Below are positions 1-64,000 of a stretch of DNA of 64,000 nucleotides, piece after piece. The position numbers were made by a program, and so were the translations under genes. The notes under the pieces were generated by a model. The model was given only the letters and a program-made list of their open reading frames with translations. It had not been told where the DNA came from and searched no databases. The DNA is from an uncultured Aquabacterium sp. (GTDB taxonomy: Bacteria > Pseudomonadota > Gammaproteobacteria > Burkholderiales > Burkholderiaceae_C). The stretch covers positions 124,001 to 188,000 of the forward strand of contig NZ_CAJYGK010000086.1 in the NCBI RefSeq assembly GCF_913773725.1, written 5' to 3'. Positions within the stretch are counted from its first letter, which is position 1. Each line of letters opens with the position of its first letter.

Positions 1-2618
1 GGGGCGCCGAAGGCCGCGCAGATCAGGGCAAGTGGAACCTGGAGGCCAAGGAGGCCGTCGAGGGCCGTGAGGTCAAGCTCAAGCTGTCCGTGCTGGAAGA
101 CGAACAGCATGCCGAGACGCAAAAGACCGACGTGCAGACCGTCGCCTTCCCGTACTTCGGCGGCATCGACTCGCCGGGCTTTCCGAGCAACAAGCAGGGC
201 GACGTGCTGCTGCGCAACGTGCCGATGCAGCGCATCACCGTGCAGGAAGCGGGCCAGAACCGCGAGGTCTGGGTGGCCACCGTGTACGACCTGCAACTGG
301 CCAGCTACGGTGTCTTCCGTGGCCTGACCGACCGCAACGGCCAGCTGGTCGACAGCGGCGCGAAGAGCCTCGACGACAACGTTCCTTACACCCCGGCCTG
401 GCAGGAGCAGATCACCGGCACGCCGCGTGACCAGGTGCTGACCGTGGCCCGCCAGTTCGCCGACAACGCCGACAAGACCAGGGGCAGGTCCATGGTCATC
501 ATCGGCGCGGCCATGAACCACTGGTACCACTGCGACATGAACTACCGCGGCATCATCAACATGCTGATGATGTGCGGCTGCATCGGCCAGTCCGGCGGCG
601 GCTGGGCTCACTATGTGGGCCAGGAAAAGCTGCGCCCGCAGACCGGCTGGACGGCCCTGGCCTTCGCGCTCGACTGGTCGCGCCCGCCGCGCCAGCAGAA
701 CTCCACCAGCTTCTTCTACGCGCACACCGACCAGTGGCGCTATGAAAAGCTCGGCGTGGAAGAGGTGCTCTCGCCGCTGGCCGACAAGTCGCAGTTCGGC
801 GGCAGCATGATCGACTACAACGTGCGCGCCGAGCGCATGGGCTGGCTGCCCTCCGCCCCCCAGCTGCAGACCAACCCGCTGCAGGTGGTCAAGGACGCCG
901 CCGCCGCCGGCCTCGATCCAAAGGATCACGTGGTGAGCGGCCTGAAGAACGGCTCGCTCAAGCTGTCGTGCCACGACCCGGATCACCCCGCCAACTGGCC
1001 GCGCAACATGTTCGTGTGGCGCTCCAACATCCTGGGCTCGTCGGGCAAGGGCCACGAGTACTTCCTCAAGCACCTGCTGGGCACCACCCACGGCGTGCAG
1101 GGCAAGGACCTGGGCGCGGATGAAGCCAAGCCGACCGAGGTGGTCTGGCACGACCAGGCGCCCGAAGGCAAGCTCGACCTGCTGGTCACGCTCGACTTCC
1201 GCATGAGCACCACCTGTCTGTACTCGGACATCGTGCTGCCCACCGCCACCTGGTACGAGAAGAACGACCTCAACACCAGCGACATGCACCCCTTCATCCA
1301 CCCGCTGTCCACCGCGGTGGACCCGGCGTGGGAAGCCCGCTCGGACTGGGAGATCTACAAGGGCTTTGCGAAGAAGTTCAGCGAAGTCTGCGTGAGCCAC
1401 CTGGGCGTGGAGAAGGAAGTGGTGCTGACCCCGCTGATGCACGACTCGCCGGCCGAGCTGGCGCAGCCCTTCGGCGTGCAGGACTGGAAGCGTGGCGAGA
1501 TCGACCTGATCCCGGGCAAGACCGCACCGCAGGTCACCGTGGTCGAACGCGACTACCCCAACACGTTCAAGCGCTTCACCTCGCTCGGCCCCTTGATGAA
1601 CAAGCTGGGCAACGGCGGCAAGGGCATCGGCTGGAACACGCAGGATGAAGTGCACCAGCTGGGTGAACTCAACGGCACCGTGCGCGACGAAGGCGTCAGC
1701 AAGGGCCTGCCGAAGATCGAGACCGACATTGACGCCGCCGAGGTGGTGATGATGCTGGCGCCCGAGACCAACGGCCACGTTGCCGTCAAGGCCTGGGACG
1801 CGCTGTCCAAGCAGACTGGCCGGGAGCACGCGCACCTGGCCCTGCACCGCGAAGACGAAAAGATCCGCTTCCGCGACATCCAGGCTCAGCCGCGCAAGAT
1901 CATCTCGTCGCCGACCTGGTCGGGGCTCGAGAGCGAGAAGGTCTCGTACAACGCCGGCTACACCAACGTGCACGAGCTGATCCCATGGCGCACCCTCACC
2001 GGTCGTCAGCAGTTCTATCAGGACCACCCGTGGATGCAGGCCTTCGGCGAAGGCTTCGTGAGCTACCGCCCGCCCGTGGACCTGAAGACGCTCGACGACA
2101 TCGGCGGCCGCAAGCCCAACGGCAACAAGGAGATCGCGCTCAACTTCATCACCCCGCACCAGAAGTGGGGCATTCACTCGACCTACTCGGACAACCTGCT
2201 GATGCTGACGCTCAACCGCGGCGGCCCGGTGATCTGGCTGAGCGAGGACGACGCGAAGAAAGCCGGCATCGTCGACAACGACTGGGTCGAGCTGTTCAAC
2301 ACCAACGGCGCCATTGCGGCCCGTGCGGTGGTGAGCCAGCGCGTCAACCCGGGCATGGTCATGATGTACCACGCGCAGGAAAAGATCATCAACACCCCGG
2401 GGTCGGAGATCACCGGCACGCGCGGCGGCATCCACAACTCGGTGACCCGCGTCGTGCTCAAGCCGACCCACATGATCGGCGGCTACGCCCAGTTGAGCTA
2501 CGGCTTCAACTACTACGGAACCATCGGCACCAACCGCGACGAATTCGTGCTGGTGCGCAAGATGAACAAGGTCGACTGGCTGGATGGCGAGGCCACCGCT
2601 TCGTCCACTCACGCCTGA
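1..2618 (+). CDS. narG: Respiratory nitrate reductase alpha subunit NarG (partial, 5' end outside window)
   Basis: The reading frame is open from base 3 to the TGA at 2616-2618, giving 871 residues. These are the C-terminal two-thirds of a protein that is usually about 1,250 residues, so the N-terminal [4Fe-4S] ligand region is outside the window. NarG is the molybdenum catalytic subunit that reduces nitrate to nitrite on the cytoplasmic face of the membrane. Family-typical stretches are visible, such as DFRMSTTCLYSDIVLPTATW, ITPHQKWGIHSTYSDN and the C-terminal NRDEFVLVRKMNKVDWLDG. The narH start follows after 19 bp, so the operon order narGHJI is intact. Identification is firm from these stretches and from the neighbours. 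Confidence 0.97.
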   Translation, partial: GAEGRADQGKWNLEAKEAVEGREVKLKLSVLEDEQHAETQKTDVQTVAFPYFGGIDSPGFPSNKQGDVLLRNVPMQRITVQEAGQNREVWVATVYDLQLASYGVFRGLTDRNGQLVDSGAKSLDDNVPYTPAWQEQITGTPRDQVLTVARQFADNADKTRGRSMVIIGAAMNHWYHCDMNYRGIINMLMMCGCIGQSGGGWAHYVGQEKLRPQTGWTALAFALDWSRPPRQQNSTSFFYAHTDQWRYEKLGVEEVLSPLADKSQFGGSMIDYNVRAERMGWLPSAPQLQTNPLQVVKDAAAAGLDPKDHVVSGLKNGSLKLSCHDPDHPANWPRNMFVWRSNILGSSGKGHEYFLKHLLGTTHGVQGKDLGADEAKPTEVVWHDQAPEGKLDLLVTLDFRMSTTCLYSDIVLPTATWYEKNDLNTSDMHPFIHPLSTAVDPAWEARSDWEIYKGFAKKFSEVCVSHLGVEKEVVLTPLMHDSPAELAQPFGVQDWKRGEIDLIPGKTAPQVTVVERDYPNTFKRFTSLGPLMNKLGNGGKGIGWNTQDEVHQLGELNGTVRDEGVSKGLPKIETDIDAAEVVMMLAPETNGHVAVKAWDALSKQTGREHAHLALHREDEKIRFRDIQAQPRKIISSPTWSGLESEKVSYNAGYTNVHELIPWRTLTGRQQFYQDHPWMQAFGEGFVSYRPPVDLKTLDDIGGRKPNGNKEIALNFITPHQKWGIHSTYSDNLLMLTLNRGGPVIWLSEDDAKKAGIVDNDWVELFNTNGAIAARAVVSQRVNPGMVMMYHAQEKIINTPGSEITGTRGGIHNSVTRVVLKPTHMIGGYAQLSYGFNYYGTIGTNRDEFVLVRKMNKVDWLDGEATASSTHA

Positions 2619-2637
2619 CGATCAAGGAGAAGATGTC

Positions 2638-4161
2638 ATGAAAGTCCGCGCCCAGATCGGCATGGTCCTCAACCTGGACAAGTGCATCGGTTGCCACACC
2701 TGCTCGGTGACCTGCAAGAACGTCTGGACCTCTCGCCCCGGCGTCGAGTACGCCTGGTTCAACAACGTCGAAACCAAGCCCGGCATCGGTTACCCCAAGG
2801 AATGGGAGAACCAGGAGAAGTGGAAGGGCGGCTGGATCCGCAAGGCAGACGGCCACATCGAGCCCCGTCAGGGCGGCAAGCTCAGCTTGCTGATGAAGAT
2901 CTTCGCCAACCCGAACCTGCCGCAGATCGACGACTACTACGAGCCCTTCACCTTCGACTACGACCACCTGCAGTCGGCCCCGAAGACCAAGGCCGCCCCC
3001 ACCGCCCGCCCGCGCAGCCTGATCACCGGCCAGCGCATGGAGAAGATCGAGTGGGGCCCGAACTGGGAGGAAATCCTGGGCGGCGAGTTCAGCAAGCGCA
3101 GCAAGGATGCCAACTTCGAGGACATCCAGAAGGACATCTACGGTCAGTTCGAACAGACCTTCATGATGTACCTGCCGCGCCTGTGCGAGCACTGCCTGAA
3201 CCCGGCGTGCGTGGCCTCGTGCCCCTCGGGCTCGATCTACAAGCGCGAGGAAGACGGCATCGTGCTGATCGACCAGGACAAGTGCCGCGGCTGGCGCATG
3301 TGCGTGTCGGGCTGCCCGTACAAGAAGATCTATTACAACTGGCAGTCGGGCAAGGCCGAGAAGTGCATCTTCTGCTATCCGCGCATCGAAGCCGGTCAGC
3401 CGACCGTGTGCTCGGAAACCTGCGTGGGCCGCATCCGCTACCTGGGCGTGCTGCTGTACGACGCAGACCGCATCGAGCAGGCTGCCAGCACCGAGCACGA
3501 CCGTGACCTGTATCAGGCCCAGCTCGACATCTTCCTGGATCCCAACGACCCGAAGGTGATCGAACAGGCCCGCGCCGACGGCGTGCCGGAAGCATGGTTG
3601 ACCGCCGCCCGCAACAGCCCCGTCTACAAGATGGCCGTGGACTGGAAGGTGGCCCTGCCGCTGCACCCCGAGTACCGCACGCTGCCGATGGTCTGGTACA
3701 TCCCGCCCCTCTCGCCCATCCAGGCCGCCGCCCACTCGGGCCACGTCGGCACCAACGGCGAGATCCCGGACGTCAACCAGCTGCGCATCCCGCTGAAGTA
3801 CCTGGCCAACCTGATGACCGCCGGTGACGTGGCCCCGGTGTCGCGCGCCCTGGAACGCATGCTCGCCATGCGCGCCTACATGCGCGGTAAGCACGTCGAC
3901 GGCCAGCCGAACATGAAGGCCATCGACCAGGTAGGCCTGACGCCCGATCTGGTGGAAGACATGTACCAGATCATGGCGATCGCCAACTACGAAGATCGCT
4001 TCGTGATCCCGTCGGCCCACCGCGAGTACGCCGAAGACGCCTTCGACATGAAGGGGGGCTGCGGCTTCTCGTTCGGCAACGGCTGCTCGGACGGTCACAG
4101 CGAGCCCAGCCTGTTCGGTGCCAAGAAGAAGCGCACCATCCCCATCAAGTCGGAGATCTGA
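2638..4161 (+). CDS. narH: Respiratory nitrate reductase beta subunit NarH
   Basis: The protein has 507 residues, close to E. coli NarH (about 512). It is the iron-sulfur electron-transfer subunit between NarI haems and NarG. The first ferredoxin motif has Cys16, Cys19, Cys22 and Cys26 (CIGCHTCSVTC). Further clusters are CEHCLNPACVASC and CRGWRMCVSGCP. In the last motif Trp replaces a Cys, the known NarH feature that makes one centre a [3Fe-4S]. The chosen ATG at 2638 has an AAGGAG ribosome site at 2624-2629 and begins MKVRAQIGMVLNLDKC as in the family. A longer upstream frame exists but lacks this support. Confidence 0.98.
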   Translation: MKVRAQIGMVLNLDKCIGCHTCSVTCKNVWTSRPGVEYAWFNNVETKPGIGYPKEWENQEKWKGGWIRKADGHIEPRQGGKLSLLMKIFANPNLPQIDDYYEPFTFDYDHLQSAPKTKAAPTARPRSLITGQRMEKIEWGPNWEEILGGEFSKRSKDANFEDIQKDIYGQFEQTFMMYLPRLCEHCLNPACVASCPSGSIYKREEDGIVLIDQDKCRGWRMCVSGCPYKKIYYNWQSGKAEKCIFCYPRIEAGQPTVCSETCVGRIRYLGVLLYDADRIEQAASTEHDRDLYQAQLDIFLDPNDPKVIEQARADGVPEAWLTAARNSPVYKMAVDWKVALPLHPEYRTLPMVWYIPPLSPIQAAAHSGHVGTNGEIPDVNQLRIPLKYLANLMTAGDVAPVSRALERMLAMRAYMRGKHVDGQPNMKAIDQVGLTPDLVEDMYQIMAIANYEDRFVIPSAHREYAEDAFDMKGGCGFSFGNGCSDGHSEPSLFGAKKKRTIPIKSEI

Positions 4162-4164
4162 GCC

Positions 4165-4896
4165 ATGAGCGACATCCTGAATGCCGATCTGGCCGTGGCC
4201 CCCGCCGCCACCCCGGCGCGCAGCCTGCGTGCCCTGGCACGCCTGCTGTCCTATCCGGACGCGACCCAGCGCGAACACCTGGGCGAGCTGGCCCAGGCCC
4301 TGCGTGACGAGCGCTGGCTGTCGACCGACCGCCAGGCCGGTCTGGCTCGGCTGGTGAGCCAGCTGCAGCACAGCGATCCGTACGAGGTCGAGTCCGACTA
4401 CGTGGAGTTGTTCGACCGGGGCCGCGCCACCTCGCTGCACCTGTTCGAACACGTGCACGGCGATTCGCGCGACCGCGGCCAGGCCATGGTCGACCTGATC
4501 CGCACCTACGAGGAAGCCGGCCTGCACCTGCACCCCGACCAGGGTGGCGAGCTGCCCGACTACCTGCCCCTGGTGCTCGAGTTCGTCTCGACGCTGGAAG
4601 GCCCGGCCGCACGCGACTTCACCAGTGAGTTCGCCCACATCCTGAACGCGCTGTACGCGGCGCTGCTGAAACGGCGCAGCCTGTATGCCCACATCCCGGC
4701 GGCGGTGCTCGAGCTGATGGCGCAGGCCATCGAGCCGACCGAAGTCACCGAGGACGAAGCCCTGGACGACGCCTGGCAGGAGCCGGATGCCTTCGGCGGC
4801 TGCAGCAGCCGCGGCCAGCAGCGCCCCGACGTTCCCCAACCCATCCACATCGTGCGCAAGCAAGCCGCTGCGCCGCAACGAGGAGCATCAGCATGA
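4165..4896 (+). CDS. narJ: Nitrate reductase assembly chaperone NarJ
   Basis: A 243-residue protein of the TorD/NarJ chaperone family, which binds apo-NarG and helps insert the molybdenum cofactor before membrane docking. The typical core begins ALARLLSYPDATQREHLGEL, followed by the ESDYVELFDRGRATSLHLFEHVHGDSRDRGQ region. The gene starts 3 bp after the narH stop and its own stop overlaps the narI start as ATGA, so translation is probably coupled. It is not part of the mature enzyme. Confidence 0.96.
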   Translation: MSDILNADLAVAPAATPARSLRALARLLSYPDATQREHLGELAQALRDERWLSTDRQAGLARLVSQLQHSDPYEVESDYVELFDRGRATSLHLFEHVHGDSRDRGQAMVDLIRTYEEAGLHLHPDQGGELPDYLPLVLEFVSTLEGPAARDFTSEFAHILNALYAALLKRRSLYAHIPAAVLELMAQAIEPTEVTEDEALDDAWQEPDAFGGCSSRGQQRPDVPQPIHIVRKQAAAPQRGASA

Positions 4897-5594
4897 GCCT
4901 CACCCACCAGTTCTTCTTCGGGATCTATCCCTACATCGCCATGGTCGTGTTCCTGCTGGGCAGCCTGGTGCGTTTCGACCGCGACCAATACACCTGGCGC
5001 AGCGAATCCAGCCAGATGCTCTCGGGCGGCCTGCTGCGTGCCGGCTCCAACCTGTTCCACCTGGGCATCATCGGCCTGTTCTTCGGCCACCTGGTCGGCA
5101 TGCTGACCCCGGCCGACCTGGTGCACGCCCTGGGTGTGTCGGCCTCGCAGAAGCAGATGCTGGCCGTCGTGGCCGGTGGCACGCTCGGCAGCCTGTGCCT
5201 GATCGGCCTGCTGATGCTGATTGCCCGCCGCCTGAACGACCGGCGTGTGCGCGCCACCTCCAAGCCGCGTGACTTCGTCGTGCTGTTCTGGATCCTGGGC
5301 ACCCTGCTGCTCGGCCTGTCGACCGTGCCGCTGTCGCTGCAGCACCGCGATGGCGAAACCATGCTGCAGCTGATGGCCTGGGCTCAGCACATCGTGACCT
5401 TCCGCGGGGACGCCGCCAGCATGATTGCCGACGTGTCGACCGTCTTCAAGGTCCACATGGTCGCGGGCATGACGCTGTTCATCCTCTTCCCCTTCACGCG
5501 CCTCGTGCACGTGTGGAGCGGCTTCGCCTCGGTGGGCTACGTTGCCCGTCCGTGGCAGCTCGTCCGCAGCCGTCGCACCGGTCTGCCGCGTTGA
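4893..5594 (+). CDS. narI: Respiratory nitrate reductase gamma subunit NarI
   Basis: A 233-residue membrane cytochrome b. NarI oxidises quinol and passes electrons through two b haems to NarH. It begins MSLTHQFFFGIYPYIAMVVF, a membrane segment typical of the family, and has about five hydrophobic segments with conserved histidines such as NLFHLGIIGLFFGH and KVHMVAGMTLF. Length matches the family (about 225-240). The start overlaps the narJ stop by 4 bp. A 36-bp gap separates it from the next co-directional gene. Confidence 0.97.
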   Translation: MSLTHQFFFGIYPYIAMVVFLLGSLVRFDRDQYTWRSESSQMLSGGLLRAGSNLFHLGIIGLFFGHLVGMLTPADLVHALGVSASQKQMLAVVAGGTLGSLCLIGLLMLIARRLNDRRVRATSKPRDFVVLFWILGTLLLGLSTVPLSLQHRDGETMLQLMAWAQHIVTFRGDAASMIADVSTVFKVHMVAGMTLFILFPFTRLVHVWSGFASVGYVARPWQLVRSRRTGLPR

Positions 5595-5630
5595 AACGCC
5601 CCGTGCGAACCGCCTGAAAGGCCCCTCATC

Positions 5631-6428
5631 ATGGACCTCCCCATCCCATCGTCTCCCGTGCTGCAGTCGATCCTGCGCGTGGGCCCCGACGTGCTCCACC
5701 CCGAGCCCGCCGCACTGACCGAGGCGGAGCGCCGCCAGATCGCCAGCCTGGCGCTGCTGCGTCTGGCCGCGATCGAAGACGGCCTGCTCGACGCCGATGA
5801 CCCGGCGCCGGTGGAAGGCGTGCTGAGCGAGGCCGCGGCCGACGCCATCGACGCCTGGCTCGCCCGCCACATCACCCTGCCCGAGCCCGACGAGGCCACG
5901 TGCCGCCGCTACCATGCCGCCCACAGCGCCCGTTACGCGCAGGGCGAGCGGGTCCAGGCGCGCCACATCCTGTTTGCCGTCACCGAGGGCGTGGACGTGC
6001 AGGCGCTGCGGCAGCGCGCCGAGCAGGTGCTGATCGCCGTGCGCGCCGCACCCGAGACCTTTGCCGAGCAGGCCCGTGCGCTGTCCAACTGCCCCAGCGG
6101 GGCGGACGGCGGTGTGCTGGGCTGGCTGACGGCCGAGGAATGCGCACCGGAGTTCGCTCGCGAACTCTTCGGTCAGGACGAGGCGCAGGCCCACATCGGC
6201 GTGCTGCCGCGGCTGGTTCACAGCCGCTTCGGCCTGCACGTGGTGGAGGTCAGCGAGCGCGAACCGGGCATCCAGCCCCCGTTCGAGGCCGTGCAGCAAG
6301 CCGTGGCGCAGGCGCTCAAGCAGCAGGCCTTTGCCACCGCCCTGCGTCAGGCTTGTGCCGTGCTCGCCGCACAGCACGGGGTGGAAGGCGCCGACATCGA
6401 CGCGGCCACGTCGCCGCTGCTGCAGTGA
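5631..6428 (+). CDS. Parvulin-type peptidyl-prolyl isomerase of the nar operon
   Basis: A 265-residue protein. An N-terminal helical part (residues about 1-105) is followed by a parvulin/PpiC domain (about 105-205) with the characteristic ARHILFAV opening and SNCPSGADGGVLGWL signature. No signal peptide is apparent, so it probably acts in the cytoplasm. Similar parvulins lie downstream of narI in other proteobacterial nar operons and are thought to help fold or assemble the reductase; that role is inferred here. It lies 36 bp after narI and 17 bp before the carbonic anhydrase gene. Confidence 0.88.
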   Translation: MDLPIPSSPVLQSILRVGPDVLHPEPAALTEAERRQIASLALLRLAAIEDGLLDADDPAPVEGVLSEAAADAIDAWLARHITLPEPDEATCRRYHAAHSARYAQGERVQARHILFAVTEGVDVQALRQRAEQVLIAVRAAPETFAEQARALSNCPSGADGGVLGWLTAEECAPEFARELFGQDEAQAHIGVLPRLVHSRFGLHVVEVSEREPGIQPPFEAVQQAVAQALKQQAFATALRQACAVLAAQHGVEGADIDAATSPLLQ

Positions 6429-6445
6429 GCGTGGAAGGTCCCGCC

Positions 6446-7141
6446 ATGGACGACCTGCTGCAGCGTCTGCGACGCTTCCACGACGACTTCTTTCCGCAGC
6501 ACCAGTCGCGCTTCCAGACGCTGGTGACGGACGGTCAGCATCCGACCACGCTGTTCATCGGCTGCTCCGATTCGCGCCTCGTGCCTTACCTGCTCACGGG
6601 CGCAGGGCCGGGCGAGCTGTTCATCGTGCGCAACGTCGGCGCACTCGTGCCGCCCTACATGGGGCTGCACGGCCTGCATGGCACGGCGGCGGCCATCGAG
6701 TTCGCGATGTTGAACCTCAAGGTGTCACGCATCGTGGTGTGCGGCCACTCGCACTGCGGCGCCATGAAGGCGCTGTACGAAGAAGTGCCCGCCGAAGCCC
6801 GCAACCTGCAGGGTTGGCTCGACATGGCCCGTGAGGCTGCGCTGCCCGTGCAGGTGACACCCGAAGCGTTGCGGCGCACCGAGCAACGCGCCGTGGTGCT
6901 GCAGCTCGAGCGGCTGATGGACTACCCCATGGTGCGCGCGCGGGTGGAGCGCCGTGAGGTCACGCTGCACGGCTGGCATTACGTGATCGAGGATGGTGAG
7001 GTGCATGTCTTCGATGTGCGGACCGGGCAGTTTCTGCCGGCCTCGCAGGCCAGTCACAGCGGCACCGGCCCGTATCACGAGCCACCGGCCGACGACGCGG
7101 TGGTGTTCAACGAAATCGACACGCGCTGGGGCGAGCACTGA
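6446..7141 (+). CDS. Beta-class carbonic anhydrase
   Basis: A 231-residue beta carbonic anhydrase, interconverting CO2 and bicarbonate. The zinc site is visible: Cys40 and Asp42 in CSDSR, then His101 and Cys104 in GHSHCGAMKAL. The frame is open further upstream, but the ATG at 6446 gives the family-typical N-terminus MDDLLQRLRRFHDDFFPQH and does not overlap the parvulin gene. It sits inside the nar operon between the parvulin and the Crp/Fnr gene, an unusual place for this enzyme; dabAB, another inorganic-carbon system, lies about 16 kb away. Confidence 0.93.
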   Translation: MDDLLQRLRRFHDDFFPQHQSRFQTLVTDGQHPTTLFIGCSDSRLVPYLLTGAGPGELFIVRNVGALVPPYMGLHGLHGTAAAIEFAMLNLKVSRIVVCGHSHCGAMKALYEEVPAEARNLQGWLDMAREAALPVQVTPEALRRTEQRAVVLQLERLMDYPMVRARVERREVTLHGWHYVIEDGEVHVFDVRTGQFLPASQASHSGTGPYHEPPADDAVVFNEIDTRWGEH

Positions 7142-7172
7142 GCCCGCCGAAGCGCGCAGGAGCCTTGCGACC

Positions 7173-7889
7173 ATGCCCATGGACACGAGCGGCGCCGCTG
7201 CCCGCCTGGCTGAGAACGCCGCCTTTTCGCGGCTCGACCATGCGCGGCTGGTCGATCTGATGGCGCAGTGCGAACTCCGCTCGATCCCGCGCGGCGGGGA
7301 GGTGTTCTCGGCCGGCAGCCTCTGCGAAGGACTGCATGCGGTGCTGGACGGCCAGGTCAAGGTCTACGCGCGCGCCCCGGATGGCCATGAGAAGGTGATC
7401 GACGTGGTGGGCCGGGGCGAGACGCTGCCCGGCACGCACATGACCCACGCCGAAACACACCAGCACCATGCGCAGGCGCTGACGGCCGCCGTGGTGCTCA
7501 TCGTGCCGGGCGACGTGCTGCGGATGGAACTGCAGCGTGATCCCGAGATGGCCACGCGCCTGCTGGACGATGCGGCCCGACAGGTACGTCGCATGATGCG
7601 CGAGATCGAGGCCACCACACTGCGCACCGCCATGGAACGGGTGTGCAGCTATCTGCTGCACCTGCCGACGCTGGCCCGGTCGGCTCCCACCGCAGAGGCG
7701 CCGTCGGATGAGGGTGAGCAGCGGCTGGTCGAGCTGCCGGTCAGCAAGAACACGGTGGCATCGTTGTTGTCGATCACCCCCGAACACTTCTCCCGTATCC
7801 TGCGCGAGCTGCACCTGGCCAGGCTGATTCACATGCACCGTCGCGAAATCTGCATCCCGCATCCCGAGCGGCTGGCCATCCAGCGATGA
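7173..7889 (+). CDS. Crp/Fnr-family transcriptional regulator, Dnr-like
   Basis: A 238-residue protein with an N-terminal cyclic-nucleotide-binding-like beta barrel (about residues 15-130), a long dimer helix and a C-terminal winged helix-turn-helix around LPVSKNTVASLLSITPEHFS. It lacks the N-terminal cysteine cluster of oxygen-sensing Fnr: only two isolated Cys are seen in the sensor half. It is therefore more like Dnr/NnrR nitric-oxide regulators. The location between nar genes and nnrS fits this. The chosen ATG at 7173 follows a GGAG at 7159-7162. The FNR-type palindrome upstream of nrdD at 15110 is a plausible target. Confidence 0.9.
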   Translation: MPMDTSGAAARLAENAAFSRLDHARLVDLMAQCELRSIPRGGEVFSAGSLCEGLHAVLDGQVKVYARAPDGHEKVIDVVGRGETLPGTHMTHAETHQHHAQALTAAVVLIVPGDVLRMELQRDPEMATRLLDDAARQVRRMMREIEATTLRTAMERVCSYLLHLPTLARSAPTAEAPSDEGEQRLVELPVSKNTVASLLSITPEHFSRILRELHLARLIHMHRREICIPHPERLAIQR

Positions 7890-9115
7890 AGCCCACCCGC
7901 CCGGCCGAGCCCGGTCCCCTGCGACTGGCCCACCTGTTGTGGGCTCCCCACCGCCTTGGCTTCTTTCTGGCGGCCCTGAACCTGCTGGCCGTCTCGGGCT
8001 GGTGGGCCTGGTTCAACGCCCTGCGCTGGACGGGCCACCCCGGCATGGCCCTGCCTCCCGGCTGGCTGCACGCGCAGCTGATGGTCGGTGCCTTCATGCC
8101 GCTGTACTTCACCGGCTTTCTGTTCACCGCCGGCCCGCGCTGGCTGAACGTGACGGCGCCCACGGCACCGCAGCTGCTGCGCGGCAGCGTGGCGCTGTGC
8201 GCCGGGTGGTGGGTCGCAGCCATTGGCGCATATTGGCACCCTGCCTGGACCAGTGCCGGGCTGCTGCTGAGCCTGCTGGGCTGGCTGGACCTGCTGGTCC
8301 GCTTCATCGGGCTGCTGCGCCAGAGCCGGCAGGAGGACACCCTGCATGCCCGTTTGATTGCCGTGTCGGGCTGTGTGGGCGCCGTGCTGCTGGCGGTGTC
8401 TGCGGTGGCCCTGCAGCAAGGCGCCTGGCCGCTGTGGCACGCCACGTTGCTGGGCCTGCTGTGGTTCTGGATCGCCCCAGTGTTCGTGGTGGCGCTGCAC
8501 CGCATGATTCCCTTCTTCACGGCCGCGGCCATGCCGGCGCTCGACGCGTGGCGCCCGAACTGGCTGCTGTGGACGCTGCTGACCGGCCTGTGGGCCCAGG
8601 GCGTCCTGCACGTCGGGGATGCGCTCGGGGTGCTGCCCCGCGCGACGCTGCCCGGCCACGTGCGCCCGGCTCTGGCACTGCCTTGGGGCCTGCTCGTGAT
8701 CGCCCTGGGCGTGCGCTGGGGCCTGGTCCAGAGCCTGCGCATTCGCCTGCTCGCCATGCTGCACCTGGGCTTTGTCTGGCTGGGCGTGGCCTTTCTGCTC
8801 GAGCTCCACGCCGATCCGCTGCTGGCCGTGCATGCACTGGCCATCGGATCGCTGGGTTCGCTGCTCATGGCCATGGTGACCCGTGTGAGTTGCGGCCACG
8901 GCGGCCGCACGCTGGTGGCCGACGACTTCGTCTGGGCGGTGTTCCTGGCCCTTCAGGCCGTGGCCCTCACCCGACTGGCCGCCCAGCTGTGGCCTGCGGC
9001 CGCGCCGTGGCTGACCATCGGGGCCGCGTGGGGCTGGATGGCGGTGGCGGGCGTGTGGTCCGTGCGGCTGATCCGCTGGTACCTGCGCCCCCGGGTCGAC
9101 GGGCGGCCGGGCTGA
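7886..9115 (+). CDS. nnrS: NnrS family haem-copper membrane protein
   Basis: A 409-residue polytopic membrane protein with about 12 hydrophobic segments. NnrS proteins are regulated with denitrification genes and protect cells during nitric-oxide stress. Family features include HRLGFFLAALNLL near the N-terminus, the GWLHAQLMVGAFMPLYFTGF segment, LHRMIPFFTAAA, and a late MAMVTRVSCGHGGR segment. The start overlaps the stop of the Crp/Fnr gene (ATGA at 7886), so the two are co-translated. Its stop abuts the stop of convergent ubiT with no gap: TGATCA at 9113-9118 serves both. Confidence 0.93.
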   Translation: MKPTRPAEPGPLRLAHLLWAPHRLGFFLAALNLLAVSGWWAWFNALRWTGHPGMALPPGWLHAQLMVGAFMPLYFTGFLFTAGPRWLNVTAPTAPQLLRGSVALCAGWWVAAIGAYWHPAWTSAGLLLSLLGWLDLLVRFIGLLRQSRQEDTLHARLIAVSGCVGAVLLAVSAVALQQGAWPLWHATLLGLLWFWIAPVFVVALHRMIPFFTAAAMPALDAWRPNWLLWTLLTGLWAQGVLHVGDALGVLPRATLPGHVRPALALPWGLLVIALGVRWGLVQSLRIRLLAMLHLGFVWLGVAFLLELHADPLLAVHALAIGSLGSLLMAMVTRVSCGHGGRTLVADDFVWAVFLALQAVALTRLAAQLWPAAAPWLTIGAAWGWMAVAGVWSVRLIRWYLRPRVDGRPG

Positions 9116-9577
9116 TCAGGCCCGGGCGGCGGGCCGCCAGGGCCGCCACTCCACCGGGCCGATGGCATCCAGCGTGTTCTTGAGCAACAGGGCATAGGCG
9201 GTGTCGCCCTCCATCACGAGGCGCTGCTCGAAGAACAGCGTGTCCGGGTCATCGCGGCCCTGCATCAGGTCGACGAACGCGCGCGCCTCGGCATGCAGGC
9301 GCACCGCCACCGGCTCATCCTGCCGCGCCACGACCAGCCCGCCCGGCGTGGCGCGCAAGTGCAGCGTCAGGCCCAGGTCGGTCACCACCACATCGACGCG
9401 GCGCCCGCACAGGCGCGGCTGGATCTCGGGCGAGACCAGCGGCCACCAGCGCTGGGTCAGGAACTGCGCCGCCGCCCACGAAGGCGGCTGGGTCGGCAGT
9501 CGGCGCGCCACCGCGGACAGCGTGGGTGCCACGCGGGCCAGGGCCGCCCACGGCCACATCGGGGTCGACGTCGTCAT
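9116..9577 (-). CDS. ubiT: UbiT, SCP2-domain accessory factor for anaerobic ubiquinone synthesis
   Basis: A 153-residue protein with a sterol-carrier-protein-2-type lipid-binding fold. UbiT is needed with UbiU and UbiV for oxygen-independent ubiquinone synthesis and probably binds the hydrophobic intermediates. The C-terminal part with RLVMEGDTAYALLLKNTLDAI is typical of the SCP2 group. It is the last gene of a ubiU-ubiV-ubiT operon: its ATG at 9577 overlaps the ubiV stop as ATGA. Confidence 0.9.
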   Translation of the reverse strand: MTTSTPMWPWAALARVAPTLSAVARRLPTQPPSWAAAQFLTQRWWPLVSPEIQPRLCGRRVDVVVTDLGLTLHLRATPGGLVVARQDEPVAVRLHAEARAFVDLMQGRDDPDTLFFEQRLVMEGDTAYALLLKNTLDAIGPVEWRPWRPAARA

Positions 9578-10497
9578 GCCATGCTCCAGTTCATGCCCGG
9601 CTCACGGGCGGTTGCAAACCCATCGGCCAGCGGGCCGGGCAGCCGCAGGCCACGCAGCACGCGCTCGGCTTCCTGCGCGGCCAGGTCGCCGGCCACCAGG
9701 GCCTCGTACACGGCCATCACCTCGCGAAAGTCCTGCGAGCACGGTGACAGCCGCAGTGCATCCACACCCGCCGCGCGCAGGGCCGGCAGGTGGTGCACGA
9801 GGCACTGCACGGCCCCGGACTGCGTCTGGATGCCATTGAGTGCGAGGAACACCTGCCCCTCCTGCGATCTCACCGTGCAGCCGTCCGGATCGTCCCGGCA
9901 GATGAAGCCGCACTGGTCCTTCTGCAGGTTGTGGTGTCGGGCCGTGAAGCACCGTGCCGACAAGGCCAGCGGCAGGCGGCCGAAGGCCATCACCTCCACC
10001 GCGATCGCGTCGCGGTGCGCCGCAGCCACCGTCCGCACGCCCGCCAGGTCCAGTTCGACCGGGGCGAGCCACCGGGTGGCGCCCATGTCCCGGTACTCGG
10101 CCAGGGCCTCGCTGCTGTAGACGTTCACATGCGTGCCGATCGACCACGGACGCCCCGCGTGCCAGGCCAGCCGCACGGCGGCCGCATCGTTGGCCTCGAT
10201 CTGAACGTCACCGCGCTCGACCGCCTGTCGCACCGCACGCAACTCGGCCTCGGTTTCGATCAGGGCCAGCGTGCCCAGCCACACCTGTTTGCCGGCCTGG
10301 GTCAACTCGGCCGCGATGGCAACCCAGTCGGCGGGCTTCATGTCGCGCCGCCGCGAGCACACCACCTCGCCGATGACGACATCCCGTGCGGTGCTGTCGG
10401 CCACGTCCGCGTAGAACTGCAGGAGGGCATCGCGGCCCCAGTGGTATTGCACCGGTCCGATGGTCAGGCTCAGGCTCATGTCGTCATCCGGTTTCAT
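9574..10497 (-). CDS. ubiV: UbiV, U32-family iron-sulfur protein for anaerobic hydroxylation
   Basis: A 307-residue U32 peptidase-family protein. UbiV forms a complex with UbiU that carries [4Fe-4S] clusters and performs O2-independent ring hydroxylation in ubiquinone synthesis. The expected cysteines are present: one in GEVVCSRRRDMKP and three in ARCFTARHHNLQKDQCGFIC. The start at 10497 (MKPDDDMSLSLT) overlaps the ubiU stop as ATGA; an internal ATG at 10479 is an alternative. Anaerobic quinone synthesis fits the neighbouring nitrate reductase, which needs quinol. Confidence 0.94.
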   Translation of the reverse strand: MKPDDDMSLSLTIGPVQYHWGRDALLQFYADVADSTARDVVIGEVVCSRRRDMKPADWVAIAAELTQAGKQVWLGTLALIETEAELRAVRQAVERGDVQIEANDAAAVRLAWHAGRPWSIGTHVNVYSSEALAEYRDMGATRWLAPVELDLAGVRTVAAAHRDAIAVEVMAFGRLPLALSARCFTARHHNLQKDQCGFICRDDPDGCTVRSQEGQVFLALNGIQTQSGAVQCLVHHLPALRAAGVDALRLSPCSQDFREVMAVYEALVAGDLAAQEAERVLRGLRLPGPLADGFATAREPGMNWSMA

Positions 10498-11507
10498 TGC
10501 CAAGGGCGGCTCAGCGCGCCCAGCGTCGTCTGGCGCCCTTCGGAGACCCGCTCCAGGGTCTGTCGCCACACAGGCGCCACCTGGAAGCGGTCCAACCCGG
10601 CCATGGCCTGGTCGATCGCCTGGCGCCACACCTTGGTGACCTGCCCGATGTAGGCTGCACTGCGCTGCCGCCCTTCGATCTTGATGGCCGACACGCCCGC
10701 CTGGATGAGCTCGGGCAACACATCGAGCGTGTTCAGGCTGGTGGGCTCTTCCAGTGCGTGGTCCAGCTGCCCCGCCACGTCGAAGCGCCCCTTGCACAGC
10801 GTCGGATAGGCCCGGTGCTCCCCGGGCCCGTAGCGGTCGATCAGCACCCCACCCAGGCGAGCGTCGACACGGCCGCCCTGCTCCTCCCAGCGCACGGCCT
10901 CCGCGGGAGAACACACGCCCGCGTTGTTCGGAGAACACCCGGTGGCATACGACGACAGCGCACAACGGCCCTCCACCATCACGCACAGGCTACCGAAGCC
11001 GAAGACTTCGATCTCGACCGGCGACTGGCGTATCACATGGGCCACCTGCGACAGGGTCAGCACCCGCGGCAGCACCGCGCGCTGGATGCCATAGCGCTCG
11101 TGGTACAGCGCAATCGCCTCGTGGTTGGTGGCCGAGCCCTGCACCGACAGGTGCAACCGCAAATCCGGGTGATGGCGCTTCGCATAGGCCATCACGGCCA
11201 CATCGGCCACGATGAGCGCATCGACGCCCGCGTCGGCCGCGGCATCGACGGCGCGGAACCAGCCGGCCGGATCGGATGCCAGCGCCTGCGTGTTGATCGC
11301 CATCAGCACCTTGCGGCTCAATCGGTGAGCCTGCTGTACGGCGACCTTCAGCTCAGCGGGAGAGAAGTTGAGCCCGGCAAAGTTGCGGGCATTGGTGGCA
11401 TCGCGCAGGCCGAGGTAGACCGCATCGGCACCGGCTTCCAGCGCAACGTCGAGCGCGCGCGGTGAACCGGCCGGACAGACCAGTTCGGGCTTCATGACTG
11501 CATCCAT
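10494..11507 (-). CDS. ubiU: UbiU, U32-family iron-sulfur protein for anaerobic hydroxylation
   Basis: A 337-residue protein closely resembling E. coli UbiU along its whole length. All four cluster-binding cysteines can be placed: FGSLC, EGRC, GVCSPAEAVRW and YPTLCKGRF. The EEPTSLNTL and KIEGRQRSAAY stretches and the C-terminal TTLGA are also family hallmarks. It leads the ubiUVT operon. The start is MDAVMKPELVCPAG at 11507, or the internal ATG at 11495. A possible FNR-type half-palindrome lies at 11544-11557. Confidence 0.95.
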   Translation of the reverse strand: MDAVMKPELVCPAGSPRALDVALEAGADAVYLGLRDATNARNFAGLNFSPAELKVAVQQAHRLSRKVLMAINTQALASDPAGWFRAVDAAADAGVDALIVADVAVMAYAKRHHPDLRLHLSVQGSATNHEAIALYHERYGIQRAVLPRVLTLSQVAHVIRQSPVEIEVFGFGSLCVMVEGRCALSSYATGCSPNNAGVCSPAEAVRWEEQGGRVDARLGGVLIDRYGPGEHRAYPTLCKGRFDVAGQLDHALEEPTSLNTLDVLPELIQAGVSAIKIEGRQRSAAYIGQVTKVWRQAIDQAMAGLDRFQVAPVWRQTLERVSEGRQTTLGALSRPWQ

Positions 11508-11543
11508 GGCGGTGCACTCTAGGCACCCCCTGGCATTGCGGCT

Positions 11544-11557
11544 TTGCGCAAGGTCAA
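11544..11557. promoter_or_regulatory. Candidate weak FNR/Dnr-type box upstream of ubiU
   Basis: The 14-mer TTGCGCAAGGTCAA keeps the outer TTG and TCAA of the TTGAT-N4-ATCAA consensus but misses inner positions. Its centre is 43 bp upstream of the ubiU ATG at 11507. Oxygen or nitric-oxide control would make sense for ubiUVT, but this match alone is weak. Confidence 0.35.
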
Positions 11558-11648
11558 GCTGCGGTGGTGGCGTTGCTCCGGACCGTCGGCGTCTCTGGCA
11601 CCTCGCCGCCAATGGCATTCTGCCGCGTCGTGGCCAGCACGGATGACC

Positions 11649-12272
11649 TCACCGATGGGCGTTGGCCAACGCCACGCCGAAAGCGACGAACACGCCGCCC
11701 GTGACGCGGTTGAACCAACGCGTGTGATCACCCAGCCAGGGCGCAATGCGCTGGGCCAGTGCGGCCAGCATGGCTTCATACAGCACCTCGACGACCACGA
11801 AAGTGCCACCGAAGACGGCCAGCTGGGTCCAGAACGGCACGCCGGGCACGATGAACTGCGGCAGGAAGGCAGCAAAGAACACGATGCCCTTGGGATTGGT
11901 GGCGGCCACCAGGAAGCCCTGCACAAAAAGCCTGAATCCCGAGGCCCCAGGCACGTCCTCGCCTTCGGACACCACCGCGATGGGCTGGGCCGGCGCCATC
12001 GAGAGCCGCAGGCCCAGGTAGGCGAGATAGGCCGCCCCCACCATCTTGGCCACCATGAAGCTGCGCTCCGACGCCGCAAGCAAAGCGCCCATGCCTGCCA
12101 GCGACACCGCGATCAACAGCAGAAAGCCAAGGGCGCCGCCGAGCACGGTGAACAGCGTGCGCTGCAGGCCGAAGCGCGCGCCATGCGTCAGGGCCAGCAG
12201 CCCGTTGGGGCCCGGCGCGAACGACAGCCCGACGGCCGCCACGAGGTAAACCAACCAGAGTTCGAAGGACAC
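11649..12272 (-). CDS. LysE/RhtB-family amino acid exporter
   Basis: A 207-residue inner-membrane protein with about six hydrophobic segments. The LysE family hallmark is seen near the N-terminus (GLSFAPGPNGLLALTHGARFG) and again in AATNPKGIVFFAAFLPQFI. The most probable start is the GTG at 12272 giving MSFELWLVYLV; the frame continues upstream but those residues are not membrane-like and overlap the nrdG end. The substrate is unknown: family members export lysine, threonine, homoserine and related compounds. Confidence 0.88.
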   Translation of the reverse strand: MSFELWLVYLVAAVGLSFAPGPNGLLALTHGARFGLQRTLFTVLGGALGFLLLIAVSLAGMGALLAASERSFMVAKMVGAAYLAYLGLRLSMAPAQPIAVVSEGEDVPGASGFRLFVQGFLVAATNPKGIVFFAAFLPQFIVPGVPFWTQLAVFGGTFVVVEVLYEAMLAALAQRIAPWLGDHTRWFNRVTGGVFVAFGVALANAHR

Positions 12273-12334
12273 GACCCGCTCCACAGTGCAGCAGTCACTG
12301 TAGCGCAGCCCCAGTCGGGCTGCTCCGATGCGAC

Positions 12335-13087
12335 TCAGGTGCCGCGCAGTTGCACCGTCAGCCCGGGCCGCGCGAGCCGGCTCACCAGGGCCGCGGGCGG
12401 CATCTGCCAACCCGCACCCAACGCCGCCTGCGTGTCGGGTGTCGGGCGATAGCCCTGCAGCATCCATGTGTGGGCTCCTGCCTCAGCCAGCTCATCCGCC
12501 AGCCGCATGAGGGCGCCATCGGGCAACAGCGCAGGGTGCCAAGTGGTGCGCAACTCGTGGGGCTTGGCGCTGGCCAGCACGCGATGCAGGCTGTGCCGCA
12601 CGGGCTCTCCGCTGCCGCGCACGGCCGTCACCGCCTCGTAGTCGTCGAACGCGGTCTTCACGTCCAGCGCCACCCAGTCCACCAAGGGCAGACAACACGC
12701 CAGCCGATCGGGGTACAGCCCTGCGGTGTGCAGCCCGACCTCGAAGCCCAGATCCCGCACTTGCCGCATCGCGTGGGGCAAAGCAGCATCCAGTGTGGGC
12801 TCGCCGCCGCTGAACACGACGCCATCGAGCAGCCCCACGCGCTGCACCAGCGTGTCGAGCACACGATGCCATCGGGTCGTATCGGCCACCAGTCGGGCCT
12901 GCAGATCGGGGTTGTGGCAATAGTGGCAGCGCCACGGGCAGCCCTGCACAAACACGACTGCCGCCAACTTGCCGGGCCAGTCGGTCGTGCTCAGCGGCGT
13001 GAACCCGCCGACAGCCAGGCAACCGGGCACGCGCGTCTCAGGCGCGAACGGCTTGGCGGTCGGGCTCGATGAAGTAGCGCCGCTCAT
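12335..13087 (-). CDS. nrdG: NrdG, activase of the anaerobic ribonucleotide reductase
   Basis: A 250-residue radical-SAM protein. NrdG uses a [4Fe-4S] cluster and SAM to make the glycyl radical on the class III reductase. The CxxxCxxC motif is in CPWRCHYCHNPDL, with the SGGEPTLDAAL motif further on. The ATG at 13087 lies inside the 3' end of the small glycyl-radical ORF, an overlap of 50 bp, and is preceded by AAAGGCGAG. The order nrdD, small ORF, nrdG indicates one transcript. Confidence 0.94.
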   Translation of the reverse strand: MSGATSSSPTAKPFAPETRVPGCLAVGGFTPLSTTDWPGKLAAVVFVQGCPWRCHYCHNPDLQARLVADTTRWHRVLDTLVQRVGLLDGVVFSGGEPTLDAALPHAMRQVRDLGFEVGLHTAGLYPDRLACCLPLVDWVALDVKTAFDDYEAVTAVRGSGEPVRHSLHRVLASAKPHELRTTWHPALLPDGALMRLADELAEAGAHTWMLQGYRPTPDTQAALGAGWQMPPAALVSRLARPGLTVQLRGT

Positions 13088-13229
13088 GGAACTCGCCTTT
13101 CTTGCCGATGTTGAACGAGGCGACGGGGCGGTGGTAGCCCATCACGCGGGTCCACACCTCGCAGCGCTGGCGTTCGTGCTCGGCCAGAACGGGATGGGGC
13201 GCGTCGGGGGTGTGTGCGATGTCGGACAT
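13038..13229 (-). CDS. nrdD: Stand-alone glycyl-radical domain of the class III ribonucleotide reductase
   Basis: A 63-residue protein with the motif CEVWTRVMGYHRPV. RVMGY fits the glycyl-radical consensus RVxGY, with Gly31 as the probable radical site, and the following FNIGKKGEFHERRYF is like the extreme C-terminus of longer NrdD proteins. The gene has its own ATG and an AAAGGAA ribosome site, starts 20 bp after the nrdD stop, and is in another frame from nrdD. It therefore looks like a true separate gene and not a simple frameshift. It overlaps nrdG by 50 bp. Because the large NrdD here lacks a glycyl motif, this peptide presumably completes the enzyme in trans. Confidence 0.85.
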   Translation of the reverse strand: MSDIAHTPDAPHPVLAEHERQRCEVWTRVMGYHRPVASFNIGKKGEFHERRYFIEPDRQAVRA

Positions 13230-13249
13230 GGGTTTCCTTTCAAGCGAGA

Positions 13250-15031
13250 TCAGGCGGGTTGGAGATCAGGAGTGGCCGACGCCGGCTGCCGGCGCGCCAG
13301 GGCGGCTTCGTCGCAGTGCGGGCAGAAGGCGTGCTCGCCCGCCAGGTAACCGTGCACCGGGCAGATCGAGAACGTCGGCGTGACGGTGATGTAGGGAAGA
13401 CGGAAACGGCTGAGCGCACGGCGCACCAGGGCCTTGCAGGCCTCGGCCGACGACACCCGCTCACCCAGGTAGAGGTGCAGCACCGTGCCCCCCGTGTATC
13501 GGGTCTGCAGCGGCTCCTGTCGGGCCAGGGCCTCGAACGGGTCATCGCAAAAGCCCACAGGCAGTTGAGACGAGTTCGTGTAGTAGGGCTGCGCGTCCGT
13601 GCCCGCCTGCAGGATGTCGGGCCAGCGCTGGCGGTCTTCCTTGGCGAACCGGTAGGTCGTGCCCTCGGCGGGTGTGGCTTCCAGGTTGTACAGGTGGCCG
13701 GTGGCTTCCTGCATGGCCGTGATGCGGGTGCGGATGTGGTCCAGGAAGCGCACCGCAAAGGCCTCGCCCCACGGGGTGGTGATGTCGTGCGCATCGCCCG
13801 TGAAGTTGCGGATCATCTCGTTGATGCCATTCACGCCCACGGTCGAGAAGTGGTTGCGCAGCGTGCCCAGGTAACGCTTGGTGTAAGGAAAGAGCCCGGC
13901 ATCCATGTGCTCCTGGATGACCTTGCGCTTGATCTCGAGGCTGCGGGCGGCCAGATCGAGCAGCGCGTCGGTGCGGGCCAGCAGCGCGGCCTCGTCGCCC
14001 GCATGCAGGTAGCCCAGCCGCGCGCAGTTGAGCGTGACCACCCCGAGCGAGCCCGTCTGTTCGGCCGACCCGAACAGCCCGTTGCCGCGCTTGAGCAGCT
14101 CGCGCAGGTCGAGCTGCAGGCGGCAGCACATCGAGCGGATCATGTGCGGCTGCAGCTCGGAGTTGAGGAAGTTCTGGAAGTAAGGCAGACCGTACTTGGC
14201 CGTCATCTCGAACAGCCGCTGCGTGTTCGGATGGTCCCAGTCGAAATCCTTGGTGATGTTGTAGGTGGGGATGGGAAACGTGAACGCCCGGCCCTTGGCA
14301 TCGCCCGTCATCATCACGTCGATGTAGGCCTGGTTGATCATGTCCATCTCGGCCTGCAGCTCGCCATAGCTGAACGGCATCTCGACGCCCCCGATCACGG
14401 GCACCTGCTCGCGCAGGTCTTCTGGACAGGTCCAGTCGAACGTCAGGTTGGTGAAAGGCGTCTGCGTGCCCCAGCGCGAGGGCACGTTCAGGTTGTAGAT
14501 CAGCTCCTGGATGCACTGGCGCACCTGGGCGTAATCCAGCGCGTCCTTGCGGATGAAGGGTGCGAGGTAGGTGTCGAAGGAGCTGAAGGCCTGGGCCCCG
14601 GCCCATTCGTTCTGCAGCGTGCCCAGGAAGTTGACGATCTGCCCCACGGCCGACGACAGGTGCTTGGGCGGGCCCGCTTCGACCTTGCCTGGCACCCCAT
14701 TGAGGCCTTCGTGCAGCAGCGTGCGCAGCGACCAGCCGGCGCAGTAGCCCGAGAGCATGTCGAGGTCATGGATGTGGATGTCCGCCTCGCGATGGGCCTG
14801 CCCGACCTCGTCCGGGTACACGTGGCTGAGCCAGTAGTTGGCGATCACCTTGCCCGACACGTTGAGGATCAGCCCGCCGAGCGAATAGCCCTGGTTGGCG
14901 TTGGCGTGGATGCGCCAGTCCTGGCGGTCGAGGTATTCGTTGACCGAGCGCCCCACATCCACGGCGATCCGCCGGTCTGAGGGCGGGATCTCGGCCCGGG
15001 AAGAGGTCGCGGCGGTCAAAGGCGGCGTCAT
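13250..15031 (-). CDS. nrdD: Anaerobic ribonucleoside-triphosphate reductase large chain, lacking the glycyl-radical motif
   Basis: A 593-residue class III reductase chain that reduces ribonucleotides for DNA synthesis without oxygen. Family stretches include DIHIHDLDMLSGYCAGWSL, NLNVPSRWGTQTPFTNLTF and GSLGVVTLNCARLGY (candidate thiyl cysteine). The C-terminus has a zinc-ribbon-like CPVHGYLAGEHAFCPHC. No N-terminal ATP cone is seen and no RVxGY motif follows the zinc ribbon, so the chain is shorter than E. coli NrdD (about 710). The start at 15031 (MTPPLTAATSS) has GGAG just upstream. An FNR/Dnr palindrome lies 79 bp upstream. Confidence 0.94.
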   Translation of the reverse strand: MTPPLTAATSSRAEIPPSDRRIAVDVGRSVNEYLDRQDWRIHANANQGYSLGGLILNVSGKVIANYWLSHVYPDEVGQAHREADIHIHDLDMLSGYCAGWSLRTLLHEGLNGVPGKVEAGPPKHLSSAVGQIVNFLGTLQNEWAGAQAFSSFDTYLAPFIRKDALDYAQVRQCIQELIYNLNVPSRWGTQTPFTNLTFDWTCPEDLREQVPVIGGVEMPFSYGELQAEMDMINQAYIDVMMTGDAKGRAFTFPIPTYNITKDFDWDHPNTQRLFEMTAKYGLPYFQNFLNSELQPHMIRSMCCRLQLDLRELLKRGNGLFGSAEQTGSLGVVTLNCARLGYLHAGDEAALLARTDALLDLAARSLEIKRKVIQEHMDAGLFPYTKRYLGTLRNHFSTVGVNGINEMIRNFTGDAHDITTPWGEAFAVRFLDHIRTRITAMQEATGHLYNLEATPAEGTTYRFAKEDRQRWPDILQAGTDAQPYYTNSSQLPVGFCDDPFEALARQEPLQTRYTGGTVLHLYLGERVSSAEACKALVRRALSRFRLPYITVTPTFSICPVHGYLAGEHAFCPHCDEAALARRQPASATPDLQPA

Positions 15032-15109
15032 GTCATCTCCACTACATCTAGTGTCCGGAACCACCCCGGAACGCTATGGGTAGTGTTCTGACCTCTGATG
15101 AGCAGGGTT

Positions 15110-15123
15110 TTGACGCGCGTCAA
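15110..15123. promoter_or_regulatory. FNR/Dnr-type binding site upstream of nrdD
   Basis: TTGACGCGCGTCAA is a perfect palindrome of the form TTGAC-N4-GTCAA, one change per half-site from the FNR consensus TTGAT-N4-ATCAA and typical of Anr/Dnr-like sites. It lies 79 bp upstream of the nrdD ATG at 15031 on the minus strand. The Dnr-like regulator at 7173-7889 is a candidate ligand. Confidence 0.65.
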
Positions 15124-15180
15124 ACGCAGACTGCAGATCAGCAGGCGAGGCCACACGGTGGCCGCCGTCTCGGCGGACCG

Positions 15181-15663
15181 TCAGTCAACCCGCAGGACCT
15201 CGAACTGCTGTCGGGTCAGCGCGACCTGGAGCGCCACTTCGTCCCCCTCGCACTTGCCCAGCATGGCCCTGCCCAGAGGGGATGCGCTGCTGATGACCTG
15301 AACGGGCTGGGCACCGCTGACCAGCTGCATGCTGCCGCCGTCCGGGCCGAGAAAGAGCAGTTGCTGCTTGTCGTCGGCGTCGACCAGGCACACCAACGCG
15401 CCGAGCTGGATGCCTTGGCTGGCATCGTAGGGGCGCGGGCGGAACTGACGCCAATGCGCGATCGCCTGACGGATGGCCTCGGCGCGACGAGCTTGGCCCG
15501 TGGCCAGATAGGCAGCTTCGAGCCCCAGGGGGTCGTACTTGTTCTCGGCGATGTTCTCTTCGTGCGTCGCCGTTTCATGGGCCGTCCGCGCTGCCTGTTC
15601 GACCTGCAACAGGTCTTCGGCGAGCCGTTCCAGCACCTGCTGCTGTAGCAAGAGTTTGTCCAT
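15181..15663 (-). CDS. GreA/GreB-like transcription elongation factor
   Basis: A 160-residue protein. Residues about 1-75 are predicted helical and rich in charged residues, like the Gre coiled coil. Residues about 85-155 resemble the GreA/GreB C-terminal domain, including ISSASPLGRAMLGKCEGDEV. Gre factors bind the RNA polymerase secondary channel and stimulate cleavage of backtracked RNA. It follows the M16 peptidase gene by 21 bp on the same strand. It is not an obvious orthologue of either GreA or GreB and may be a paralogue. Confidence 0.82.
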   Translation of the reverse strand: MDKLLLQQQVLERLAEDLLQVEQAARTAHETATHEENIAENKYDPLGLEAAYLATGQARRAEAIRQAIAHWRQFRPRPYDASQGIQLGALVCLVDADDKQQLLFLGPDGGSMQLVSGAQPVQVISSASPLGRAMLGKCEGDEVALQVALTRQQFEVLRVD

Positions 15664-15684
15664 GATGAGAGACTTCGAACTCGC

Positions 15685-17013
15685 CTACGGCATCTGACGG
15701 ACGCTGGCGGCCAGACAGCCCGCCAGGTGCCGCGCAGACTTGACGCTGACACCCTTGCCGGTGATCGACAGCGCCGGGGGATGGGCGAGCATCCGCACGA
15801 AGACGTCCCGGACTTCTTCCGCGCGGATGTCGTCGATCAAGGCCATGGTCTCGGACAGCGGCGTCACGCTCCCGCTGGCCCAGAGTTCTTCGACGGCCCG
15901 CTCCATCGTCGCGAAGGGTCGCTCACTGGCACGCACGTACGAGACGGTCAACTGGTTCTTCGCGCGCTCCAGATGGACAGGATCAATGCGGGTCGTCTGG
16001 GCATGCAGCAGCTCGCCCGTCACCTGAACCAGCGCCTCGATCTTGTCCGGGGTGGTCACCGCATGCACCAAGAAATTGAGCCAGTTGTCTCCACCGTCGA
16101 TGCTCGCATCGGCCGTGTAGGCCAGGCCGAGCCGCTCGCGCACCGTGTCGACCAACGGGGCAGACATCCCGCAGCCGAACAGATTGGCCGCAAGCGCGGC
16201 GGCCAGACGCAAGCGCCGCGATGGCATGTCGTCCGGGCCCGTGGGCATCACGGGATACGCAACGTTCAGGAACACCTGCGAGACTTGGGTAAAGCGCCGG
16301 GCCACCGCCTGGCCGGCATATGCCGCGGGCGTGGGTGGATGCGACCCGACGCCGTCGGTCGATGCCGGCATGGCCGCGAACAGATCCTCGGCGTGGCTCA
16401 TCCACGCGTCGACGTCGAAGTGGCCGGCCGCGACGACAACCGTGTTGTCGGCCACGTAATGCCGCTGCACATGGCGAACCAGATCGTCGCGCGTGAAGCC
16501 CTCGATGTTCTCGACCGTGCCGATGACGGGCATGCCCATGGGATGGCCCCCCCAGATGGCGCGGTCGAGCAGGTCGTTGCCACTGTCGTCGGGGTCTTCG
16601 TCGTACTCGATGGCTTCCTGGCGGATCACCTCCAGTTCGCGCTGCAGTTCAACTTCGGGAAACGTGCTGTGGAGCACGATGTCGGCCGTCATGCCGAGCA
16701 GTTGCTGCGCGTGCGCGCCCAGGCCGGTCATGAAATAGCCGGTGCTGTCCTTGCCCGTGTAGGCGTTGACGTCCGCGCCCAGCCGCTCCGCATCCAGGTT
16801 GATCGCCTGCACGGAACGCGTGGTGGTGCCCTTGAAGGCCATGTGCTCAAGGACATGGCCGATGCCATTGGTGGCGGGCGTTTCGTCGCGAGACCCGACG
16901 CGCAGGAAGACGCCCACGCTGACGCTCCGTACGTGGGGCATGGGAAGGGCCAACAGCCGGACACCGTTGGGCAGCGTACGGAGAAGCGGCTGGGTACCAA
17001 TTTCATCTTGCAT
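15685..17013 (-). CDS. M16-family zinc metallopeptidase
   Basis: A 442-residue pitrilysin/processing-peptidase-like protein. The inverted zinc motif HxxEH is at His53, Glu56 and His57 (HVLEHMAF), and a downstream acidic segment VIRQEAIEYDEDPDD provides the usual third ligand region. The later GLAYTADASIDGG matches the active-site Arg/Tyr lobe of the family. The start MQDEIGTQPLLRTLPNGVRL at 17013 is typical, since the family begins with a short strand before LPNGLRV. No signal peptide is seen. The substrate is unknown. Confidence 0.9.
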   Translation of the reverse strand: MQDEIGTQPLLRTLPNGVRLLALPMPHVRSVSVGVFLRVGSRDETPATNGIGHVLEHMAFKGTTTRSVQAINLDAERLGADVNAYTGKDSTGYFMTGLGAHAQQLLGMTADIVLHSTFPEVELQRELEVIRQEAIEYDEDPDDSGNDLLDRAIWGGHPMGMPVIGTVENIEGFTRDDLVRHVQRHYVADNTVVVAAGHFDVDAWMSHAEDLFAAMPASTDGVGSHPPTPAAYAGQAVARRFTQVSQVFLNVAYPVMPTGPDDMPSRRLRLAAALAANLFGCGMSAPLVDTVRERLGLAYTADASIDGGDNWLNFLVHAVTTPDKIEALVQVTGELLHAQTTRIDPVHLERAKNQLTVSYVRASERPFATMERAVEELWASGSVTPLSETMALIDDIRAEEVRDVFVRMLAHPPALSITGKGVSVKSARHLAGCLAASVRQMP

Positions 17014-17163
17014 GGCCCATTGTCGCCGCGACCTGGGCTCACCGGATGCGTGCTTCCTGCCCTGCCCCTGATGCTGAAGTGCGAACGCACTCCACTGGCG
17101 CCATGACAACTGCCGTCATCCCTCTCCCAGCATTGCGTCATTGGGAAGGGCAGATCGGTGCGC

Positions 17164-18714
17164 TCACTTCAAGCCCAACCGCTTCGCCAGCTTGTGGAGG
17201 TTGCTCGCATCCAGCCCCAGCTGGCGTGCTGCCATCGCCCAGTTTCCATCGGTGTGCCGCAATGCCTGCCGGATGGCCTGGCGTTGAAGCTGATCGACCT
17301 GTTCGTGCAGGGTCACCGGCTGGGGTTTTTCATGGTCGTCGGCGGGACATCGCATCGCCGGCTCATCTGATGAGGCACCGACGAGGGTGTCGAAAGACAG
17401 ATCCAGCAGGTCCACCGTCAGCGTGGCGATGTCGCTGCGGCTTACCCCGCGCGTCAACAGTTTGAGCGCCGCCCGGCCGATCACGTGCTCCAGCTCGCGC
17501 ACGTTGCCGGGCCACGGATAGGCCAGCAACGCGGCCTCGGCGGCGGCATCCAGCCTCAGGCTGCGCAGGCCCAGCCGAGCCCGGTTCACCTCCAGGAAGT
17601 GGCCGGCCAGCAGCAGGATGTCGTCGCCGCGGTCGCGCAGCGGCGGCACGTGCACCGGGTACACCGAAAGCCGGTGGTACAGGTCGGCGCGGAAGGTGCC
17701 ATCGGCCACGGCATCGCGCAGCGCCCGGTTGGTGGCCGCCACGATGCGCACATCCACCTTCACCGGCTTGTCGGCCCCCAGGCGCTGCACCTCGCCGTTC
17801 TGCAGGGTGCGCAGCAATTTGGCCTGGATGGTGAGCGGCAACTCGCCCACCTCGTCCAAGAACACGGTGCCGCCGCGGGCCGCTTCGAAGCGCCCGGCAC
17901 GGTCGGTGGTGGCGCCGGAGAAGGCGCCACGCACATGACCGAACAGTTCGCTTTCTGCCAGCGACTCGGGCAGCGCCGCGCAGTTCACATGGACCATGGG
18001 TTTGCCCGCGCGCGGCGAGTGCTCGTGCACGCGGCTGGCGAACAGGTCCTTGCCCACCCCGGTCTCGCCCATCAGCAGCACAGGCAGGTCGGACTGGGCC
18101 ACCACGTCCACCTCGTGCAGCACCTGCTGCAGCGCCGGGCTGTGGCCGATCAGGCCCAGCCGCGCGCCGCCGATGGGGATGCGCCCCGTCTGCTCGGGCT
18201 CGGCCACCCGGGCCTGCCGCAGGGCCTGCACTTCCTGTTCGAGCTGGCTCATGCGCACGGCGGCCGCCACCCAAGGCAGACATTGAAGCAAGGCCTCTCG
18301 GGCGCTGTCGTTGAAGGTGCCAGGGCGCAAAGCGTCGAGCGTGAGCACACCCCATCGATGGCCGTCGATCATCACGCTGGCACCCATGCAGTCATGCACC
18401 GGCAAGGGCTCGCCCGCCATGGCGTCGACCAGCCCGTCGTAGGGGTCGGGCAAGGTGCTGGCGTGTTCGAAGTGCACCACGCCGCGTCCCAGCAGGATGG
18501 CTGACAAGCGCGGGTGCTGCGCAATCACGAAGGCCCGGCCCATGGCGTCACGCGTCAGCCCATCGACGGCCACAGGGCGCAGCCGCTCGCCCTCTTCCTG
18601 CAGCAAGGCCACGGCGTGACAGGCGAACTGCGCTTTCAGTTGCGACACCAGCCGCTGCAAGCGCACCGCCCGGGGCAAGGTGACCGCCAGATCGGCCCAG
18701 CCCAGGGTCGCCAT
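17164..18714 (-). CDS. norR: NorR, nitric-oxide-responsive sigma-54 activator
   Basis: A 516-residue enhancer-binding protein. It has an N-terminal GAF domain with the residues that hold the mononuclear iron in E. coli NorR (LPDPYDGL, HPRLSAI and LTLDALRP regions), a central AAA+ domain with GETGVGKD Walker A and the sigma-54 contact loop GAFSGA at residues 263-268, and a C-terminal Fis-type helix-turn-helix (NWAMAARQLGLDASNLHKLAK). NO binding releases the AAA+ ATPase. The frame extends to 18750, but the start MATLGWADLAV at 18714 aligns with known NorR and leaves the three operator sites (18718-18775) outside the gene. Confidence 0.95.
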   Translation of the reverse strand: MATLGWADLAVTLPRAVRLQRLVSQLKAQFACHAVALLQEEGERLRPVAVDGLTRDAMGRAFVIAQHPRLSAILLGRGVVHFEHASTLPDPYDGLVDAMAGEPLPVHDCMGASVMIDGHRWGVLTLDALRPGTFNDSAREALLQCLPWVAAAVRMSQLEQEVQALRQARVAEPEQTGRIPIGGARLGLIGHSPALQQVLHEVDVVAQSDLPVLLMGETGVGKDLFASRVHEHSPRAGKPMVHVNCAALPESLAESELFGHVRGAFSGATTDRAGRFEAARGGTVFLDEVGELPLTIQAKLLRTLQNGEVQRLGADKPVKVDVRIVAATNRALRDAVADGTFRADLYHRLSVYPVHVPPLRDRGDDILLLAGHFLEVNRARLGLRSLRLDAAAEAALLAYPWPGNVRELEHVIGRAALKLLTRGVSRSDIATLTVDLLDLSFDTLVGASSDEPAMRCPADDHEKPQPVTLHEQVDQLQRQAIRQALRHTDGNWAMAARQLGLDASNLHKLAKRLGLK

Positions 18715-18717
18715 CGT

Positions 18718-18775
18718 GGTGATATCTACCCTTTGAATGGTCATTTTCACCCTATTTGATAGGGTTTATTCTACC
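18718..18775. promoter_or_regulatory. Three NorR enhancer sites (GGT-N7-ACC)
   Basis: Three exact GGT-N7-ACC motifs occur at 18718-18730, 18739-18751 and 18763-18775 in the divergent norR-norA region. This matches the published NorR core motif and the known arrangement of three sites needed for NorR activation. An overlapping perfect palindrome, ACCCTAT-N3-ATAGGGT, is at 18749-18765. The start spacing is 21 and 24 bp, about two helical turns. Confidence 0.88.
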
Positions 18776-18816
18776 CTTTGTTTAGCCAAGTAATTGATTT
18801 TCAAGGGAGGAGAAAC

Positions 18817-18832
18817 GGGCCCGGGCTTTGCG
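18817..18832 (+). promoter_or_regulatory. Candidate sigma-54 promoter of norA
   Basis: GGGCCC-GGGCT-TTGCG has the invariant GG and GC 10 bp apart and fits TGGCAC-N5-TTGCA at most other positions. It lies downstream of the NorR sites and 36 bp before the norA ATG. Confidence 0.65.
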
Positions 18833-18868
18833 CTAGGGAAGGCATCTCACACGAAGGAGTCCTTCACC

Positions 18869-19522
18869 ATGAACCACGCCGACGAATCCCTGGGCCTGCT
18901 GGCCCGCACCATCCCGGGCGCCACCAAGGTGTTCCACGAATACCACCTCGACTTCTGCTGCGGTGGCAAGCAGACCCTGCAACAGGCGGCCGACAAGGCC
19001 GGCATCGATGCCGCCCGCATCGTCGCGCAACTGGCCCGGCTGCAACCGCAGGCCGATGGGGCCGTGGACTGGACCGACGCGCCCACCCCGGCACTCATCG
19101 AGCACATCCTCGAGCGCTTCCACGCACGCCACCGCGAGCAGCTGCCCGAGTTGATCCGCCTGGCCCGCCGCGTGGAATCCGTGCACGGCGATCGGCCTGA
19201 GTGTCCCTTGGGGCTGGCCGACCACCTCGAGAACATGCTGCAAGAACTCGAGAGCCACATGCAGAAGGAAGAGATGGTGCTGTTCCCGATGCTGCAACGC
19301 GGTCAGACCGACATGGCCGTCATGCCGGTCCAGGTGATGCGGCACGAGCACGATCACCACGGCGGCGAACTGGCCAAGCTGGAGGCGCTCACCAACGGCA
19401 TCACCCTGCCCCGCGGTGCCTGCAACACCTGGCGCGCGCTGTACCTGGGGCTGCAAACCCTGCGTGAAGACCTGATGGAGCACATCCACCTCGAGAACAA
19501 CGTGCTGTTCGATCGCGTCTGA
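18869..19522 (+). CDS. norA: NorA/RIC-type di-iron protein (YtfE/ScdA/DnrN family)
   Basis: A 217-residue protein. The N-terminal domain has TKVFHEYHLDFCCGG, the ScdA-type motif, followed by a hemerythrin-like helical bundle with iron-ligand histidines in PALIEHILERFHARHREQ, LESHMQKEEM, VMRHEHDHHGG and LMEHIHLENN. RIC proteins repair iron-sulfur clusters damaged by nitrosative stress, and NorA can buffer cytoplasmic NO. The ATG at 18869 has an AAGGAG site at 18854-18859. It is divergent from norR, as in Cupriavidus, but no norB NO-reductase gene follows: the next gene is a GGDEF protein behind a large hairpin. Confidence 0.93.
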   Translation: MNHADESLGLLARTIPGATKVFHEYHLDFCCGGKQTLQQAADKAGIDAARIVAQLARLQPQADGAVDWTDAPTPALIEHILERFHARHREQLPELIRLARRVESVHGDRPECPLGLADHLENMLQELESHMQKEEMVLFPMLQRGQTDMAVMPVQVMRHEHDHHGGELAKLEALTNGITLPRGACNTWRALYLGLQTLREDLMEHIHLENNVLFDRV

Positions 19523-19529
19523 CGCGGAC

Positions 19530-19590
19530 AAGGCAATGCGGCGATCCGTGATGCATGCCGCACCGGTTTTCCGGATCTCGGCATTGCCCT
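19530..19590. terminator. Large hairpin after norA, probable terminator
   Basis: The arms GGCAATGCGGCGATCCG and CGGATCTCGGCATTGCC are nearly complementary (one mismatch) across a loop of about 20 bp, and the right arm is followed by CTTTC. The hairpin starts just after the norA stop, so it may end the norA transcript. Confidence 0.6.
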
Positions 19591-19628
19591 TTCTTATCTG
19601 AGGACCGCTTCAGCACGCGCCCCACATA

Positions 19629-22376
19629 GTGACGGTGGCATCGCCACGCCACCGTACCGTGAAGCTCTATTCCTCCCTCAGCATCCAGGGCCGCGTCACC
19701 CTCTGGGCCACCATCATCGTCCTCTTCGGGGTGGCGGTGCTGTCGGCGGCCGGCATCTCGGTTTTGCGGTCTGATCTGCGCCAGGCAGCGTTTGCGGCTC
19801 AGGGCGCGCTGGTCGGCAGCGTGGCGGAGGACCTCGATGAAAAGCTGCTGTTGCGCAAGCGGGCGGTGCTCACGGTGGCGCAGACGATCAATGCCGAACT
19901 GCTGCCCGAGCCCGCGGCGCTGCGGGCCGACTTCTCTCACAGAAAGCTGTTTCAGAGCCTGTTCGACATCGTTGTGATCACCGACGCCACAGGCCGTGTG
20001 ATCACCGAATGGCCGGTGCGCCCGAACGAAGGCGTGATCTCCGTCGCAGACCGAGCCTACTTTCAGAAGGCGATGCGCACGGGCGAGGTCGTGATCTCGG
20101 AGCCGCTGGCCAACAAGATGACCGGCGAGCCGACCTTGGTGTTTGCTGCCCCGATTCGCGACGCGCACGGCAGAGTCGCAGGCGCCCTGCTGGGCAGCCT
20201 CATCCTGACCCGCGACAACTTTTTGGCATCCCTGCGCGAGACCCGTGTGGGCCAGGGTGGCTACTTCTATCTGGCCTCGAAAGGCGAGGCACCGCGGTTC
20301 GTGCTTCACCACGACGTGAAGCGCATCATGAGCCCGGTGCCGCCGGCCTCGGTCAGCCAGCCCCTGCATCAGGCCCTGGCCGGCTTCGAGGGCACGATCG
20401 AAGGCGTGAACAGCCAGGGTCTGAAGGCGCTGTACACCTTCAAGTCATTGACCTCGGTCCCCTGGGTGCTGTGCGGGGCCTACCCGACGGCGGAAGCCTA
20501 TGCCCCCATCGAGTCCCGCTCGGACCAGTTGCTGGTGGGGGCGGTGGTGTTCGCCGGCCTGGGGGGCCTGCTGATGGGCGCGGTGACGCGCAGGCAACTG
20601 CGCCCGCTGGTGCAGCTGAAGCGGGAACTGCAGGCAGCCACCCAAGGCAATGACCAGCCCCTGCCCCTGCAATCCGGCCCGAAGGACCTGCGCGAACTGG
20701 CAGAGGTCTACAACGCCGTGCGGCTGCACAAGCAGCAGGCCGAGTCGGCACAACTCGACATCCAGCGCCGGCTTCGCGCGGTGCTGGAGCACGCGGGCGA
20801 TGCCTTCGTCAGCATCGACGCGAACGGGGGCATCACCGAGTGGAACCAGGAAGCCGAGGAGACGTTCGGCTGGCCGCGGGCCCACGTTCTCGGGCTGCCG
20901 TTGGATCAGGTGCTGATCCCGGCCGAACACCGCCACGCACACAACCGCGGTTTCTCACACTTCCTCGGATCGGGCATGGGCCCCGTCATCGGCCAGCGCA
21001 TCGAGGTGATGGCCCTTCACCGGACCGGCCGGCTCATCCCCGTCGAGCTGTCCGTGTCGGCGCTGAAGGAAGGGGGGCAGTGGATTGCCCATGCGTTCAT
21101 GCGCGACATCTCGGATCGCAAGGCATGGGAAGAGAAACTGGCGGCCAGCGAGCGTCACCTGCGCGACATCATGGACAACATGCCCGCGGAGATCGCGGTG
21201 ATGGACCGACAGGGGCGTTTCATCAGCGTCAACACCCACCGCGCCCGCACGCTGGGTCTGCCGGAACGCGCGCTGCTCGGAGCGGCTGCGCGCGACTTTC
21301 TCGACAAGGAAGAGCGCCAGGTGATCGAGCCCTGGTTCAGGCAGGCGCTCGCAGGGCACGCCGTTCAGTTCGAGACCACCCGCAAGCGCGATGGCAAGCG
21401 CCACCAGCTGCACTATTTCATTCCGGACAAGGGCCCGGACGGCGAGGTGTGTGGCGTCTATGAGATGACGCTGGACATCACCGACCGCAAGGAAGCGGAA
21501 CAGCTGCTGGCCACCAACCAGGCGCAGCTGCGGGCCATCACGAACAACCTGCCCGTGTTGATCGCCTACATCGACACAGCAGGCATCTACCGCTTCTGCA
21601 ACGCCACGTTCGAGCAGTGGTTCGGCCGCCCGGTTGCCGACATCGTGAACCGGCCACTCGATGCCCTGCTGAGGGACGAAACGTGGACCCGCAAGCTGAG
21701 ATCGGCGCTGTGCGGCGAACGGGTCGAGTTCACCACGCAGCTGCAGCACGGAGACACGCACCGCCACGTGATGGCGCTCTACATCCCGGACCTTGGCGCG
21801 TCGGGCGAGGTGCATGGCGTGCACGCGCTGACCTTCGACATCACCCAGTCCAAGGTCTACGAGCAGCAGCTGCTTGAACTGGCGCGGCACGACAGCCTGA
21901 CCGGCCTGCCCAATCGCCGCTACTTCGAAGAGAAGCTCGATGAAGCGATGGCGCGGGCGCGCCGATCGGGCCGGGCGATGGCCTTGCTGTATCTGGACCT
22001 GGACCGCTTCAAGCACATCAACGACACACGTGGCCACGGTGTGGGTGACGACCTGCTCAAGGGCTTTGCGCAACGGCTGGTGGCTTCCGTGCGCACGACC
22101 GACGCCGTGTGCCGGCTGGCGGGAGACGAGTTCACCGTCATCCTGGAGGGCCTGCACCATGAGGACGAGGCCACGCTGGTGGCCGGCAAGATCGAACGGG
22201 CCATGGAAGAACCGATGCAGGTTCAGGACGGGGTTGTGCAGACCTCCACCAGCATCGGCGTGGCGGTGTTTTCCGGGGGTGCTGGAACCGGCGCCGCGCT
22301 GCTGGACAAGGCCGATCAGGCGCTCTATGCGGCCAAGCGCGCCGGCCGCGCCACCTTCCACGTGACGACGTTCTGA
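19629..22376 (+). CDS. Membrane sensor diguanylate cyclase (Cache, three PAS, GGDEF)
   Basis: A 915-residue protein. Two membrane segments (about 20-45 and 295-318) bracket a Cache-type extracytoplasmic domain. Three PAS domains follow (about 380-500, 510-625 and 635-745), then a C-terminal GGDEF domain starting HDSLTGLPNRRYFEEKL. The active-site signature is AGDEF at residues 831-835, a common active variant. The RTTD five residues upstream is a typical inhibitory I-site, so it probably makes cyclic di-GMP with product feedback. No EAL domain is present. The start is uncertain: GTG codons at 19629 and 19635 are the best candidates. The signal sensed is unknown. Confidence 0.92.
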   Translation: MTVASPRHRTVKLYSSLSIQGRVTLWATIIVLFGVAVLSAAGISVLRSDLRQAAFAAQGALVGSVAEDLDEKLLLRKRAVLTVAQTINAELLPEPAALRADFSHRKLFQSLFDIVVITDATGRVITEWPVRPNEGVISVADRAYFQKAMRTGEVVISEPLANKMTGEPTLVFAAPIRDAHGRVAGALLGSLILTRDNFLASLRETRVGQGGYFYLASKGEAPRFVLHHDVKRIMSPVPPASVSQPLHQALAGFEGTIEGVNSQGLKALYTFKSLTSVPWVLCGAYPTAEAYAPIESRSDQLLVGAVVFAGLGGLLMGAVTRRQLRPLVQLKRELQAATQGNDQPLPLQSGPKDLRELAEVYNAVRLHKQQAESAQLDIQRRLRAVLEHAGDAFVSIDANGGITEWNQEAEETFGWPRAHVLGLPLDQVLIPAEHRHAHNRGFSHFLGSGMGPVIGQRIEVMALHRTGRLIPVELSVSALKEGGQWIAHAFMRDISDRKAWEEKLAASERHLRDIMDNMPAEIAVMDRQGRFISVNTHRARTLGLPERALLGAAARDFLDKEERQVIEPWFRQALAGHAVQFETTRKRDGKRHQLHYFIPDKGPDGEVCGVYEMTLDITDRKEAEQLLATNQAQLRAITNNLPVLIAYIDTAGIYRFCNATFEQWFGRPVADIVNRPLDALLRDETWTRKLRSALCGERVEFTTQLQHGDTHRHVMALYIPDLGASGEVHGVHALTFDITQSKVYEQQLLELARHDSLTGLPNRRYFEEKLDEAMARARRSGRAMALLYLDLDRFKHINDTRGHGVGDDLLKGFAQRLVASVRTTDAVCRLAGDEFTVILEGLHHEDEATLVAGKIERAMEEPMQVQDGVVQTSTSIGVAVFSGGAGTGAALLDKADQALYAAKRAGRATFHVTTF

Positions 22377-22394
22377 GGCGCCACGCGGCCGGCG

Positions 22395-23291
22395 TCACGA
22401 CGCGGCCGGATGCCCGGACAGCAGCGTTTCAAGCACGTCGATGCGGTGGCGATGGGGCGTCGTGATCGCATAAAAGCGCTCCTGCAGCGCGGTGGAACGC
22501 CCCACGGCAATCAGCAGGCCCGCACGCAGTTCATCCTGCACCACCACCTCGGGCAGCACGGTGAGCCAGCCGCTGTCGCGCGCAATGAGGCGCAGCATGG
22601 CCATGTCGTCGACTTCCGCGCGCACCCTCGGCGTGACGGCGGCCGAAGCACACAAGGCGTCGAATTGGGCGCGCAGCGCATGCCGCGGCCCGGGCAGGGC
22701 GATGTCGAGTCCATCGAGGTCTTCCGGGATGCGCAGGGTACGCCCGTGCCACCGGCTGGCCGGGCCGACCAGCGAGATGGACTGGCTTCCGAGAAACCGG
22801 CAATGGAAGGGCCGGTCTGGGTCGGCCGGCACGGTTTCATTGGCCAGCACCACATCGAGTTGATGCTGCACGAGGCGAGCCAGCAGGCCCTCGAGCACAC
22901 CGGACTCCAGCGTCAGGACCACGTCCGGCTCGGCCAACAAGGGGCGGATCCAGTTCTCCTGGTAGTTGCGGGACAGGGTGGCCACACTGCCCACGCGCAG
23001 CCGCCGAACGCCCGCCACGCGCCCTTGAAGGCGGCCCAGCATTTCCTGCCCCAGACCGAAGATGTTGTCTGCATAGGCCTGCACGAGTTGCCCGGCATCG
23101 GTGAGGGTCAGACGACGCCCTTCCCGGATGAACAGGTCCTCGCCCAGGCGCTCCTCGAGCTGGCGGATCTGGGAGGAGACCGCGGACTGGGCCGTGTGCA
23201 GTTCCTCGGCGGCGCGCGTCAGATGGCCCAGTTTGGCCACCCGCCAGAAGTAGAACAAGTGATGGAAATTGAGTTGGTCCAATCCGTTCAT
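22395..23291 (-). CDS. LysR-family regulator (NhaR-like) divergent from dabBA
   Basis: A 298-residue LysR regulator with an N-terminal winged helix (NFHHLFYFWRVAKLGHLTRA, then QSAVSSQIRQLEERLG) and a periplasmic-binding-like effector domain. The HHLFYFWRVA opening is characteristic of the NhaR-like subgroup. It is divergently transcribed from dabB with a 95-bp gap holding repeats, so it probably regulates that operon. LysR genes beside dabAB homologues are common in autotrophs. The effector is unknown. Confidence 0.9.
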   Translation of the reverse strand: MNGLDQLNFHHLFYFWRVAKLGHLTRAAEELHTAQSAVSSQIRQLEERLGEDLFIREGRRLTLTDAGQLVQAYADNIFGLGQEMLGRLQGRVAGVRRLRVGSVATLSRNYQENWIRPLLAEPDVVLTLESGVLEGLLARLVQHQLDVVLANETVPADPDRPFHCRFLGSQSISLVGPASRWHGRTLRIPEDLDGLDIALPGPRHALRAQFDALCASAAVTPRVRAEVDDMAMLRLIARDSGWLTVLPEVVVQDELRAGLLIAVGRSTALQERFYAITTPHRHRIDVLETLLSGHPAAS

Positions 23292-23336
23292 TCTGTTTTT
23301 CGTATCAATGCGTTCTTATCAATGTAATTTACAGAA
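23291..23336. promoter_or_regulatory. Repeat-containing operator region between lysR and dabB
   Basis: Two direct copies of TATCAATG (23303-23310 and 23317-23324, 14 bp apart) lie between inverted TTCTGT (23291-23296) and ACAGAA (23331-23336). The stretch is AT-rich compared with its surroundings. It is a likely binding region for the divergent LysR regulator. Confidence 0.5.
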
Positions 23337-23386
23337 CAGCCACCGGCAAGCATCATCCCGGCGTTGAGGCTGGAAAGGATCACGAG

Positions 23387-24916
23387 ATGGAAACAGCAAC
23401 CTGGGCGATGTGGGCGAGCGTCCTCGCGCCCGCCGGGCTGATGGCGGCCATGGCAGCGCTGACCGGGTTGCCCTCCCTGTCGATGGCCGCACTGTGGCGT
23501 GCCTTCCTCGTGCTCTCGGTGGGCGCCGTGGGGTGGCTGGTTCTGACCCTGTGTGGCGCCGTGCCCGGTGTCAACGGCAACGGGCTCTTGCAGCCCACAC
23601 CCTTCGGGCGGATCATGGCGCTGCTGGTGCAGCTGCTCGGCACGGTCATTGGCGCCTTTTCTGCACGCTATCTGCAAGGCGAGCCGGGCCAGCGCCGCTA
23701 CCTGGCCGCACTGGCCGCGGTGCTGACGGCCGTGCATCTGCTTCTGATGGCCGACCACTGGTTGCTGCTGGTGGCCGCCTGGACGGCCGTCGGGGCCGCG
23801 CTGCAACACCTGCTGTGCTTCTACCCCGAGCGCCCCTTTGCCCGGCTGGCGGCCTACAAGAAGCGCCTGGCCGACCGCGTGGCCGATGGCCTGCTGCTGG
23901 GCGCCGCGGGCCTGGCCTGGGCAGAGGTCGGCAGTGGCAGTCTGTCCGCCCTGTCCACGCACGTGGCGGCCCATGGCATGTCGGTGTCATTGCACGCCAG
24001 CGCGCTGGCTCTGGTGCTGGCGGTCATCCTGCGCACGGCCCTGCTGCCCGTGCACGGCTGGCTCATCCAGGTGATGGAAGCGCCCACCCCCGTCTCCGCC
24101 TTGCTGCATGCGGGGGTCGTCAACCTGGGCGGCTTCGTGTTGATCCGGTTTGCGCCCTTGCTGGAACAGGCCGCCCCCGCGCGGGCCGTGCTGCTGGTGT
24201 TCGGTCTGGCGACGGCGGTGCTGGGCGGCATGGTGATGCTCACGCGCATCAGCGTCAAGGTCCGGCTGGCGTGGTCCACCGTGGCCCAGATGGGCTTCAT
24301 GGTGCTCGAATGTGCGCTGGGGCTTTACACCCTGGCCGCACTGCACCTGGTCGGCCACTCGCTGTACAAGGCCCATGCCTTCCTGGCCGCCTCGTCGGTC
24401 GTCCGACAGACCCGCCTTCAGGCCCTGCACGGCCCCACGCTGCCCGGCGGCGCAAGCCTGGTGCTGGCGCCGGTGGTTGCGGTGGCCACGGTGCTCGGCA
24501 TCCAGATGGGGATCGGGCCGACGTCCTGGCCAGGGTGGTGGAGCGCCTTGCTGGGGCTGGCCTGGGCGCCGCTCCTCTGGTTGCCCGTCGGCTCGCCTGC
24601 ACCCTGGCGGCAGGCCCTCTTCGGCATGCTCGTGGTGGGCGCACTGACGGGGCTCGCGCTGCTGGCTCACGCGGTGCCGCTCGGCATCATCGACATGCCG
24701 CACAACGGGCTCGGCCTCATCGCCCTGTCCGGCATGGCCGCCCTGTATGTCGGCCTGGCGTTGCTGCAGCGTCAACCGCAGTGGCTCGCCCGCTGGCGCC
24801 GCTGGAGCTATGCGGGCTTCTACGTGGACGAAGCCTACACCCGCCTGGCACTGCGCCTGTGGCCCACCCGCTGGGCCCCCGCCACCGCCGACGCCACCCA
24901 GGGAACACAACCATGA
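23387..24916 (+). CDS. dabB: DabB, proton-channel-like subunit of the inorganic-carbon transporter
   Basis: A 509-residue membrane protein with about 13 hydrophobic segments, related to NuoL/Mrp antiporter subunits. Family-typical stretches are FSARYLQGEPGQRRYL, the LLPVHGWLIQVMEAPTPVSALLHAGVVNLGG region (a Lys/His-rich proton path) and LHLVGHSLYKAHAFL. DabB couples proton flux to the DabA subunit, which traps CO2 as bicarbonate. Complex I subunits are absent nearby and the next gene is dabA with an ATGA overlap, so it is not a Nuo gene. An AAAGGA site precedes the ATG. Confidence 0.9.
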   Translation: METATWAMWASVLAPAGLMAAMAALTGLPSLSMAALWRAFLVLSVGAVGWLVLTLCGAVPGVNGNGLLQPTPFGRIMALLVQLLGTVIGAFSARYLQGEPGQRRYLAALAAVLTAVHLLLMADHWLLLVAAWTAVGAALQHLLCFYPERPFARLAAYKKRLADRVADGLLLGAAGLAWAEVGSGSLSALSTHVAAHGMSVSLHASALALVLAVILRTALLPVHGWLIQVMEAPTPVSALLHAGVVNLGGFVLIRFAPLLEQAAPARAVLLVFGLATAVLGGMVMLTRISVKVRLAWSTVAQMGFMVLECALGLYTLAALHLVGHSLYKAHAFLAASSVVRQTRLQALHGPTLPGGASLVLAPVVAVATVLGIQMGIGPTSWPGWWSALLGLAWAPLLWLPVGSPAPWRQALFGMLVVGALTGLALLAHAVPLGIIDMPHNGLGLIALSGMAALYVGLALLQRQPQWLARWRRWSYAGFYVDEAYTRLALRLWPTRWAPATADATQGTQP

Positions 24917-27420
24917 TCGACTTCGCTGCCGCTTCTCTGCAGACCGACGCGCTGCACGATGACATCGAGCGGGCCTGCAGCCAGGCCTGCCAGGCCATCG
25001 CCCCCGCCTGGCCGCTGGACCGGGCCATTGCGGTCAATCCGCACTGGTCCCGCATCGGCATGCCAGTGCGCCGCGTGGCGGCCCGCATGGCGGTGCTGGC
25101 CGGCATCCACGTGTTCCCGCCCCGCGCCCGTCAGCAGCGTGCGTGGCGGGAGGGCCGCATCACGCCAGCCGACCTCGACCAGGCCCTGCAGCAGTTGCCG
25201 GAAGCCGGCGCGCAACGCATCACGGCGAACACCTGCGCCGAGGCGCTGGCGCACCCCGCACCCATGACCCAGCTGCCGCTGTTGATCGACGTGCTCGACA
25301 ACGACCCGCAACGGCACACGCGGTTGTCATGGCGGCAGGCGATCACGCACCAGGTCAGCCAGTCCTGCGCGGCGTACTTCGACGAGCACCAGGCCGACTG
25401 GCAACCTCAGCGCACACAGGGCCTGTATGCCTTCTGGCGGGACACGCTGCAGCACGACCATGGCATCGGCCTGCTCATGGGCCTGCCCCACATCGGCCGC
25501 GCCATCGACGCCCTGCCCGCCACCGCGCAGGATGCCGAACGCTGGGTGATGCAGCGTCTGGGCTTGCCGCCCGCGGTGTGGGCCGACTACCTGGAATCGG
25601 TGCTGCTCACCGTCAATGGATGGGCGTCGTGGTGCGCCTACCTCGGGTGGCAGGCGCGCCTGGAAGGCCGCCACGACACCCACCTGCGCGAGCTGCTCGC
25701 GATTCGCCTCGCCTGGGGCGCCTTGCTGCTGGAGTGCAAGGACGATACGGCCGCCAGACAGGCGTTCTCGGCACTGCAGCGGGCCTGGCAGCAAGCGCCG
25801 GCGGTGTTGCAGCAAGCCGAGGCGGACCTGCTGGTGGACGAGGTCTGGCAGCTTGCGCTGGAGCTGGGCTACCAGCGCGAGCTTGCGCAGCGCTTGCAGA
25901 TGGCACCCGGTGCAGCCGCGGCCGAAGAGAAGGTGGATGTGCAAGCGGCGTTCTGCATCGACGTGCGCAGCGAGCCCTTGCGGCGCGCCCTCGAGGCAGT
26001 CTCCCCGGGCTTCCAGACACTGGGCTTCGCGGGGTTCTTCGGCCTGCCTGTGGCCTACACCCCACTGGCAACCGAGGCCCGACGACCCCAGTTGCCCGGG
26101 CTGCTCCCGCCGGGCGTCGAGGCCACGGACTGCATCGTGCAGAGCGATCCGGCTCCGAAGCGAACCGACGCCGAGGAGCACGATACCGCGCACCACACCC
26201 GCCGCCTGCGGCTGGCCCTGGGCGATCAGTGGCATGCCGCCAGCCGCTGGCCCGGTGCGGCCTTCTCCTTCGTCGAAGCCGCTGGCATCGGTTACCTGGG
26301 CAAGCTGGGCCACTGGCTTCTGCCTGGCCGCACGGCCCGTGCACGAGACGACCTTGCAGGGCTGCCTGCACGCTATCGCCCGCTCTGTCGGCCCCATCTG
26401 GTAGGCCTGGATCTGGACGCCAAGGTGGCGCTGGCGGCCCGGGTGCTGCACGCCATGGGCCTGGACCGTCAGCTCGCGCCCATGGTGCTGCTGGTGGGAC
26501 ACGGAAGCCAGTCAACCAACAACGCGCACGCGGCTGCACTGGACTGCGGCGCCTGCTGTGGACAAACGGGCGAGGTCAACGCGCGCACGCTGGCCCGCCT
26601 GCTCAACGAGGCCGAAGTGAGGGCGGGCCTGCAGGCACGCGACCTCGTCATCCCGCCCTCGACCGTGTTCGTGGCCGCGCTGCACAACACCACCACCGAC
26701 GAGATCGAAGGCTTCGACATCGACCTGCTGCCTGCGGCCGCGCGTGCACGCTGGGCTGAACTGCAGGATGTGTTCGAGCGCGCAGGCGCCCAGGTCCGCC
26801 GCGAGCGGGCACCCCGCCTCGGCCTGACAGCCCCCGTCTCGCAAAAGGGCCTGCTGGACCAGCTTCGCCGTCGCGGCAACGACGGCGCCCAGACCCGGCC
26901 CGAGTGGGGGCTGGCGGGCAACGCCGCCTTCGTGATCGCCCCGCGGCATCGCACCCGGGGTGTCGCGCTGGACGGTCGGTGCTTTCTGCACGACTACGAC
27001 GCCCGCCACGACGAGGACGGCAGCCTCCTGGAACTGCTGATGACGGCACCGATGCTCGTCACCCACTGGATCAACTGGCAGTACCACGCCTCGACCTGCG
27101 ACCCGCAACGGCTCGGCAGCGGCAACAAGCTGCTCCACAACGTGGTGGGCGGCTGCCTGGGCGTGTTCGAGGGCAACGGCGGCGACCTGCGCATCGGCCT
27201 GTCCCGGCAGTCTCTGCATGACGGCGACCGCTGGGTGCACGAGCCCTTGCGCCTGACCGTGGTCATCGATGCCCCCCAGGCGGCCATCGAAGCGGTGATC
27301 GCCAAGCACGCGGTGGTTGGCCAGCTGATCAAGAACGGCTGGCTGCATCTGTGGCGGTTCGATGCCACGGGCCTGGTGCGATTCGATCAGGGCACCTGGC
27401 GCGCTTCCAGCATGGGGTAG
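24913..27420 (+). CDS. dabA: DabA (DUF2309), carbonic-anhydrase-like subunit of the inorganic-carbon transporter
   Basis: An 835-residue DUF2309 protein. The zinc site described for Halothiobacillus DabA2 (Cys351, Asp353, His524, Cys539) can be placed here as Cys348 and Asp350 in AAFCIDVRSEPLR, His530 in LLVGHGSQS, and Cys545 in LDCGACCG; the His-to-Cys spacing of 15 is identical. DabA is thought to hydrate CO2 vectorially at the cytoplasmic side of DabB, accumulating bicarbonate. The ATG at 24913 overlaps the dabB stop. No RuBisCO or carboxysome gene is in the window, so the bicarbonate may serve anaplerotic or heterotrophic needs. Confidence 0.93.
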   Translation: MIDFAAASLQTDALHDDIERACSQACQAIAPAWPLDRAIAVNPHWSRIGMPVRRVAARMAVLAGIHVFPPRARQQRAWREGRITPADLDQALQQLPEAGAQRITANTCAEALAHPAPMTQLPLLIDVLDNDPQRHTRLSWRQAITHQVSQSCAAYFDEHQADWQPQRTQGLYAFWRDTLQHDHGIGLLMGLPHIGRAIDALPATAQDAERWVMQRLGLPPAVWADYLESVLLTVNGWASWCAYLGWQARLEGRHDTHLRELLAIRLAWGALLLECKDDTAARQAFSALQRAWQQAPAVLQQAEADLLVDEVWQLALELGYQRELAQRLQMAPGAAAAEEKVDVQAAFCIDVRSEPLRRALEAVSPGFQTLGFAGFFGLPVAYTPLATEARRPQLPGLLPPGVEATDCIVQSDPAPKRTDAEEHDTAHHTRRLRLALGDQWHAASRWPGAAFSFVEAAGIGYLGKLGHWLLPGRTARARDDLAGLPARYRPLCRPHLVGLDLDAKVALAARVLHAMGLDRQLAPMVLLVGHGSQSTNNAHAAALDCGACCGQTGEVNARTLARLLNEAEVRAGLQARDLVIPPSTVFVAALHNTTTDEIEGFDIDLLPAAARARWAELQDVFERAGAQVRRERAPRLGLTAPVSQKGLLDQLRRRGNDGAQTRPEWGLAGNAAFVIAPRHRTRGVALDGRCFLHDYDARHDEDGSLLELLMTAPMLVTHWINWQYHASTCDPQRLGSGNKLLHNVVGGCLGVFEGNGGDLRIGLSRQSLHDGDRWVHEPLRLTVVIDAPQAAIEAVIAKHAVVGQLIKNGWLHLWRFDATGLVRFDQGTWRASSMG

Positions 27421-27513
27421 GACCTGCCGAGGCGAAGGGGTCAGGCGCGCCGTTTGCTCCCGGCGTCGCATTACAACCCCATCGCCCTGGCCAGAACCGA
27501 GGGCGTTTCCACC

Positions 27514-28026
27514 ATGAAGATGCCCAGCCTGCTCTTTTCAGCGCTCATAGGCGCCGTGGCCAGTGCACGGTCCATGACGCCCATGGCCGCCATCGCGACC
27601 GCGCGACTCGCAGGGGCCTCCACGCCGGGAAGGCTGATGCTCCTGGACCGCCCGCTCTTCCGATTCGGGGCGCTCGCCATGGGCGTCGGCGAGCTGCTCG
27701 GCGACAAGATGAAGACGGCACCCGATCGCACCGTCTTCCTGGGCCTGCTGGCCCGCGTGATGAGCGCCGGCATCGCAGGCGCCGCCCTGGCGCCGTCTGG
27801 CAGAGAGCGAGCCGGCGCCGCGGTCGCCATCGCCACCGCCGTGCCGCTCGCCTATGCGACCCTGGCTCAACGCAAGCGCGCCATGGTGCGCATCGGCCAG
27901 ACCCGCAGCGGCCTGATCGAGGACGCGCTGATCGTGGCCGCCGGTGCGGCCGTTCTTGCGCTCGCGACCCGACCGCGGCACACGGGGCGGGCAGCACATG
28001 GCCTGCGGATGGAGAGCGCCACATGA
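27514..28026 (+). CDS. DUF4126-like small membrane protein
   Basis: A 170-residue hydrophobic protein with about four membrane segments. The opening MKMPSLLFSALIGAVASARS with a following SMTPMAAIATARL resembles the DUF4126 family, whose function is unknown. The ATG at 27514 is preferred over an upstream in-frame start because it begins this conserved stretch. It lies 93 bp after dabA and its stop overlaps the GntP start as ATGA. A link to carbon uptake is only positional. Confidence 0.72.
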   Translation: MKMPSLLFSALIGAVASARSMTPMAAIATARLAGASTPGRLMLLDRPLFRFGALAMGVGELLGDKMKTAPDRTVFLGLLARVMSAGIAGAALAPSGRERAGAAVAIATAVPLAYATLAQRKRAMVRIGQTRSGLIEDALIVAAGAAVLALATRPRHTGRAAHGLRMESAT

Positions 28027-29432
28027 GCTTCCTCATCTGCATCGCGGCCCTCAGCTTCCTGATGTTCGTGGCCTACCGCGGCCTCAGCGTCATCCTGTTC
28101 GCCCCCATTGCCGCGCTGGGGGCCGTCCTGCTCACGGCCCCGTCCGAGGTCATGCCGGTCTACAGCGACCTGTTCATGGACAAGGCCGTCGTGTTCATCA
28201 AGCTGTACTTTCCGGTCTTCCTGCTGGGCGCCCTCTTCGGCAAGGTGATCGAGCTGTCGGGATTTGCCCGCTCCATCACCTCGTCCGTGATCCATCTGGC
28301 CGGCCGCCAGCGCGCGGTGCTGGCCATCGTGCTGGTGTGCAGCATCCTGACGTATGGGGGCGTCTCGTTGTTCGTGGTGGTGTTTGCCGTGTACCCGTTT
28401 GCGGCAGAGTTGTTCCGGCAAGGCCATCTGCCCAAGCGCCTGATTCCCGGCACCATCGCCCTGGGGGCCTTCACGCTGACCATGGACGCCCTGCCCGGCA
28501 CGCCGCAGATCCAGAACGTCATCCCCACCAGTTTCTTCGGCACGGACATCTACGCGGCGCCCATTCTGGGCACTCTCGGAGGGGCCTACATCCTGTTGAT
28601 GGGCATGCTGTACCTGAACTGGCGCCTGCGACAGGCCATGCGGGCCAACGAAGGCTACGGCACGGGCCACACCAACGAACCCGAGCAGGCTGCAGCCGGC
28701 GTCACGGCCCATCCGCTGGTCGCCATCCTGCCATTGCTGGTGGTGGGCGTGAGCAACTGGGCGTTCACCAAGCACGTCTTCCCAGCGGTCTACATGCCGG
28801 ACCCGACCATCACCACCACATCGGTCACCCTCGCTGGTCTGAGCAAGCCGATCGACGTGGCCGTCAAGTCGATGATCGGCATCTGGTCGGTCGAGGTCGC
28901 CCTCGTGCTGGGCATTCTCACCGTGCTGGCTTTCGCCTTCCGCACGGTGGCATCGCGCTTTGCAGAGGGCAGCAAGCAAGCGATCGCCGGCTCCCTGCTC
29001 GCCGCAGTCAACACGGCCAGCGAATACGGGTTCGGGGCGGTCATTGCCGCCCTGCCCGGCTTTCTGGTCATCCGCGACGCGCTCAAGGCCATTCCCAATC
29101 CATTGGTGAACGAGGCGATTGCGGTGACCACACTGGCCGGCATCACCGGCTCGGCATCGGGCGGGATGAGCATCGCGCTGGCGGCGATGGCCCAACAGTT
29201 CAAGGACGCGGCGACGGCTTCCGGCATTCCGATGGAGGTGCTGCACCGCGTGGCTTCGATGGCCAGCGGTGGGATGGACACCCTGCCGCACAACGGCGCA
29301 GTGATCACCCTGCTGATGGTGACCGGGCTCACGCACCGCACGTCTTACAAGGACATCTTTGCCATCACCTGCATCAAGACGTCCGCGGTGTTCGTCGTGA
29401 TCGCGCTGTACTACCTGACGGGGCTGGTCTGA
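28023..29432 (+). CDS. GntP-family permease
   Basis: A 469-residue membrane protein with about 12 segments. The early LTYGGVSLFVVVFAVYPFAAE and later ITGSASGGMSIALAAM plus MASGGMDTLPHNGAVITLL stretches are typical of the GntP/CitMHS-type ion-transporter group. Relatives carry gluconate, other sugar acids, hydroxybutyrate or short-chain carboxylates; the substrate here is unknown. The start is coupled to the DUF4126-like gene by ATGA. The gene is convergent with the replication initiator gene across a 187-bp gap. Confidence 0.85.
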   Translation: MSFLICIAALSFLMFVAYRGLSVILFAPIAALGAVLLTAPSEVMPVYSDLFMDKAVVFIKLYFPVFLLGALFGKVIELSGFARSITSSVIHLAGRQRAVLAIVLVCSILTYGGVSLFVVVFAVYPFAAELFRQGHLPKRLIPGTIALGAFTLTMDALPGTPQIQNVIPTSFFGTDIYAAPILGTLGGAYILLMGMLYLNWRLRQAMRANEGYGTGHTNEPEQAAAGVTAHPLVAILPLLVVGVSNWAFTKHVFPAVYMPDPTITTTSVTLAGLSKPIDVAVKSMIGIWSVEVALVLGILTVLAFAFRTVASRFAEGSKQAIAGSLLAAVNTASEYGFGAVIAALPGFLVIRDALKAIPNPLVNEAIAVTTLAGITGSASGGMSIALAAMAQQFKDAATASGIPMEVLHRVASMASGGMDTLPHNGAVITLLMVTGLTHRTSYKDIFAITCIKTSAVFVVIALYYLTGLV

Positions 29433-29557
29433 GCCGGACAGGGTGAAGCCGACATAGAAGGGCTCGCTGCCTGAGCGGAGACAGGTGGCGGGCCACTGCC
29501 TCCGTCTTGAGCACACCAGGTGCTGCGCAGGGGGACACGCGACTTGCGCGCCCGAAG

Positions 29558-29586
29558 CCCACAGGGTTATCCACAGTTTCTGTGGG
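29558..29586. promoter_or_regulatory. Consensus DnaA box within a hairpin downstream of rep
   Basis: TTATCCACA at 29567-29575 is an exact DnaA box. It overlaps the inverted repeat CCACAG-TTT-CTGTGG (29571-29585), and outer arms CCCACAG and CTGTGGG lie at 29558-29564 and 29580-29586. It is between the convergent gntP and rep ends. It may bind DnaA or act as a transcription hairpin; its distance from the iterons (about 1.7 kb) makes a role in initiation uncertain. Confidence 0.6.
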
Positions 29587-29619
29587 TAAGACCGAACCGG
29601 GGACGCCCGATCCGCCCCA

Positions 29620-30960
29620 TCAGGCCGGCGATGCCGATGGCGCCTCCGCCAGAAACATCTTCACCATCTCGGCCTTGAGAAGGGGAGAGGTCCAATCTCC
29701 TTCGCGGACCCGCTTGGCAATCGAAGGTGTGAGCAAACCTTTTTCCTTCAGCTGTGCGGCCAGCTTCTGCAACAACTGCCCGCGTACCTCAGCGGGCAGG
29801 TGGGCGATCTCGGCCACGGCCTGGTCGAAGCGCTCGCGACGCATCGCCTCGCTGGCATCTTCCCGGATGGTGTCCTGAGCCGGCGCCACCGCAGGCCTGG
29901 GCACGGGTGCGGCTGCACCCGGCACCTCCCTCATCAGCGGGTCCGGCGCCCGGGGATCGAGCAGGCTCATCAGGTACATCAGCTGGTTGCGCACGGGCGC
30001 CAGGTCCGCGCGCTGGGTCCGCGCACGCGTGTCCAGCAAGGCACGAACCAGACGTTCCTCGCTGTACTGCCCGCTCAGCGCCTCAAGCTGCGCGTCCGAC
30101 AGGCCCAGTCCGCTGGCGGCGGCCCGCACTGCCCCCTGCCCTGCACCGGATACCGGTCCCCCGCCATCCCCGGCACCCTGCGCCACCGCAGCCGGCCCCA
30201 CGGCGGCACCCGCCTGGCGGTCCTGGCGCTTCTTGCGCACGGCAAACTGCACCTCGGTCACCGCCCTGCCCTGCCGGTGCTCCAGCAACTCCACCTCGAT
30301 GTCGGACTTTTCGTTGATTTCTGCCATCGCGGCCATGACCGCCTCGTTCTTCACCTTGCGCCACTCCCGCTTCTTGGGTGAGGACGACAAGGCAGACACC
30401 CACCAGTCCGGCGCGGCGCGGTTGGTGACCCCGGAGGGGTTGTTCTTGTAACGGCTGCAGATGTCGTACAGCGCGATGGCACCGTAGCTCTCCAGCCGGG
30501 CCAGGATGGGCAGATCCTGCAAGGTCCACAGCTTCGGGTCGAGCAGCGCCTTGACCAGATCGGGTGGAAACGCCCACTGGACCAGACGCTCGCCATGCCG
30601 CATCTCGAAGGCGGCCTGGGACAACAACGCCATGTCCCGCCACTCGGGCCCGTTCGTCGTCCCGGGCGCTTCCCAGGAGATGGCCATCTTGCGCATCTCC
30701 CGCAGGTAGCCCTGCGCGATCGTGCGTGACTCTGTACTGCTGCCCGCCAGCAACAAGGCACGCCGCAGCGGCATCTCGAACAGGTGGGTGGCCTCGGGCA
30801 CCCGCCCCAGTGCCTTCATCTGCTGCTGGGCCTCCCACAGCAACACCGTGTACAACTTTCGCGCCACGGCGGTCATCCCCTTGTCCTTGCTGATCATCAC
30901 CAGCACCTCGTTGGGCTTGCGCAAGGCCGGCAATGATGCGTTCAAGGGATCGTCACTCAT
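29620..30960 (-). CDS. Replication initiator of the Rep_3 type
   Basis: A 446-residue protein. The first 230 residues resemble Rep_3/RepA plasmid initiators: MISKDKGMTAVARKLYTVLL, then ALYDICSRYKNNP and KVKNEAVMAAMAEINEKSDI, which are tandem winged-helix regions. A Gly/Ala-rich linker and a basic C-terminal part follow. Such proteins bind iterons and open the origin. The gene reads away from the iteron array at 31038-31370 and has GGAGG before the ATG. The combination with parAB is typical of burkholderial secondary replicons. Confidence 0.88.
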   Translation of the reverse strand: MSDDPLNASLPALRKPNEVLVMISKDKGMTAVARKLYTVLLWEAQQQMKALGRVPEATHLFEMPLRRALLLAGSSTESRTIAQGYLREMRKMAISWEAPGTTNGPEWRDMALLSQAAFEMRHGERLVQWAFPPDLVKALLDPKLWTLQDLPILARLESYGAIALYDICSRYKNNPSGVTNRAAPDWWVSALSSSPKKREWRKVKNEAVMAAMAEINEKSDIEVELLEHRQGRAVTEVQFAVRKKRQDRQAGAAVGPAAVAQGAGDGGGPVSGAGQGAVRAAASGLGLSDAQLEALSGQYSEERLVRALLDTRARTQRADLAPVRNQLMYLMSLLDPRAPDPLMREVPGAAAPVPRPAVAPAQDTIREDASEAMRRERFDQAVAEIAHLPAEVRGQLLQKLAAQLKEKGLLTPSIAKRVREGDWTSPLLKAEMVKMFLAEAPSASPA

Positions 30961-31037
30961 GCCTCCAGTTTAACCGAAATGTCCGGACGGGCTGCCTTAC
31001 CGCGGACAGTTGGAGAGTCGACCGCGGCGCAGTGATG

Positions 31038-31163
31038 TGTCCAGCTTTCAACCGTAGCCACCGTGCGATCTCGATCACAGCGCAACCCTCGTCCCGGGCT
31101 GCGGTTGGAACCGGGACAATTGCACGGGCATGCAACAACGCGACCGCGGTTGAATGCCGGACA
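31038..31163. repeat. Outlying iterons on the rep side of the origin
   Basis: Three separate copies of the iteron are present. One is inverted at 31038-31054 (TGTCCAGCTTTCAACCG). Two are direct at 31102-31118 (CGGTTGGAACCGGGACA) and 31147-31163 (CGGTTGAATGCCGGACA), 45 bp apart. The inverted copy may serve in rep control. Confidence 0.75.
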
Positions 31164-31258
31164 CCCGCCTCTTGCGGCATGGTGGCCTGCGCAAGACGGG
31201 ACGACCCCACTCAGATCAAGCGAGGTTTCGGGAACGAAGCCGTGCGGGCTCACGACAT

Positions 31259-31267
31259 TGTGGATAA
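31259..31267 (-). promoter_or_regulatory. DnaA box at the origin
   Basis: TGTGGATAA on the plus strand is TTATCCACA on the minus strand, an exact DnaA box. It ends 3 bp before the first of the five tandem iterons. Confidence 0.8.
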
Positions 31268-31270
31268 CGC

Positions 31271-31370
31271 CGGTTGAAAGACGGACAGTTCGGGAGAATC
31301 CTGGACACAAGCGGGGGCGGACAGGACATGTGCGGTTGAAAGTTGGACATCTGCGGTTGAAACCCGGACG
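31271..31370 (+). repeat. Tandem iteron array, five 17-bp units at about 21-bp spacing
   Basis: Units start at 31271, 31291, 31312, 31333 and 31354, giving spacings of 20, 21, 21 and 21 bp, so all lie on the same face of the helix. The best copies are CGGTTGAAAGACGGACA, CGGTTGAAAGTTGGACA and CGGTTGAAACCCGGACG. The second and third units (CGGGAGAATCCTGGACA and CGGGGGCGGACAGGACA) keep only the outer CGG and GGACA. This is the presumed Rep binding array. Confidence 0.85.
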
Positions 31371-31621
31371 GCATGCCGATGTAAGTATTTGATCAGAAAA
31401 GGTTTTTTGGCTTTCCCACAGGGGTAGATCTTATTTGTATTGATATTAGATAGCTCTGAATCGGGCGACGGTTGCCTGATGAGATCTTCCATTCAGAAGA
31501 CAATGGCCGGTCGTAGGAACCGGGCGTGCGCGACTCATGGCAGAAGTCATCGTGAACCCGTGAAAGTCACGTTTCGGAGAGGATCACGCGATTTTTGTGG
31601 AAGTGTCGCCGAGTGAGATGT

Positions 31622-31640
31622 ACATCGATAGAATTGATGT
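31622..31640. promoter_or_regulatory. Candidate par operon operator
   Basis: ACATCGAT-AGA-ATTGATGT is a near-perfect palindrome (one mismatch in 8-bp arms) 27 bp upstream of the parA ATG. ParA proteins with an N-terminal helix-turn-helix usually repress their own operon by binding such a site. Confidence 0.5.
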
Positions 31641-31667
31641 CATTCATTTCACTCTCATTCCCACACG

Positions 31668-32840
31668 ATGCTCAGAGACGATCGAAAAGCTTCTCTCGAA
31701 GACATCGAGCGCATGTCTGCTCGCGCAGAAGTGGCACTCGAAAAAATCCGAGGCACGCTGTTGAGCCCCGATGCACGCAAGAGTGCACCGTCGTTCACCA
31801 TCAGCCAGCTCGAACACTTTACCGGCGCTGACCGCAACAAGATCAACTACGCCGCGCGCAAGGGTGAGCTCCCCGAAGGCTCGATGCCCGACGGCGGTGG
31901 CCGCCGCACATGGACGACGGCCGAGTTGCAGAAGTGGACGCGGCATTTTCGCGCTGACCGACTTCGCCCGGAAGGGCTCGCCGGCATCACGATTTCGGTG
32001 GCCAACTTCAAGGGCGGCGTGACCAAGACAACCACGGCGGCAACCCTGGCCCAGGGCCTGAGCCTGCGTGGTCACAAGGTGCTGCTGGTGGACGTGGACC
32101 CGCAGGCCTCGCTGACCACTTTGTTCGGACTTCTGCCTGGCGTCGAAATCGACGAGGAACACACGCTGTCGCCCTTGTTCAGTGGCGAACAGACCGATGC
32201 TCGGTATGCAGTGCGCGAGACGTACTGGCCGGATCTCGATCTGGTTCCGGCCATGACGAGGTTGTATGCCGCGGAGTTCAAGTTGCCTGCGCGGCAGAAG
32301 GACGATCCGGGCTTTGAATTCTGGAAGGTGCTGGACCTCGGGCTGGACCCCCTGCGGGACGAATACGATGTGATCGTGATCGACACCCCCCCTTCCCTGT
32401 CGTACACGACGATCAACGCCGTCATGGCGTCGGATGGTTTGGTTGTGCCTGTTCCGCCCAGCACGCTGGACTTCGCCTCCCTGAGCCAGTTCTGGAGCCT
32501 GTACCTCGACATCGCCCACAGTCTGAGTGAGTTGAGGGGGGATGCCAAGAAGTTCGAGTTCGTCAACATCCTGGCTTCGCGCGTGGACGCCAACGACGCT
32601 TCGAGTCGGATCGTCAGAGGGTGGTTGAGGGAGGTGTACGCAGAGCGGGTGCTGGCAACGGAGATCCCTCGCACGTCGATTGCCGGCACGGCTGCCGTCG
32701 GGTTTGGCACGGTATACGACCTGCCCAAGAGCGCCGCCAGCGCGGGGACCTATTCGCGTGCATTTGATGCCTACGAGGCATTCATCGATGAGGTCGACGC
32801 TCAGTTGCAGAGCGTCTGGGCTGGATGGAGAGACGAATGA
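31668..32840 (+). CDS. parA: ParA partition ATPase with N-terminal DNA-binding domain (type Ia)
   Basis: A 390-residue ParA. The first about 105 residues form a DNA-binding extension (SQLEHFTGADRNKINYAARK), as in type Ia ParA. The deviant Walker A motif is FKGGVTKTTTAAT with signature Lys115 and P-loop Lys120, followed by LLVDVDPQASLTTLFG and VIVIDTPPSLSYTT. ParA binds DNA nonspecifically with ATP and moves ParB-parS complexes apart. The stop overlaps the parB start as ATGA, and a palindromic operator lies upstream. Confidence 0.95.
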   Translation: MLRDDRKASLEDIERMSARAEVALEKIRGTLLSPDARKSAPSFTISQLEHFTGADRNKINYAARKGELPEGSMPDGGGRRTWTTAELQKWTRHFRADRLRPEGLAGITISVANFKGGVTKTTTAATLAQGLSLRGHKVLLVDVDPQASLTTLFGLLPGVEIDEEHTLSPLFSGEQTDARYAVRETYWPDLDLVPAMTRLYAAEFKLPARQKDDPGFEFWKVLDLGLDPLRDEYDVIVIDTPPSLSYTTINAVMASDGLVVPVPPSTLDFASLSQFWSLYLDIAHSLSELRGDAKKFEFVNILASRVDANDASSRIVRGWLREVYAERVLATEIPRTSIAGTAAVGFGTVYDLPKSAASAGTYSRAFDAYEAFIDEVDAQLQSVWAGWRDE

Positions 32841-33901
32841 GCAGCAAACGTGGAAACCGGCCGACGGACATTGGTGCCATGCTGAGCCTGGGTAACCTGG
32901 ATGCAGCGGTGACCGCTCGCAGTGCGGTCAGCGAGAGCCGCCCCCGCACGGCGGCGGGTGAACTGCTGGCCGAGCGGCGTAACAGCCTCGAGACCGAGAA
33001 CGCGCGGCTTCGATCACAGGTCACCGACCTTCAGTCTGAAGTGCAGAAGTGGTCGGAGTCTCTGCCCGTGGTGGCCCTGGATCCGGCACTGATCGAGCAC
33101 AGCCGGTTTGCGAACCGCCTGGCGGAGAGCTTCGACAGCCCGGATTTCAAGGACTTCCGGCAGGAGATCGAACAGGCGGGCGGCAATGTTCAGCCCATCA
33201 AGGTTGTCCCCATCCCTGGAAGCAGCCCTCAGCGTTACTCCATCGTGTACGGGCACCGCCGCCACCGCGCGTGTCTGGACCTGGGGCTCAAGGTCAATGC
33301 CATCGTTGAAAACCTGAGTGAGCGCGGTCAGTTCGTCGAGATGGAGCGTGAAAACCGGGGCCGGCGTGACCTGTCTGCGTATGAGCAGGGCCTCTGGTAT
33401 TTGCGTGCCTGTTCGCCCGTGATTCCGCAGCAGAAGGGTGGCGAACCAGGTTGGGCGCTGTTCGGCAGCATGTCCGAGATGGCGGATGCGCTGGGTGTGG
33501 ACAAGGGCAACGTGTCCAAGGCCTGCCAGATCGCGGAGTTGCCCGAGGCCGTGATCGCGGCGTTCGGTCGCCCCACGGAGATCCAGTACAACTGGGCGAC
33601 GGCTCTCACGCGGTCGCGCAAGCTGGACCTTCCGGGATTGCTGTCTCGCGCGGCGGAGGTGCGGCGGCGCCGCGAAGCTGGAGAGATTCTGTCGGCCAAG
33701 ACGGTGTACCAACTTCTGACGGCGCCGGCGCAGGTCACTGTGGAGCAGGGCGCAGACCTGGAACTGACCCGTCCGGACGGAAGTCGGTTTGCCCGCCTGC
33801 TCCGCGACAAAAAGGGGCGGACCGTGATCGAGTTCGACGCGCCTCTGTCGTCCGCGATGACCGACCGTCTCGTCGACGGGCTGGTGAACATCTTCAAGTG
33901 A
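32837..33901 (+). CDS. parB: ParB centromere-binding protein
   Basis: A 354-residue ParB. A predicted helical N-terminus (about 45-80) is followed by the ParB/Srx nucleotide-binding region with YGHRRHRAC (motif residues 139-145, the CTP-binding box), then a helix-turn-helix around MADALGVDKGNVSKACQIAEL and a C-terminal dimer region. The ATG at 32837 overlaps the parA stop. The presumed binding sites, three 15-bp palindromes, lie 57-145 bp after its stop. Confidence 0.94.
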   Translation: MSSKRGNRPTDIGAMLSLGNLDAAVTARSAVSESRPRTAAGELLAERRNSLETENARLRSQVTDLQSEVQKWSESLPVVALDPALIEHSRFANRLAESFDSPDFKDFRQEIEQAGGNVQPIKVVPIPGSSPQRYSIVYGHRRHRACLDLGLKVNAIVENLSERGQFVEMERENRGRRDLSAYEQGLWYLRACSPVIPQQKGGEPGWALFGSMSEMADALGVDKGNVSKACQIAELPEAVIAAFGRPTEIQYNWATALTRSRKLDLPGLLSRAAEVRRRREAGEILSAKTVYQLLTAPAQVTVEQGADLELTRPDGSRFARLLRDKKGRTVIEFDAPLSSAMTDRLVDGLVNIFK

Positions 33902-33923
33902 GTCTTCGCCCTGCAATGACTCA

Positions 33924-33948
33924 GGCCGCCGTCGGGCGGCCTTTTTTT
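33924..33948 (+). terminator. Rho-independent terminator of parAB
   Basis: GGCCGCC (33924-33930) pairs with GGCGGCC (33935-33941) across a 4-base loop and is followed by seven T. It lies 23 bp after the parB stop. Confidence 0.9.
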
Positions 33949-33957
33949 GTCGTTCTG

Positions 33958-34046
33958 GTTGTACCGTACAACAGCAGGGCCCAGCATGCGCGCATCGAGG
34001 GCAGTTGTACCGTACAACTGTGTGGTGGGCTGTTGTACCGTACAAC
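33958..34046. promoter_or_regulatory. Cluster of three identical palindromes, probable parS
   Basis: GTTGTACCGTACAAC occurs exactly at 33958-33972, 34004-34018 and 34032-34046. Each is a palindrome around a central C, with 7-bp arms. Location just after parB and the GTTGT...ACAAC ends resemble parS sites of burkholderial replicons, though the sequence differs from the primary-chromosome type GTTTCACGTGAAAC. No other copy was noticed in the window. Confidence 0.82.
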
Positions 34047-34055
34047 CGGTCGGCA

Positions 34056-36146
34056 TCAGCGGGATTGAGACGCCGATGCCTCAAAGAACCCTCGAAGCCA
34101 TTGCAGCGATGCGCGATGAAAGGCTTCCGGATTCAATTCAGCCTCTTGGGTTTCGGCCAAACTGGCGCACTGCCTGAAAAAACGCTTGAGCGCCTGGTGC
34201 AGCGCGACCGGGTCCAGCGCACCGAATCGATCGGCGTTCCGGGGTGCCGATCGGTTGAGCGCGGGATGGCCCCTGGCGTCGAGCTCCCAGCGTGGCGGAC
34301 CTGGGCGCAACGCCCCGATCAGCGGGCGCCAGCCCTCATCCTCGCCAGCAAGACGCTGGGCAGACAAGGCGGTGCTCTTGCCCGCCGTGTCACTCACCGA
34401 TCGAAGCCGCACGCTGCGGGGGTGAAACGTGGTCTCGGCCAGACCCATGTCCAGGTGATGCCGGTCCAGAAGCTGCTTGATGTCTGCTTCCAGCATGACA
34501 TCCCGCGTTCGGCCACGTCTGCCCGTCACCGTCAAAAGCCATGGGCCGTCTGCCCTGCTGTCTGCCGGATGCAGGGAACCGCACCGCGTTCCGACGAGTT
34601 CGCGCAGACTCAGCCCCACTGACCCTGCCAGCTCAAGCACCAGGCGCGTGCGACGCAGCGATGCTGCACGCAAGAAGTGCTGGTCCGGCGCCGATGTGCC
34701 AGGAGCGGGGCCGACCCGGCGGTACAGAGCATGCCAGCAATGCCAGACCCACGCCCACTGGGCGTCGTCAAGGCGCCGCACGCTGTGCTGCACTGAGTCG
34801 CTTGCAATGCGTTGCAGCGGGGGCGCCGCTTCGAAAGGATGAGTGGAAATGCAGCCAGCCTCGACTTGAGCGCGAAAGAAGCTTTGCAGCACGGTCATTT
34901 CCAGACGCAGGCTGGTCGCGCCCAAGCCTCCCTTCAACGGGCGCCACGCGGCACTGTTGCGAGCCGAACGCCCCGTCTCGATCCAGTGGGCAGGAGGAGA
35001 AGTCAGGAACGCGGTGTAGGCCTCCACATCGGTGCGTTGGATGTCCCGGAAGCTGCGCTGCCGCTCGCCCCAGCACCACAGATGAAAGCGCTCCATCACC
35101 CTTCGATAGGCGGTATGGGTGCGGGAGGCGTCCCGATGGGTGTCCAACCATCGCTGCAGTTCGGCCCAGTCACGCTGTGCGGCCTGTCGGTCATGGGGGG
35201 CTGGGAGCCACTCCGGCCATGCGCAGTCCGCTGCCGATGGGCTGGCCGATTCTGATGCGGGCGACGCGTTGCCGGCCTTCGATGCCAAGGTGCGAAGGGC
35301 AAACGGCACCCGGGCGGCTTCGTGCAGGGGGCGTCCCAGACTGTCCGCAAGCGGAGCCAGCCAGGCCACGATGCGTTCGGCGCGATCCCGTCCGAGTCTC
35401 GGCACCCGTGTCCACCACCGATGCCTGTGCTGGTTGATGAAGCCGATGAGGTCGCCCAATGTTGCTTGACCGCTGGCTTCCACCCACTGGGGCGTGCGCT
35501 TCAATTGCTGGACAAGGCCCGGCGCGAGCCACGACGCCAGGGGATCCTCCAGACGCGGCAGCCGCACCACGACGGTCGCGATCTGGTTGAGTGCATCGAG
35601 TGGCGCAGGCCGACGGTCCAGCGGCTCGGCCCAGGCGGTCGCCGGACGTGGCGTGTCCGGCTCCGCGGAGGCGTCCCGAGAGATGGAGCGCTGGTCCGGG
35701 CGGAAGCCGAAGGTCTCCTCGTACTCGGACAACCACTCGGCGTGGGTCTGATAGTCTTCTTCGATGCCCAGTTCATTGCACCGGTCCTGAACCCAGGTTG
35801 CGAAGAGGGGAGCGTCGCGTTTCTCTGCCTCAGGTTGCGATGCGGTGCCGACGATGGAAGACGATAAAAAGGGCGCGCCGTTAAGCTTCAGGGCGCCCAG
35901 CGGCGCCTGGAGTCCATGTTGCTCGCTGGCGAATGCGATCTGCCGCACCAACTGACGGAGCCTGGCCCGGAAGTGCCGTTCGTCGTCCGGCCCACCTTCG
36001 AACGCCATGTACGCTGCCCAGGCTCGGCGCAGTGGAATCCCTTCCATCACCGCGCGGACGAAGCTGAAATGGTGCGGACGGAGATGGGCCGCCGCCACCT
36101 CCATTTTCAAACCTCGCGGTCTTCCTCTTTTCTCACCCAGTTCCAC
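34056..36146 (-). CDS. Large integrase-like protein (DUF3701 type) with degenerate catalytic C-terminus
   Basis: A 696-residue protein resembling phage-integrase proteins with an N-terminal DUF3701 domain often found by rep-par loci of burkholderial chromids. The middle part has a helix-hairpin-helix-like RVPRLGRDRAERIVAWL, and residues about 330-690 are core-binding and catalytic-like, with SVGLSLRELVGTRCGSLH around the first Arg. The usual HxLRH box appears only as LQWLRGFFEA, and the protein stops there. The LGH segment and nucleophilic Tyr are missing, so recombinase activity is doubtful. The stop lies 10 bp from the last parS-like site. The start is GTG at 36146 or ATG at 36104. Confidence 0.75.
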   Translation of the reverse strand: MELGEKRGRPRGLKMEVAAAHLRPHHFSFVRAVMEGIPLRRAWAAYMAFEGGPDDERHFRARLRQLVRQIAFASEQHGLQAPLGALKLNGAPFLSSSIVGTASQPEAEKRDAPLFATWVQDRCNELGIEEDYQTHAEWLSEYEETFGFRPDQRSISRDASAEPDTPRPATAWAEPLDRRPAPLDALNQIATVVVRLPRLEDPLASWLAPGLVQQLKRTPQWVEASGQATLGDLIGFINQHRHRWWTRVPRLGRDRAERIVAWLAPLADSLGRPLHEAARVPFALRTLASKAGNASPASESASPSAADCAWPEWLPAPHDRQAAQRDWAELQRWLDTHRDASRTHTAYRRVMERFHLWCWGERQRSFRDIQRTDVEAYTAFLTSPPAHWIETGRSARNSAAWRPLKGGLGATSLRLEMTVLQSFFRAQVEAGCISTHPFEAAPPLQRIASDSVQHSVRRLDDAQWAWVWHCWHALYRRVGPAPGTSAPDQHFLRAASLRRTRLVLELAGSVGLSLRELVGTRCGSLHPADSRADGPWLLTVTGRRGRTRDVMLEADIKQLLDRHHLDMGLAETTFHPRSVRLRSVSDTAGKSTALSAQRLAGEDEGWRPLIGALRPGPPRWELDARGHPALNRSAPRNADRFGALDPVALHQALKRFFRQCASLAETQEAELNPEAFHRASLQWLRGFFEASASQSR

Positions 36147-36538
36147 GGCTATTTACCTTGTTTTTTCGGACAACGCCCGGGAGGGCGCCTGTCGCCTTCT
36201 ATGTGGAACTTCACCCATGCCTTGTCCCCTTGCCTTGCCAACGCCGCGTTCGTCGCGCCTGTGGCGTTCTGAGCGGTGTGTATCCGGCACGGTCTTATGT
36301 CGCTTCCACTGTGTCGTCGCGCCACGTGTCCACCCCTGAATAAGCGTGACTCGCGCTGTACGCCCATTTTAAATCGCACATAGATAACCGGCGTCGTGAT
36401 CTTTCTGCACGCGGACCCTTAGCCTCCTGCCCAGCCTTGCCGATAACAGCGTTACCCGGAAGGGCAGGGCGGTCGCGCCGTGCAGGACGGCCCCACGTCC
36501 GCGCCTCCGGATGCCCCTCGCAATTAAAGGATTTCCTC
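36147..36538. other. Intergenic region without a gene; candidate flagellar-sigma promoter
   Basis: Divergent spacer between the integrase-like gene and the chemoreceptor gene, with no convincing ORF. The only clear signal is GCCGATAA at 36439-36446, an exact match to the sigma-28 (FliA) -10 element. The -35 position 15 bp upstream reads TAGC instead of TAAA, so the match is partial. The position, about 90 bp before the chemoreceptor ATG, is sensible for a chemotaxis gene. Confidence 0.45.
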
Positions 36539-38335
36539 ATGTTCAAGACCCTGCGTGGCCGATTGATTGCCGTGTGCGTGACGATCACGGCCGGCTCCCT
36601 GCTGGCTGTCTGCCTCGGCACGTTCGCCGTGGCGCGGTCCAACAACCTGAAAGGCATCGACCAGCGCATCGGCCAGCTCACTCAGTTGTATGCGGATGAC
36701 CTCGCCTCCTGGGTGAAAGACAAGCAAAGGGTCACGTCTGCGCTGCAGCGGGCCGCGGACCAGGTGGATCCCTTGCCGTTCATCGGGGCCGCGAAGCAGG
36801 CGGGTGGTTTCGACGATGCCTACATCGTGTACGCGGACAAGCGCATCGTCTTCGATCACCCCATGCCATCCACCTACGACGGCACGGCCCGCCCTTGGTA
36901 CAAACAGGCGATCGAAGCAGGAGGCCCTGCGCTGACATCGGCGTATGTCGATGCCAGCACGGGCAAGCTCACCATCAGCTTCGTCGAGCCGTTTGGTCCG
37001 AAGGGGGCGTACAAGGGCGTCTTCGGAACGGACATGCATCTGGACACGGTCACCAGAACCGTCACGGCCATCCGTCCGATGGAGAAAAGCGTGGCCTTCC
37101 TCGTCGATGGGGAAGGCAAGCTGCTGGCGCATCCCGATGCGGCCATGACGCTCAAACCCGTGTCCGATGTGGCGCCGGCATTGACGCACGAGGCCGTGAA
37201 GACGCTGGCCGAGGGCAAGTCGCGCACCACCGTGCGGCTGGGCGAGGCGGACACCATGCTGTACGCGGCCCGTGTGCAGGGCACCCCCTGGACGCTGGTC
37301 GTCGGTGTGGACGACTCGTTGGCCACCGCGCCAGTACGCGACATGCTGAACCTCGCCATCGCGATCATGGTGGTCTGCGTGGGGGGCGCGACGGTGCTGC
37401 TTGCTGTGCTCATCCGCAAACAGCTGCATCGGCTGGACACCGTGCGCGACGCGCTCGAGGAGATCGCGTCCGGTGATGGCGACCTCACGCGTCGGCTGTC
37501 CTCGGAAGGGCATGACGAACTCGCCGAGATCGCGGCCGCCTTCAACCGGTTTGCCGACAAGATCGCCCAGATGATTCACCGGGTGCGCGAATCGGCCGAG
37601 TCGGTCCGGCTGGCCTCGACCGAGATCGCCAGCGGCAACCTGGATCTGTCCAACCGGACCGAAGAGCAGGCGAGCGCCCTGACGGAGACGGCGTCGGCCA
37701 TGGATGAACTGACGTCGACCGTCCGCCAGAACGCCGACAACGCCAGCATGGCGAACGACCTGACGGGCCAGGCTTCGGAAGTGGCCACCCGCGGGGGAGC
37801 CGTGGTCGACCAGGTCGTTACCACAATGGGCGGGATCGAGGCTTCGGCGCGCAAGATCGTCGACATCATCGGTGTCATCGATGGGATTGCGTTTCAGACC
37901 AACATCCTGGCGCTGAACGCCGCCGTCGAAGCCGCGCGGGCCGGGGAGCAGGGCAGGGGGTTTGCCGTCGTCGCCAGCGAGGTGCGCTCGCTGGCACAAC
38001 GCAGTGCGACCGCGGCCCGGGAGATCAAGACCCTCATCGACAACTCCGTGTCACAGGTCGAGGCCGGCAGCCGGCAGGTGATGACCGCCGGGGAAACCAT
38101 GCAGCAGGTGGTGGAAAGCGTGCGCCGTGTCACCGCCATTGTTGCGGAGATCAGCCACGCCAGCACCGAGCAGAGCCGCGGCATCGCGGCGATCGGAGGC
38201 AAGGTTGGGCACATGGAGCAGAGCACCCAGCAGAACGCCGCCCTGGTGGAGCAGGCCGCTGCCGCCACCCGGGCCTTGCAGGATCAGGCGGGTCAACTCG
38301 CCGACATCGTGGGGGGGTTCAAGCTCAATTCGTGA
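36539..38335 (+). CDS. Methyl-accepting chemotaxis protein with Cache domain
   Basis: A 598-residue transducer. A membrane segment (about 8-30), a periplasmic double-Cache-like domain (about 35-265, including the ARPWYKQAIEAGG motif), a second membrane segment (about 270-295), HAMP and a long signalling coiled coil follow. The highly conserved hairpin tip is at IDGIAFQTNILALNAAVEAA followed by RAGEQGRGFAVVASEVRSLA. The WYKQA motif occurs in Cache domains that bind amino acids and organic acids; the ligand is unknown. The start MFKTLRGRL at 36539 gives a proper signal-anchor, unlike the longer upstream frame. No C-terminal CheR-binding pentapeptide is seen. Confidence 0.94.
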   Translation: MFKTLRGRLIAVCVTITAGSLLAVCLGTFAVARSNNLKGIDQRIGQLTQLYADDLASWVKDKQRVTSALQRAADQVDPLPFIGAAKQAGGFDDAYIVYADKRIVFDHPMPSTYDGTARPWYKQAIEAGGPALTSAYVDASTGKLTISFVEPFGPKGAYKGVFGTDMHLDTVTRTVTAIRPMEKSVAFLVDGEGKLLAHPDAAMTLKPVSDVAPALTHEAVKTLAEGKSRTTVRLGEADTMLYAARVQGTPWTLVVGVDDSLATAPVRDMLNLAIAIMVVCVGGATVLLAVLIRKQLHRLDTVRDALEEIASGDGDLTRRLSSEGHDELAEIAAAFNRFADKIAQMIHRVRESAESVRLASTEIASGNLDLSNRTEEQASALTETASAMDELTSTVRQNADNASMANDLTGQASEVATRGGAVVDQVVTTMGGIEASARKIVDIIGVIDGIAFQTNILALNAAVEAARAGEQGRGFAVVASEVRSLAQRSATAAREIKTLIDNSVSQVEAGSRQVMTAGETMQQVVESVRRVTAIVAEISHASTEQSRGIAAIGGKVGHMEQSTQQNAALVEQAAAATRALQDQAGQLADIVGGFKLNS

Positions 38336-38359
38336 GCGGCCGCATGGCCCGATCGCGCC

Positions 38360-39787
38360 TCAGGCCGTGCCACGGGGCTCGGCCCTGATCAGCGCAGCCA
38401 GTGTCTTGATGGCGTGCGTCACCCGATCGTCACCGGGATGCCCTGCATTGAGCCTCAAGGCATGTCGGAAGCGGTGGTCAGCCGAGAAGAGCGGGCCGGG
38501 CGCAAGGCTGATGCCCTTTTCCAGGGCCTGTTGATGCAGCCGCAGGGTGTCGATGCCCTCGGGCAGCTCGACCCAGAGAAAGTAGCCGCCCTGCGGATCC
38601 GAGACGGAGGTGCCCGGCGGGAAGTGCGCCAGCACCCACCGCCTCACCCGGCCGACCTGCTCGGCCAACTGCCGGCGCAGGCGCCGCAGGTGGCTGTCCA
38701 GCCCCCCTTGTTCCAGGTAGTCGGCCAGCGCGAGCTGTGACGGGACCGGGGCACCGAGCGAGCCCATCATCTTCAGCCGCATGACGGTGGTGGCATACCG
38801 CCCCGCCGCCGCCCAGCCGATGCGATAGCCCGGCGCCAGACACTTCGAGAACGAGCTGCAGTGCAGCACGAGCCCGTCCCTATCGAAGGCCTTGAGGGGA
38901 TGCGGTCGTGTGGCGCCATGGAAGAGCTCGGCGTAGACATCGTCCTCGATGACGGGAATGCCTTCGGCGGCCAGCCGCTGCACGATGGCCTGCCGCCGGG
39001 AAGTCGGCATCAACGCACCCAGCGGGTTCTGAAAGCTGGGCATGATCCAGCAGGCAGCGGGCCGGTGCCGCGCGATGACCTCGGCCAGGCCGTCCGGGTC
39101 CATGCCCTGTTGCGGATCGGTCGGCACCTCGACGGCGCGCAGGTGCAGCCGCTCGAGCGCCTGCAGCGCGGCGTAGAAGGTGGGGCTTTCGACCGCGACG
39201 ACATCGCCCGGCCGGGTGACAGCCTGCAGGCACAGGTTGAGGGCCTCCATGGCCCCGTTGGTGATCAGGGGTTCGTCGGCGTTGAGCGTGATGCCGTGGC
39301 GCGTGTACCGGGCCCTCAGGGCGCTGCGCAGGCGTTCGTTGCCGGCCGTGAGCTCGGCGGTCAGGGCCGTGGGGGCGAGGTGCCGCATGGCGCGGGCACC
39401 GCTGCGGGCCAGCTTGTCCAGCGGAAACAGGGCGGGCGAGGGAAAGGCCGATCCCAGCGGCACGACATCCGCATCGCGCGTCGAGCGCAGCACGTCGAAG
39501 ATCAGCTCCGACACGGCGACTTCGGTGGTGGCTGTGGAGACGTCTGCGGCCGACGGGGGGCGCACGGCTGTGGGCGTGCGGTGGCAGACGTAATAGCCCG
39601 AGCGCGGTCTGGCTTCGATGAGCCCGCGCGATTCGAGCAGGTAATAGGCCTGGAACACCGTCGACGGACTCAGGTGGGTGTTGCGGCAGGCCTGGCGCAC
39701 CGAGGGCAGCTTCTCTCCGGGCCGCAGCTGACCTGCCTGGATGCGCAGGGAGAGGGCCTCGGCCAGTTCTTCGTACCGCGTGGCCAT
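38360..39787 (-). CDS. MocR-type regulator 1 (GntR helix-turn-helix plus aminotransferase domain)
   Basis: A 475-residue protein. The N-terminal winged helix (RIQAGQLRPGEKLPSVRQAC, then SPSTVFQAYYLLESRGLIEA) is joined to a fold type I aminotransferase domain with the PLP lysine in SSFSKCLAPGYRIGW and PSFQNPLGALMP. MocR proteins use PLP as a sensor or cofactor for amino acids or amines. Its ATG overlaps the stop of the second MocR gene by one base, so both are probably on one transcript diverging from the Nit1C cluster. Confidence 0.9.
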   Translation of the reverse strand: MATRYEELAEALSLRIQAGQLRPGEKLPSVRQACRNTHLSPSTVFQAYYLLESRGLIEARPRSGYYVCHRTPTAVRPPSAADVSTATTEVAVSELIFDVLRSTRDADVVPLGSAFPSPALFPLDKLARSGARAMRHLAPTALTAELTAGNERLRSALRARYTRHGITLNADEPLITNGAMEALNLCLQAVTRPGDVVAVESPTFYAALQALERLHLRAVEVPTDPQQGMDPDGLAEVIARHRPAACWIMPSFQNPLGALMPTSRRQAIVQRLAAEGIPVIEDDVYAELFHGATRPHPLKAFDRDGLVLHCSSFSKCLAPGYRIGWAAAGRYATTVMRLKMMGSLGAPVPSQLALADYLEQGGLDSHLRRLRRQLAEQVGRVRRWVLAHFPPGTSVSDPQGGYFLWVELPEGIDTLRLHQQALEKGISLAPGPLFSADHRFRHALRLNAGHPGDDRVTHAIKTLAALIRAEPRGTA

Positions 39788-41184
39788 CACATCACCGAGG
39801 CGTGCACCTGCTCGGGGTGCGCCAGCACATCGGCCACGACGCGCAGGCTCTGCTCGCATTGCGACTGGGTGGTGGGACCGCCCAGACACAGCCGCACGGC
39901 CCGTGGCGGTGCCGTGTTGGTGGCAAACGCGGTGCTGGCCACGGCGGCCACGCCGCGAGAGCGCCAGAACGATGCGGCCTCGTTCGGGCTCAGGGTGTCG
40001 GGCAGCCGCAGCCAGGCATGGAAGCAGTCGGGCTGGCTCCAGATCTCGTGCTGCCCCAGGTGGCGCTCCAGCAGCGCGTGACGGACATTGGTTTCGCGCC
40101 GCACGGCCTGCACCACGGCCGATGCGGTGCCGTCGTTCACCCATTGCGTGGCCAGGGCCACGGTCGGAGGTGCGGCCATCACGCTCAGGGCCCGCAGCGC
40201 GCCGGCCAGCCGTTGCGTGGCCTGCGGGGTGGGGGCGTGCACATAGGCCACCCGCAATCCGGCCCCCAGGCATTTGGCGAAACCGGTCACGTGGTAGGTC
40301 AGCCCGGGTGCCAGCTCGGCCAGCGTGACGGGGGGCTTGCTCGACAGCGCCCCGTACGCGTCGTCTTCGATGATGGGGATGCTGTAGCGCAGGGCGATGT
40401 CGGCCAGCGCCTCGCGGCGGCGCGGGCTCATCGTCATGGCCGTGGGATTGAGCATCGTGGGATTGCAGTACAGCGCCTTGGGGCCGACGTGCTTGCACGC
40501 GTCCTCGAAGTGGTCGGGGCAAGGGCCTTCCTTGTCCACGGGCAAGGCATAAAGCTTGACACCGAGTTGCGTGGCGAGGGCCTTGATGCCCGGGTAGCTG
40601 ACCGACTCCACACACAGGGTGTCGCCGGGTCGCACCAGCATGCTCAGCAGGCCGGCCAGCACGCCGTGGATGCCGGGCCCCACCAGAACCCGATCCGGAT
40701 GGGTCGGGCCCATGATGGTGGCGAGCCAGCGCGCGCCCGCATCGCGGTCGGCCGGCGTGCCGCCGAAGTCCTGATAGCGCAGATGGGCGAGCAGCCGCCG
40801 GGGATCCTGGTACATCTGGCGGCAGCCGTCCGCCATGCGGGCCAGCAGGTCCGGGTCGTCCGGCTCGGGCGGCAGGTTCATCGTCATCTCGGCGGCCGTG
40901 CCTCCGCGCAAGGGCACGGCCGGTGCCGCGCTGCGCACGAAGCTGCCCCGGCCGGGACGCGCCTCGATCTGGCCGCGCTTCTGCGCCTCGGCGAGGCCCC
41001 GGGCCACGGTGGTGTAGTTCAGGTCCAGCGCGTCGGCCAGCGCCCGCATGGGCGGCAGCCGGTCACCCGGTGAGAGACGGCCGCTGGCCAGGTCGTCTGC
41101 CAACAACTCCGGGATGAGGAGGTAGGCCGGCTTGTGGCTGTCACGCAGGCGCTGCAGCCAATGCTTGTAGAGCGTCGAAGGCAT
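39787..41184 (-). CDS. MocR-type regulator 2 (GntR helix-turn-helix plus aminotransferase domain)
   Basis: A 465-residue paralogue of the next gene, with GntR-type winged helix (LASGRLSPGDRLPPMRALAD, NYTTVARGLAEAQKRGQIEA) and an aminotransferase domain with PLP lysine in VTGFAKCLGAGLRVAY and IEDDAYGALSS. It is first in the pair and reads divergently from the Nit1C genes across a 349-bp region rich in TTGATCG repeats. Known Nit1C clusters usually carry a sigma-54 activator (NitA); here these MocR proteins occupy the regulator position. Confidence 0.9.
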   Translation of the reverse strand: MPSTLYKHWLQRLRDSHKPAYLLIPELLADDLASGRLSPGDRLPPMRALADALDLNYTTVARGLAEAQKRGQIEARPGRGSFVRSAAPAVPLRGGTAAEMTMNLPPEPDDPDLLARMADGCRQMYQDPRRLLAHLRYQDFGGTPADRDAGARWLATIMGPTHPDRVLVGPGIHGVLAGLLSMLVRPGDTLCVESVSYPGIKALATQLGVKLYALPVDKEGPCPDHFEDACKHVGPKALYCNPTMLNPTAMTMSPRRREALADIALRYSIPIIEDDAYGALSSKPPVTLAELAPGLTYHVTGFAKCLGAGLRVAYVHAPTPQATQRLAGALRALSVMAAPPTVALATQWVNDGTASAVVQAVRRETNVRHALLERHLGQHEIWSQPDCFHAWLRLPDTLSPNEAASFWRSRGVAAVASTAFATNTAPPRAVRLCLGGPTTQSQCEQSLRVVADVLAHPEQVHASVM

Positions 41185-41212
41185 GGCTCATTGATTGCAT
41201 CAAGTGTGCCGA

Positions 41213-41443
41213 TTGATCGGGTCATATTGTGCACTCAATGGGTGCGGCGCGAGCCAACAACGTGCATGCCGTGTGCGCCACCAGCGGCGTTGATCCGATC
41301 TGGTGCGAGGAGCAATCCCCCTTTGGCAAAAGGGTCTGGCGGCAGAGCCGAATCCGGCATCCCACTTGATCGCATTTCGGCCGATCAAGGCGGCGCCTTG
41401 CGTCAGATGCCCCGTGCACCGGTCATTGATCGCAAATTGATCG
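41213..41443. promoter_or_regulatory. Repeated TTGATCG motifs in the mocR-nit intergenic region
   Basis: TTGATCG occurs at 41213-41219, 41366-41372, 41426-41432 and 41437-41443, with an inverted copy CGATCAA at 41382-41388. The last two are direct repeats 11 bp apart, as seen in MocR operators, and lie just upstream of the sigma-54 promoter at 41462. They are candidate binding sites for the adjacent MocR proteins. Confidence 0.55.
41230..41246. promoter_or_regulatory. NtrC-type enhancer site upstream of Nit1C
   Basis: TGCACTCAATGGGTGCG matches the NtrC palindrome TGCAC-N7-GTGCA at all but the last base, with correct 17-bp geometry. It lies about 230 bp upstream of the sigma-54 promoter, a usual enhancer distance. 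Confidence 0.65.
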
Positions 41444-41461
41444 GACCTGGCGGGCACGGAC

Positions 41462-41477
41462 TGGCACATCCGGTGCA
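41462..41477 (+). promoter_or_regulatory. Sigma-54 promoter of the Nit1C cluster
   Basis: TGGCAC-ATCCG-GTGCA differs from the sigma-54 consensus TGGCAC-N5-TTGCA at one base, with GG and GC 10 bp apart. It is 57 bp before the first Nit1C ATG. Confidence 0.82.
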
Positions 41478-41533
41478 CCTGCTTCAGCAGCGCGCGCCCA
41501 CCCTCTCTCATCCCTTACTTCTGGAGTGATCCC

Positions 41534-42016
41534 ATGCCTGCTGTGACCAAAGCCCCCAATCTGATCGGCGACTTCCTCGTGGACTACGAAGAGAAGGTCT
41601 TCGAGGACGTGAAAGCCGAACCCGGCGACAAGGCCCTCGTCACCTTCCACACCGTGGCCTTCGAAGGCTCCATCGGCTTCGTCAACCTGCTGCAGGCCAC
41701 GCGTCTGCAGCGCAAGGGCTTCGACACCTCGGTGCTGCTGTACGGGCCGGGCGTCACCCTGGGCGTGAAGCGCGGCTTTCCCAAGCTGGGTGACGCCGCG
41801 TTTCCCGGCCACCTGAACTTCAACGACCAGATCGCCAAGTTCATCGCCGAGGGCGGCAAGGTCTATGCGTGCCGCTTCGCGCTGCAGGCCCTGTACGGGC
41901 ACGGCGAGGGCTCGCTCATCGAAGGCATCAAGCCCATCAACCCGCTCGACGTGCTGGACATCATCCTGCTGCACCGCAAGGAGAAGGCCTTCATCCTCGA
42001 CACCTGGACGCTCTGA
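41534..42016 (+). CDS. nitB: MSMEG_0572/Sll0783-family nitrogen-starvation protein (Nit1C, NitB)
   Basis: A 160-residue protein of the MSMEG_0572/Sll0783 family, always found with the Nit1C nitrilase. The conserved core includes [40 protein letters not shown] and [15 protein letters not shown]; it has a DsrE-like alternation of strands and helices. Its biochemical role is not established. It is the first gene of the operon, behind a sigma-54 promoter, with GGAG at 41522-41525 before the ATG. Confidence 0.9.
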
Positions 42017-42039
42017 TCGACTCAACCGGGTACGCCACC

Positions 42040-43080
42040 ATGAGCCAGCCACGCATCATCAAAGCCGCCGCCGTGCAGATCTCGCCCGTGTTGAACGAGG
42101 CCGAAGGCACGCTGCACAAGGTGCTCGACCGCATCGATGCCGCCGCCCGACAGGGCGTGCAGATCATCGTGTTCCCCGAGACCTTCGTGCCGTACTACCC
42201 CTACTTCTCGTTCATCCGGCCGCCCATGGCATCCGGGGCCGAGCACATGGCGCTGTACGAGCATGCGGTGGTCGTACCCGGCCCCGTCACCGAGGCTGTG
42301 GCTCAGCGCGCCCGTCAGCACGGCATGGTCGTCGTGCTCGGTGTGAACGAGCGCGACCACGGCACGATCTACAACACCCAGCTGATCTTCGACGAGACCG
42401 GCACCCTGCGGCTCAGGCGCCGCAAGATCACGCCCACCTTCCACGAGCGCATGGTGTGGGGGCAGGGCGATGGCAGCGGCCTGAAGGTGGTCGACACGGC
42501 CGTGGGCCGGGTCGGGGCACTGGCCTGCTGGGAGCACTACAACCCCCTGGCCCGCTATGCCCTCATGGCGCAGCACGAGGAGATCCACTGCGCCCAGTTC
42601 CCGGGCTCGCTCGTGGGGCCGATCTTTGCCGACCAGATGGAGGTGACGATCCGTCATCACGCACTCGAGTCGGGCTGCTTCGTCATCAACAGCACGGGCT
42701 GGCTGACGGACGAGCAGATCCAGTCCATCACGCCCGAGCCCGGCTTGCAGCGTGCGCTGCGCGGGGGCTGCTGCACGGCCATCGTGTCGCCCGAAGGCGT
42801 GCACCTGGCGCCGCCGCTGAAAGAGGGCGAAGGCATGCTGGTGGTGGATCTCGACATGAGCCTCATCACCAAACGCAAGCGGATGATGGATTCGGTCGGG
42901 CACTACGCGCGTCCGGAGCTGCTGAGCCTGCGGCTGGATGACCGGCCGACCGCGCCCGTGCACCTGCTCGGCGGGGCTGGCCTCGAAGGGCTGTCCCCTT
43001 CCATGTCCACGGGTCTGGGCACCGCGGCCTCGCCGGAAGCCTCGGCCTTGGCCCCTGCGCCGCTGACCCGCGTCGCCTGA
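42040..43080 (+). CDS. nitC: Nitrilase of the Nit1C cluster (Nit6803-like, NitC)
   Basis: A 346-residue nitrilase. The catalytic triad is visible as Glu47 (FPETFVP), Lys129 ([10 protein letters not shown]) and Cys163 (LACWEHYNP), each exactly six positions before the residues of Nit6803 (Glu53, Lys135, Cys169). It hydrolyses nitriles to carboxylate and ammonia. In Pseudomonas the Nit1C nitrilase is needed to use cyanide as nitrogen source. The ATG at 42040 follows nitB by 23 bp. Confidence 0.95.
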
Positions 43081-43116
43081 CCCCCTCGTCCCCGCCCTTG
43101 TCCCCAGGAGACCGGC

Positions 43117-44253
43117 ATGACCCTCTCGACCCTCAGCCCTCGCGCCCGCGACCTCATCACCGAGCTGCAATCCCGCGGCCTGCGCCTGGCGGACCCGGGC
43201 GCCGGTGCCCCGAGCCGCCGTGGCGGGGCAGGTCCGTCCGACCACAAGGCCGTGACCATCGACGGGCACACCGTGATGGTGCCCGTCCACACGGCGCCGG
43301 CCTTCGACTCGCCCTTTCTGGCCGATGCGCCGGATGCAGCCGGCACGAGCACGCTCAAGCACGGCAGCATCCCGATCGCGCAGATCACATTTCCGTCGAC
43401 CCCGCGCTTCTACGAACGCCAGACTGCCGACGGCGTCCCCTACAGCCACATCGCGACCTTGCACGGCCGCGATGTGCTGGCCACCACGGTGCTGCAGACC
43501 TGCATCCGCTACGAGAGCCGACGCAAGAGCTGCCAGTTCTGCTCCATCGGCCAATCCCTGGCGGCGGGCCGCACGATCGCGCACAAGACACCGGCCCAGC
43601 TGGCCGAGGTGGCGCGCGCGGCGGTCGATCTGGACGGCATTCGCCACATGGTGCTGACGACCGGCACTCCGGCCACGCCCGACCGCGGCGCCGCCGTGCT
43701 GGTGGACAGCGCGCGCGCCATCAAGGCCGCCGTGCCGGATCTGCCCATCCAGGCGCAGTGCGAGCCGCCGGACAGCGACCTCTGGTTCCAGCGCTTGAAG
43801 GATGCGGGCGTCGACACGCTCGGCATGCACCTGGAAGCGGTCACGCCCGCCGTGCGCGAGCGCGTGATGCCGGGCAAAGCCAGTGTGCCGCTGGCACGCT
43901 ATTTCAGCGCCTTCGAGGCGGCAGTGGCCGTGTTCGGGCGGGGCCAGGTCAGCACTTACATCCTGGCTGGCCTCGGCGACAGCCGCGAAGCCATTCTGGA
44001 CATGAGCCAGCGTCTGCTCGACCTGGGCGTCTACCCCTTCGTGGTGCCCTTCGTGCCCATCAGCGGCACGCCGCTGGAAAGCCATCCCGCGCCGACCACC
44101 GCGTTCATGCGCTCGGTGCTTGAGCCACTCGGTCAGATGGTGAGCCAGGCCGGGCTGCGCGCCAGTGACATCAAGGCAGGCTGCGGCAAATGTGGCGCCT
44201 GCTCGTCGCTGTCGGTGTACGAAACCGCCAGCCCGCTGGCCGTTCCGGCTTGA
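43117..44253 (+). CDS. nitD: Radical-SAM protein of the Nit1C cluster (MSMEG_0568 family, NitD)
   Basis: A 378-residue radical-SAM-related protein. The cluster motif is the variant Cx9CxxC in CIRYESRRKSCQFC, unlike the usual CxxxCxxC. A second cysteine set GCGKCGAC near the C-terminus may hold another cluster. The TIM-barrel part has VLTTGTPATPD and GMHLEAVTPAVRERVMPGK. The reaction is unknown. It lies between the nitrilase and acetyltransferase genes, as in all Nit1C clusters. Confidence 0.92.
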   Translation: MTLSTLSPRARDLITELQSRGLRLADPGAGAPSRRGGAGPSDHKAVTIDGHTVMVPVHTAPAFDSPFLADAPDAAGTSTLKHGSIPIAQITFPSTPRFYERQTADGVPYSHIATLHGRDVLATTVLQTCIRYESRRKSCQFCSIGQSLAAGRTIAHKTPAQLAEVARAAVDLDGIRHMVLTTGTPATPDRGAAVLVDSARAIKAAVPDLPIQAQCEPPDSDLWFQRLKDAGVDTLGMHLEAVTPAVRERVMPGKASVPLARYFSAFEAAVAVFGRGQVSTYILAGLGDSREAILDMSQRLLDLGVYPFVVPFVPISGTPLESHPAPTTAFMRSVLEPLGQMVSQAGLRASDIKAGCGKCGACSSLSVYETASPLAVPA

Positions 44254-44280
44254 TCAAAAAGCGCTTCGAAGGAGCCCGCC

Positions 44281-44868
44281 ATGCAAGCCCTGACCGTCTG
44301 TGAGTTGCCGATCGACTTTGCCCCGGCCGCCTTTCGCATCAAGTGCGTGAGCGAGCCGTGGGAGCGACGCGAGGCCCTGGCGCTGCGTCGTGCGGTGTTC
44401 TGCGTCGAGCAGGGCCTCTTCGTCGGCAACGACCTCGATGCCATCGACGCCGACGCAATCCTGCTGGTGGCCTGCGCCTGCGTGGCGGGCGAGTGCGACC
44501 AGGTGGTGGGCACAGTGCGCATCCACGAGGCCCAGCCCGGTGTGTGGTGGGGCTCGCGCCTGGCGGTGCACCCGTCCTACCGGCATCTCGGCCGGCTGGG
44601 GGCCACGCTGATACGCCTGGCGGTCAGCATGGCCCATGCGCGGGGCGCGACGGCATTCTGGGCGCACGTGCAGCAGCAGAACGTCGCGTTGTTCGAGAAG
44701 CTGAACTGGCACCTGCACGGGCCGGTGCAGTTGCATGGCCGGCCTCATGGCCTGATGGAGGCCAGCCTGGCGCACTACCCGCCATGCCATGAACCGGACT
44801 GGGGCTACTTCACGCTGCCGCAGGCCCGTGCACGCACCGCAGCGGCCGTTGGGGGGGACCGGGCATGA
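44281..44868 (+). CDS. nitE: GNAT N-acyltransferase of the Nit1C cluster (MSMEG_0567/Sll0786 family, NitE)
   Basis: A 195-residue GNAT-fold protein. Conserved parts are RRAVFCVEQGLFVGNDLDAI, VVGTVRIHEAQPGVWWGSRL and the acyl-CoA loop YRHLGRLGATLIRL. The C-terminus (YPPCHEPDWGYFTLP) is typical of the Nit1C subfamily. In mycobacteria this domain is fused to the AIR-synthase-like protein; here the two are separate and overlap by 4 bp. Substrate unknown. Confidence 0.9.
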   Translation: MQALTVCELPIDFAPAAFRIKCVSEPWERREALALRRAVFCVEQGLFVGNDLDAIDADAILLVACACVAGECDQVVGTVRIHEAQPGVWWGSRLAVHPSYRHLGRLGATLIRLAVSMAHARGATAFWAHVQQQNVALFEKLNWHLHGPVQLHGRPHGLMEASLAHYPPCHEPDWGYFTLPQARARTAAAVGGDRA

Positions 44869-45935
44869 GCACCGCCCACCCACGCGCGCCCCAGAGCCTC
44901 CCGCTCGACCTCGCGGCCCTGACCGTCCAGTTGCGCGCCAGCCGTGGTTTCGCGCACAAGCAGGACATCGCCGGGGTGGCGCAGGTGCTCTCGCGCCACC
45001 TGCCCGGCGGCTTGGGCGACACCACGCTGGCCCAGCAGGCCGGCATCGGCCTGGGCGACGACTGTGCCGTCATCCCCGATGGGCACGGCGAGCACCTGCT
45101 GCTGGCCATCGAAGGCCTGGTCGAGGACTTCGTCAGCGAGATGCCCTGGTTCGCCGGCTACAGCGCCGTCATGGTCAACCTCAGTGACATCGCCGCCATG
45201 GGTGGCCGGCCCATCGCGGTGGTCGATGCGCTGTGGAGTGATGGGGTCGGGCAGGCAGAGCCCATCGTGCAAGGCATGGCCGCCGCCTCGGCCGCCTATG
45301 GCGTGCCCATTGTCGGCGGGCACAGCAACGCACGCGCGCCCCGGCCGCAACTCGCGGTGGCGGTGCTGGGCAAGGCCCGGCGTCTGTTGAGCAGCTTCGC
45401 GGCACGGCCGGGTCAGCGGTTGCTGATGGCCGTGGACCTGCGCGGGCAATGGGAGGGCGGCTACCCGTTCTGGAATGCGTCGACGCGGACACCGACCGAC
45501 CGCCTGCAGGCCGACCTGGCCTTGTTGCCCCAGCTGGCCGAGGAAGGGCTGTGCGCCGCAGCGAAGGACATCAGCATGGCGGGCGTGCTGGGCACGGTCC
45601 TCATGATGCTCGAGTGCTCGCGAGTCGGCGCCACGGTGGACCTTGCTGCCTTGCCGCATCCGCCGGGGCATGGGCCTGCCGATGGGCTGCCCGCGTTGCT
45701 GCGGTGGCTGCAGGCCTTTCCGAGCTTCGGCTATGTGCTGGCCGTGGACGGTGACCATGTGGCGGCGGTGTGTGCGCGCTTCCACGCCCGCGGGATGGCC
45801 TGTGCGCCGATCGGCACGGTGCAGGGGGGCAGTGCCCTGCAACTGCAAAGCGGCCCGGACAGCGACCTCGCGCTGCTGTGGGACTGGGCCGCGCACCCCT
45901 TCATCGTGCCGCAGCGCGAGGGGGAGGCACCATGA
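44865..45935 (+). CDS. nitF: AIR-synthase-related protein of the Nit1C cluster (Sll0787 family, NitF)
   Basis: A 356-residue PurM-like protein. The nucleotide-binding region has GIGLGDDCAVIPDGHGEHLL and VMVNLSDIAAMGGRPIAVVD, as in ATP-grasp-like AIR synthase, HypE and SelD. The C-terminal half has AAKDISMAGVLGTVLMMLE. Such proteins activate oxygen or sulfur groups with ATP; the substrate in Nit1C is unknown. Both ends overlap neighbours as ATGA, showing tight coupling. Confidence 0.9.
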   Translation: MSTAHPRAPQSLPLDLAALTVQLRASRGFAHKQDIAGVAQVLSRHLPGGLGDTTLAQQAGIGLGDDCAVIPDGHGEHLLLAIEGLVEDFVSEMPWFAGYSAVMVNLSDIAAMGGRPIAVVDALWSDGVGQAEPIVQGMAAASAAYGVPIVGGHSNARAPRPQLAVAVLGKARRLLSSFAARPGQRLLMAVDLRGQWEGGYPFWNASTRTPTDRLQADLALLPQLAEEGLCAAAKDISMAGVLGTVLMMLECSRVGATVDLAALPHPPGHGPADGLPALLRWLQAFPSFGYVLAVDGDHVAAVCARFHARGMACAPIGTVQGGSALQLQSGPDSDLALLWDWAAHPFIVPQREGEAP

Positions 45936-47122
45936 AGGCCGACCGACTCCGGATCGCCTTGCTCATGCACTCGCTCAATCCGCGGGGTGGGGTGGTGCAC
46001 ACGCTGGAACTGGCCGATGCGCTGGTGGCCCAGGGCCACGACGTGACCGTGATGGCCGCCGCCGCAGCAGGTCAGACCCTGTTCAGGTCCACGCGGGCGC
46101 GGCTGTCGATCGCGCCGCTTTCAGCCGGCCCGTCCGGGCTCGTGAACATGGTGCGCCATCGCATTGACGCCATGACCGATCACCTGCGCACATGGAGCGC
46201 GTTGGCGGACATCGATGTCTTTCACTCGCAGGACAGCATCACCGCCAATGCCCTGGCCAACCTGACTGAAGAGGGCAGGGTGGGGGGCTACGTGCGCACG
46301 GTTCACCACCTTGACGCGTTCGACGAGCCGCCACTCACGGCATGGCAGGCCAGGGGCGTGACCACCGCCAGTCTGCTGTTGTGCGTGAGCGACCTGTGGC
46401 AAGGCGTGTTGCGCCGCGACTGGGCGCGTGAGGCCCGGCGTGTGCACAACGGCGTGAACCTGCAGCGCTACACCCCTGTCGTGACGGACGAGCAGGCCGC
46501 CATGGACCACGAAGCCTTGTGTGCGCTGGGCGTTCAGCCCGCTGGGCCGGTGTGGCTGGCCGTGGGCGGCGTCGAGGCCCGCAAGAACACCGTCGCGTTG
46601 CTACAGGCCTTTGCGCGTGTGCGCCGGTTGGTTCCACAAGCTCAGTTGGTGATCGCCGGTGGCGCGAGCCTGCTTCAGCATGACGCGGCCGTGCAGGCCT
46701 TCCAGACCCTTCGACACGAGGCCGGCCTGGCCCCGGGGCAGCCCGATGCCGATCGCCTGGTGTGCACGGGGCCGGTCTCCGATGCCGTTCTCGCTGCACT
46801 GTACCGACGGGCCCGCGCACTCGTGATGCCGTCCCTCAAGGAGGGCTTCGGGCTGGTGGCTCTGGAGGCCATGGCGTGCGGGACGCCCGCCCTCGTCTCG
46901 CGCCGTGCGCCCTTCACAGAGCACTTCCGCGAAGGCGAGGTCTTCTGGGTCGACCCGCTCGATGTGGACGACATCGCCCGCGGCCTCGTGCAGAGCCTCG
47001 ATTCGGATCACCACAGCGCACTGGCACACCAGGCCCGCGACGTGTGCCAGCGCTTCAGCTGGGCGGCCTCGGCCACCCGCCACATCGACCTTTACCAACA
47101 CCACCTTGCCTGCCATGCCTGA
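45932..47122 (+). CDS. Glycosyltransferase family 4-like protein of the Nit1C cluster (MSMEG_0565 family)
   Basis: A 396-residue GT-B glycosyltransferase-like protein. The N-terminal lobe has LLMHSLNPRGGVVHTLELAD, and the donor-binding lobe has VWLAVGGVEARKNTVALLQA and MPSLKEGFGLVALEAMACG with the E-x7-E motif. The start at 45932 is an ATGA overlap with nitF. Its presence suggests that the unknown Nit1C product or an intermediate is glycosylated. The acceptor is unknown. Confidence 0.9.
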   Translation: MKADRLRIALLMHSLNPRGGVVHTLELADALVAQGHDVTVMAAAAAGQTLFRSTRARLSIAPLSAGPSGLVNMVRHRIDAMTDHLRTWSALADIDVFHSQDSITANALANLTEEGRVGGYVRTVHHLDAFDEPPLTAWQARGVTTASLLLCVSDLWQGVLRRDWAREARRVHNGVNLQRYTPVVTDEQAAMDHEALCALGVQPAGPVWLAVGGVEARKNTVALLQAFARVRRLVPQAQLVIAGGASLLQHDAAVQAFQTLRHEAGLAPGQPDADRLVCTGPVSDAVLAALYRRARALVMPSLKEGFGLVALEAMACGTPALVSRRAPFTEHFREGEVFWVDPLDVDDIARGLVQSLDSDHHSALAHQARDVCQRFSWAASATRHIDLYQHHLACHA

Positions 47123-47405
47123 AATGCACTTCACCGTCCGCTGGCCGGACGGCACCGAACAGACCTGCTATTCGCCCTCCCTGGTTGTGCGCGAGCACCT
47201 GACGGCCGGGCAGCGCTACCCGCTGCCGGAGTTCCTGCAGCGCACCCACACCGCCCTGTCGATCGCGTCCGAGCGCGTGCGAGAAAAGTACGGCTTTGCC
47301 TGCTCGCGTGCCATGGACCAATGGGCCGAGATCGAAAGCCAGGCCGAGCGCCACACCCCGTCCCCCCAGGCCGAGGTCATGGTCCTGCATTTCGACCCTG
47401 CCTGA
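47115..47405 (+). CDS. nitG: MSMEG_0570-family nitrogen-starvation protein (NitG)
   Basis: A 96-residue protein beginning MPEMHFTVRWPDGTEQTCYS with YPLPEFLQRTHTALSIASER. The family is confined to Nit1C-like clusters and its function is unknown. The ATG at 47115 lies 8 bp inside the glycosyltransferase gene, and the frame is open further upstream, but this start gives the conserved N-terminus. Confidence 0.88.
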   Translation: MPEMHFTVRWPDGTEQTCYSPSLVVREHLTAGQRYPLPEFLQRTHTALSIASERVREKYGFACSRAMDQWAEIESQAERHTPSPQAEVMVLHFDPA

Positions 47406-47461
47406 CCGCGCCGCCATTCCTCTTTTCCACACACGCACCCACCCTCCGCGAGGACCCGACC

Positions 47462-48751
47462 ATGCACGCCCACCCTTCATCCGCTCCTGCCCATCACGCC
47501 GTTCTCATCGTCGGAGGCGGCCAGGCGGGGCTGTCGCTCAGTTACTACCTGCAGCAACGCAGCATCGACCACCTCGTGCTGGAGAAGCACACGCCCATGC
47601 ACGCGTGGCGCACCCAGCGCTGGGACGCCTTCTGTCTGGTGACGCCCAACTGGCAGTGCAAGCTGCCGGGGCATGACTACGACGGCCCTGAGCCCCACGG
47701 CTTCATGAAGAAGGACCAGATCGTGGCGTATCTCGAGGCCTTCCTGAAGAAGGTGAACCCGCCGATGCTGACCGGCGTGACGGTGCAGCACGTCAAGGCC
47801 CGTCCGGAAGGGGGCTATGCCGTGCAGACCACGGCCGGTCTGTTCACCGCCGATCAGGTGGTGGTGGCGTCCGGCGGATACCACGAGCCTGTGGTGCCCC
47901 GTCTGGCCGAACGCCTGCCGGCCCACATCACCCAGCTGCACTCGGAGCAGTACCGCAACCCGCAGAGCCTGCCTGAAGGGGGCGTGCTGGTGGTGGGCTC
48001 CGGCCAGTCCGGGGCGCAGATTGCCGAAGACCTGCACCTGGCCGGCAAGCAGGTGCACCTGGCGGTCGGCGACGCGCCGCGGTGCGCGCGCTTCTACCGC
48101 GGCCGTGATGTGGTCGACTGGCTGGCCGACATGGGCTACTACGACATGCCGGTGGACCAGCACCCGCTGCGCGAAGGCGTGCGCGACAACACCAACCACT
48201 ATGTGACCGGCCGCGATGGCGGGCGCGACATCGACCTGCGCGCCTTCGCGAAGCAGGGCATGAAGCTGTACGGACTGCTGGACAGCCTGCAAGACGGTGT
48301 GGTCTCGTTCCAGGACAACCTGAAGGCGGCGCTGGACCAGGCCGACAAGGTCTACAACGGGATCAACGCGGCCATCGACAAGCACATTGCCGAACAGGGC
48401 ATCGACGCACCCGCGGGCGGGGTCTACGAGCCGGTCTGGCAACCCGATGGCAACCACACGCGGCTGGATCTGGCGGCCGAAGGCATCACCTCGGTCATCT
48501 GGTGCATCGGCTTCAAGCCGGACTTCAGCTGGCTGGATGCGCCGGTGTTCAACGGCCGGGGCCAGCCGGTGCACCACCGGGGCGTCACCCGGCAGGCGGG
48601 CCTGTACTTCCTGGGGCTGCCGTGGCTGTACACCTGGGGATCGGGCCGGTTCTCGGGTGTGGCGCGCGATGCGCTGTACCTGGCCGAGGCCATCGAGAAG
48701 CAGGCGCTGCGCGCACCCGTGGCGGCCCGTGAGCCCGCCCTGCACAGCTGA
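47462..48751 (+). CDS. nitH: Flavin-dependent oxidoreductase of the Nit1C cluster (MSMEG_0569 family, NitH)
   Basis: A 429-residue flavoprotein monooxygenase-like protein. An FAD-binding GGGQAGLSLSYYLQ sits near the N-terminus and a second dinucleotide motif GSGQSGAQIAEDL about residue 180. The C-terminal FLGLPWLYTWGSGRFSGVA is typical of this family. It probably oxidises a nitrogen compound made or used by the cluster. The ATG at 47462 follows nitG by 56 bp and is the last Nit1C gene. Confidence 0.92.
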   Translation: MHAHPSSAPAHHAVLIVGGGQAGLSLSYYLQQRSIDHLVLEKHTPMHAWRTQRWDAFCLVTPNWQCKLPGHDYDGPEPHGFMKKDQIVAYLEAFLKKVNPPMLTGVTVQHVKARPEGGYAVQTTAGLFTADQVVVASGGYHEPVVPRLAERLPAHITQLHSEQYRNPQSLPEGGVLVVGSGQSGAQIAEDLHLAGKQVHLAVGDAPRCARFYRGRDVVDWLADMGYYDMPVDQHPLREGVRDNTNHYVTGRDGGRDIDLRAFAKQGMKLYGLLDSLQDGVVSFQDNLKAALDQADKVYNGINAAIDKHIAEQGIDAPAGGVYEPVWQPDGNHTRLDLAAEGITSVIWCIGFKPDFSWLDAPVFNGRGQPVHHRGVTRQAGLYFLGLPWLYTWGSGRFSGVARDALYLAEAIEKQALRAPVAAREPALHS

Positions 48752-48769
48752 CGGGCCATCTGATACGGT

Positions 48770-48785
48770 GTTTTCTTCAGAAAAC
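48770..48785. promoter_or_regulatory. Short inverted repeat after Nit1C
   Basis: GTTTTC-TTCA-GAAAAC is a perfect hairpin or operator 18 bp after the nitH stop, followed by TGATCAC. It has no T run, so it may be a regulatory site of the next gene. Confidence 0.35.
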
Positions 48786-48826
48786 TGATCACACCATCCC
48801 AGGTCGCCGTGCGGGAGCATGGCGGC

Positions 48827-49549
48827 ATGACATCGGATCTCACCTCCACCGGCGCTGAGCAGGACGCGCCATCCCGCCTGGCCTCCGTCGCACGCCGCGG
48901 GCTGTTGCGCTGTGCCGTGCCCCTGGCGCAGGGCGGCGACGGCGCCCCGGTTGACGAACTGGTCAGCCGGATCCGCGAGCTGGCCGGGCAGGACATGGCC
49001 TCCGCCCGCATCGCCTGGGCCCAGCGCCTCGCCATCGAGGCACTGGTCCACAGTCCCAACATCGCGCTGCGCGAGCACCTCTTGCCCGATCTGCTGACTG
49101 GGGCCCTGGCCGGCACCTTGTCCTGGCGCCAGGACCTCACCCTGGCCTCTGCACGGTCGCTGGTCCAGGCACAGCCGCTGGAGCGCGGCTGGCACCTGAA
49201 AGGCCTGCTCGACGACGTGCCCAACCTGCAATGGGAGGGCTATGTGGTCGTGTGTCCTGTGCGCTTTGATGCGCAGGTGGGCCAGCCCCAGCGCTGGGCC
49301 TGGGTGGTCCTGCGCAGTGAAGAGGACGGTCTGCGCCACGTGATCGACGTGACCCGCGCCCAAGACGTGGCCACCGCCAGCGGCACCGTCCGCCTGAACA
49401 ACGTCTATTTCCGTGAGGACGAGCTGCTGGCCGACGACCCGCACCGCCTCGCCCTGCACCTGCAACTGCTCGATCAGGCCCTGCGTCCCGCGATGCTGGC
49501 GGCGGCGCTGAGCCGGCCTGCGCCTGTCCACAAGAAGTACGAGGTCTGA
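48827..49549 (+). CDS. Truncated acyl-CoA-dehydrogenase-like protein of unknown function
   Basis: A 240-residue protein. The region NIALREHLLPDLLTGALAGT and the following beta-rich part (LKGLLDDVPNLQWEGYVVV, then NNVYFREDELLADD) resemble the N-terminal and middle domains of acyl-CoA dehydrogenases. The C-terminal four-helix domain with the catalytic base, about 150 residues, is absent. The frame is intact and the stop lies 2 bp before ccoG, so it is likely expressed with it. An in-frame GTG at 48809 is an alternative start. Enzyme activity is doubtful; function unknown. Confidence 0.6.
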   Translation: MTSDLTSTGAEQDAPSRLASVARRGLLRCAVPLAQGGDGAPVDELVSRIRELAGQDMASARIAWAQRLAIEALVHSPNIALREHLLPDLLTGALAGTLSWRQDLTLASARSLVQAQPLERGWHLKGLLDDVPNLQWEGYVVVCPVRFDAQVGQPQRWAWVVLRSEEDGLRHVIDVTRAQDVATASGTVRLNNVYFREDELLADDPHRLALHLQLLDQALRPAMLAAALSRPAPVHKKYEV

Positions 49550-49551
49550 CC

Positions 49552-50994
49552 ATGTCGTCCACCCCCCGCGTGATCCCCATCCAGCCCGTGTCCCTGATGC
49601 CGGGCGTGGAGGCTGCCAGCAAGGTGCAGCCCAAGTCCGTCAAGGGCCGATTCAGCCGCCTGCGCTGGCTGATGTTGGCCCTGACCCAGCTCTTCTTCTT
49701 CGGCCTGCCCTGGCTGGAATGGCAGGGCCGCCAGATGGTGCGCTTCGACCTGGAAGCCAAGCGCTTCTACCTGGGCAGCCTGATCTTCCTGCCGCAGGAC
49801 CTGATCTTCCTCACCGGCTTGCTGGTGTTCTGCGCGATGCTGCTGTTTGCAGCCACCACCGTGGCCGGCCGCGTGTGGTGCGGCTTCAGTTGCCCGCAGA
49901 CGGTGTACACCTCGCTGTTCATGTGGGTCGAGCGGCACACCGAGGGCGACCGCTACCAGCGCATCCGGCTCGATCAGTCGGGCTGGACCGCCAACAAGCT
50001 GCTGCGCCGGGGCGGCAAGCACGCGGTGTGGATCGCCATCAGCCTGTGGACAGGCTTCACCTTCGTGGGCTGGTTCTCGCCCATCCGCGAGGTCGGACCG
50101 CAGATCCTGCACGGCACCGTGGGCTTCTGGGATGCGTTCTGGAGCCTGTTCTACGGCGTGGCCTGCTATGGCAACGCAGGTTTCCTGCGCGAGAAGGTGT
50201 GCCTGCACATGTGTCCCTACGGCCGCTTCCAGGGTGCCCTGATGGACAGCGAGACCCTGATCGTGGGCTATGACGTGAAGCGGGGTGAGCCGCGGGGCGT
50301 GCCCCGCAAGGGCAGCGACGAGCCCTCGCGCCCGGGCGCCTGTGTGGACTGCACCCTGTGCGTCCAGGTCTGCCCCACCGGCGTGGACATCCGCAATGGC
50401 CTGCAGGCCGGATGCATCGGCTGCGCGCTCTGCATCGACGCGTGCGATGCCGTCATGGACAAGATCGGTCAGCCGCGTGGTCTGATCCGCTATGCCCGGC
50501 AGCGCGAGCTTCAGGGCGATGGGCAGGGCGGCAAGGCCACCACACCGGGCGGCGTCGGCAGCCTGCTCATGCGCCACCGCGTTCGCCTGTATGCTGGCGT
50601 GATGGGCGGCTTGCTGCTCGCCATGGCCTGGTCGGTGGCGCATCGCCCCGACATCCGTGTGGACGTCATCCGCGACCGAGGCGTGATGGCCCGCCTGGTC
50701 GAGGACGGCGCCGTTGAAAACGTCTACCGCCTGCAACTCATGAACCAGACCGAGCAGCTTCAGCGCATTGCGATCACCGTCGAAGGCTTGCCGGGCGCTC
50801 AGGTGATGAGCCGGTCGGACATCGTCCTGCCGCCGGTGGCCGACATGCAGTGGACCGTGTCGGTGCGACTGCCCATGTCACAGGCCGCCAGGCTGGCAGG
50901 TCAGACCCTGCCGATCCGGTTCCAGGTGGCCAGCCGAAGCGCGACGCAGGCGGACCTCGTGTCCGAAGGCAGCACCTTCATCGTGCCGCGATGA
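49552..50994 (+). CDS. ccoG: CcoG, cytochrome oxidase maturation copper reductase (RdxA/FixG)
   Basis: A 480-residue polyferredoxin membrane protein. Membrane segments surround RVWCGFSCPQTVYTSLFMW and CLHMCPYGRFQGALMD. Two ferredoxin clusters are CVDCTLCVQVCPTGVD and CIGCALCIDACDAVMD. The C-terminus is a periplasmic immunoglobulin-like domain. CcoG supports assembly of cbb3-type oxidase by reducing copper. No ccoNOP genes are in the window, so this copy is separated from the oxidase genes. Confidence 0.95.
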   Translation: MSSTPRVIPIQPVSLMPGVEAASKVQPKSVKGRFSRLRWLMLALTQLFFFGLPWLEWQGRQMVRFDLEAKRFYLGSLIFLPQDLIFLTGLLVFCAMLLFAATTVAGRVWCGFSCPQTVYTSLFMWVERHTEGDRYQRIRLDQSGWTANKLLRRGGKHAVWIAISLWTGFTFVGWFSPIREVGPQILHGTVGFWDAFWSLFYGVACYGNAGFLREKVCLHMCPYGRFQGALMDSETLIVGYDVKRGEPRGVPRKGSDEPSRPGACVDCTLCVQVCPTGVDIRNGLQAGCIGCALCIDACDAVMDKIGQPRGLIRYARQRELQGDGQGGKATTPGGVGSLLMRHRVRLYAGVMGGLLLAMAWSVAHRPDIRVDVIRDRGVMARLVEDGAVENVYRLQLMNQTEQLQRIAITVEGLPGAQVMSRSDIVLPPVADMQWTVSVRLPMSQAARLAGQTLPIRFQVASRSATQADLVSEGSTFIVPR

Positions 50995-51914
50995 GGCCCC
51001 GCGCGGCCGGCGAGACCGGCGCCCGCCATGCAAGCGACAACCTGAGGGGCATGGCCTGGATGGTGCTGGCGATGGCCGCCTTCGCGCTGGAAGACGCCTT
51101 GCTCAAGCAGGTGGCCCGCATGCTGCCGATCGGCCAGGTCCTGGTGCTGTTCGGGATCGGTGGCGCGCTGGTGTTCGGGCTCTACCGACGCGAGGGCATG
51201 CAGCCCCTCTGGCACGCCGATGCGCGCTCGAAGCCCATGTGGGTGCGGGCCGGATTCGAGATCACCGGCCGCCTGTTCTATGTGCTGGCCATTGCCCTGA
51301 CACCGCTGTCTTCCGCGACGGCCATCCTGCAGGCCACGCCGGTGCTGGTGGTGCTGGGCGCACGCTCTTACTTCGGCGAACGGGTGGGCGCCGTGCGTTG
51401 GGTGGCGGTGCTGCTGGGCCTGGCCGGCGTCGCCGTGGTTCTGAGGCCGACCGCGGGCGACTTCTCCGTGCTTTCCCTGCTGACGGTGGTCGGCATGGTG
51501 GGCTTCGCCGGGCGTGACCTGGCCAGCCGCGCGGTGCCCGTGACGCTGGGCACGCGTCACCTCGGCTTCTACGGCTTTCTGGCCGTGGTGGTGGCCGGTG
51601 CGCTGTATGCCGTCTGGCAAGGGCAGGCCTGGGTCTGGCCGGATCGCACGGGCGTGGTGGCCCTGGTTGTGGCCGTGCTCGTGGGCACCGGGGCCTATGC
51701 TTCGCTGATGAAAGCCATGCGCACGGGCGATGTGGCAGCGGTCACGCCGCTGCGCTACACGCGCCTGTTGTTCGGGGTCGGCATGGGCGTCGTCGCGTTC
51801 GGCGAGCAGGTCGACGCCATCACACTGGCCGGTTGCGCGGTGATCCTGCTTGCAGGGCTGCTGTTGACCTGGGATGCGCGCCGGTCTCGCCGCAGGGTGC
51901 AAGCCCGCCCATGA
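50991..51914 (+). CDS. EamA/DMT-family permease
   Basis: A 307-residue membrane protein with ten hydrophobic segments in two EamA repeats. The first repeat has MAAFALEDALLKQVARMLPI and the end of it has SSATAILQATPVLVVLGA; the second has AVTPLRYTRLLFGVGMGVVA. DMT permeases export small metabolites; the substrate is unknown. The ATG at 50991 overlaps the ccoG stop as ATGA. A hairpin at 51917-51949 follows. Confidence 0.9.
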   Translation: MRPRAAGETGARHASDNLRGMAWMVLAMAAFALEDALLKQVARMLPIGQVLVLFGIGGALVFGLYRREGMQPLWHADARSKPMWVRAGFEITGRLFYVLAIALTPLSSATAILQATPVLVVLGARSYFGERVGAVRWVAVLLGLAGVAVVLRPTAGDFSVLSLLTVVGMVGFAGRDLASRAVPVTLGTRHLGFYGFLAVVVAGALYAVWQGQAWVWPDRTGVVALVVAVLVGTGAYASLMKAMRTGDVAAVTPLRYTRLLFGVGMGVVAFGEQVDAITLAGCAVILLAGLLLTWDARRSRRRVQARP

Positions 51915-51916
51915 CA

Positions 51917-51949
51917 AAGCCCCCGTGCGGCGTCACCGCGCGGGGGCTT
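51917..51949. terminator. Bidirectional hairpin terminator
   Basis: AAGCCCCCGTGCGG (51917-51930) pairs with CCGCGCGGGGGCTT (51936-51949) with one mismatch and a 5-base loop. It lies between the convergent EamA and glxD genes and could stop transcription from both sides. Confidence 0.75.
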
Positions 51950-51986
51950 GCCGTGGACAAGCCCGGGGGCTGTCCTCAGGGCGGAA

Positions 51987-53351
51987 TCAACCGGTCTGAC
52001 CCGGGATCCAGCTCGTGCCGGCCAGCGGCACCTGGGCCATGGCCGCGGCCTCCACCGTCAGGGCCACCAGGTCTTCCGGCTCCAGATGGTGCACGTCCTG
52101 CTTGCCGCAGGCGCGGGCCAGCGTGGTCAGCTCCATGGTCAGCGTCTTGAGGTAGTTCTTGAGGTGCTTGGCACCCCATTCCGGCTCCAGGCGCTTTTCC
52201 AGCACGGCGTCCTGCGTGGTCACGCCCACCGGGCACTTGCCCGTGTGGCAGTGGTGGCAGAAGCCGGGCGCGGTGCCCAGCGCGGCGTAGTCGGCCTCGG
52301 CGCTGTGCTGCTGGCCGCCTTGCTGGTAGGTGTCGCGGTTGCAACCCAGGGCCATCAGCACGCCCTGGCCGATGGCCACGGCGTCGGCACCCAGGGCCAG
52401 GGCCTTGGCCACGTCGGCGCCGGTGCGGATGCCGCCCGACACGATCAGCTGCACGGTCCCCTTCATGTCGAGGTCTTCCAGCGCGGCCACGGCCTGGCGC
52501 ACGGCGGCCAGGGTCGGGATGCCCACGTGCTCGATGAAGCAGGTCTGCGTGGCGGCGGTGCCACCCTGCATGCCGTCGACCACGACCACGTCGGCACCGG
52601 CGTGCACGGCCAGCTTGACGTCGTTGTAGACGCGGGTGGCGCCCACCTTCACGTAGATCGGCTTTTCCCAGTCGGTCAGTTCGCGCAGTTCCTGGATCTT
52701 GATGGCCAGGTCATCGGGGCCGGTCCAGTCGGGATGGCGGCAGGCCGAGCGCTGGTCCACGCCTTCCGGCAGGGTGCGCATCTTGGCCACGCGCGGGTTC
52801 ACCTTCTGGCCCAGCAGCATGCCGCCGCCGCCCGGCTTGGCGCCCTGGCCCAGCACCACCTCGATGGCATCAGCCTTGCGCACGTCGTCGGGGTTGAAGC
52901 CGTAGCGCGAAGGCAGGCACTGGTACACCAGCGTCTTCGACGAGCGACGCTCTTCCTGCGTCATGCCGCCGTCACCGGTGGTGGTCGAGGTGCCCATGGC
53001 GGTGGCCGCCAGGCCCAGGGCTTCCTTCACGTTGGCCGACAGCGCGCCGAAGCTCATGCCGGCCACGGTGATGGGGGTGTCCAGCACGATGGGCTTCTTG
53101 GCGAAACGGGTGCCCAGCACGGTCTTGGTGCTGCACTTCTCGCGGTAGCCCTCCAGCGGGTAACGCGACAGGGAGGCGCCCAGGAAGACCAGGTCATCGA
53201 AGTGCGGCAGCTTGCGCTTGGCGCCCAGGCCGCGGATTTCGTACAGGCCGGTGTTCGAGGCGCGGTGGATGTAGTCCAGCGTGCTGCGGTCGAACGACGC
53301 GGATTCTTCGCGTTGCAGGCGCTTGAAGGTGATGGGGTGTTCGGTGCTCAT
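51987..53351 (-). CDS. glxD: FMN-binding glutamate-synthase-like protein (GlxD/MgsC type)
   Basis: A 454-residue protein equal to the central FMN domain of glutamate synthase as a separate chain. It has SFGALSANVKEALGLAA, a TIM-barrel FMN site (GADVVVVDGMQGGTAATQ, IVSGGIRTGADVAKALALGA) and the [3Fe-4S] cysteines in CHHCHTGKCPVGVTTQD. In N-methylglutamate synthase, subunit C has this form. It is the last gene of glnT-glxB-glxC-glxD, 11 bp after glxC. The product could be glutamate or an N-alkyl glutamate. Confidence 0.9.
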   Translation of the reverse strand: MSTEHPITFKRLQREESASFDRSTLDYIHRASNTGLYEIRGLGAKRKLPHFDDLVFLGASLSRYPLEGYREKCSTKTVLGTRFAKKPIVLDTPITVAGMSFGALSANVKEALGLAATAMGTSTTTGDGGMTQEERRSSKTLVYQCLPSRYGFNPDDVRKADAIEVVLGQGAKPGGGGMLLGQKVNPRVAKMRTLPEGVDQRSACRHPDWTGPDDLAIKIQELRELTDWEKPIYVKVGATRVYNDVKLAVHAGADVVVVDGMQGGTAATQTCFIEHVGIPTLAAVRQAVAALEDLDMKGTVQLIVSGGIRTGADVAKALALGADAVAIGQGVLMALGCNRDTYQQGGQQHSAEADYAALGTAPGFCHHCHTGKCPVGVTTQDAVLEKRLEPEWGAKHLKNYLKTLTMELTTLARACGKQDVHHLEPEDLVALTVEAAAMAQVPLAGTSWIPGQTG

Positions 53352-53362
53352 GACAGGGCTCC

Positions 53363-54052
53363 TCAGTAGGTTTGATCAGCGTCTGCGTTCCAGTGGTACA
53401 GCGAGCGAGCGGAAGCCACGCGCTTGAAGTCCTGCGGCTTGTGGTTCAGGCCCGCGGCGGCCAGCAGCTCGGTCAGCGCGGTGATGTCGCTGTCGCCCAG
53501 TGGCTCCAGCTGCGCATCGGCGCCCAGGCTCTTGATCTCGCCCTTCACGTAGATCACGGCTTCGTACAGCGAGTCGCCCAGAGCGTCGCCCGCGTTGCCG
53601 CAGATGACCATGCGGCCGGCTTGTGCCATGAAGCCCGAGAAGCTGCCGACCGAGCCCCCCACCACGATGTCGCCGCCCTTGAGCGAGATGCCGCAGCGCA
53701 GGCCCGCATCGCCGTCGATGATCAGCAGGCCACCGTGGGCCGAGGCCCCGGCGCTGTTCGAGGCAAAGCCCTTCACGTGCACCTTGCCGCTCATCATGTT
53801 CTCGGCCACGCCGGTGCCGGCGCTGCCATTGATGGTCACGTCGGCCAGCTTGTTCATGCCGGCGGCGTAGTAGCCTGCGTGGCCATCGATGGTCACCTTC
53901 ACCGGGGCGTTCAGGCCCACGGCGATGTTGTGGGCGCCATCGGGGTTCACGACGGTGATGTGCTGACCGGTCAGCTCGGCTGCCGGGCCGTGCAGGTGCT
54001 GGTTGAGCGGGCGAACGCCACCCTGGCTCAGGTCAAAGGTCAGGCTTTCCAT
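53363..54052 (-). CDS. glxC: GXGXG-domain glutamate-synthase-like protein (GlxC/MgsB type)
   Basis: A 229-residue protein equal to the beta-helical C-terminal domain of glutamate synthase. Repeated Gly motifs are seen: NGSAGTGVAENMMSG, IDGDAGLRCGISLKGG and ICGNAGDALGDSLYEA. It starts inside the glxB stop region (13-bp overlap) and is 11 bp before glxD. It probably forms a complex with the other two chains, placing the substrate tunnel. Confidence 0.9.
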   Translation of the reverse strand: MESLTFDLSQGGVRPLNQHLHGPAAELTGQHITVVNPDGAHNIAVGLNAPVKVTIDGHAGYYAAGMNKLADVTINGSAGTGVAENMMSGKVHVKGFASNSAGASAHGGLLIIDGDAGLRCGISLKGGDIVVGGSVGSFSGFMAQAGRMVICGNAGDALGDSLYEAVIYVKGEIKSLGADAQLEPLGDSDITALTELLAAAGLNHKPQDFKRVASARSLYHWNADADQTY

Positions 54053-54948
54053 ACGTACATCTCCTCAGGGGCAGGTTCAAAGACGGTGGCGTGCTTCACA
54101 TCGGGCAGGTGGGCCAGCGAGCGGAACTCGGAGGCAATGGCCACGTAGTCGTCGGTTTCGGCCACCACGGCCGGTTTGCAGGCAAAGGGGTCGCGGATCA
54201 GGGCCAGTTCGGTCGACGTGCCCATCAGGAAGGTGAAGAAGCCATCCAGCGCTTCGAAGCCCTTCTGCAGCGCGTTGTGCAGGGTGTCGCCTTCGCGCAG
54301 ACGCCACTCCAGGAAGCGGCACGCCGCCTCGGTGTCGTTGTCGGTTTCGAACTTGATGCCACGCGGCTCGAGCATGCGGCGCACGCCGTTCGGGTTCGAC
54401 AGCGAGCCGTTGTGCACCAGGCAGAAGTCTTCACCGGCGGTGAAGGGGTGTGCGCGGTCCGGCGTCACGGCCGACTCGGTGGCCATGCGGGTGTGGCCGA
54501 CCAAGTGGCTGCCTTGCAGCTGGCTGAACTGGTAGCGGGCGGCCACTTCAGCCGGTGTGCCGATGTCCTTGTACAGGTCGATGCTGCGGCCGGTCGACAG
54601 CAGGTGCAGCTTCGGACCGTAGGCCTTGACGAAGGCCTTGACCGGCTCGGCCGCGCCCTCGAAGGTGATCACGGCATGGTTGGCCTTGACGCTCGCCTTG
54701 GCCTGGACCTTCAGCTCGGCGTTGAGCGCGTCCAGCAGGGCCGACCAGTCGTAGTCGTTGCCTTCCTCGGTCAGGCCCGAGTACACGCTGATCTTGCGCA
54801 GGCCCGCGGGCAGCGGGTCGGTGAACACGGCCAGGCCGGCCGAATCGGGGCCACGCTCGGTCATGCCGATGAGCATGGGCACCATGAGCTCGCCGAGCTG
54901 GCTGCGCAGCGCGGGCTTCTTGAGGAGCAATCCAACGATTCCACACAT
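54040..54948 (-). CDS. glxB: Class II glutamine amidotransferase (GlxB/MgsA type)
   Basis: A 302-residue Ntn-type amidotransferase. The N-terminus MCGIVGLLLKKPAL gives Cys2 as the nucleophile after Met removal. Other family parts are MTERGPDSAGLAVF, GHTRMATESAVTPDRAHPF and LVHNGSLSNPNGVRR. It releases ammonia from glutamine for transfer to an acceptor on GlxD. It lies 18 bp after glnT. As the glutaminase, synthase and FMN domains are three proteins, this is a split glutamate-synthase-like enzyme. Confidence 0.93.
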   Translation of the reverse strand: MCGIVGLLLKKPALRSQLGELMVPMLIGMTERGPDSAGLAVFTDPLPAGLRKISVYSGLTEEGNDYDWSALLDALNAELKVQAKASVKANHAVITFEGAAEPVKAFVKAYGPKLHLLSTGRSIDLYKDIGTPAEVAARYQFSQLQGSHLVGHTRMATESAVTPDRAHPFTAGEDFCLVHNGSLSNPNGVRRMLEPRGIKFETDNDTEAACRFLEWRLREGDTLHNALQKGFEALDGFFTFLMGTSTELALIRDPFACKPAVVAETDDYVAIASEFRSLAHLPDVKHATVFEPAPEEMYVWKA

Positions 54949-54966
54949 GATGGGTCTGTTCCTTCT

Positions 54967-56361
54967 TCAGAAAAATTCCAGGTATTGCTTGACTTCCCAG
55001 TCCGAGACATGGCGCTGGTATTCGATCCACTCCATGCGCTTGAGCTTGAGGAACTCCTTGGCGACCGGGCCGAGGGCGCCCGTGATCAGCTCGTCGGCTT
55101 CCAGCGCATCCAGGGCGGCGCCCAGGTTCTGCGGCAAGAGGCCAATGCCCGCATCCTTGAGCTGTGCATCGCTCCACTCGTAGAGGTTCACGTTGCGCGG
55201 GGCACCCGGGTCCAGCTTGCGGTCGATGCCATCGAGACCGGCTGCGATCACGGCGGCCGTGGCCAGGTAGGGGTTGCAGGCACCGTCAGGCAGGCGCAGT
55301 TCCAGACGACCCTTGGGCACGCGCACCATGGTCGAGCGGTTGTTGTCGCCGTAGCTGATGTAGGCCGGGGCCCAGGTGGCGCCGGTCAGCGAGCGGCCCA
55401 CCACCAGGCGCTTGTACGAGTTCACCGTCGGGGCGCACAGCGCGGTCAGGGCCGGCGCGTGGGCCAGCAGGCCGCCCAGGAAGTGATAGGCCATGGGCGA
55501 CAGCTCCAGCCCGTTGGCATCGGCCTTGTCACAGAACAGGTTGCGCTTGCCGTCGCCGATGGACAGGTGCATGTGCATGCCGTTGCCCGGGCGGTTGGCA
55601 AAGGGCTTGGGCATGAACGAGCACACCAGGCCCATCTCGTTGGCGATCTCGGCGGCCGCCATCTTGAAGAACACAAAGTGATCACACGAGGTGAGACAGT
55701 CTGTGTAGGTGTAGTTCAGTTCGAACTGACCGTTGGCATCTTCGTGGTCGATCTGGTAGACGTCGATGCCGGTGGCGCGCATCACGTTGGAGAGCTTCTC
55801 CAGGTAGGCGCGGGTGCGCGACAGGCCCTTGTAGTCATAGCAGGGCTTGGCCAGCGTGTCGCTGGGGTCGCAGGGCTCGATGCCGCCGGACTCGGTGCGA
55901 CGCAGCAGCGAGAACTCGGGCTCCAGACCGGTGAACATCGTCAGGCCGCGCTCGGCCAGACGGGCCACCTGCTTCTTCAGCGTGACGCGGCTGTCGTAGA
56001 CCCAGGGTTCGCCTTCCACATGGCCTTCGCACACGATGCGGGCCAGGCCGGGCTGCCAGGGCACCAGCGAGACGGTGCTCAGGTCGCCGCGGGCCATGAA
56101 GTCCGGGCCGTGGGGCTCGATGCCGACGCCGCAGATGGCGAAGCCGGCGAAACCGGCGCCGTCGGTCAGCACGGTTTCCAGATGCGCCACTGGCACCGAC
56201 TTTGCCTTCGCCACACCGTGGATGTCGACAAACTGGGCCAGCACATAGGACACGCCCTGGGCACGCAGGTATTGCTGCGCTTCTTCGACGGTGTCGAAAC
56301 GCACGGGGGGCACGAGTTCGCCGGGCGGGGCATCAAGGGGAAGGGGGATGGCAGCGTTCAA
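54967..56361 (-). CDS. glnT: Type III glutamine synthetase-like protein GlnT (or gamma-glutamylmethylamide synthetase)
   Basis: A 464-residue glutamine-synthetase-family protein. It has the N-terminal beta-grasp domain and the ATP/catalytic domain with [13 protein letters not shown] (metal-binding Glu), [19 protein letters not shown] and [19 protein letters not shown]. The family includes GlnT of rhizobia and GmaS, which condenses glutamate with methylamine; sequence alone does not separate them. It leads the glnT-glxBCD operon behind a sigma-54 promoter within an inverted-repeat operator. Confidence 0.92.
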
Positions 56362-56440
56362 GGCAGGCTCCTTCAGGTGTTGGGACCGGGTTCAGTCCCG
56401 GTGCGGTGCGCGCTGCTTCATGGGAAGGAAGCTTATCGCG

Positions 56441-56480
56441 GTGTTTCCTGTAATGCAACTAGTGTGCCTGCAAGGAAACA
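56441..56480. promoter_or_regulatory. Inverted-repeat operator between glnT and the XRE-cupin gene
   Basis: GTGTTTCCT (56441-56449) and AGGAAACA (56473-56480) form inverted arms 23 bp apart; they extend to GGTGTTTCCT and AGGAAACACC. The same arms with the same 23-bp gap occur upstream of glnK at 60992-61031. The adjacent XRE-cupin protein is the most likely ligand. Confidence 0.72.
56454..56469 (-). promoter_or_regulatory. Sigma-54 promoter of glnT
   Basis: On the minus strand AGGCAC-ACTAG-TTGCA differs from TGGCAC-N5-TTGCA at one base, with GG and GC 10 bp apart. It lies between the two operator arms, so a bound repressor would cover it. The glnT ATG is about 90 bp downstream. Confidence 0.75.
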
Positions 56481-56500
56481 CCATTTTGGTGAGCGAGGCG

Positions 56501-56534
56501 CTGCGTTTCAGGTGTCCACGTACACTGCGTTTCA
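56501..56534. repeat. Direct repeat before the XRE-cupin gene
   Basis: CTGCGTTTCA occurs at 56501-56510 and again at 56525-56534, 24 bp apart, just upstream of the XRE-cupin gene. It may be a promoter or operator element; no function is known. Confidence 0.35.
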
Positions 56535-56558
56535 CGGCAATGTTCAAAGGAGCGAGGC

Positions 56559-57161
56559 TTGGATAGGGACCAGAGCGGCAACCTGCCATCACTGGAAGAA
56601 ACCGTGGGTGCGGCCATCCGCGAGCAGCGGCAGCGGCACAGCCTCACCCTGGCACAGGTGGCTGAACAGGCGGGCATCAGCCGCGGCATGCTGTCCAAGA
56701 TCGAGAACGGGCAGACCACAGCCGGCATGGACACCTTGGCCCGCATTGCGCGCGTGCTGGGCGTGTCGATGTCGATGCTGTTCAGCAAGTACGACGCGAC
56801 CTCCAGCTCGGCGCAGCACATCAAGAAGGGCGCCGGCATGGAAGTGGTGCGTCGGGGCACCAAAAGCGGGCATACCTACCACCTGCTGGCCTACGACCAG
56901 GGCCCGGTCAAGCTGTTCGAGCCCTTTCTCATCACCATCGACGATGACACGGAGCGCTACCCGACCTTCGAGCACCCGGGGCACGAGTTCCTCTACATGC
57001 TGGAAGGCAAGATCGAATACCGGGTCGGGCAGGAAACCTACCTGCTCGAACCCGGTGATTCGCTGTCTTTCGAAGGGGAAGTGCCGCACGGGCCGGAACG
57101 CCTGGCCAAGTGCCCGATCAAGTTCCTGTCGGTGATCGTGTACCCGCGCCAGGCAGACTGA
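56559..57161 (+). CDS. XRE-family regulator with C-terminal cupin domain
   Basis: A 200-residue protein. An N-terminal Cro/C1-type helix-turn-helix (TLAQVAEQAGISRGMLSKIE, residues about 15-75) is followed by a cupin barrel (about 115-197) with HPGHEFLYMLEGKIEY and PGDSLSFEGEVPHGPE. Such regulators control amine and amino-acid catabolism. The start is an unusual TTG at 56559, chosen because AAAGGAG lies at 56546-56552 and no suitable ATG exists. It is divergent from glnT and probably binds the operator at 56441-56480. Confidence 0.9.
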   Translation: MDRDQSGNLPSLEETVGAAIREQRQRHSLTLAQVAEQAGISRGMLSKIENGQTTAGMDTLARIARVLGVSMSMLFSKYDATSSSAQHIKKGAGMEVVRRGTKSGHTYHLLAYDQGPVKLFEPFLITIDDDTERYPTFEHPGHEFLYMLEGKIEYRVGQETYLLEPGDSLSFEGEVPHGPERLAKCPIKFLSVIVYPRQAD

Positions 57162-57190
57162 GTGCTGCCTGACCGGGTGAACACACTGTC

Positions 57191-57787
57191 TCACTCGGTG
57201 AGCAGGGTGTGCAGCAACAGGCTGTCCGCCTCTGCCGGCTGGATGGCAAGGCGGGTGGTGCCCCCTTGCCAGTGCAGGCCTTCTGCGGCCTCGATGCGGA
57301 TGCCGACGGGCAAGGCCTCGCCCGCCAGATCGAAGGTGCCACGCAGGACCCAGATCAGGCTGTGCCCCCGCTCGGGCAGAACCAGCTTGTCACGAACCAG
57401 ACGGGTGCGGGCCGTGGCGCGTCCCCTTTGGGTCATGACGTTCCAGAACAGGGTGTCATCGGCGGGCGCCGTGTTGCGCAGCGCCAGTTCGCCCGGGTAC
57501 TGTGCGGTGTCGCCCGGCTCGGACAGCGTCCACTGTTGCTCGGCCGCCAGCAGCGAGACGGGCCCGCCCTGCACCAGCACCGTTGTGCGGTCGATGCCAT
57601 CGAACACGGAGAAGGGCGCCGCCTCGGTGATTTCGGCCAGGCTCACCCGCCATGGCGGCGGGGTCCCGGCGTCGGCCTGCGCAACCAGCCGGGTCCACCC
57701 CTTGCCGTTGCGCCAGCGTTCGCGTGGCAGTGTGGCCAGCGAGAGTCGGGTCAGGCCCTCCGGGAGGGCCATCACGTGCGTGATCAC
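57191..57787 (-). CDS. hutD: HutD/Ves-family cupin-like protein
   Basis: A 198-residue HutD-type protein with the hallmark ERWRNGKGWTRLV near the N-terminus and FSVFDGIDRTTVLVQGGPV. HutD is associated with histidine-utilisation genes and is thought to limit pathway activity; its mechanism is unknown. It follows the flavoprotein gene directly: GTG at 57787 is immediately after the upstream stop (TGAGTG). An internal ATG at 57772 is an alternative start. Confidence 0.85.
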   Translation of the reverse strand: MITHVMALPEGLTRLSLATLPRERWRNGKGWTRLVAQADAGTPPPWRVSLAEITEAAPFSVFDGIDRTTVLVQGGPVSLLAAEQQWTLSEPGDTAQYPGELALRNTAPADDTLFWNVMTQRGRATARTRLVRDKLVLPERGHSLIWVLRGTFDLAGEALPVGIRIEAAEGLHWQGGTTRLAIQPAEADSLLLHTLLTE

Positions 57788-58975
57788 TCAGGACACCGCA
57801 CCCAGGCCGTACTTGCCCGTTAGCAGCTGACCGGTGCTGAACCGCTCCAGCGCATACGGTGCCAGCGACACATCGGTCGGCAGGCCCAGTGCCTCTTGCG
57901 CCAGCACGCGGCCGACCGCCGGAGACAGCTTGAAGCCATGGCCCGAGAAGCCATAGCCCACGATCAGGCCCTGGATGCCGGGCAGACGGCCCAGCACCGG
58001 GTTCCAGTCGGGGGTGACGTCGTAGACGCCGGTCCACGACGAGGCCAGGCCGGCGGTCTCGTAAGCCGGGAAGCGCTCGGCCACCTGGGCACCGACCTCG
58101 ACCACGTAGTCCATCGAGATGTCGCCCTGCTCGTTGTCCGGCACGGCCAGCGTCTCGCCGACGATGCCTTCGCTCACCAGCATCTGGTTGCCGCCATAGC
58201 TGCGGCAGTACAGCATGCCCGGCGAGCCCAGGTCCTTGAAGACGGGCATCTTGAAGGTGTAGTGCGCATCGGCGCATTCCAGGGCCAGCACGGCGTGGCG
58301 CTCGGGCACCACGGGGGTGGGGATGCCGGTCCAGCGCTCGATGTCGGTGGCCCAGATGTTCTGCGTGCTGATGACCGTGTTGCTGCGGAAGGTGCCCTGC
58401 GAGGTTTCGACGCCGCAGACGCGGCCGTTGTCCACCAGCAGCTTCTCGACGTTGACGCCCTCCATGATCTTGACGCCCAGGCGGCGTGCGGCGCGGGCAA
58501 AGCTCGTGGCCACGAGGTAGGCATCGGCGAAGCCGGCTTCGGGCTCGTAGCCGATCAGCGCGGCGTCATCGAAGTGGGCAATGGGCAGCAGCGAGCGGGC
58601 TTCTTCCTTGCCCAGGAACTGGACTTCGATGCCCATGGCACGCTGACCCTCCAGGGCCAACTGCAGCGGAGACAGCTTGGGGCCGTCCGGCGCGCAGATC
58701 AGGTAGCCACACTTGACCAGGCCGGATGCGGCTTCCTCGTCTTCCAGGTAGGCCGAGAAGTCGGTGAAGACCGACCACGAGCGCTTTGCCAGCTCCACGT
58801 TCTCGATCACCGAGTAGTGCGTGCGCAGGATGCCCGAGGACTGCGTGCTGGTGCCGGCACCGATCTGCGACCGGTCCAGCACGAGCACCTTCTTCGCGCC
58901 GAAACGGGCAAGGTGGTAAGCAACCGAAGAGCCGATCACACCGGCCCCGATCACGATGGCGTCATAGCTTTCCAT
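57788..58975 (-). CDS. FAD-dependent oxidoreductase of the sarcosine oxidase/DadA group
   Basis: A 395-residue DAO-type flavoprotein. It begins MESYDAIVIGAGVIGSSVAY (FAD motif), with SGILRTHYSVIENVELAKRS and the C-terminal IVGYGFSGHGFKLSPAVG typical of sarcosine oxidase beta-like proteins. It should oxidise a secondary or tertiary amine such as an N-alkyl amino acid to an imine. The start at 58975 is preceded by AGAAAGG; a longer frame needs a TTG start. Neighbours (glx genes, hutG) make an N-substituted glutamate a possible substrate, an inference. Confidence 0.88.
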   Translation of the reverse strand: MESYDAIVIGAGVIGSSVAYHLARFGAKKVLVLDRSQIGAGTSTQSSGILRTHYSVIENVELAKRSWSVFTDFSAYLEDEEAASGLVKCGYLICAPDGPKLSPLQLALEGQRAMGIEVQFLGKEEARSLLPIAHFDDAALIGYEPEAGFADAYLVATSFARAARRLGVKIMEGVNVEKLLVDNGRVCGVETSQGTFRSNTVISTQNIWATDIERWTGIPTPVVPERHAVLALECADAHYTFKMPVFKDLGSPGMLYCRSYGGNQMLVSEGIVGETLAVPDNEQGDISMDYVVEVGAQVAERFPAYETAGLASSWTGVYDVTPDWNPVLGRLPGIQGLIVGYGFSGHGFKLSPAVGRVLAQEALGLPTDVSLAPYALERFSTGQLLTGKYGLGAVS

Positions 58976-59123
58976 CGTCAGCCTTTCTGGGTTCAAGAGG
59001 TTGGGATGGAGTCAGCGTAGTCGCGCCTGGCATGGCTCTTGTTAGATGAAGAAAATCACCATCAGAGATGCGGAAAAACTGAAGTTGGCCGTGTCTGCCC
59101 CGAACCCCTTGAGGATGCCCGAC

Positions 59124-60143
59124 ATGGCGATACCCAAAGCGTCACCTGCCCAACGCCGACATGCCGGGGTGCCCGATCTGCGCGCCCTGGAAATCTTTGT
59201 CGCGGTCTGCGATGCCAGCTCGATGGTCCTGGCGGCCGAACGTCTGGGCCTGAGCCAGAGCGCCGTGAGCCAGTCCATCAAGTCACTGGAAGAAGACCTG
59301 GGCCTGCAGTTGATGGACCGCGAAGTGCGGCCGGCACGGCCCACGCTGGCCGGACGCCTGATGCACGAGGCCTCGGCCCAGCTGCTGGCGCAGGCGCGTC
59401 TGGCAATGGACCGGGTGCGGGCTTCCGCGCGACAGGAGATGGAGCAGATCCGTCTGGGCTGCGTCGATTCGTTCGCGGCCACCGTGGGCCCGCAGCTCAT
59501 CAAGGCGATGGCCGGCAAGGCGCGCCAGATCCGTATGTGGTCGGGCCTGACGCCCGGACTGGCCGACCAGATGCAGGGACGCGAGCTCGACATGGTCATC
59601 TGCACCGAATCTGCGGTGGAAGACCCCCGCGTCTCGCAGCGTCTGCTGTTCTCGGAGTCCTGGGTGGCGGTCTATCCCAAGCACCACAGCCTGCCTGTGC
59701 TGACCTCCTTGCGCGGGCTGTCTGCGGCGGCTGGCAAGCTGCCCTTGATCCGCTACAGCCAGCGTTCGGTCACGGGCCAGCAGATCGAGCGCTTCCTGCG
59801 CCATGTGGGCGTCGATGCGCCGCGTTGCTACGAGTTCGATGCCACCGACCCGCTGCTCAGCCTGGTGGCCTCCGGCCTGGGCTGGGCCCTGAGCACGCCC
59901 TTGTGCCTGTGGCAGTCGCGGCAGTACCTCGATGCCGTCAACGTCGTGCCCCTGCCCGCGAGTCGGCTGGGGCAGCGTCATTTCTTTCTGCTGTCGCGCG
60001 AAGGCGAGTGGGCCGGGCTGGATGAAGAGGTCGTGCGGGTCACGCGCGACGTCATCCGCCTCGACACCGCGCCGGCCATCCGCAAGGCCATCCCCGCCCT
60101 CGCGCCGGCAGCCCTGTCCTGTCCTGAAGAGGATTTCACATGA
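59124..60143 (+). CDS. LysR-family regulator upstream of hutG
   Basis: A 339-residue LysR regulator. The winged helix is at LRALEIFVAVCDASSMVLAA and LSQSAVSQSIKSLEEDLGLQ; the rest is the effector domain. The frame extends to 59046, but the stretch before 59124 is AT-richer than coding DNA here, and the ATG at 59124 has GAGG upstream. The shorter form leaves about 148 bp for promoters shared with the divergent flavoprotein gene. Its stop overlaps the hutG start as ATGA. Confidence 0.87.
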   Translation: MAIPKASPAQRRHAGVPDLRALEIFVAVCDASSMVLAAERLGLSQSAVSQSIKSLEEDLGLQLMDREVRPARPTLAGRLMHEASAQLLAQARLAMDRVRASARQEMEQIRLGCVDSFAATVGPQLIKAMAGKARQIRMWSGLTPGLADQMQGRELDMVICTESAVEDPRVSQRLLFSESWVAVYPKHHSLPVLTSLRGLSAAAGKLPLIRYSQRSVTGQQIERFLRHVGVDAPRCYEFDATDPLLSLVASGLGWALSTPLCLWQSRQYLDAVNVVPLPASRLGQRHFFLLSREGEWAGLDEEVVRVTRDVIRLDTAPAIRKAIPALAPAALSCPEEDFT

Positions 60144-60958
60144 AGATCGACACGCCCACCTACACCTTCACGTCCGGCACGCTGCCGCTGCTGATCTCGA
60201 TGCCCCACCTGGGCACGCACATCCCCGCGCCATTGCAGACCGGCATGGCCGATGTGGCCGGCATCCGCCAGGACACCGACTGGCACCTCGACCGCCTGTA
60301 CGCCTTCGCGCGCGAGATGGGCGCGTCCATCATCCAGGCCAAGGTGTCTCGTTATGTGATCGACCTGAACCGCCCGCCCAATGGCGAAAGCCTGTATCCC
60401 GGGCAGACCACGACGTCGCTGTGCCCGATGGACACCTTCCGCGGCGAGCCGCTGTACCTGCCGGGCCATGTGCCGGACGACGCCGAGCAGGCGCGGCGCC
60501 TGGAAACGTACTGGCGGCCGTACCACGAACAGATCCGCACCGAGCTGGATCGGCTGAAGGCGTTGCATGGCGCGGTGATGCTGTGGGATGCCCACTCGAT
60601 TGCCAGCGTGTTGCCGCGCCTGTTTGAAGGCCGTCTGCCGGACCTGAACTTCGGCACGGCCGATGGCCGCAGCTGCGATCCCGCCATCCTGTCGGCGGTC
60701 GTCGATGTGGCGCGCACGGGGCCCTACACGCATGTCGTCAACGGGCGCTTCAAGGGCGGCTACATCACGCGTCATTACGGTCAGCCCTCCGACGGCATCC
60801 ACGCCATCCAGCTGGAGATGAGCCAGCGCCTGTACATGCAGGAAGACGCGCCGTTCTCGTATGAGCCGGACGTGGCCGGTCAGGTTCAGCCGCTGCTCGA
60901 GGCCATGCTGCGGGCCGGTCTGGCACAGCTGAGCGTGACACGCGCTGGTGCAGTCTGA
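60140..60958 (+). CDS. hutG: N-formylglutamate amidohydrolase HutG
   Basis: A 272-residue protein of the N-formylglutamate deformylase family, which splits N-formylglutamate into formate and glutamate. Conserved stretches are LLISMPHLGTHIP, RQDTDWHLDRLYAFA, YVIDLNRPPNGESLYPGQTT and MLWDAHSIASVLPRLFEGRL; these give zinc-ligand His, Asp and Glu. The other histidine-degradation genes (hutH, hutU, hutI, hutF) are absent, so the deformylase may work on another source of N-formylglutamate. It is co-translated with the LysR gene. Confidence 0.92.
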   Translation: MKIDTPTYTFTSGTLPLLISMPHLGTHIPAPLQTGMADVAGIRQDTDWHLDRLYAFAREMGASIIQAKVSRYVIDLNRPPNGESLYPGQTTTSLCPMDTFRGEPLYLPGHVPDDAEQARRLETYWRPYHEQIRTELDRLKALHGAVMLWDAHSIASVLPRLFEGRLPDLNFGTADGRSCDPAILSAVVDVARTGPYTHVVNGRFKGGYITRHYGQPSDGIHAIQLEMSQRLYMQEDAPFSYEPDVAGQVQPLLEAMLRAGLAQLSVTRAGAV

Positions 60959-60991
60959 TCCCCGCAATGGGGCGGTGCACCGGGGTGCGGC

Positions 60992-61031
60992 GTGTTTCCT
61001 GTGGTTAATCAACGTATCTCAATAGGAAACA
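60992..61031. promoter_or_regulatory. Inverted-repeat operator upstream of glnK, same as at glnT
   Basis: GTGTTTCCT (60992-61000) and AGGAAACA (61024-61031) have the same arms and 23-bp gap as the operator at 56441-56480. The right arm ends 1 bp before the sigma-54 promoter of glnK. Confidence 0.72.
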
Positions 61032-61032
61032 T

Positions 61033-61049
61033 TGGCACAGGGGTTGCAT
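61033..61049 (+). promoter_or_regulatory. Sigma-54 promoter of glnK-amtB
   Basis: TGGCAC-AGGGG-TTGCAT matches the sigma-54 consensus exactly, with GG and GC 10 bp apart. It is 56 bp before the glnK ATG. Sigma-54 and NtrC control is standard for glnK-amtB. Confidence 0.92.
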
Positions 61050-61087
61050 CACCTTCATCGGAGCAGTCAGGGGGGCTGACTGCATGA

Positions 61088-61444
<357 letters not shown>

Positions 61445-61464
61445 GGTCGCCACAGCAGGAGTCG

Positions 61465-62895
61465 ATGATGTTGAAAGCTCTACTTGCTGCCGCAGCCCTG
61501 GGTGCGGCGTGGGCCGTGCCCGCTCATGCTCAGGAAGCCACTGCCGCTGCGACGGCGGCTGCCTCCGCGGCCGAGGCCGTTGCACCGGTGGTTCAGAAGG
61601 GCGATGCCGCCTGGATCATCGTGGCCACCGTGCTGGTGATCCTGATGGCCGTGCCCGGGCTGCCGCTGTTCTATGGCGGCATGGTGCGCGCCAAGAACAT
61701 GCTGTCGGTGATGATGCAGGTGATGATCACCTTCTCGTTGCTGGGCGTGCTGTGGTGCCTGTACGGCTACAGCCTGGCCTTCACCGAGGGCAACGCCTTC
61801 TTCGGCGGGTTCGACAAGGCCTTCCTGAAGGGGGTGACGGTCGACACGCTGGCCGGCACCTTCAGCAAGGGCGTGTACATTCCCGAGTACCTGTACGTCG
61901 CCTTCCAGATGACGTTCGCGGCCATCACGCCGGCCCTCATCATCGGCTCACTGGCTGAGCGTGTGAAGTTCTCGGCCCTGCTGCTGTTCATGGTGCTGTG
62001 GTTCACGTTCAGCTACCTTCCGCTGGCCCACATGGTGTGGTTCTGGGCGGGTCCGGACGCCTACACCAGCGCACAAGCGGCGGATGCCGCGGGTGCCACG
62101 GCCGGCTTCCTGTTCCAGAAGGGTGCCATCGACTTCGCGGGCGGCACCGTGGTGCACATCAACGCGGCCATGGCGGGTCTGGTGGGGGCCTTCATGATTG
62201 GCCGCCGCGTCGGGTTCGGCAAGGAGCCGATGCCGCCGCACAGCCTCACGATGACGATGATCGGTGCCTCGCTGCTGTGGGTGGGCTGGTTCGGCTTCAA
62301 CGTCGGCTCCAACCTCGAGGTGTCGGGCACGGCGGGCCTGGCCTTCCTCAACACCTTCCTGGCCACCTGTGCTGCCACGGTGTCTTGGACGCTGGTCGAG
62401 TGGTTCGCCAAGGGCAAGCCCTCGATGCTGGGTGCGGCCTCGGGTGCCATCGCTGGTCTGGTGGCCATCACGCCGGCCTGCGGCTTCGTCGGCCCGATGG
62501 GCGGGATGGTGATCGGTCTGCTGGGCGGCGTGGTGTGCTACTGGGGTGTCAACGGCCTCAAGCGCATGCTGGGTGTCGACGACAGCCTGGACGTGTTCGG
62601 CGTGCACGGCGTGGGTGGCATCCTGGGTGCGCTGCTGACCGGGGTGTTCGCTTCGCCGGCCCTGGGTGGCACGGGTGTGTACGACTACGTGACCAACAGT
62701 GTGGCCGACTACGACATGGCGGCTCAGATGCTGAGCCAGCTGTGGGGCGTGGGCGTGGCCGTGGTGTGGTCGGGCGTGGTGTCCTACGTGGCCTTCAAGG
62801 TGGCCGACCTGACCCTGGGTCTGCGCGTGAGCGAAGACGAAGAGCGCGAAGGGCTGGACCTGAGCGCGCACGGTGAGCGGGCATATCACCTGTGA
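61465..62895 (+). CDS. amtB: Ammonium transporter AmtB
   Basis: A 476-residue ammonium channel. A signal-peptide-like N-terminus (residues about 1-24, ending AHA) is followed by 11 membrane segments. Conserved parts include GLPLFYGGMVRAKNMLSVMM, the pore His in YLPLAHMVWFW, GGTVVHINAAMAGL and the second His in DVFGVHGVGGILGALLTG. It imports ammonium at low concentration under GlnK control. A strong hairpin terminator follows at 62920. Confidence 0.96.
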   Translation: MMLKALLAAAALGAAWAVPAHAQEATAAATAAASAAEAVAPVVQKGDAAWIIVATVLVILMAVPGLPLFYGGMVRAKNMLSVMMQVMITFSLLGVLWCLYGYSLAFTEGNAFFGGFDKAFLKGVTVDTLAGTFSKGVYIPEYLYVAFQMTFAAITPALIIGSLAERVKFSALLLFMVLWFTFSYLPLAHMVWFWAGPDAYTSAQAADAAGATAGFLFQKGAIDFAGGTVVHINAAMAGLVGAFMIGRRVGFGKEPMPPHSLTMTMIGASLLWVGWFGFNVGSNLEVSGTAGLAFLNTFLATCAATVSWTLVEWFAKGKPSMLGAASGAIAGLVAITPACGFVGPMGGMVIGLLGGVVCYWGVNGLKRMLGVDDSLDVFGVHGVGGILGALLTGVFASPALGGTGVYDYVTNSVADYDMAAQMLSQLWGVGVAVVWSGVVSYVAFKVADLTLGLRVSEDEEREGLDLSAHGERAYHL

Positions 62896-62919
62896 TCGGG
62901 TGAGCCACGCTGACGCGTG

Positions 62920-62945
62920 AAAGCCCGGCCGCATGGCCGGGCTTT
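62920..62945. terminator. Hairpin terminator after amtB
   Basis: AAAGCCCGGCC and GGCCGGGCTTT form an 11-bp stem with loop GCAT, followed by CTGCTTTT. It is convergent with the PEP-CTERM gene and may work on both strands. Confidence 0.88.
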
Positions 62946-62977
62946 CTGCTTTTGTTCGAGCGTGCTGTGTGGTCGCG

Positions 62978-64000
62978 TCAGCAGAGGCCGGTCTGGCCTT
63001 TCTTGCGACGCGTGGCCCCCGCTGTCACACCCAGGCCAGCCAGCGCCATGAGCCAGGCCGAGGGTTCCGGCACCACCGCCACCGACGCCGTGCCGGCGTT
63101 GCCGAAGCCGAAGTCGACTGCGACGGGCACATCCCCATAGCCGAAGTCGTATCCCACGCCCGGCTCGCCGATGTTGAACGCACCGAGCGCCGACTGGCCC
63201 ACCGCGGGTGCCAGACCGGCATAGATGCCCGTCGCCACGCTTCGCGTGACGATGTTCTTTTCGAAGGTGACTTCCAGCGTGCCCGGATTGGTGACGAAGC
63301 GGCTCGACTGATCGATGCTGAAGCTGCCGCTGAGCAGATGGTCGGTCGAGACCGACAAGGTGCCATTGCGCCATTCGAGCTGGCCGTCGCCACCCTCGAT
63401 GGACAGGTCGATCGACAGCAACGTGCCCTCGACCGAGTCGCCGGTGACCGGGTCCACCAGGCTGAAGCTGATGGGGTCCTTGCCTGCCACGCAGGGCGAC
63501 GTGCAACCCACGGCCCGGACAGACGAGACGGAGTTCCAGCTGATGTGCCCGCTTGAACTCGTCCGCTTGAGTCCGGCCACCAGCTGCGACTGGCTGGATG
63601 CGAAAGCCCGGCCGCTGTGCCCCGGCGGCGGATTGGTGGTGGCCGTTCCGTTCACGTTGATCGAGCCATTGAATGGCTGACTGCCGGTGGTGAAGGTGGC
63701 GGTCGCCTGGGATTGACCGAAGGCTGAAGAGGGGCCGATGGTCGCGGTGCGGCTTTGCGGCGTGCCGGCCCCGATCAGGGGTTCGATTTGCCCTTTCAGC
63801 GTCGGTGCTTGAACCTTCTTGCCGTCGTAGCTGGCCTCCACCTCGCCTACGATGTAGCGCCAGCCGGCCTGCCATTCACCGTCAAACCCCACATTGGGCT
63901 TGATGGTCAGGGTGTGGGTGACGTTGTAGTGGGCCTCCTTGGCGGCGAGCGGCGCCAACGGCACCATGGCTGCCACAAAGACGGCCGCAAGCGAGCGACG
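62978..64000 (-). CDS. PEP-CTERM sorting-domain protein (partial, 5' end outside window)
   Basis: The frame is open to the window edge, giving 340 residues. The visible N-terminal part (SLAAVFVAAMVPLAPLAA) is the end of a signal peptide. The main part is Ser/Thr/Gly-rich with beta-strand character and no known enzyme motif. The C-terminus has the full PEP-CTERM signal: VVPEPSAW, a hydrophobic stretch, then RRKK. Such proteins are sorted by exosortase in bacteria that make exopolysaccharide. Exosortase is not in the window. Function unknown. Confidence 0.88.
   Translation of the reverse strand, partial: RRSLAAVFVAAMVPLAPLAAKEAHYNVTHTLTIKPNVGFDGEWQAGWRYIVGEVEASYDGKKVQAPTLKGQIEPLIGAGTPQSRTATIGPSSAFGQSQATATFTTGSQPFNGSINVNGTATTNPPPGHSGRAFASSQSQLVAGLKRTSSSGHISWNSVSSVRAVGCTSPCVAGKDPISFSLVDPVTGDSVEGTLLSIDLSIEGGDGQLEWRNGTLSVSTDHLLSGSFSIDQSSRFVTNPGTLEVTFEKNIVTRSVATGIYAGLAPAVGQSALGAFNIGEPGVGYDFGYGDVPVAVDFGFGNAGTASVAVVPEPSAWLMALAGLGVTAGATRRKKGQTGLC

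Follow-up and report, generated by a model that had tools for sequence, protein, structure and literature searches.

A tandem double dyad as putative operator of a proposed XRE-cupin repressor at sigma-54-type promoters of a methylamine cluster

An inverted repeat that occurs twice in the window (the whole 64-kb stretch of DNA analysed) is probably the operator of the adjacent XRE-cupin protein, which would repress methylamine assimilation by competing with the sigma-54 polymerase and thereby place the genes under two-signal control. Sequence comparison establishes that the site exists and is conserved, that it goes with the xre gene, how it is placed with respect to sigma-54 cores and what kind of genes are located downstream. 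The putative operators, O1 and O2, and the neighbouring features are listed in Table 1.

Table 1. Features of the methylamine cluster around the two repeats
Feature	Position	Strand	Basis or remark
glxD-like FMN glutamate-synthase-family protein (mgsC-like)	51987..53351	-	PF01645, E 1.3e-94
glxC-like GXGXG protein (mgsB-like)	53363..54052	-	PF01493
glxB-like glutamine amidotransferase (mgsA-like)	54040..54948	-	PF13522, PF13537
glnT, gmaS-like glutamate-methylamine ligase	54967..56361	-	TIGR03105; start uncertain
Putative operator O1	56443..56479	.	37-bp frame within the first repeat; exact repeat, frame kept in relatives
O1 half-sites	GTTTCC 56443-56448, TGCAAC 56454-56459, TGTGCC 56463-56468, GGAAAC 56474-56479
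glnT sigma-54 core GGCACACTAGTTGC	56455..56468	-	inside O1; read from sequence
XRE-cupin regulator gene (HTH_3 + Cupin_2), proposed repressor of O1/O2	56559..57161	+	PF01381, PF07883
NtrC-like site CGCAATGGGGCGGTGCA	60963..60979	.	upstream of O2; weak, 1 mismatch to GCAC-N7-GTGC
Putative operator O2	60994..61030	.	37-bp frame within the second repeat; exact repeat, kept before linked glnK/amtB
O2 half-sites	GTTTCC 60994-60999, TTAATC 61005-61010, GTATCT 61014-61019, GGAAAC 61025-61030
glnK sigma-54 core GGCACAGGGGTTGC	61034..61047	+	begins 3 bp past O2; read from sequence
glnK, PII protein of cluster-bound pair	61106..61444	+	NF007946, 185.4 bits vs cut-off 181
amtB, ammonium (possibly methylammonium) transporter of cluster-bound pair	61465..62895	+	Amt family

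The repeat and its inner half-sites

The initial annotation had described a 40-bp inverted repeat with identical arms and gap at glnT and glnK, and GTGTTTCCT-N23-AGGAAACA is indeed present at 56441-56480 and 60992-61031, the arms being complementary over 9 bases in the first copy (GTGTTTCCT/AGGAAACAC) and over 8 in the second. The arms stand, but the gap is not an inert 23-bp spacer, since it contains two weaker half-sites in register with the outer ones. As a sequence, the element is better described as a pair of tandem 17-bp dyads, GTTTCC-N5-GGAAAC, located 3 bp apart. It is possible, although doubtful, that the element is instead a single dyad, spaced by 23 bp, to which one elongated or looped dimer binds, with inner matches that are only sigma-54 elements. 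The outer half-sites of O2, much stronger than the inner ones, agree with that arrangement; however, the inner half-sites are found in register where no sigma-54 element overlaps them, in the glnK/APC class and in Pseudomonas. At loci without an overlapping core they exceeded shuffled sequences (p 1.5e-4 and 5e-5), in a test that left out G245 as a near copy of G167 and in which the Pseudomonas locus L039 was entered in a wrong frame; its correct site has 12/12 inner matches.

The element is rare. None of 100 dinucleotide shuffles of the window produced a match, and no further site with 8-base arms and N23 was found in the window at up to three mismatches. The genome-wide search for the pattern proposed in the initial annotation was run on the assembly of this organism (4,507,128 bases in 163 contigs, 99.3% complete), where the 8-base arms, matched exactly and separated by 20 to 26 bases, occur at 2 places, both of them the window sites. 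At up to three mismatches 8 places appear, the two window sites and 6 others, each with exactly 3 mismatches, against 1 place for the reversed control pattern. A profile was built from 20 sites of 15 groups, the scanned group being withheld, with shuffles that preserve local base composition and not dinucleotides. With the organism's own genome left out, it ranked O1 first (39.8) and O2 second (30.3) in the window, scored the 6 other places between -17.3 and 12.7 and, in a relative, detected a site ahead of a trimethylamine monooxygenase gene. The full motif was not found in many copies at unrelated genes. The bare core TTTC-N27-GAAA is unspecific genome-wide (30 places, 16 for the control), and places were therefore ranked by profile; over 35 positions, two places on a contig of 6.9 kb (C138) scored 20.7 and 20.3, above the remaining places and below the window sites (37.4 and 27.9 over the same positions).

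Conservation together with the xre gene

Between species the exact arms proved too strict as a search pattern and were dropped; exact GTTTCC-N25-GGAAAC has a match in 26 of 250 family genomes, which is a tally of genomes and not of sites at glnT or glnK. In the intergenic region between xre and glnT of Burkholderiales, TTTC-N27-GAAA is present within one mismatch in 11/11 rows and exactly in 5, the best rival gap length reaching 5/11. These rows comprise neither the near-identical copies of the window (L031, L032) nor the presumed duplicates of G033, G138 and G137 (L033, L034, L035), nor the loci lacking such a region (L038, G059, G249, G061, G173). On the glnT side of Pseudomonas, TTCC-N25-GGAA is found within one mismatch in 7/7 rows, where the inner matches number 8 to 12 of 12, while TTTC-N27-GAAA, also 7/7, is there poorly set apart from other gaps (6/7); 7 of the 10 rows were used, L042, L043 and L047 being near-identical. 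That the repeats are due to chance, or are a recent functionless copy, has a practically negligible probability: there are only two copies, in one genome and 4.5 kb apart, but shuffles never produce the motif, the two sites are unlike in their centres and flanks, and the in-register conservation across genera refutes it.

The distribution of the core follows that of xre. Before xre-linked glnK/amtB the exact core is present in 5/8 loci, with a sixth found by profile, against 0/23 readable unlinked amtB loci in genomes of the same family; at glnT it is exact in 4/9 loci with an adjacent xre and absent from the 21 loci read without one. The linked copies of G246 and G059 lack the core, as do L215 and L167-L169, the latter carrying xre orthologues of G061 and G173, and the match at L214 looks like chance. 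In G059 and G249, TGTTG-N29-CAACA takes the place of the core. Of the 11 genomes in the glnT subclade one, G171 (83% complete), showed no xre orthologue. The methylamine cluster is plasmid-borne in A. olei NBRC 110486, and the plasmid locus L208, from A. olei, is not independent of the window.

The xre gene does lie beside the first repeat, as annotated initially, O1 being located in the intergenic region that xre shares with glnT and overlying the sigma-54 core. XRE-cupin repressors typically have an intergenic site that is next to the regulator's gene and within a core promoter; a palindromic site is a further trait of theirs, present at O1 and O2. The protein combines an N-terminal HTH_3 domain (PF01381, 57.4 bits) with a C-terminal cupin (PF07883, 49.5 bits), both above cut-off. 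PuuR (NF007408) is its best NCBIfam match, but identity with PuuR was rejected, the score of 49.2 bits being far below the cut-off of 211. Since the motif accompanies xre across genera and was not found at the 21 glnT loci read without it or at the 23 readable unlinked amtB loci, the adjacent XRE-cupin is the best candidate for the single regulator that had been proposed to join both operons; this association is sustained across genera, and binding is a prediction. The pairing of recognition helices with half-sites (SRGM with TGTTTC, SQGM with ATTCC, SRSL with TGTTGC) is suggestive of covariation, in groups too few to count. It is improbable that another factor, such as the LysR protein of the cluster, NtrC or IHF, binds the repeat and xre is merely a neighbour. 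The cluster in the window does include a LysR gene, and the genome encodes NtrC; yet ten Pseudomonas loci (L039-L048) carry xre by glnT and no LysR orthologue detectable by tblastn, with the double dyad in the 7 rows examined, the motif is missing at the 23 unlinked amtB loci, and the arms are unlike the NtrC consensus, GCAC-N7-GTGC.

Downstream genes and the proposed mechanism

The operon behind O1 had been named glnT-glx. Its first product scores 634.6 bits with TIGR03105 (cut-off 469.6), and its best match among solved structures is 9qur, 'Glutamate--methylamine ligase' (E 1.5e-222). glnT is hence a glutamate-methylamine ligase homologue and, as three glutamate-synthase-like subunits follow it, the operon is gmaS-mgsABC-like. 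O2 does precede glnK, as proposed, but the glnK-amtB of the cluster is an extra pair: a second PII-amtB pair is located at C61, amtB is one among 4 Amt-family matches in the genome, and none of the other three Amt genes has the TTTC-N27-GAAA core at its locus. A search of the genome for the N-methylglutamate dehydrogenase MgdABCD gave one SoxA-type protein above cut-off (C53), beside glyA-like and other sarcosine-type genes and not distinguishable from sarcosine oxidase.

Both predicted sigma-54 cores fit GG-N10-GC in TGGCAC/TTGC context, with TGGCAC-N5-TTGC at glnK and aGGCAC-N5-TTGC at glnT. The GG of the glnT core is in one inner half-site of O1 and the GC in the other, and among 8 other xre-linked glnT loci a pattern search located a core in this position in 5 further relatives. 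At glnK, the spacing from O2 to the core is the same in G033, G138, G167, G245 and G185. The initial annotation placed the regulator on top of NtrC control. Because both promoters have sigma-54 cores and the genome encodes NtrC, NtrC control of both beneath the operator is plausible, but an NtrC-like site is present at glnK alone (at one mismatch, with 0.14 expected in the stretch); none was found at glnT at up to one mismatch to the consensus.

We infer binding by the XRE-cupin protein, the number of dimers, repression, a ligand and the input of NtrC. Two dimers would sit side by side on the 37-bp site, with about two helical turns between their centres. At gmaS-mgsABC the -24/-12 elements fall on the inner half-sites, so that repressor and sigma-54 polymerase would be mutually exclusive; at glnK-amtB the operator abuts the -24 element and would obstruct the polymerase from upstream. 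Full expression would require nitrogen limitation, acting through NtrC and sigma-54, together with a ligand derived from methylamine, which would occupy the cupin domain and free the repressor from the DNA. It is unlikely that the protein binds but activates or co-activates these promoters: O2, at a fixed distance upstream of the glnK -24, could also serve an activator, but the glnT operator overlies the -24/-12 elements themselves, and the studied relatives in P. aeruginosa are all inhibitors (PMC7901475). The broader idea, for and against which the chances seem evenly balanced, is that a widespread XRE-cupin family governs the use of methylated amines through a tandem double dyad whose inner half-sites also serve as the -24/-12 elements, one sequence that repressor and sigma-54 polymerase would read alternately. 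If so, the promoter would be a hard AND gate for nitrogen shortage and substrate, and the targets of the family would be gmaS-mgs and glnK-amtB, with trimethylamine monooxygenase or an APC permease added in some genomes.

Relation to known systems

NtrC/sigma-54 control of glnK-amtB is a known system, from which the present case differs in the extra pair and in a second site over or against the core promoter; the operator offers a possible reason for this pair travelling with the cluster. The domain layout of the XRE-cupin is the same as that of PuuR of Escherichia coli. Among open PMC papers no study of an XRE-cupin regulator for the N-methylglutamate pathway was found, and for beta- and gammaproteobacteria the present protein and site are a candidate regulator and operator of this methylamine pathway. 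A regulator of the pathway for which published tests were found is TmaR of Ruegeria pomeroyi, which controls the same genes, including gmaS-mgs and tmm, belongs to the AraC family, unrelated to XRE-cupin, and is mostly an activator (PMC13390433). In TMA/DMA/MMA clusters of Rhodobacteraceae an XRE-family gene and an ammonium transporter recur; the accessible portion of that source gives the XRE-family genes as neighbours only and states no operator, target or function (PMC7574528).

In P. aeruginosa, the published XRE-cupin proteins repress locally, binding core promoters at palindromic sites (PMC7901475). PauR, PsdR, ErfA, PA0535 and others resemble the present case in the HTH and cupin domains, the gene placed by its target and the palindromic site at a core promoter, and PauR serves a gamma-glutamylation pathway for amines (PMC7901475). 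The likeness is one of description; here the genes form a methylamine cluster, the promoters are of the sigma-54 type and the putative operator is a tandem double dyad. With this site, the way in which a substrate-specific repressor may overlie a sigma-54 core promoter becomes directly testable.

The repeat and its occurrence in the genome

The inverted repeat GTGTTTCCT-N23-AGGAAACA, described in the initial annotation as identical at glnT and glnK with the gene of an XRE-cupin regulator (xre) beside the first copy, was recovered by pattern search at the exact places proposed, with xre directly to its right, and the pattern was absent from all 100 shuffled versions of the window. Throughout the assembly (4.5 Mb, 163 contigs) the exact arms occur at these two places only. 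Six more places were found at three mismatches, scoring -17.3 to 12.7 on a profile made without this genome. On that profile the two window sites score 39.8 and 30.3, ranking first and second in the 64 kb; the third rank (12.4) is the second site displaced by 20 bp, the next place scores 6.6, and the best of 20 shuffles reached 14.4. The bare core TTTC-N27-GAAA is without specificity at the scale of this genome. The repeat is a real and conserved element, most likely a functional one.

Two further places of the genome, L201:4108 and L201:5411, have profile scores of 20.7 and 20.3; both are on C138, a 6.9-kb contig whose genes look phage-like by eye.

Features at the two repeats
Feature	Position	Strand	Remark
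glnT-glxB-glxC-glxD operon		minus	left of first repeat; glnT at 54967-56361
First repeat	56441-56480		contains operator O1, 56443-56479
xre	56559-57161	plus	right of first repeat
HutD-like gene, DAO-type FAD oxidoreductase, LysR gene, hutG	57191-60958		follow xre in this order
Second repeat	60992-61031		contains operator O2, 60994-61030
glnK	61106-61444	plus	after hutG, behind second repeat
amtB	61465-62895	plus	follows glnK

Conservation of the site and its association with xre

In the xre-glnT intergenic regions of Burkholderiales the core is present with at most one mismatch in 11 of 11 rows and exactly in five, the best alternative gap length giving five of 11 and one exact. The corresponding count in Pseudomonas (7/7, exact in 5/7) is weak taken alone, because other gap lengths reach six and, for exact cores, two; on the glnT side, TTCC-N25-GGAA occurs with at most one mismatch in all seven rows, and 8 to 12 of the 12 inner positions match. 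These Pseudomonas rows have another site immediately ahead of xre (locus position 7915 in six rows, 7840 in L045). Exact cores precede four of nine xre-adjacent glnT genes and none of 21 others, and within 15 stretches selected around xre (207,951 bases) all seven exact cores are at glnT and glnK/amtB promoters of xre clusters. Plasmid loci carry the site in register in six of eight cases, one of which, L208, is nearly identical to the window; L215 has no site, and a one-mismatch match in L214, which has an exact core elsewhere (position 16865), was taken for chance. No site of this type could be placed in the L038, G061 and G173 loci or in actinobacterial orthologue loci, and genomes G059 and G249 retain a 39-bp frame but with TGTTG...CAACA; these observations, like the lack of specificity of the bare core, count against the proposed reading. 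In one actinobacterial orthologue locus (L050:4765-5000), a different inverted repeat of comparable size, GTTGACC-N24-GGTCAAC, was seen by eye between glnT and glxB.

Among xre-linked glnK/amtB promoters, five of eight have the exact core, the one in G185 carries a weaker site that keeps the distance to the sigma-54 core, and those of G246 and G059 lack a site. In a survey of 30 amtB loci from 25 genomes (6 linked to xre, 23 unlinked, L109 unreadable) the core was found in 4/6 linked versus 0/23 unlinked loci. The cluster glnK-amtB is an extra pair in its genome: three other Amt-family matches exist, on contigs C61 (67%), C116 (54%) and C143 (34%), the C61 copy following a PII gene that shares 70% identity with glnK, and the core is absent from all three loci.

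A glnT of the window's subclade (at least 60% identity, next matches at most 56%) is found in 11 of 250 family genomes, ten of which have an xre orthologue (at least 56% identity); the eleventh is G171, whose assembly is 83% complete. Genomes G249, G173 and G061 have xre without the subclade glnT.

Similar sites also precede other genes. In G167, left out of the profile, a site scoring 23.0 (shuffles at most 11.5) stands before a trimethylamine monooxygenase gene (837.7 bits, cut-off 675). An exact core before an APC permease in Acidithiobacillus caldus is weaker support: with that species excluded from the profile, it scores 19.4 and the best shuffle 17.5. A sigma-54-like core overlaps the 5' end of the G167 site (L160:1448-1484). 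In Burkholderia/Paraburkholderia (L210:12625, L211:12616, L212:12618) the space between the convergent xre and hutG genes, 3' of xre, holds a second operator-like site, 2 bp from a sigma-54-like core directed antisense through xre towards glnT; it may mark a distal promoter or serve antisense control of xre.

Proposed operator architecture and sigma-54 geometry

When sites were lined up by their outer arms alone, positions 12-17 best matched GGAAAC and positions 21-26 best matched GTTTCC in all three site classes. In the two classes whose inner half-sites are, by eye, free of any overlapping sigma-54 core, the inner matches exceeded those of shuffles (glnK/APC, five sites, p 1.5e-4; Pseudomonas, six rows, p 5e-5, the lower limit of the test). 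Hence, the single repeat with an N23 gap initially proposed stands as to arms and gap, but the gap holds inner half-sites, and the operator would be composed of two 17-bp dyads separated by 3 bp. In the glnT promoter the two inner half-sites hold the sigma-54 GG and GC, one each; for glnK the core begins 3 bp past the operator, as in G033, G138, G167, G245 and G185. This arrangement is unusual. The NtrC control proposed earlier is likely, since both promoters have sigma-54 cores and NtrC is encoded, although its sites there are weak. Adjoining O1, CACCATTTTGGTG (56480-56494) resembles an NtrC dyad with more than one mismatch to the pattern used; it is also present in G033 and partly in Cupriavidus metallidurans.

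Methylamine genes and the proposed regulator

The minus-strand operon was confirmed at the first repeat under another identity: because glnT has its best match among solved structures in a glutamate-methylamine ligase (9qur, E 1.5e-222), the glnT-glx genes are read as gmaS-mgsABC, predicted to carry out the first steps of methylamine assimilation. The clusters of C. metallidurans (dimethylamine monooxygenase subunit, purU and an ammonium transporter close by) and A. caldus (sarcosine-oxidase-like subunits, purU, folD) agree with this reading; against it counts that no MgdABCD was identified in the genome. The genes from HutD-like to hutG, which travel with the cluster, may replace N-methylglutamate dehydrogenase. 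Genes for ETF and ETF-ubiquinone oxidoreductase accompany the DAO-type oxidoreductase in two relatives.

The closest named genomes are of Aquabacterium olei, with XRE proteins 100% (a MAG) and 98% (plasmid pTB101) identical; in strain NBRC 110486 (L208) the entire cluster is on this 366-kb plasmid. The window's contig could also be of plasmid nature.

The presence of an XRE-family regulator gene and of amt in methylamine clusters is already in print: in the portions available of PMC7574528, both recur in Rhodobacteraceae TMA/DMA/MMA clusters, with no function given. In the portions available of two further papers, the AraC-family TmaR of Ruegeria binds the gmaS-mgs promoter (PMC13390433), and a putative co-clustered regulator of Methyloversatilis is induced on methylamine (PMC5023235). 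The corresponding portions of PMC5023230 and PMC8292978 add no such regulator, and searches of open PMC papers listed none that deals with an XRE-cupin protein as regulator of this pathway.

The site, its conservation, its link to xre, the sigma-54 geometry and the kind of target genes are read from the sequences themselves. The XRE-cupin protein would bind the operator, repress from it and be released by a methylamine-derived ligand, as proposed because, in the part available of PMC7901475, XRE-cupin proteins of P. aeruginosa are local inhibitors acting at core promoters, those named PsdR, PauR and ErfA have reported palindromic motifs, and PauR functions in a gamma-glutamyl-amine pathway. 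The protein and its operator are most likely a further case of XRE-cupin repressors.
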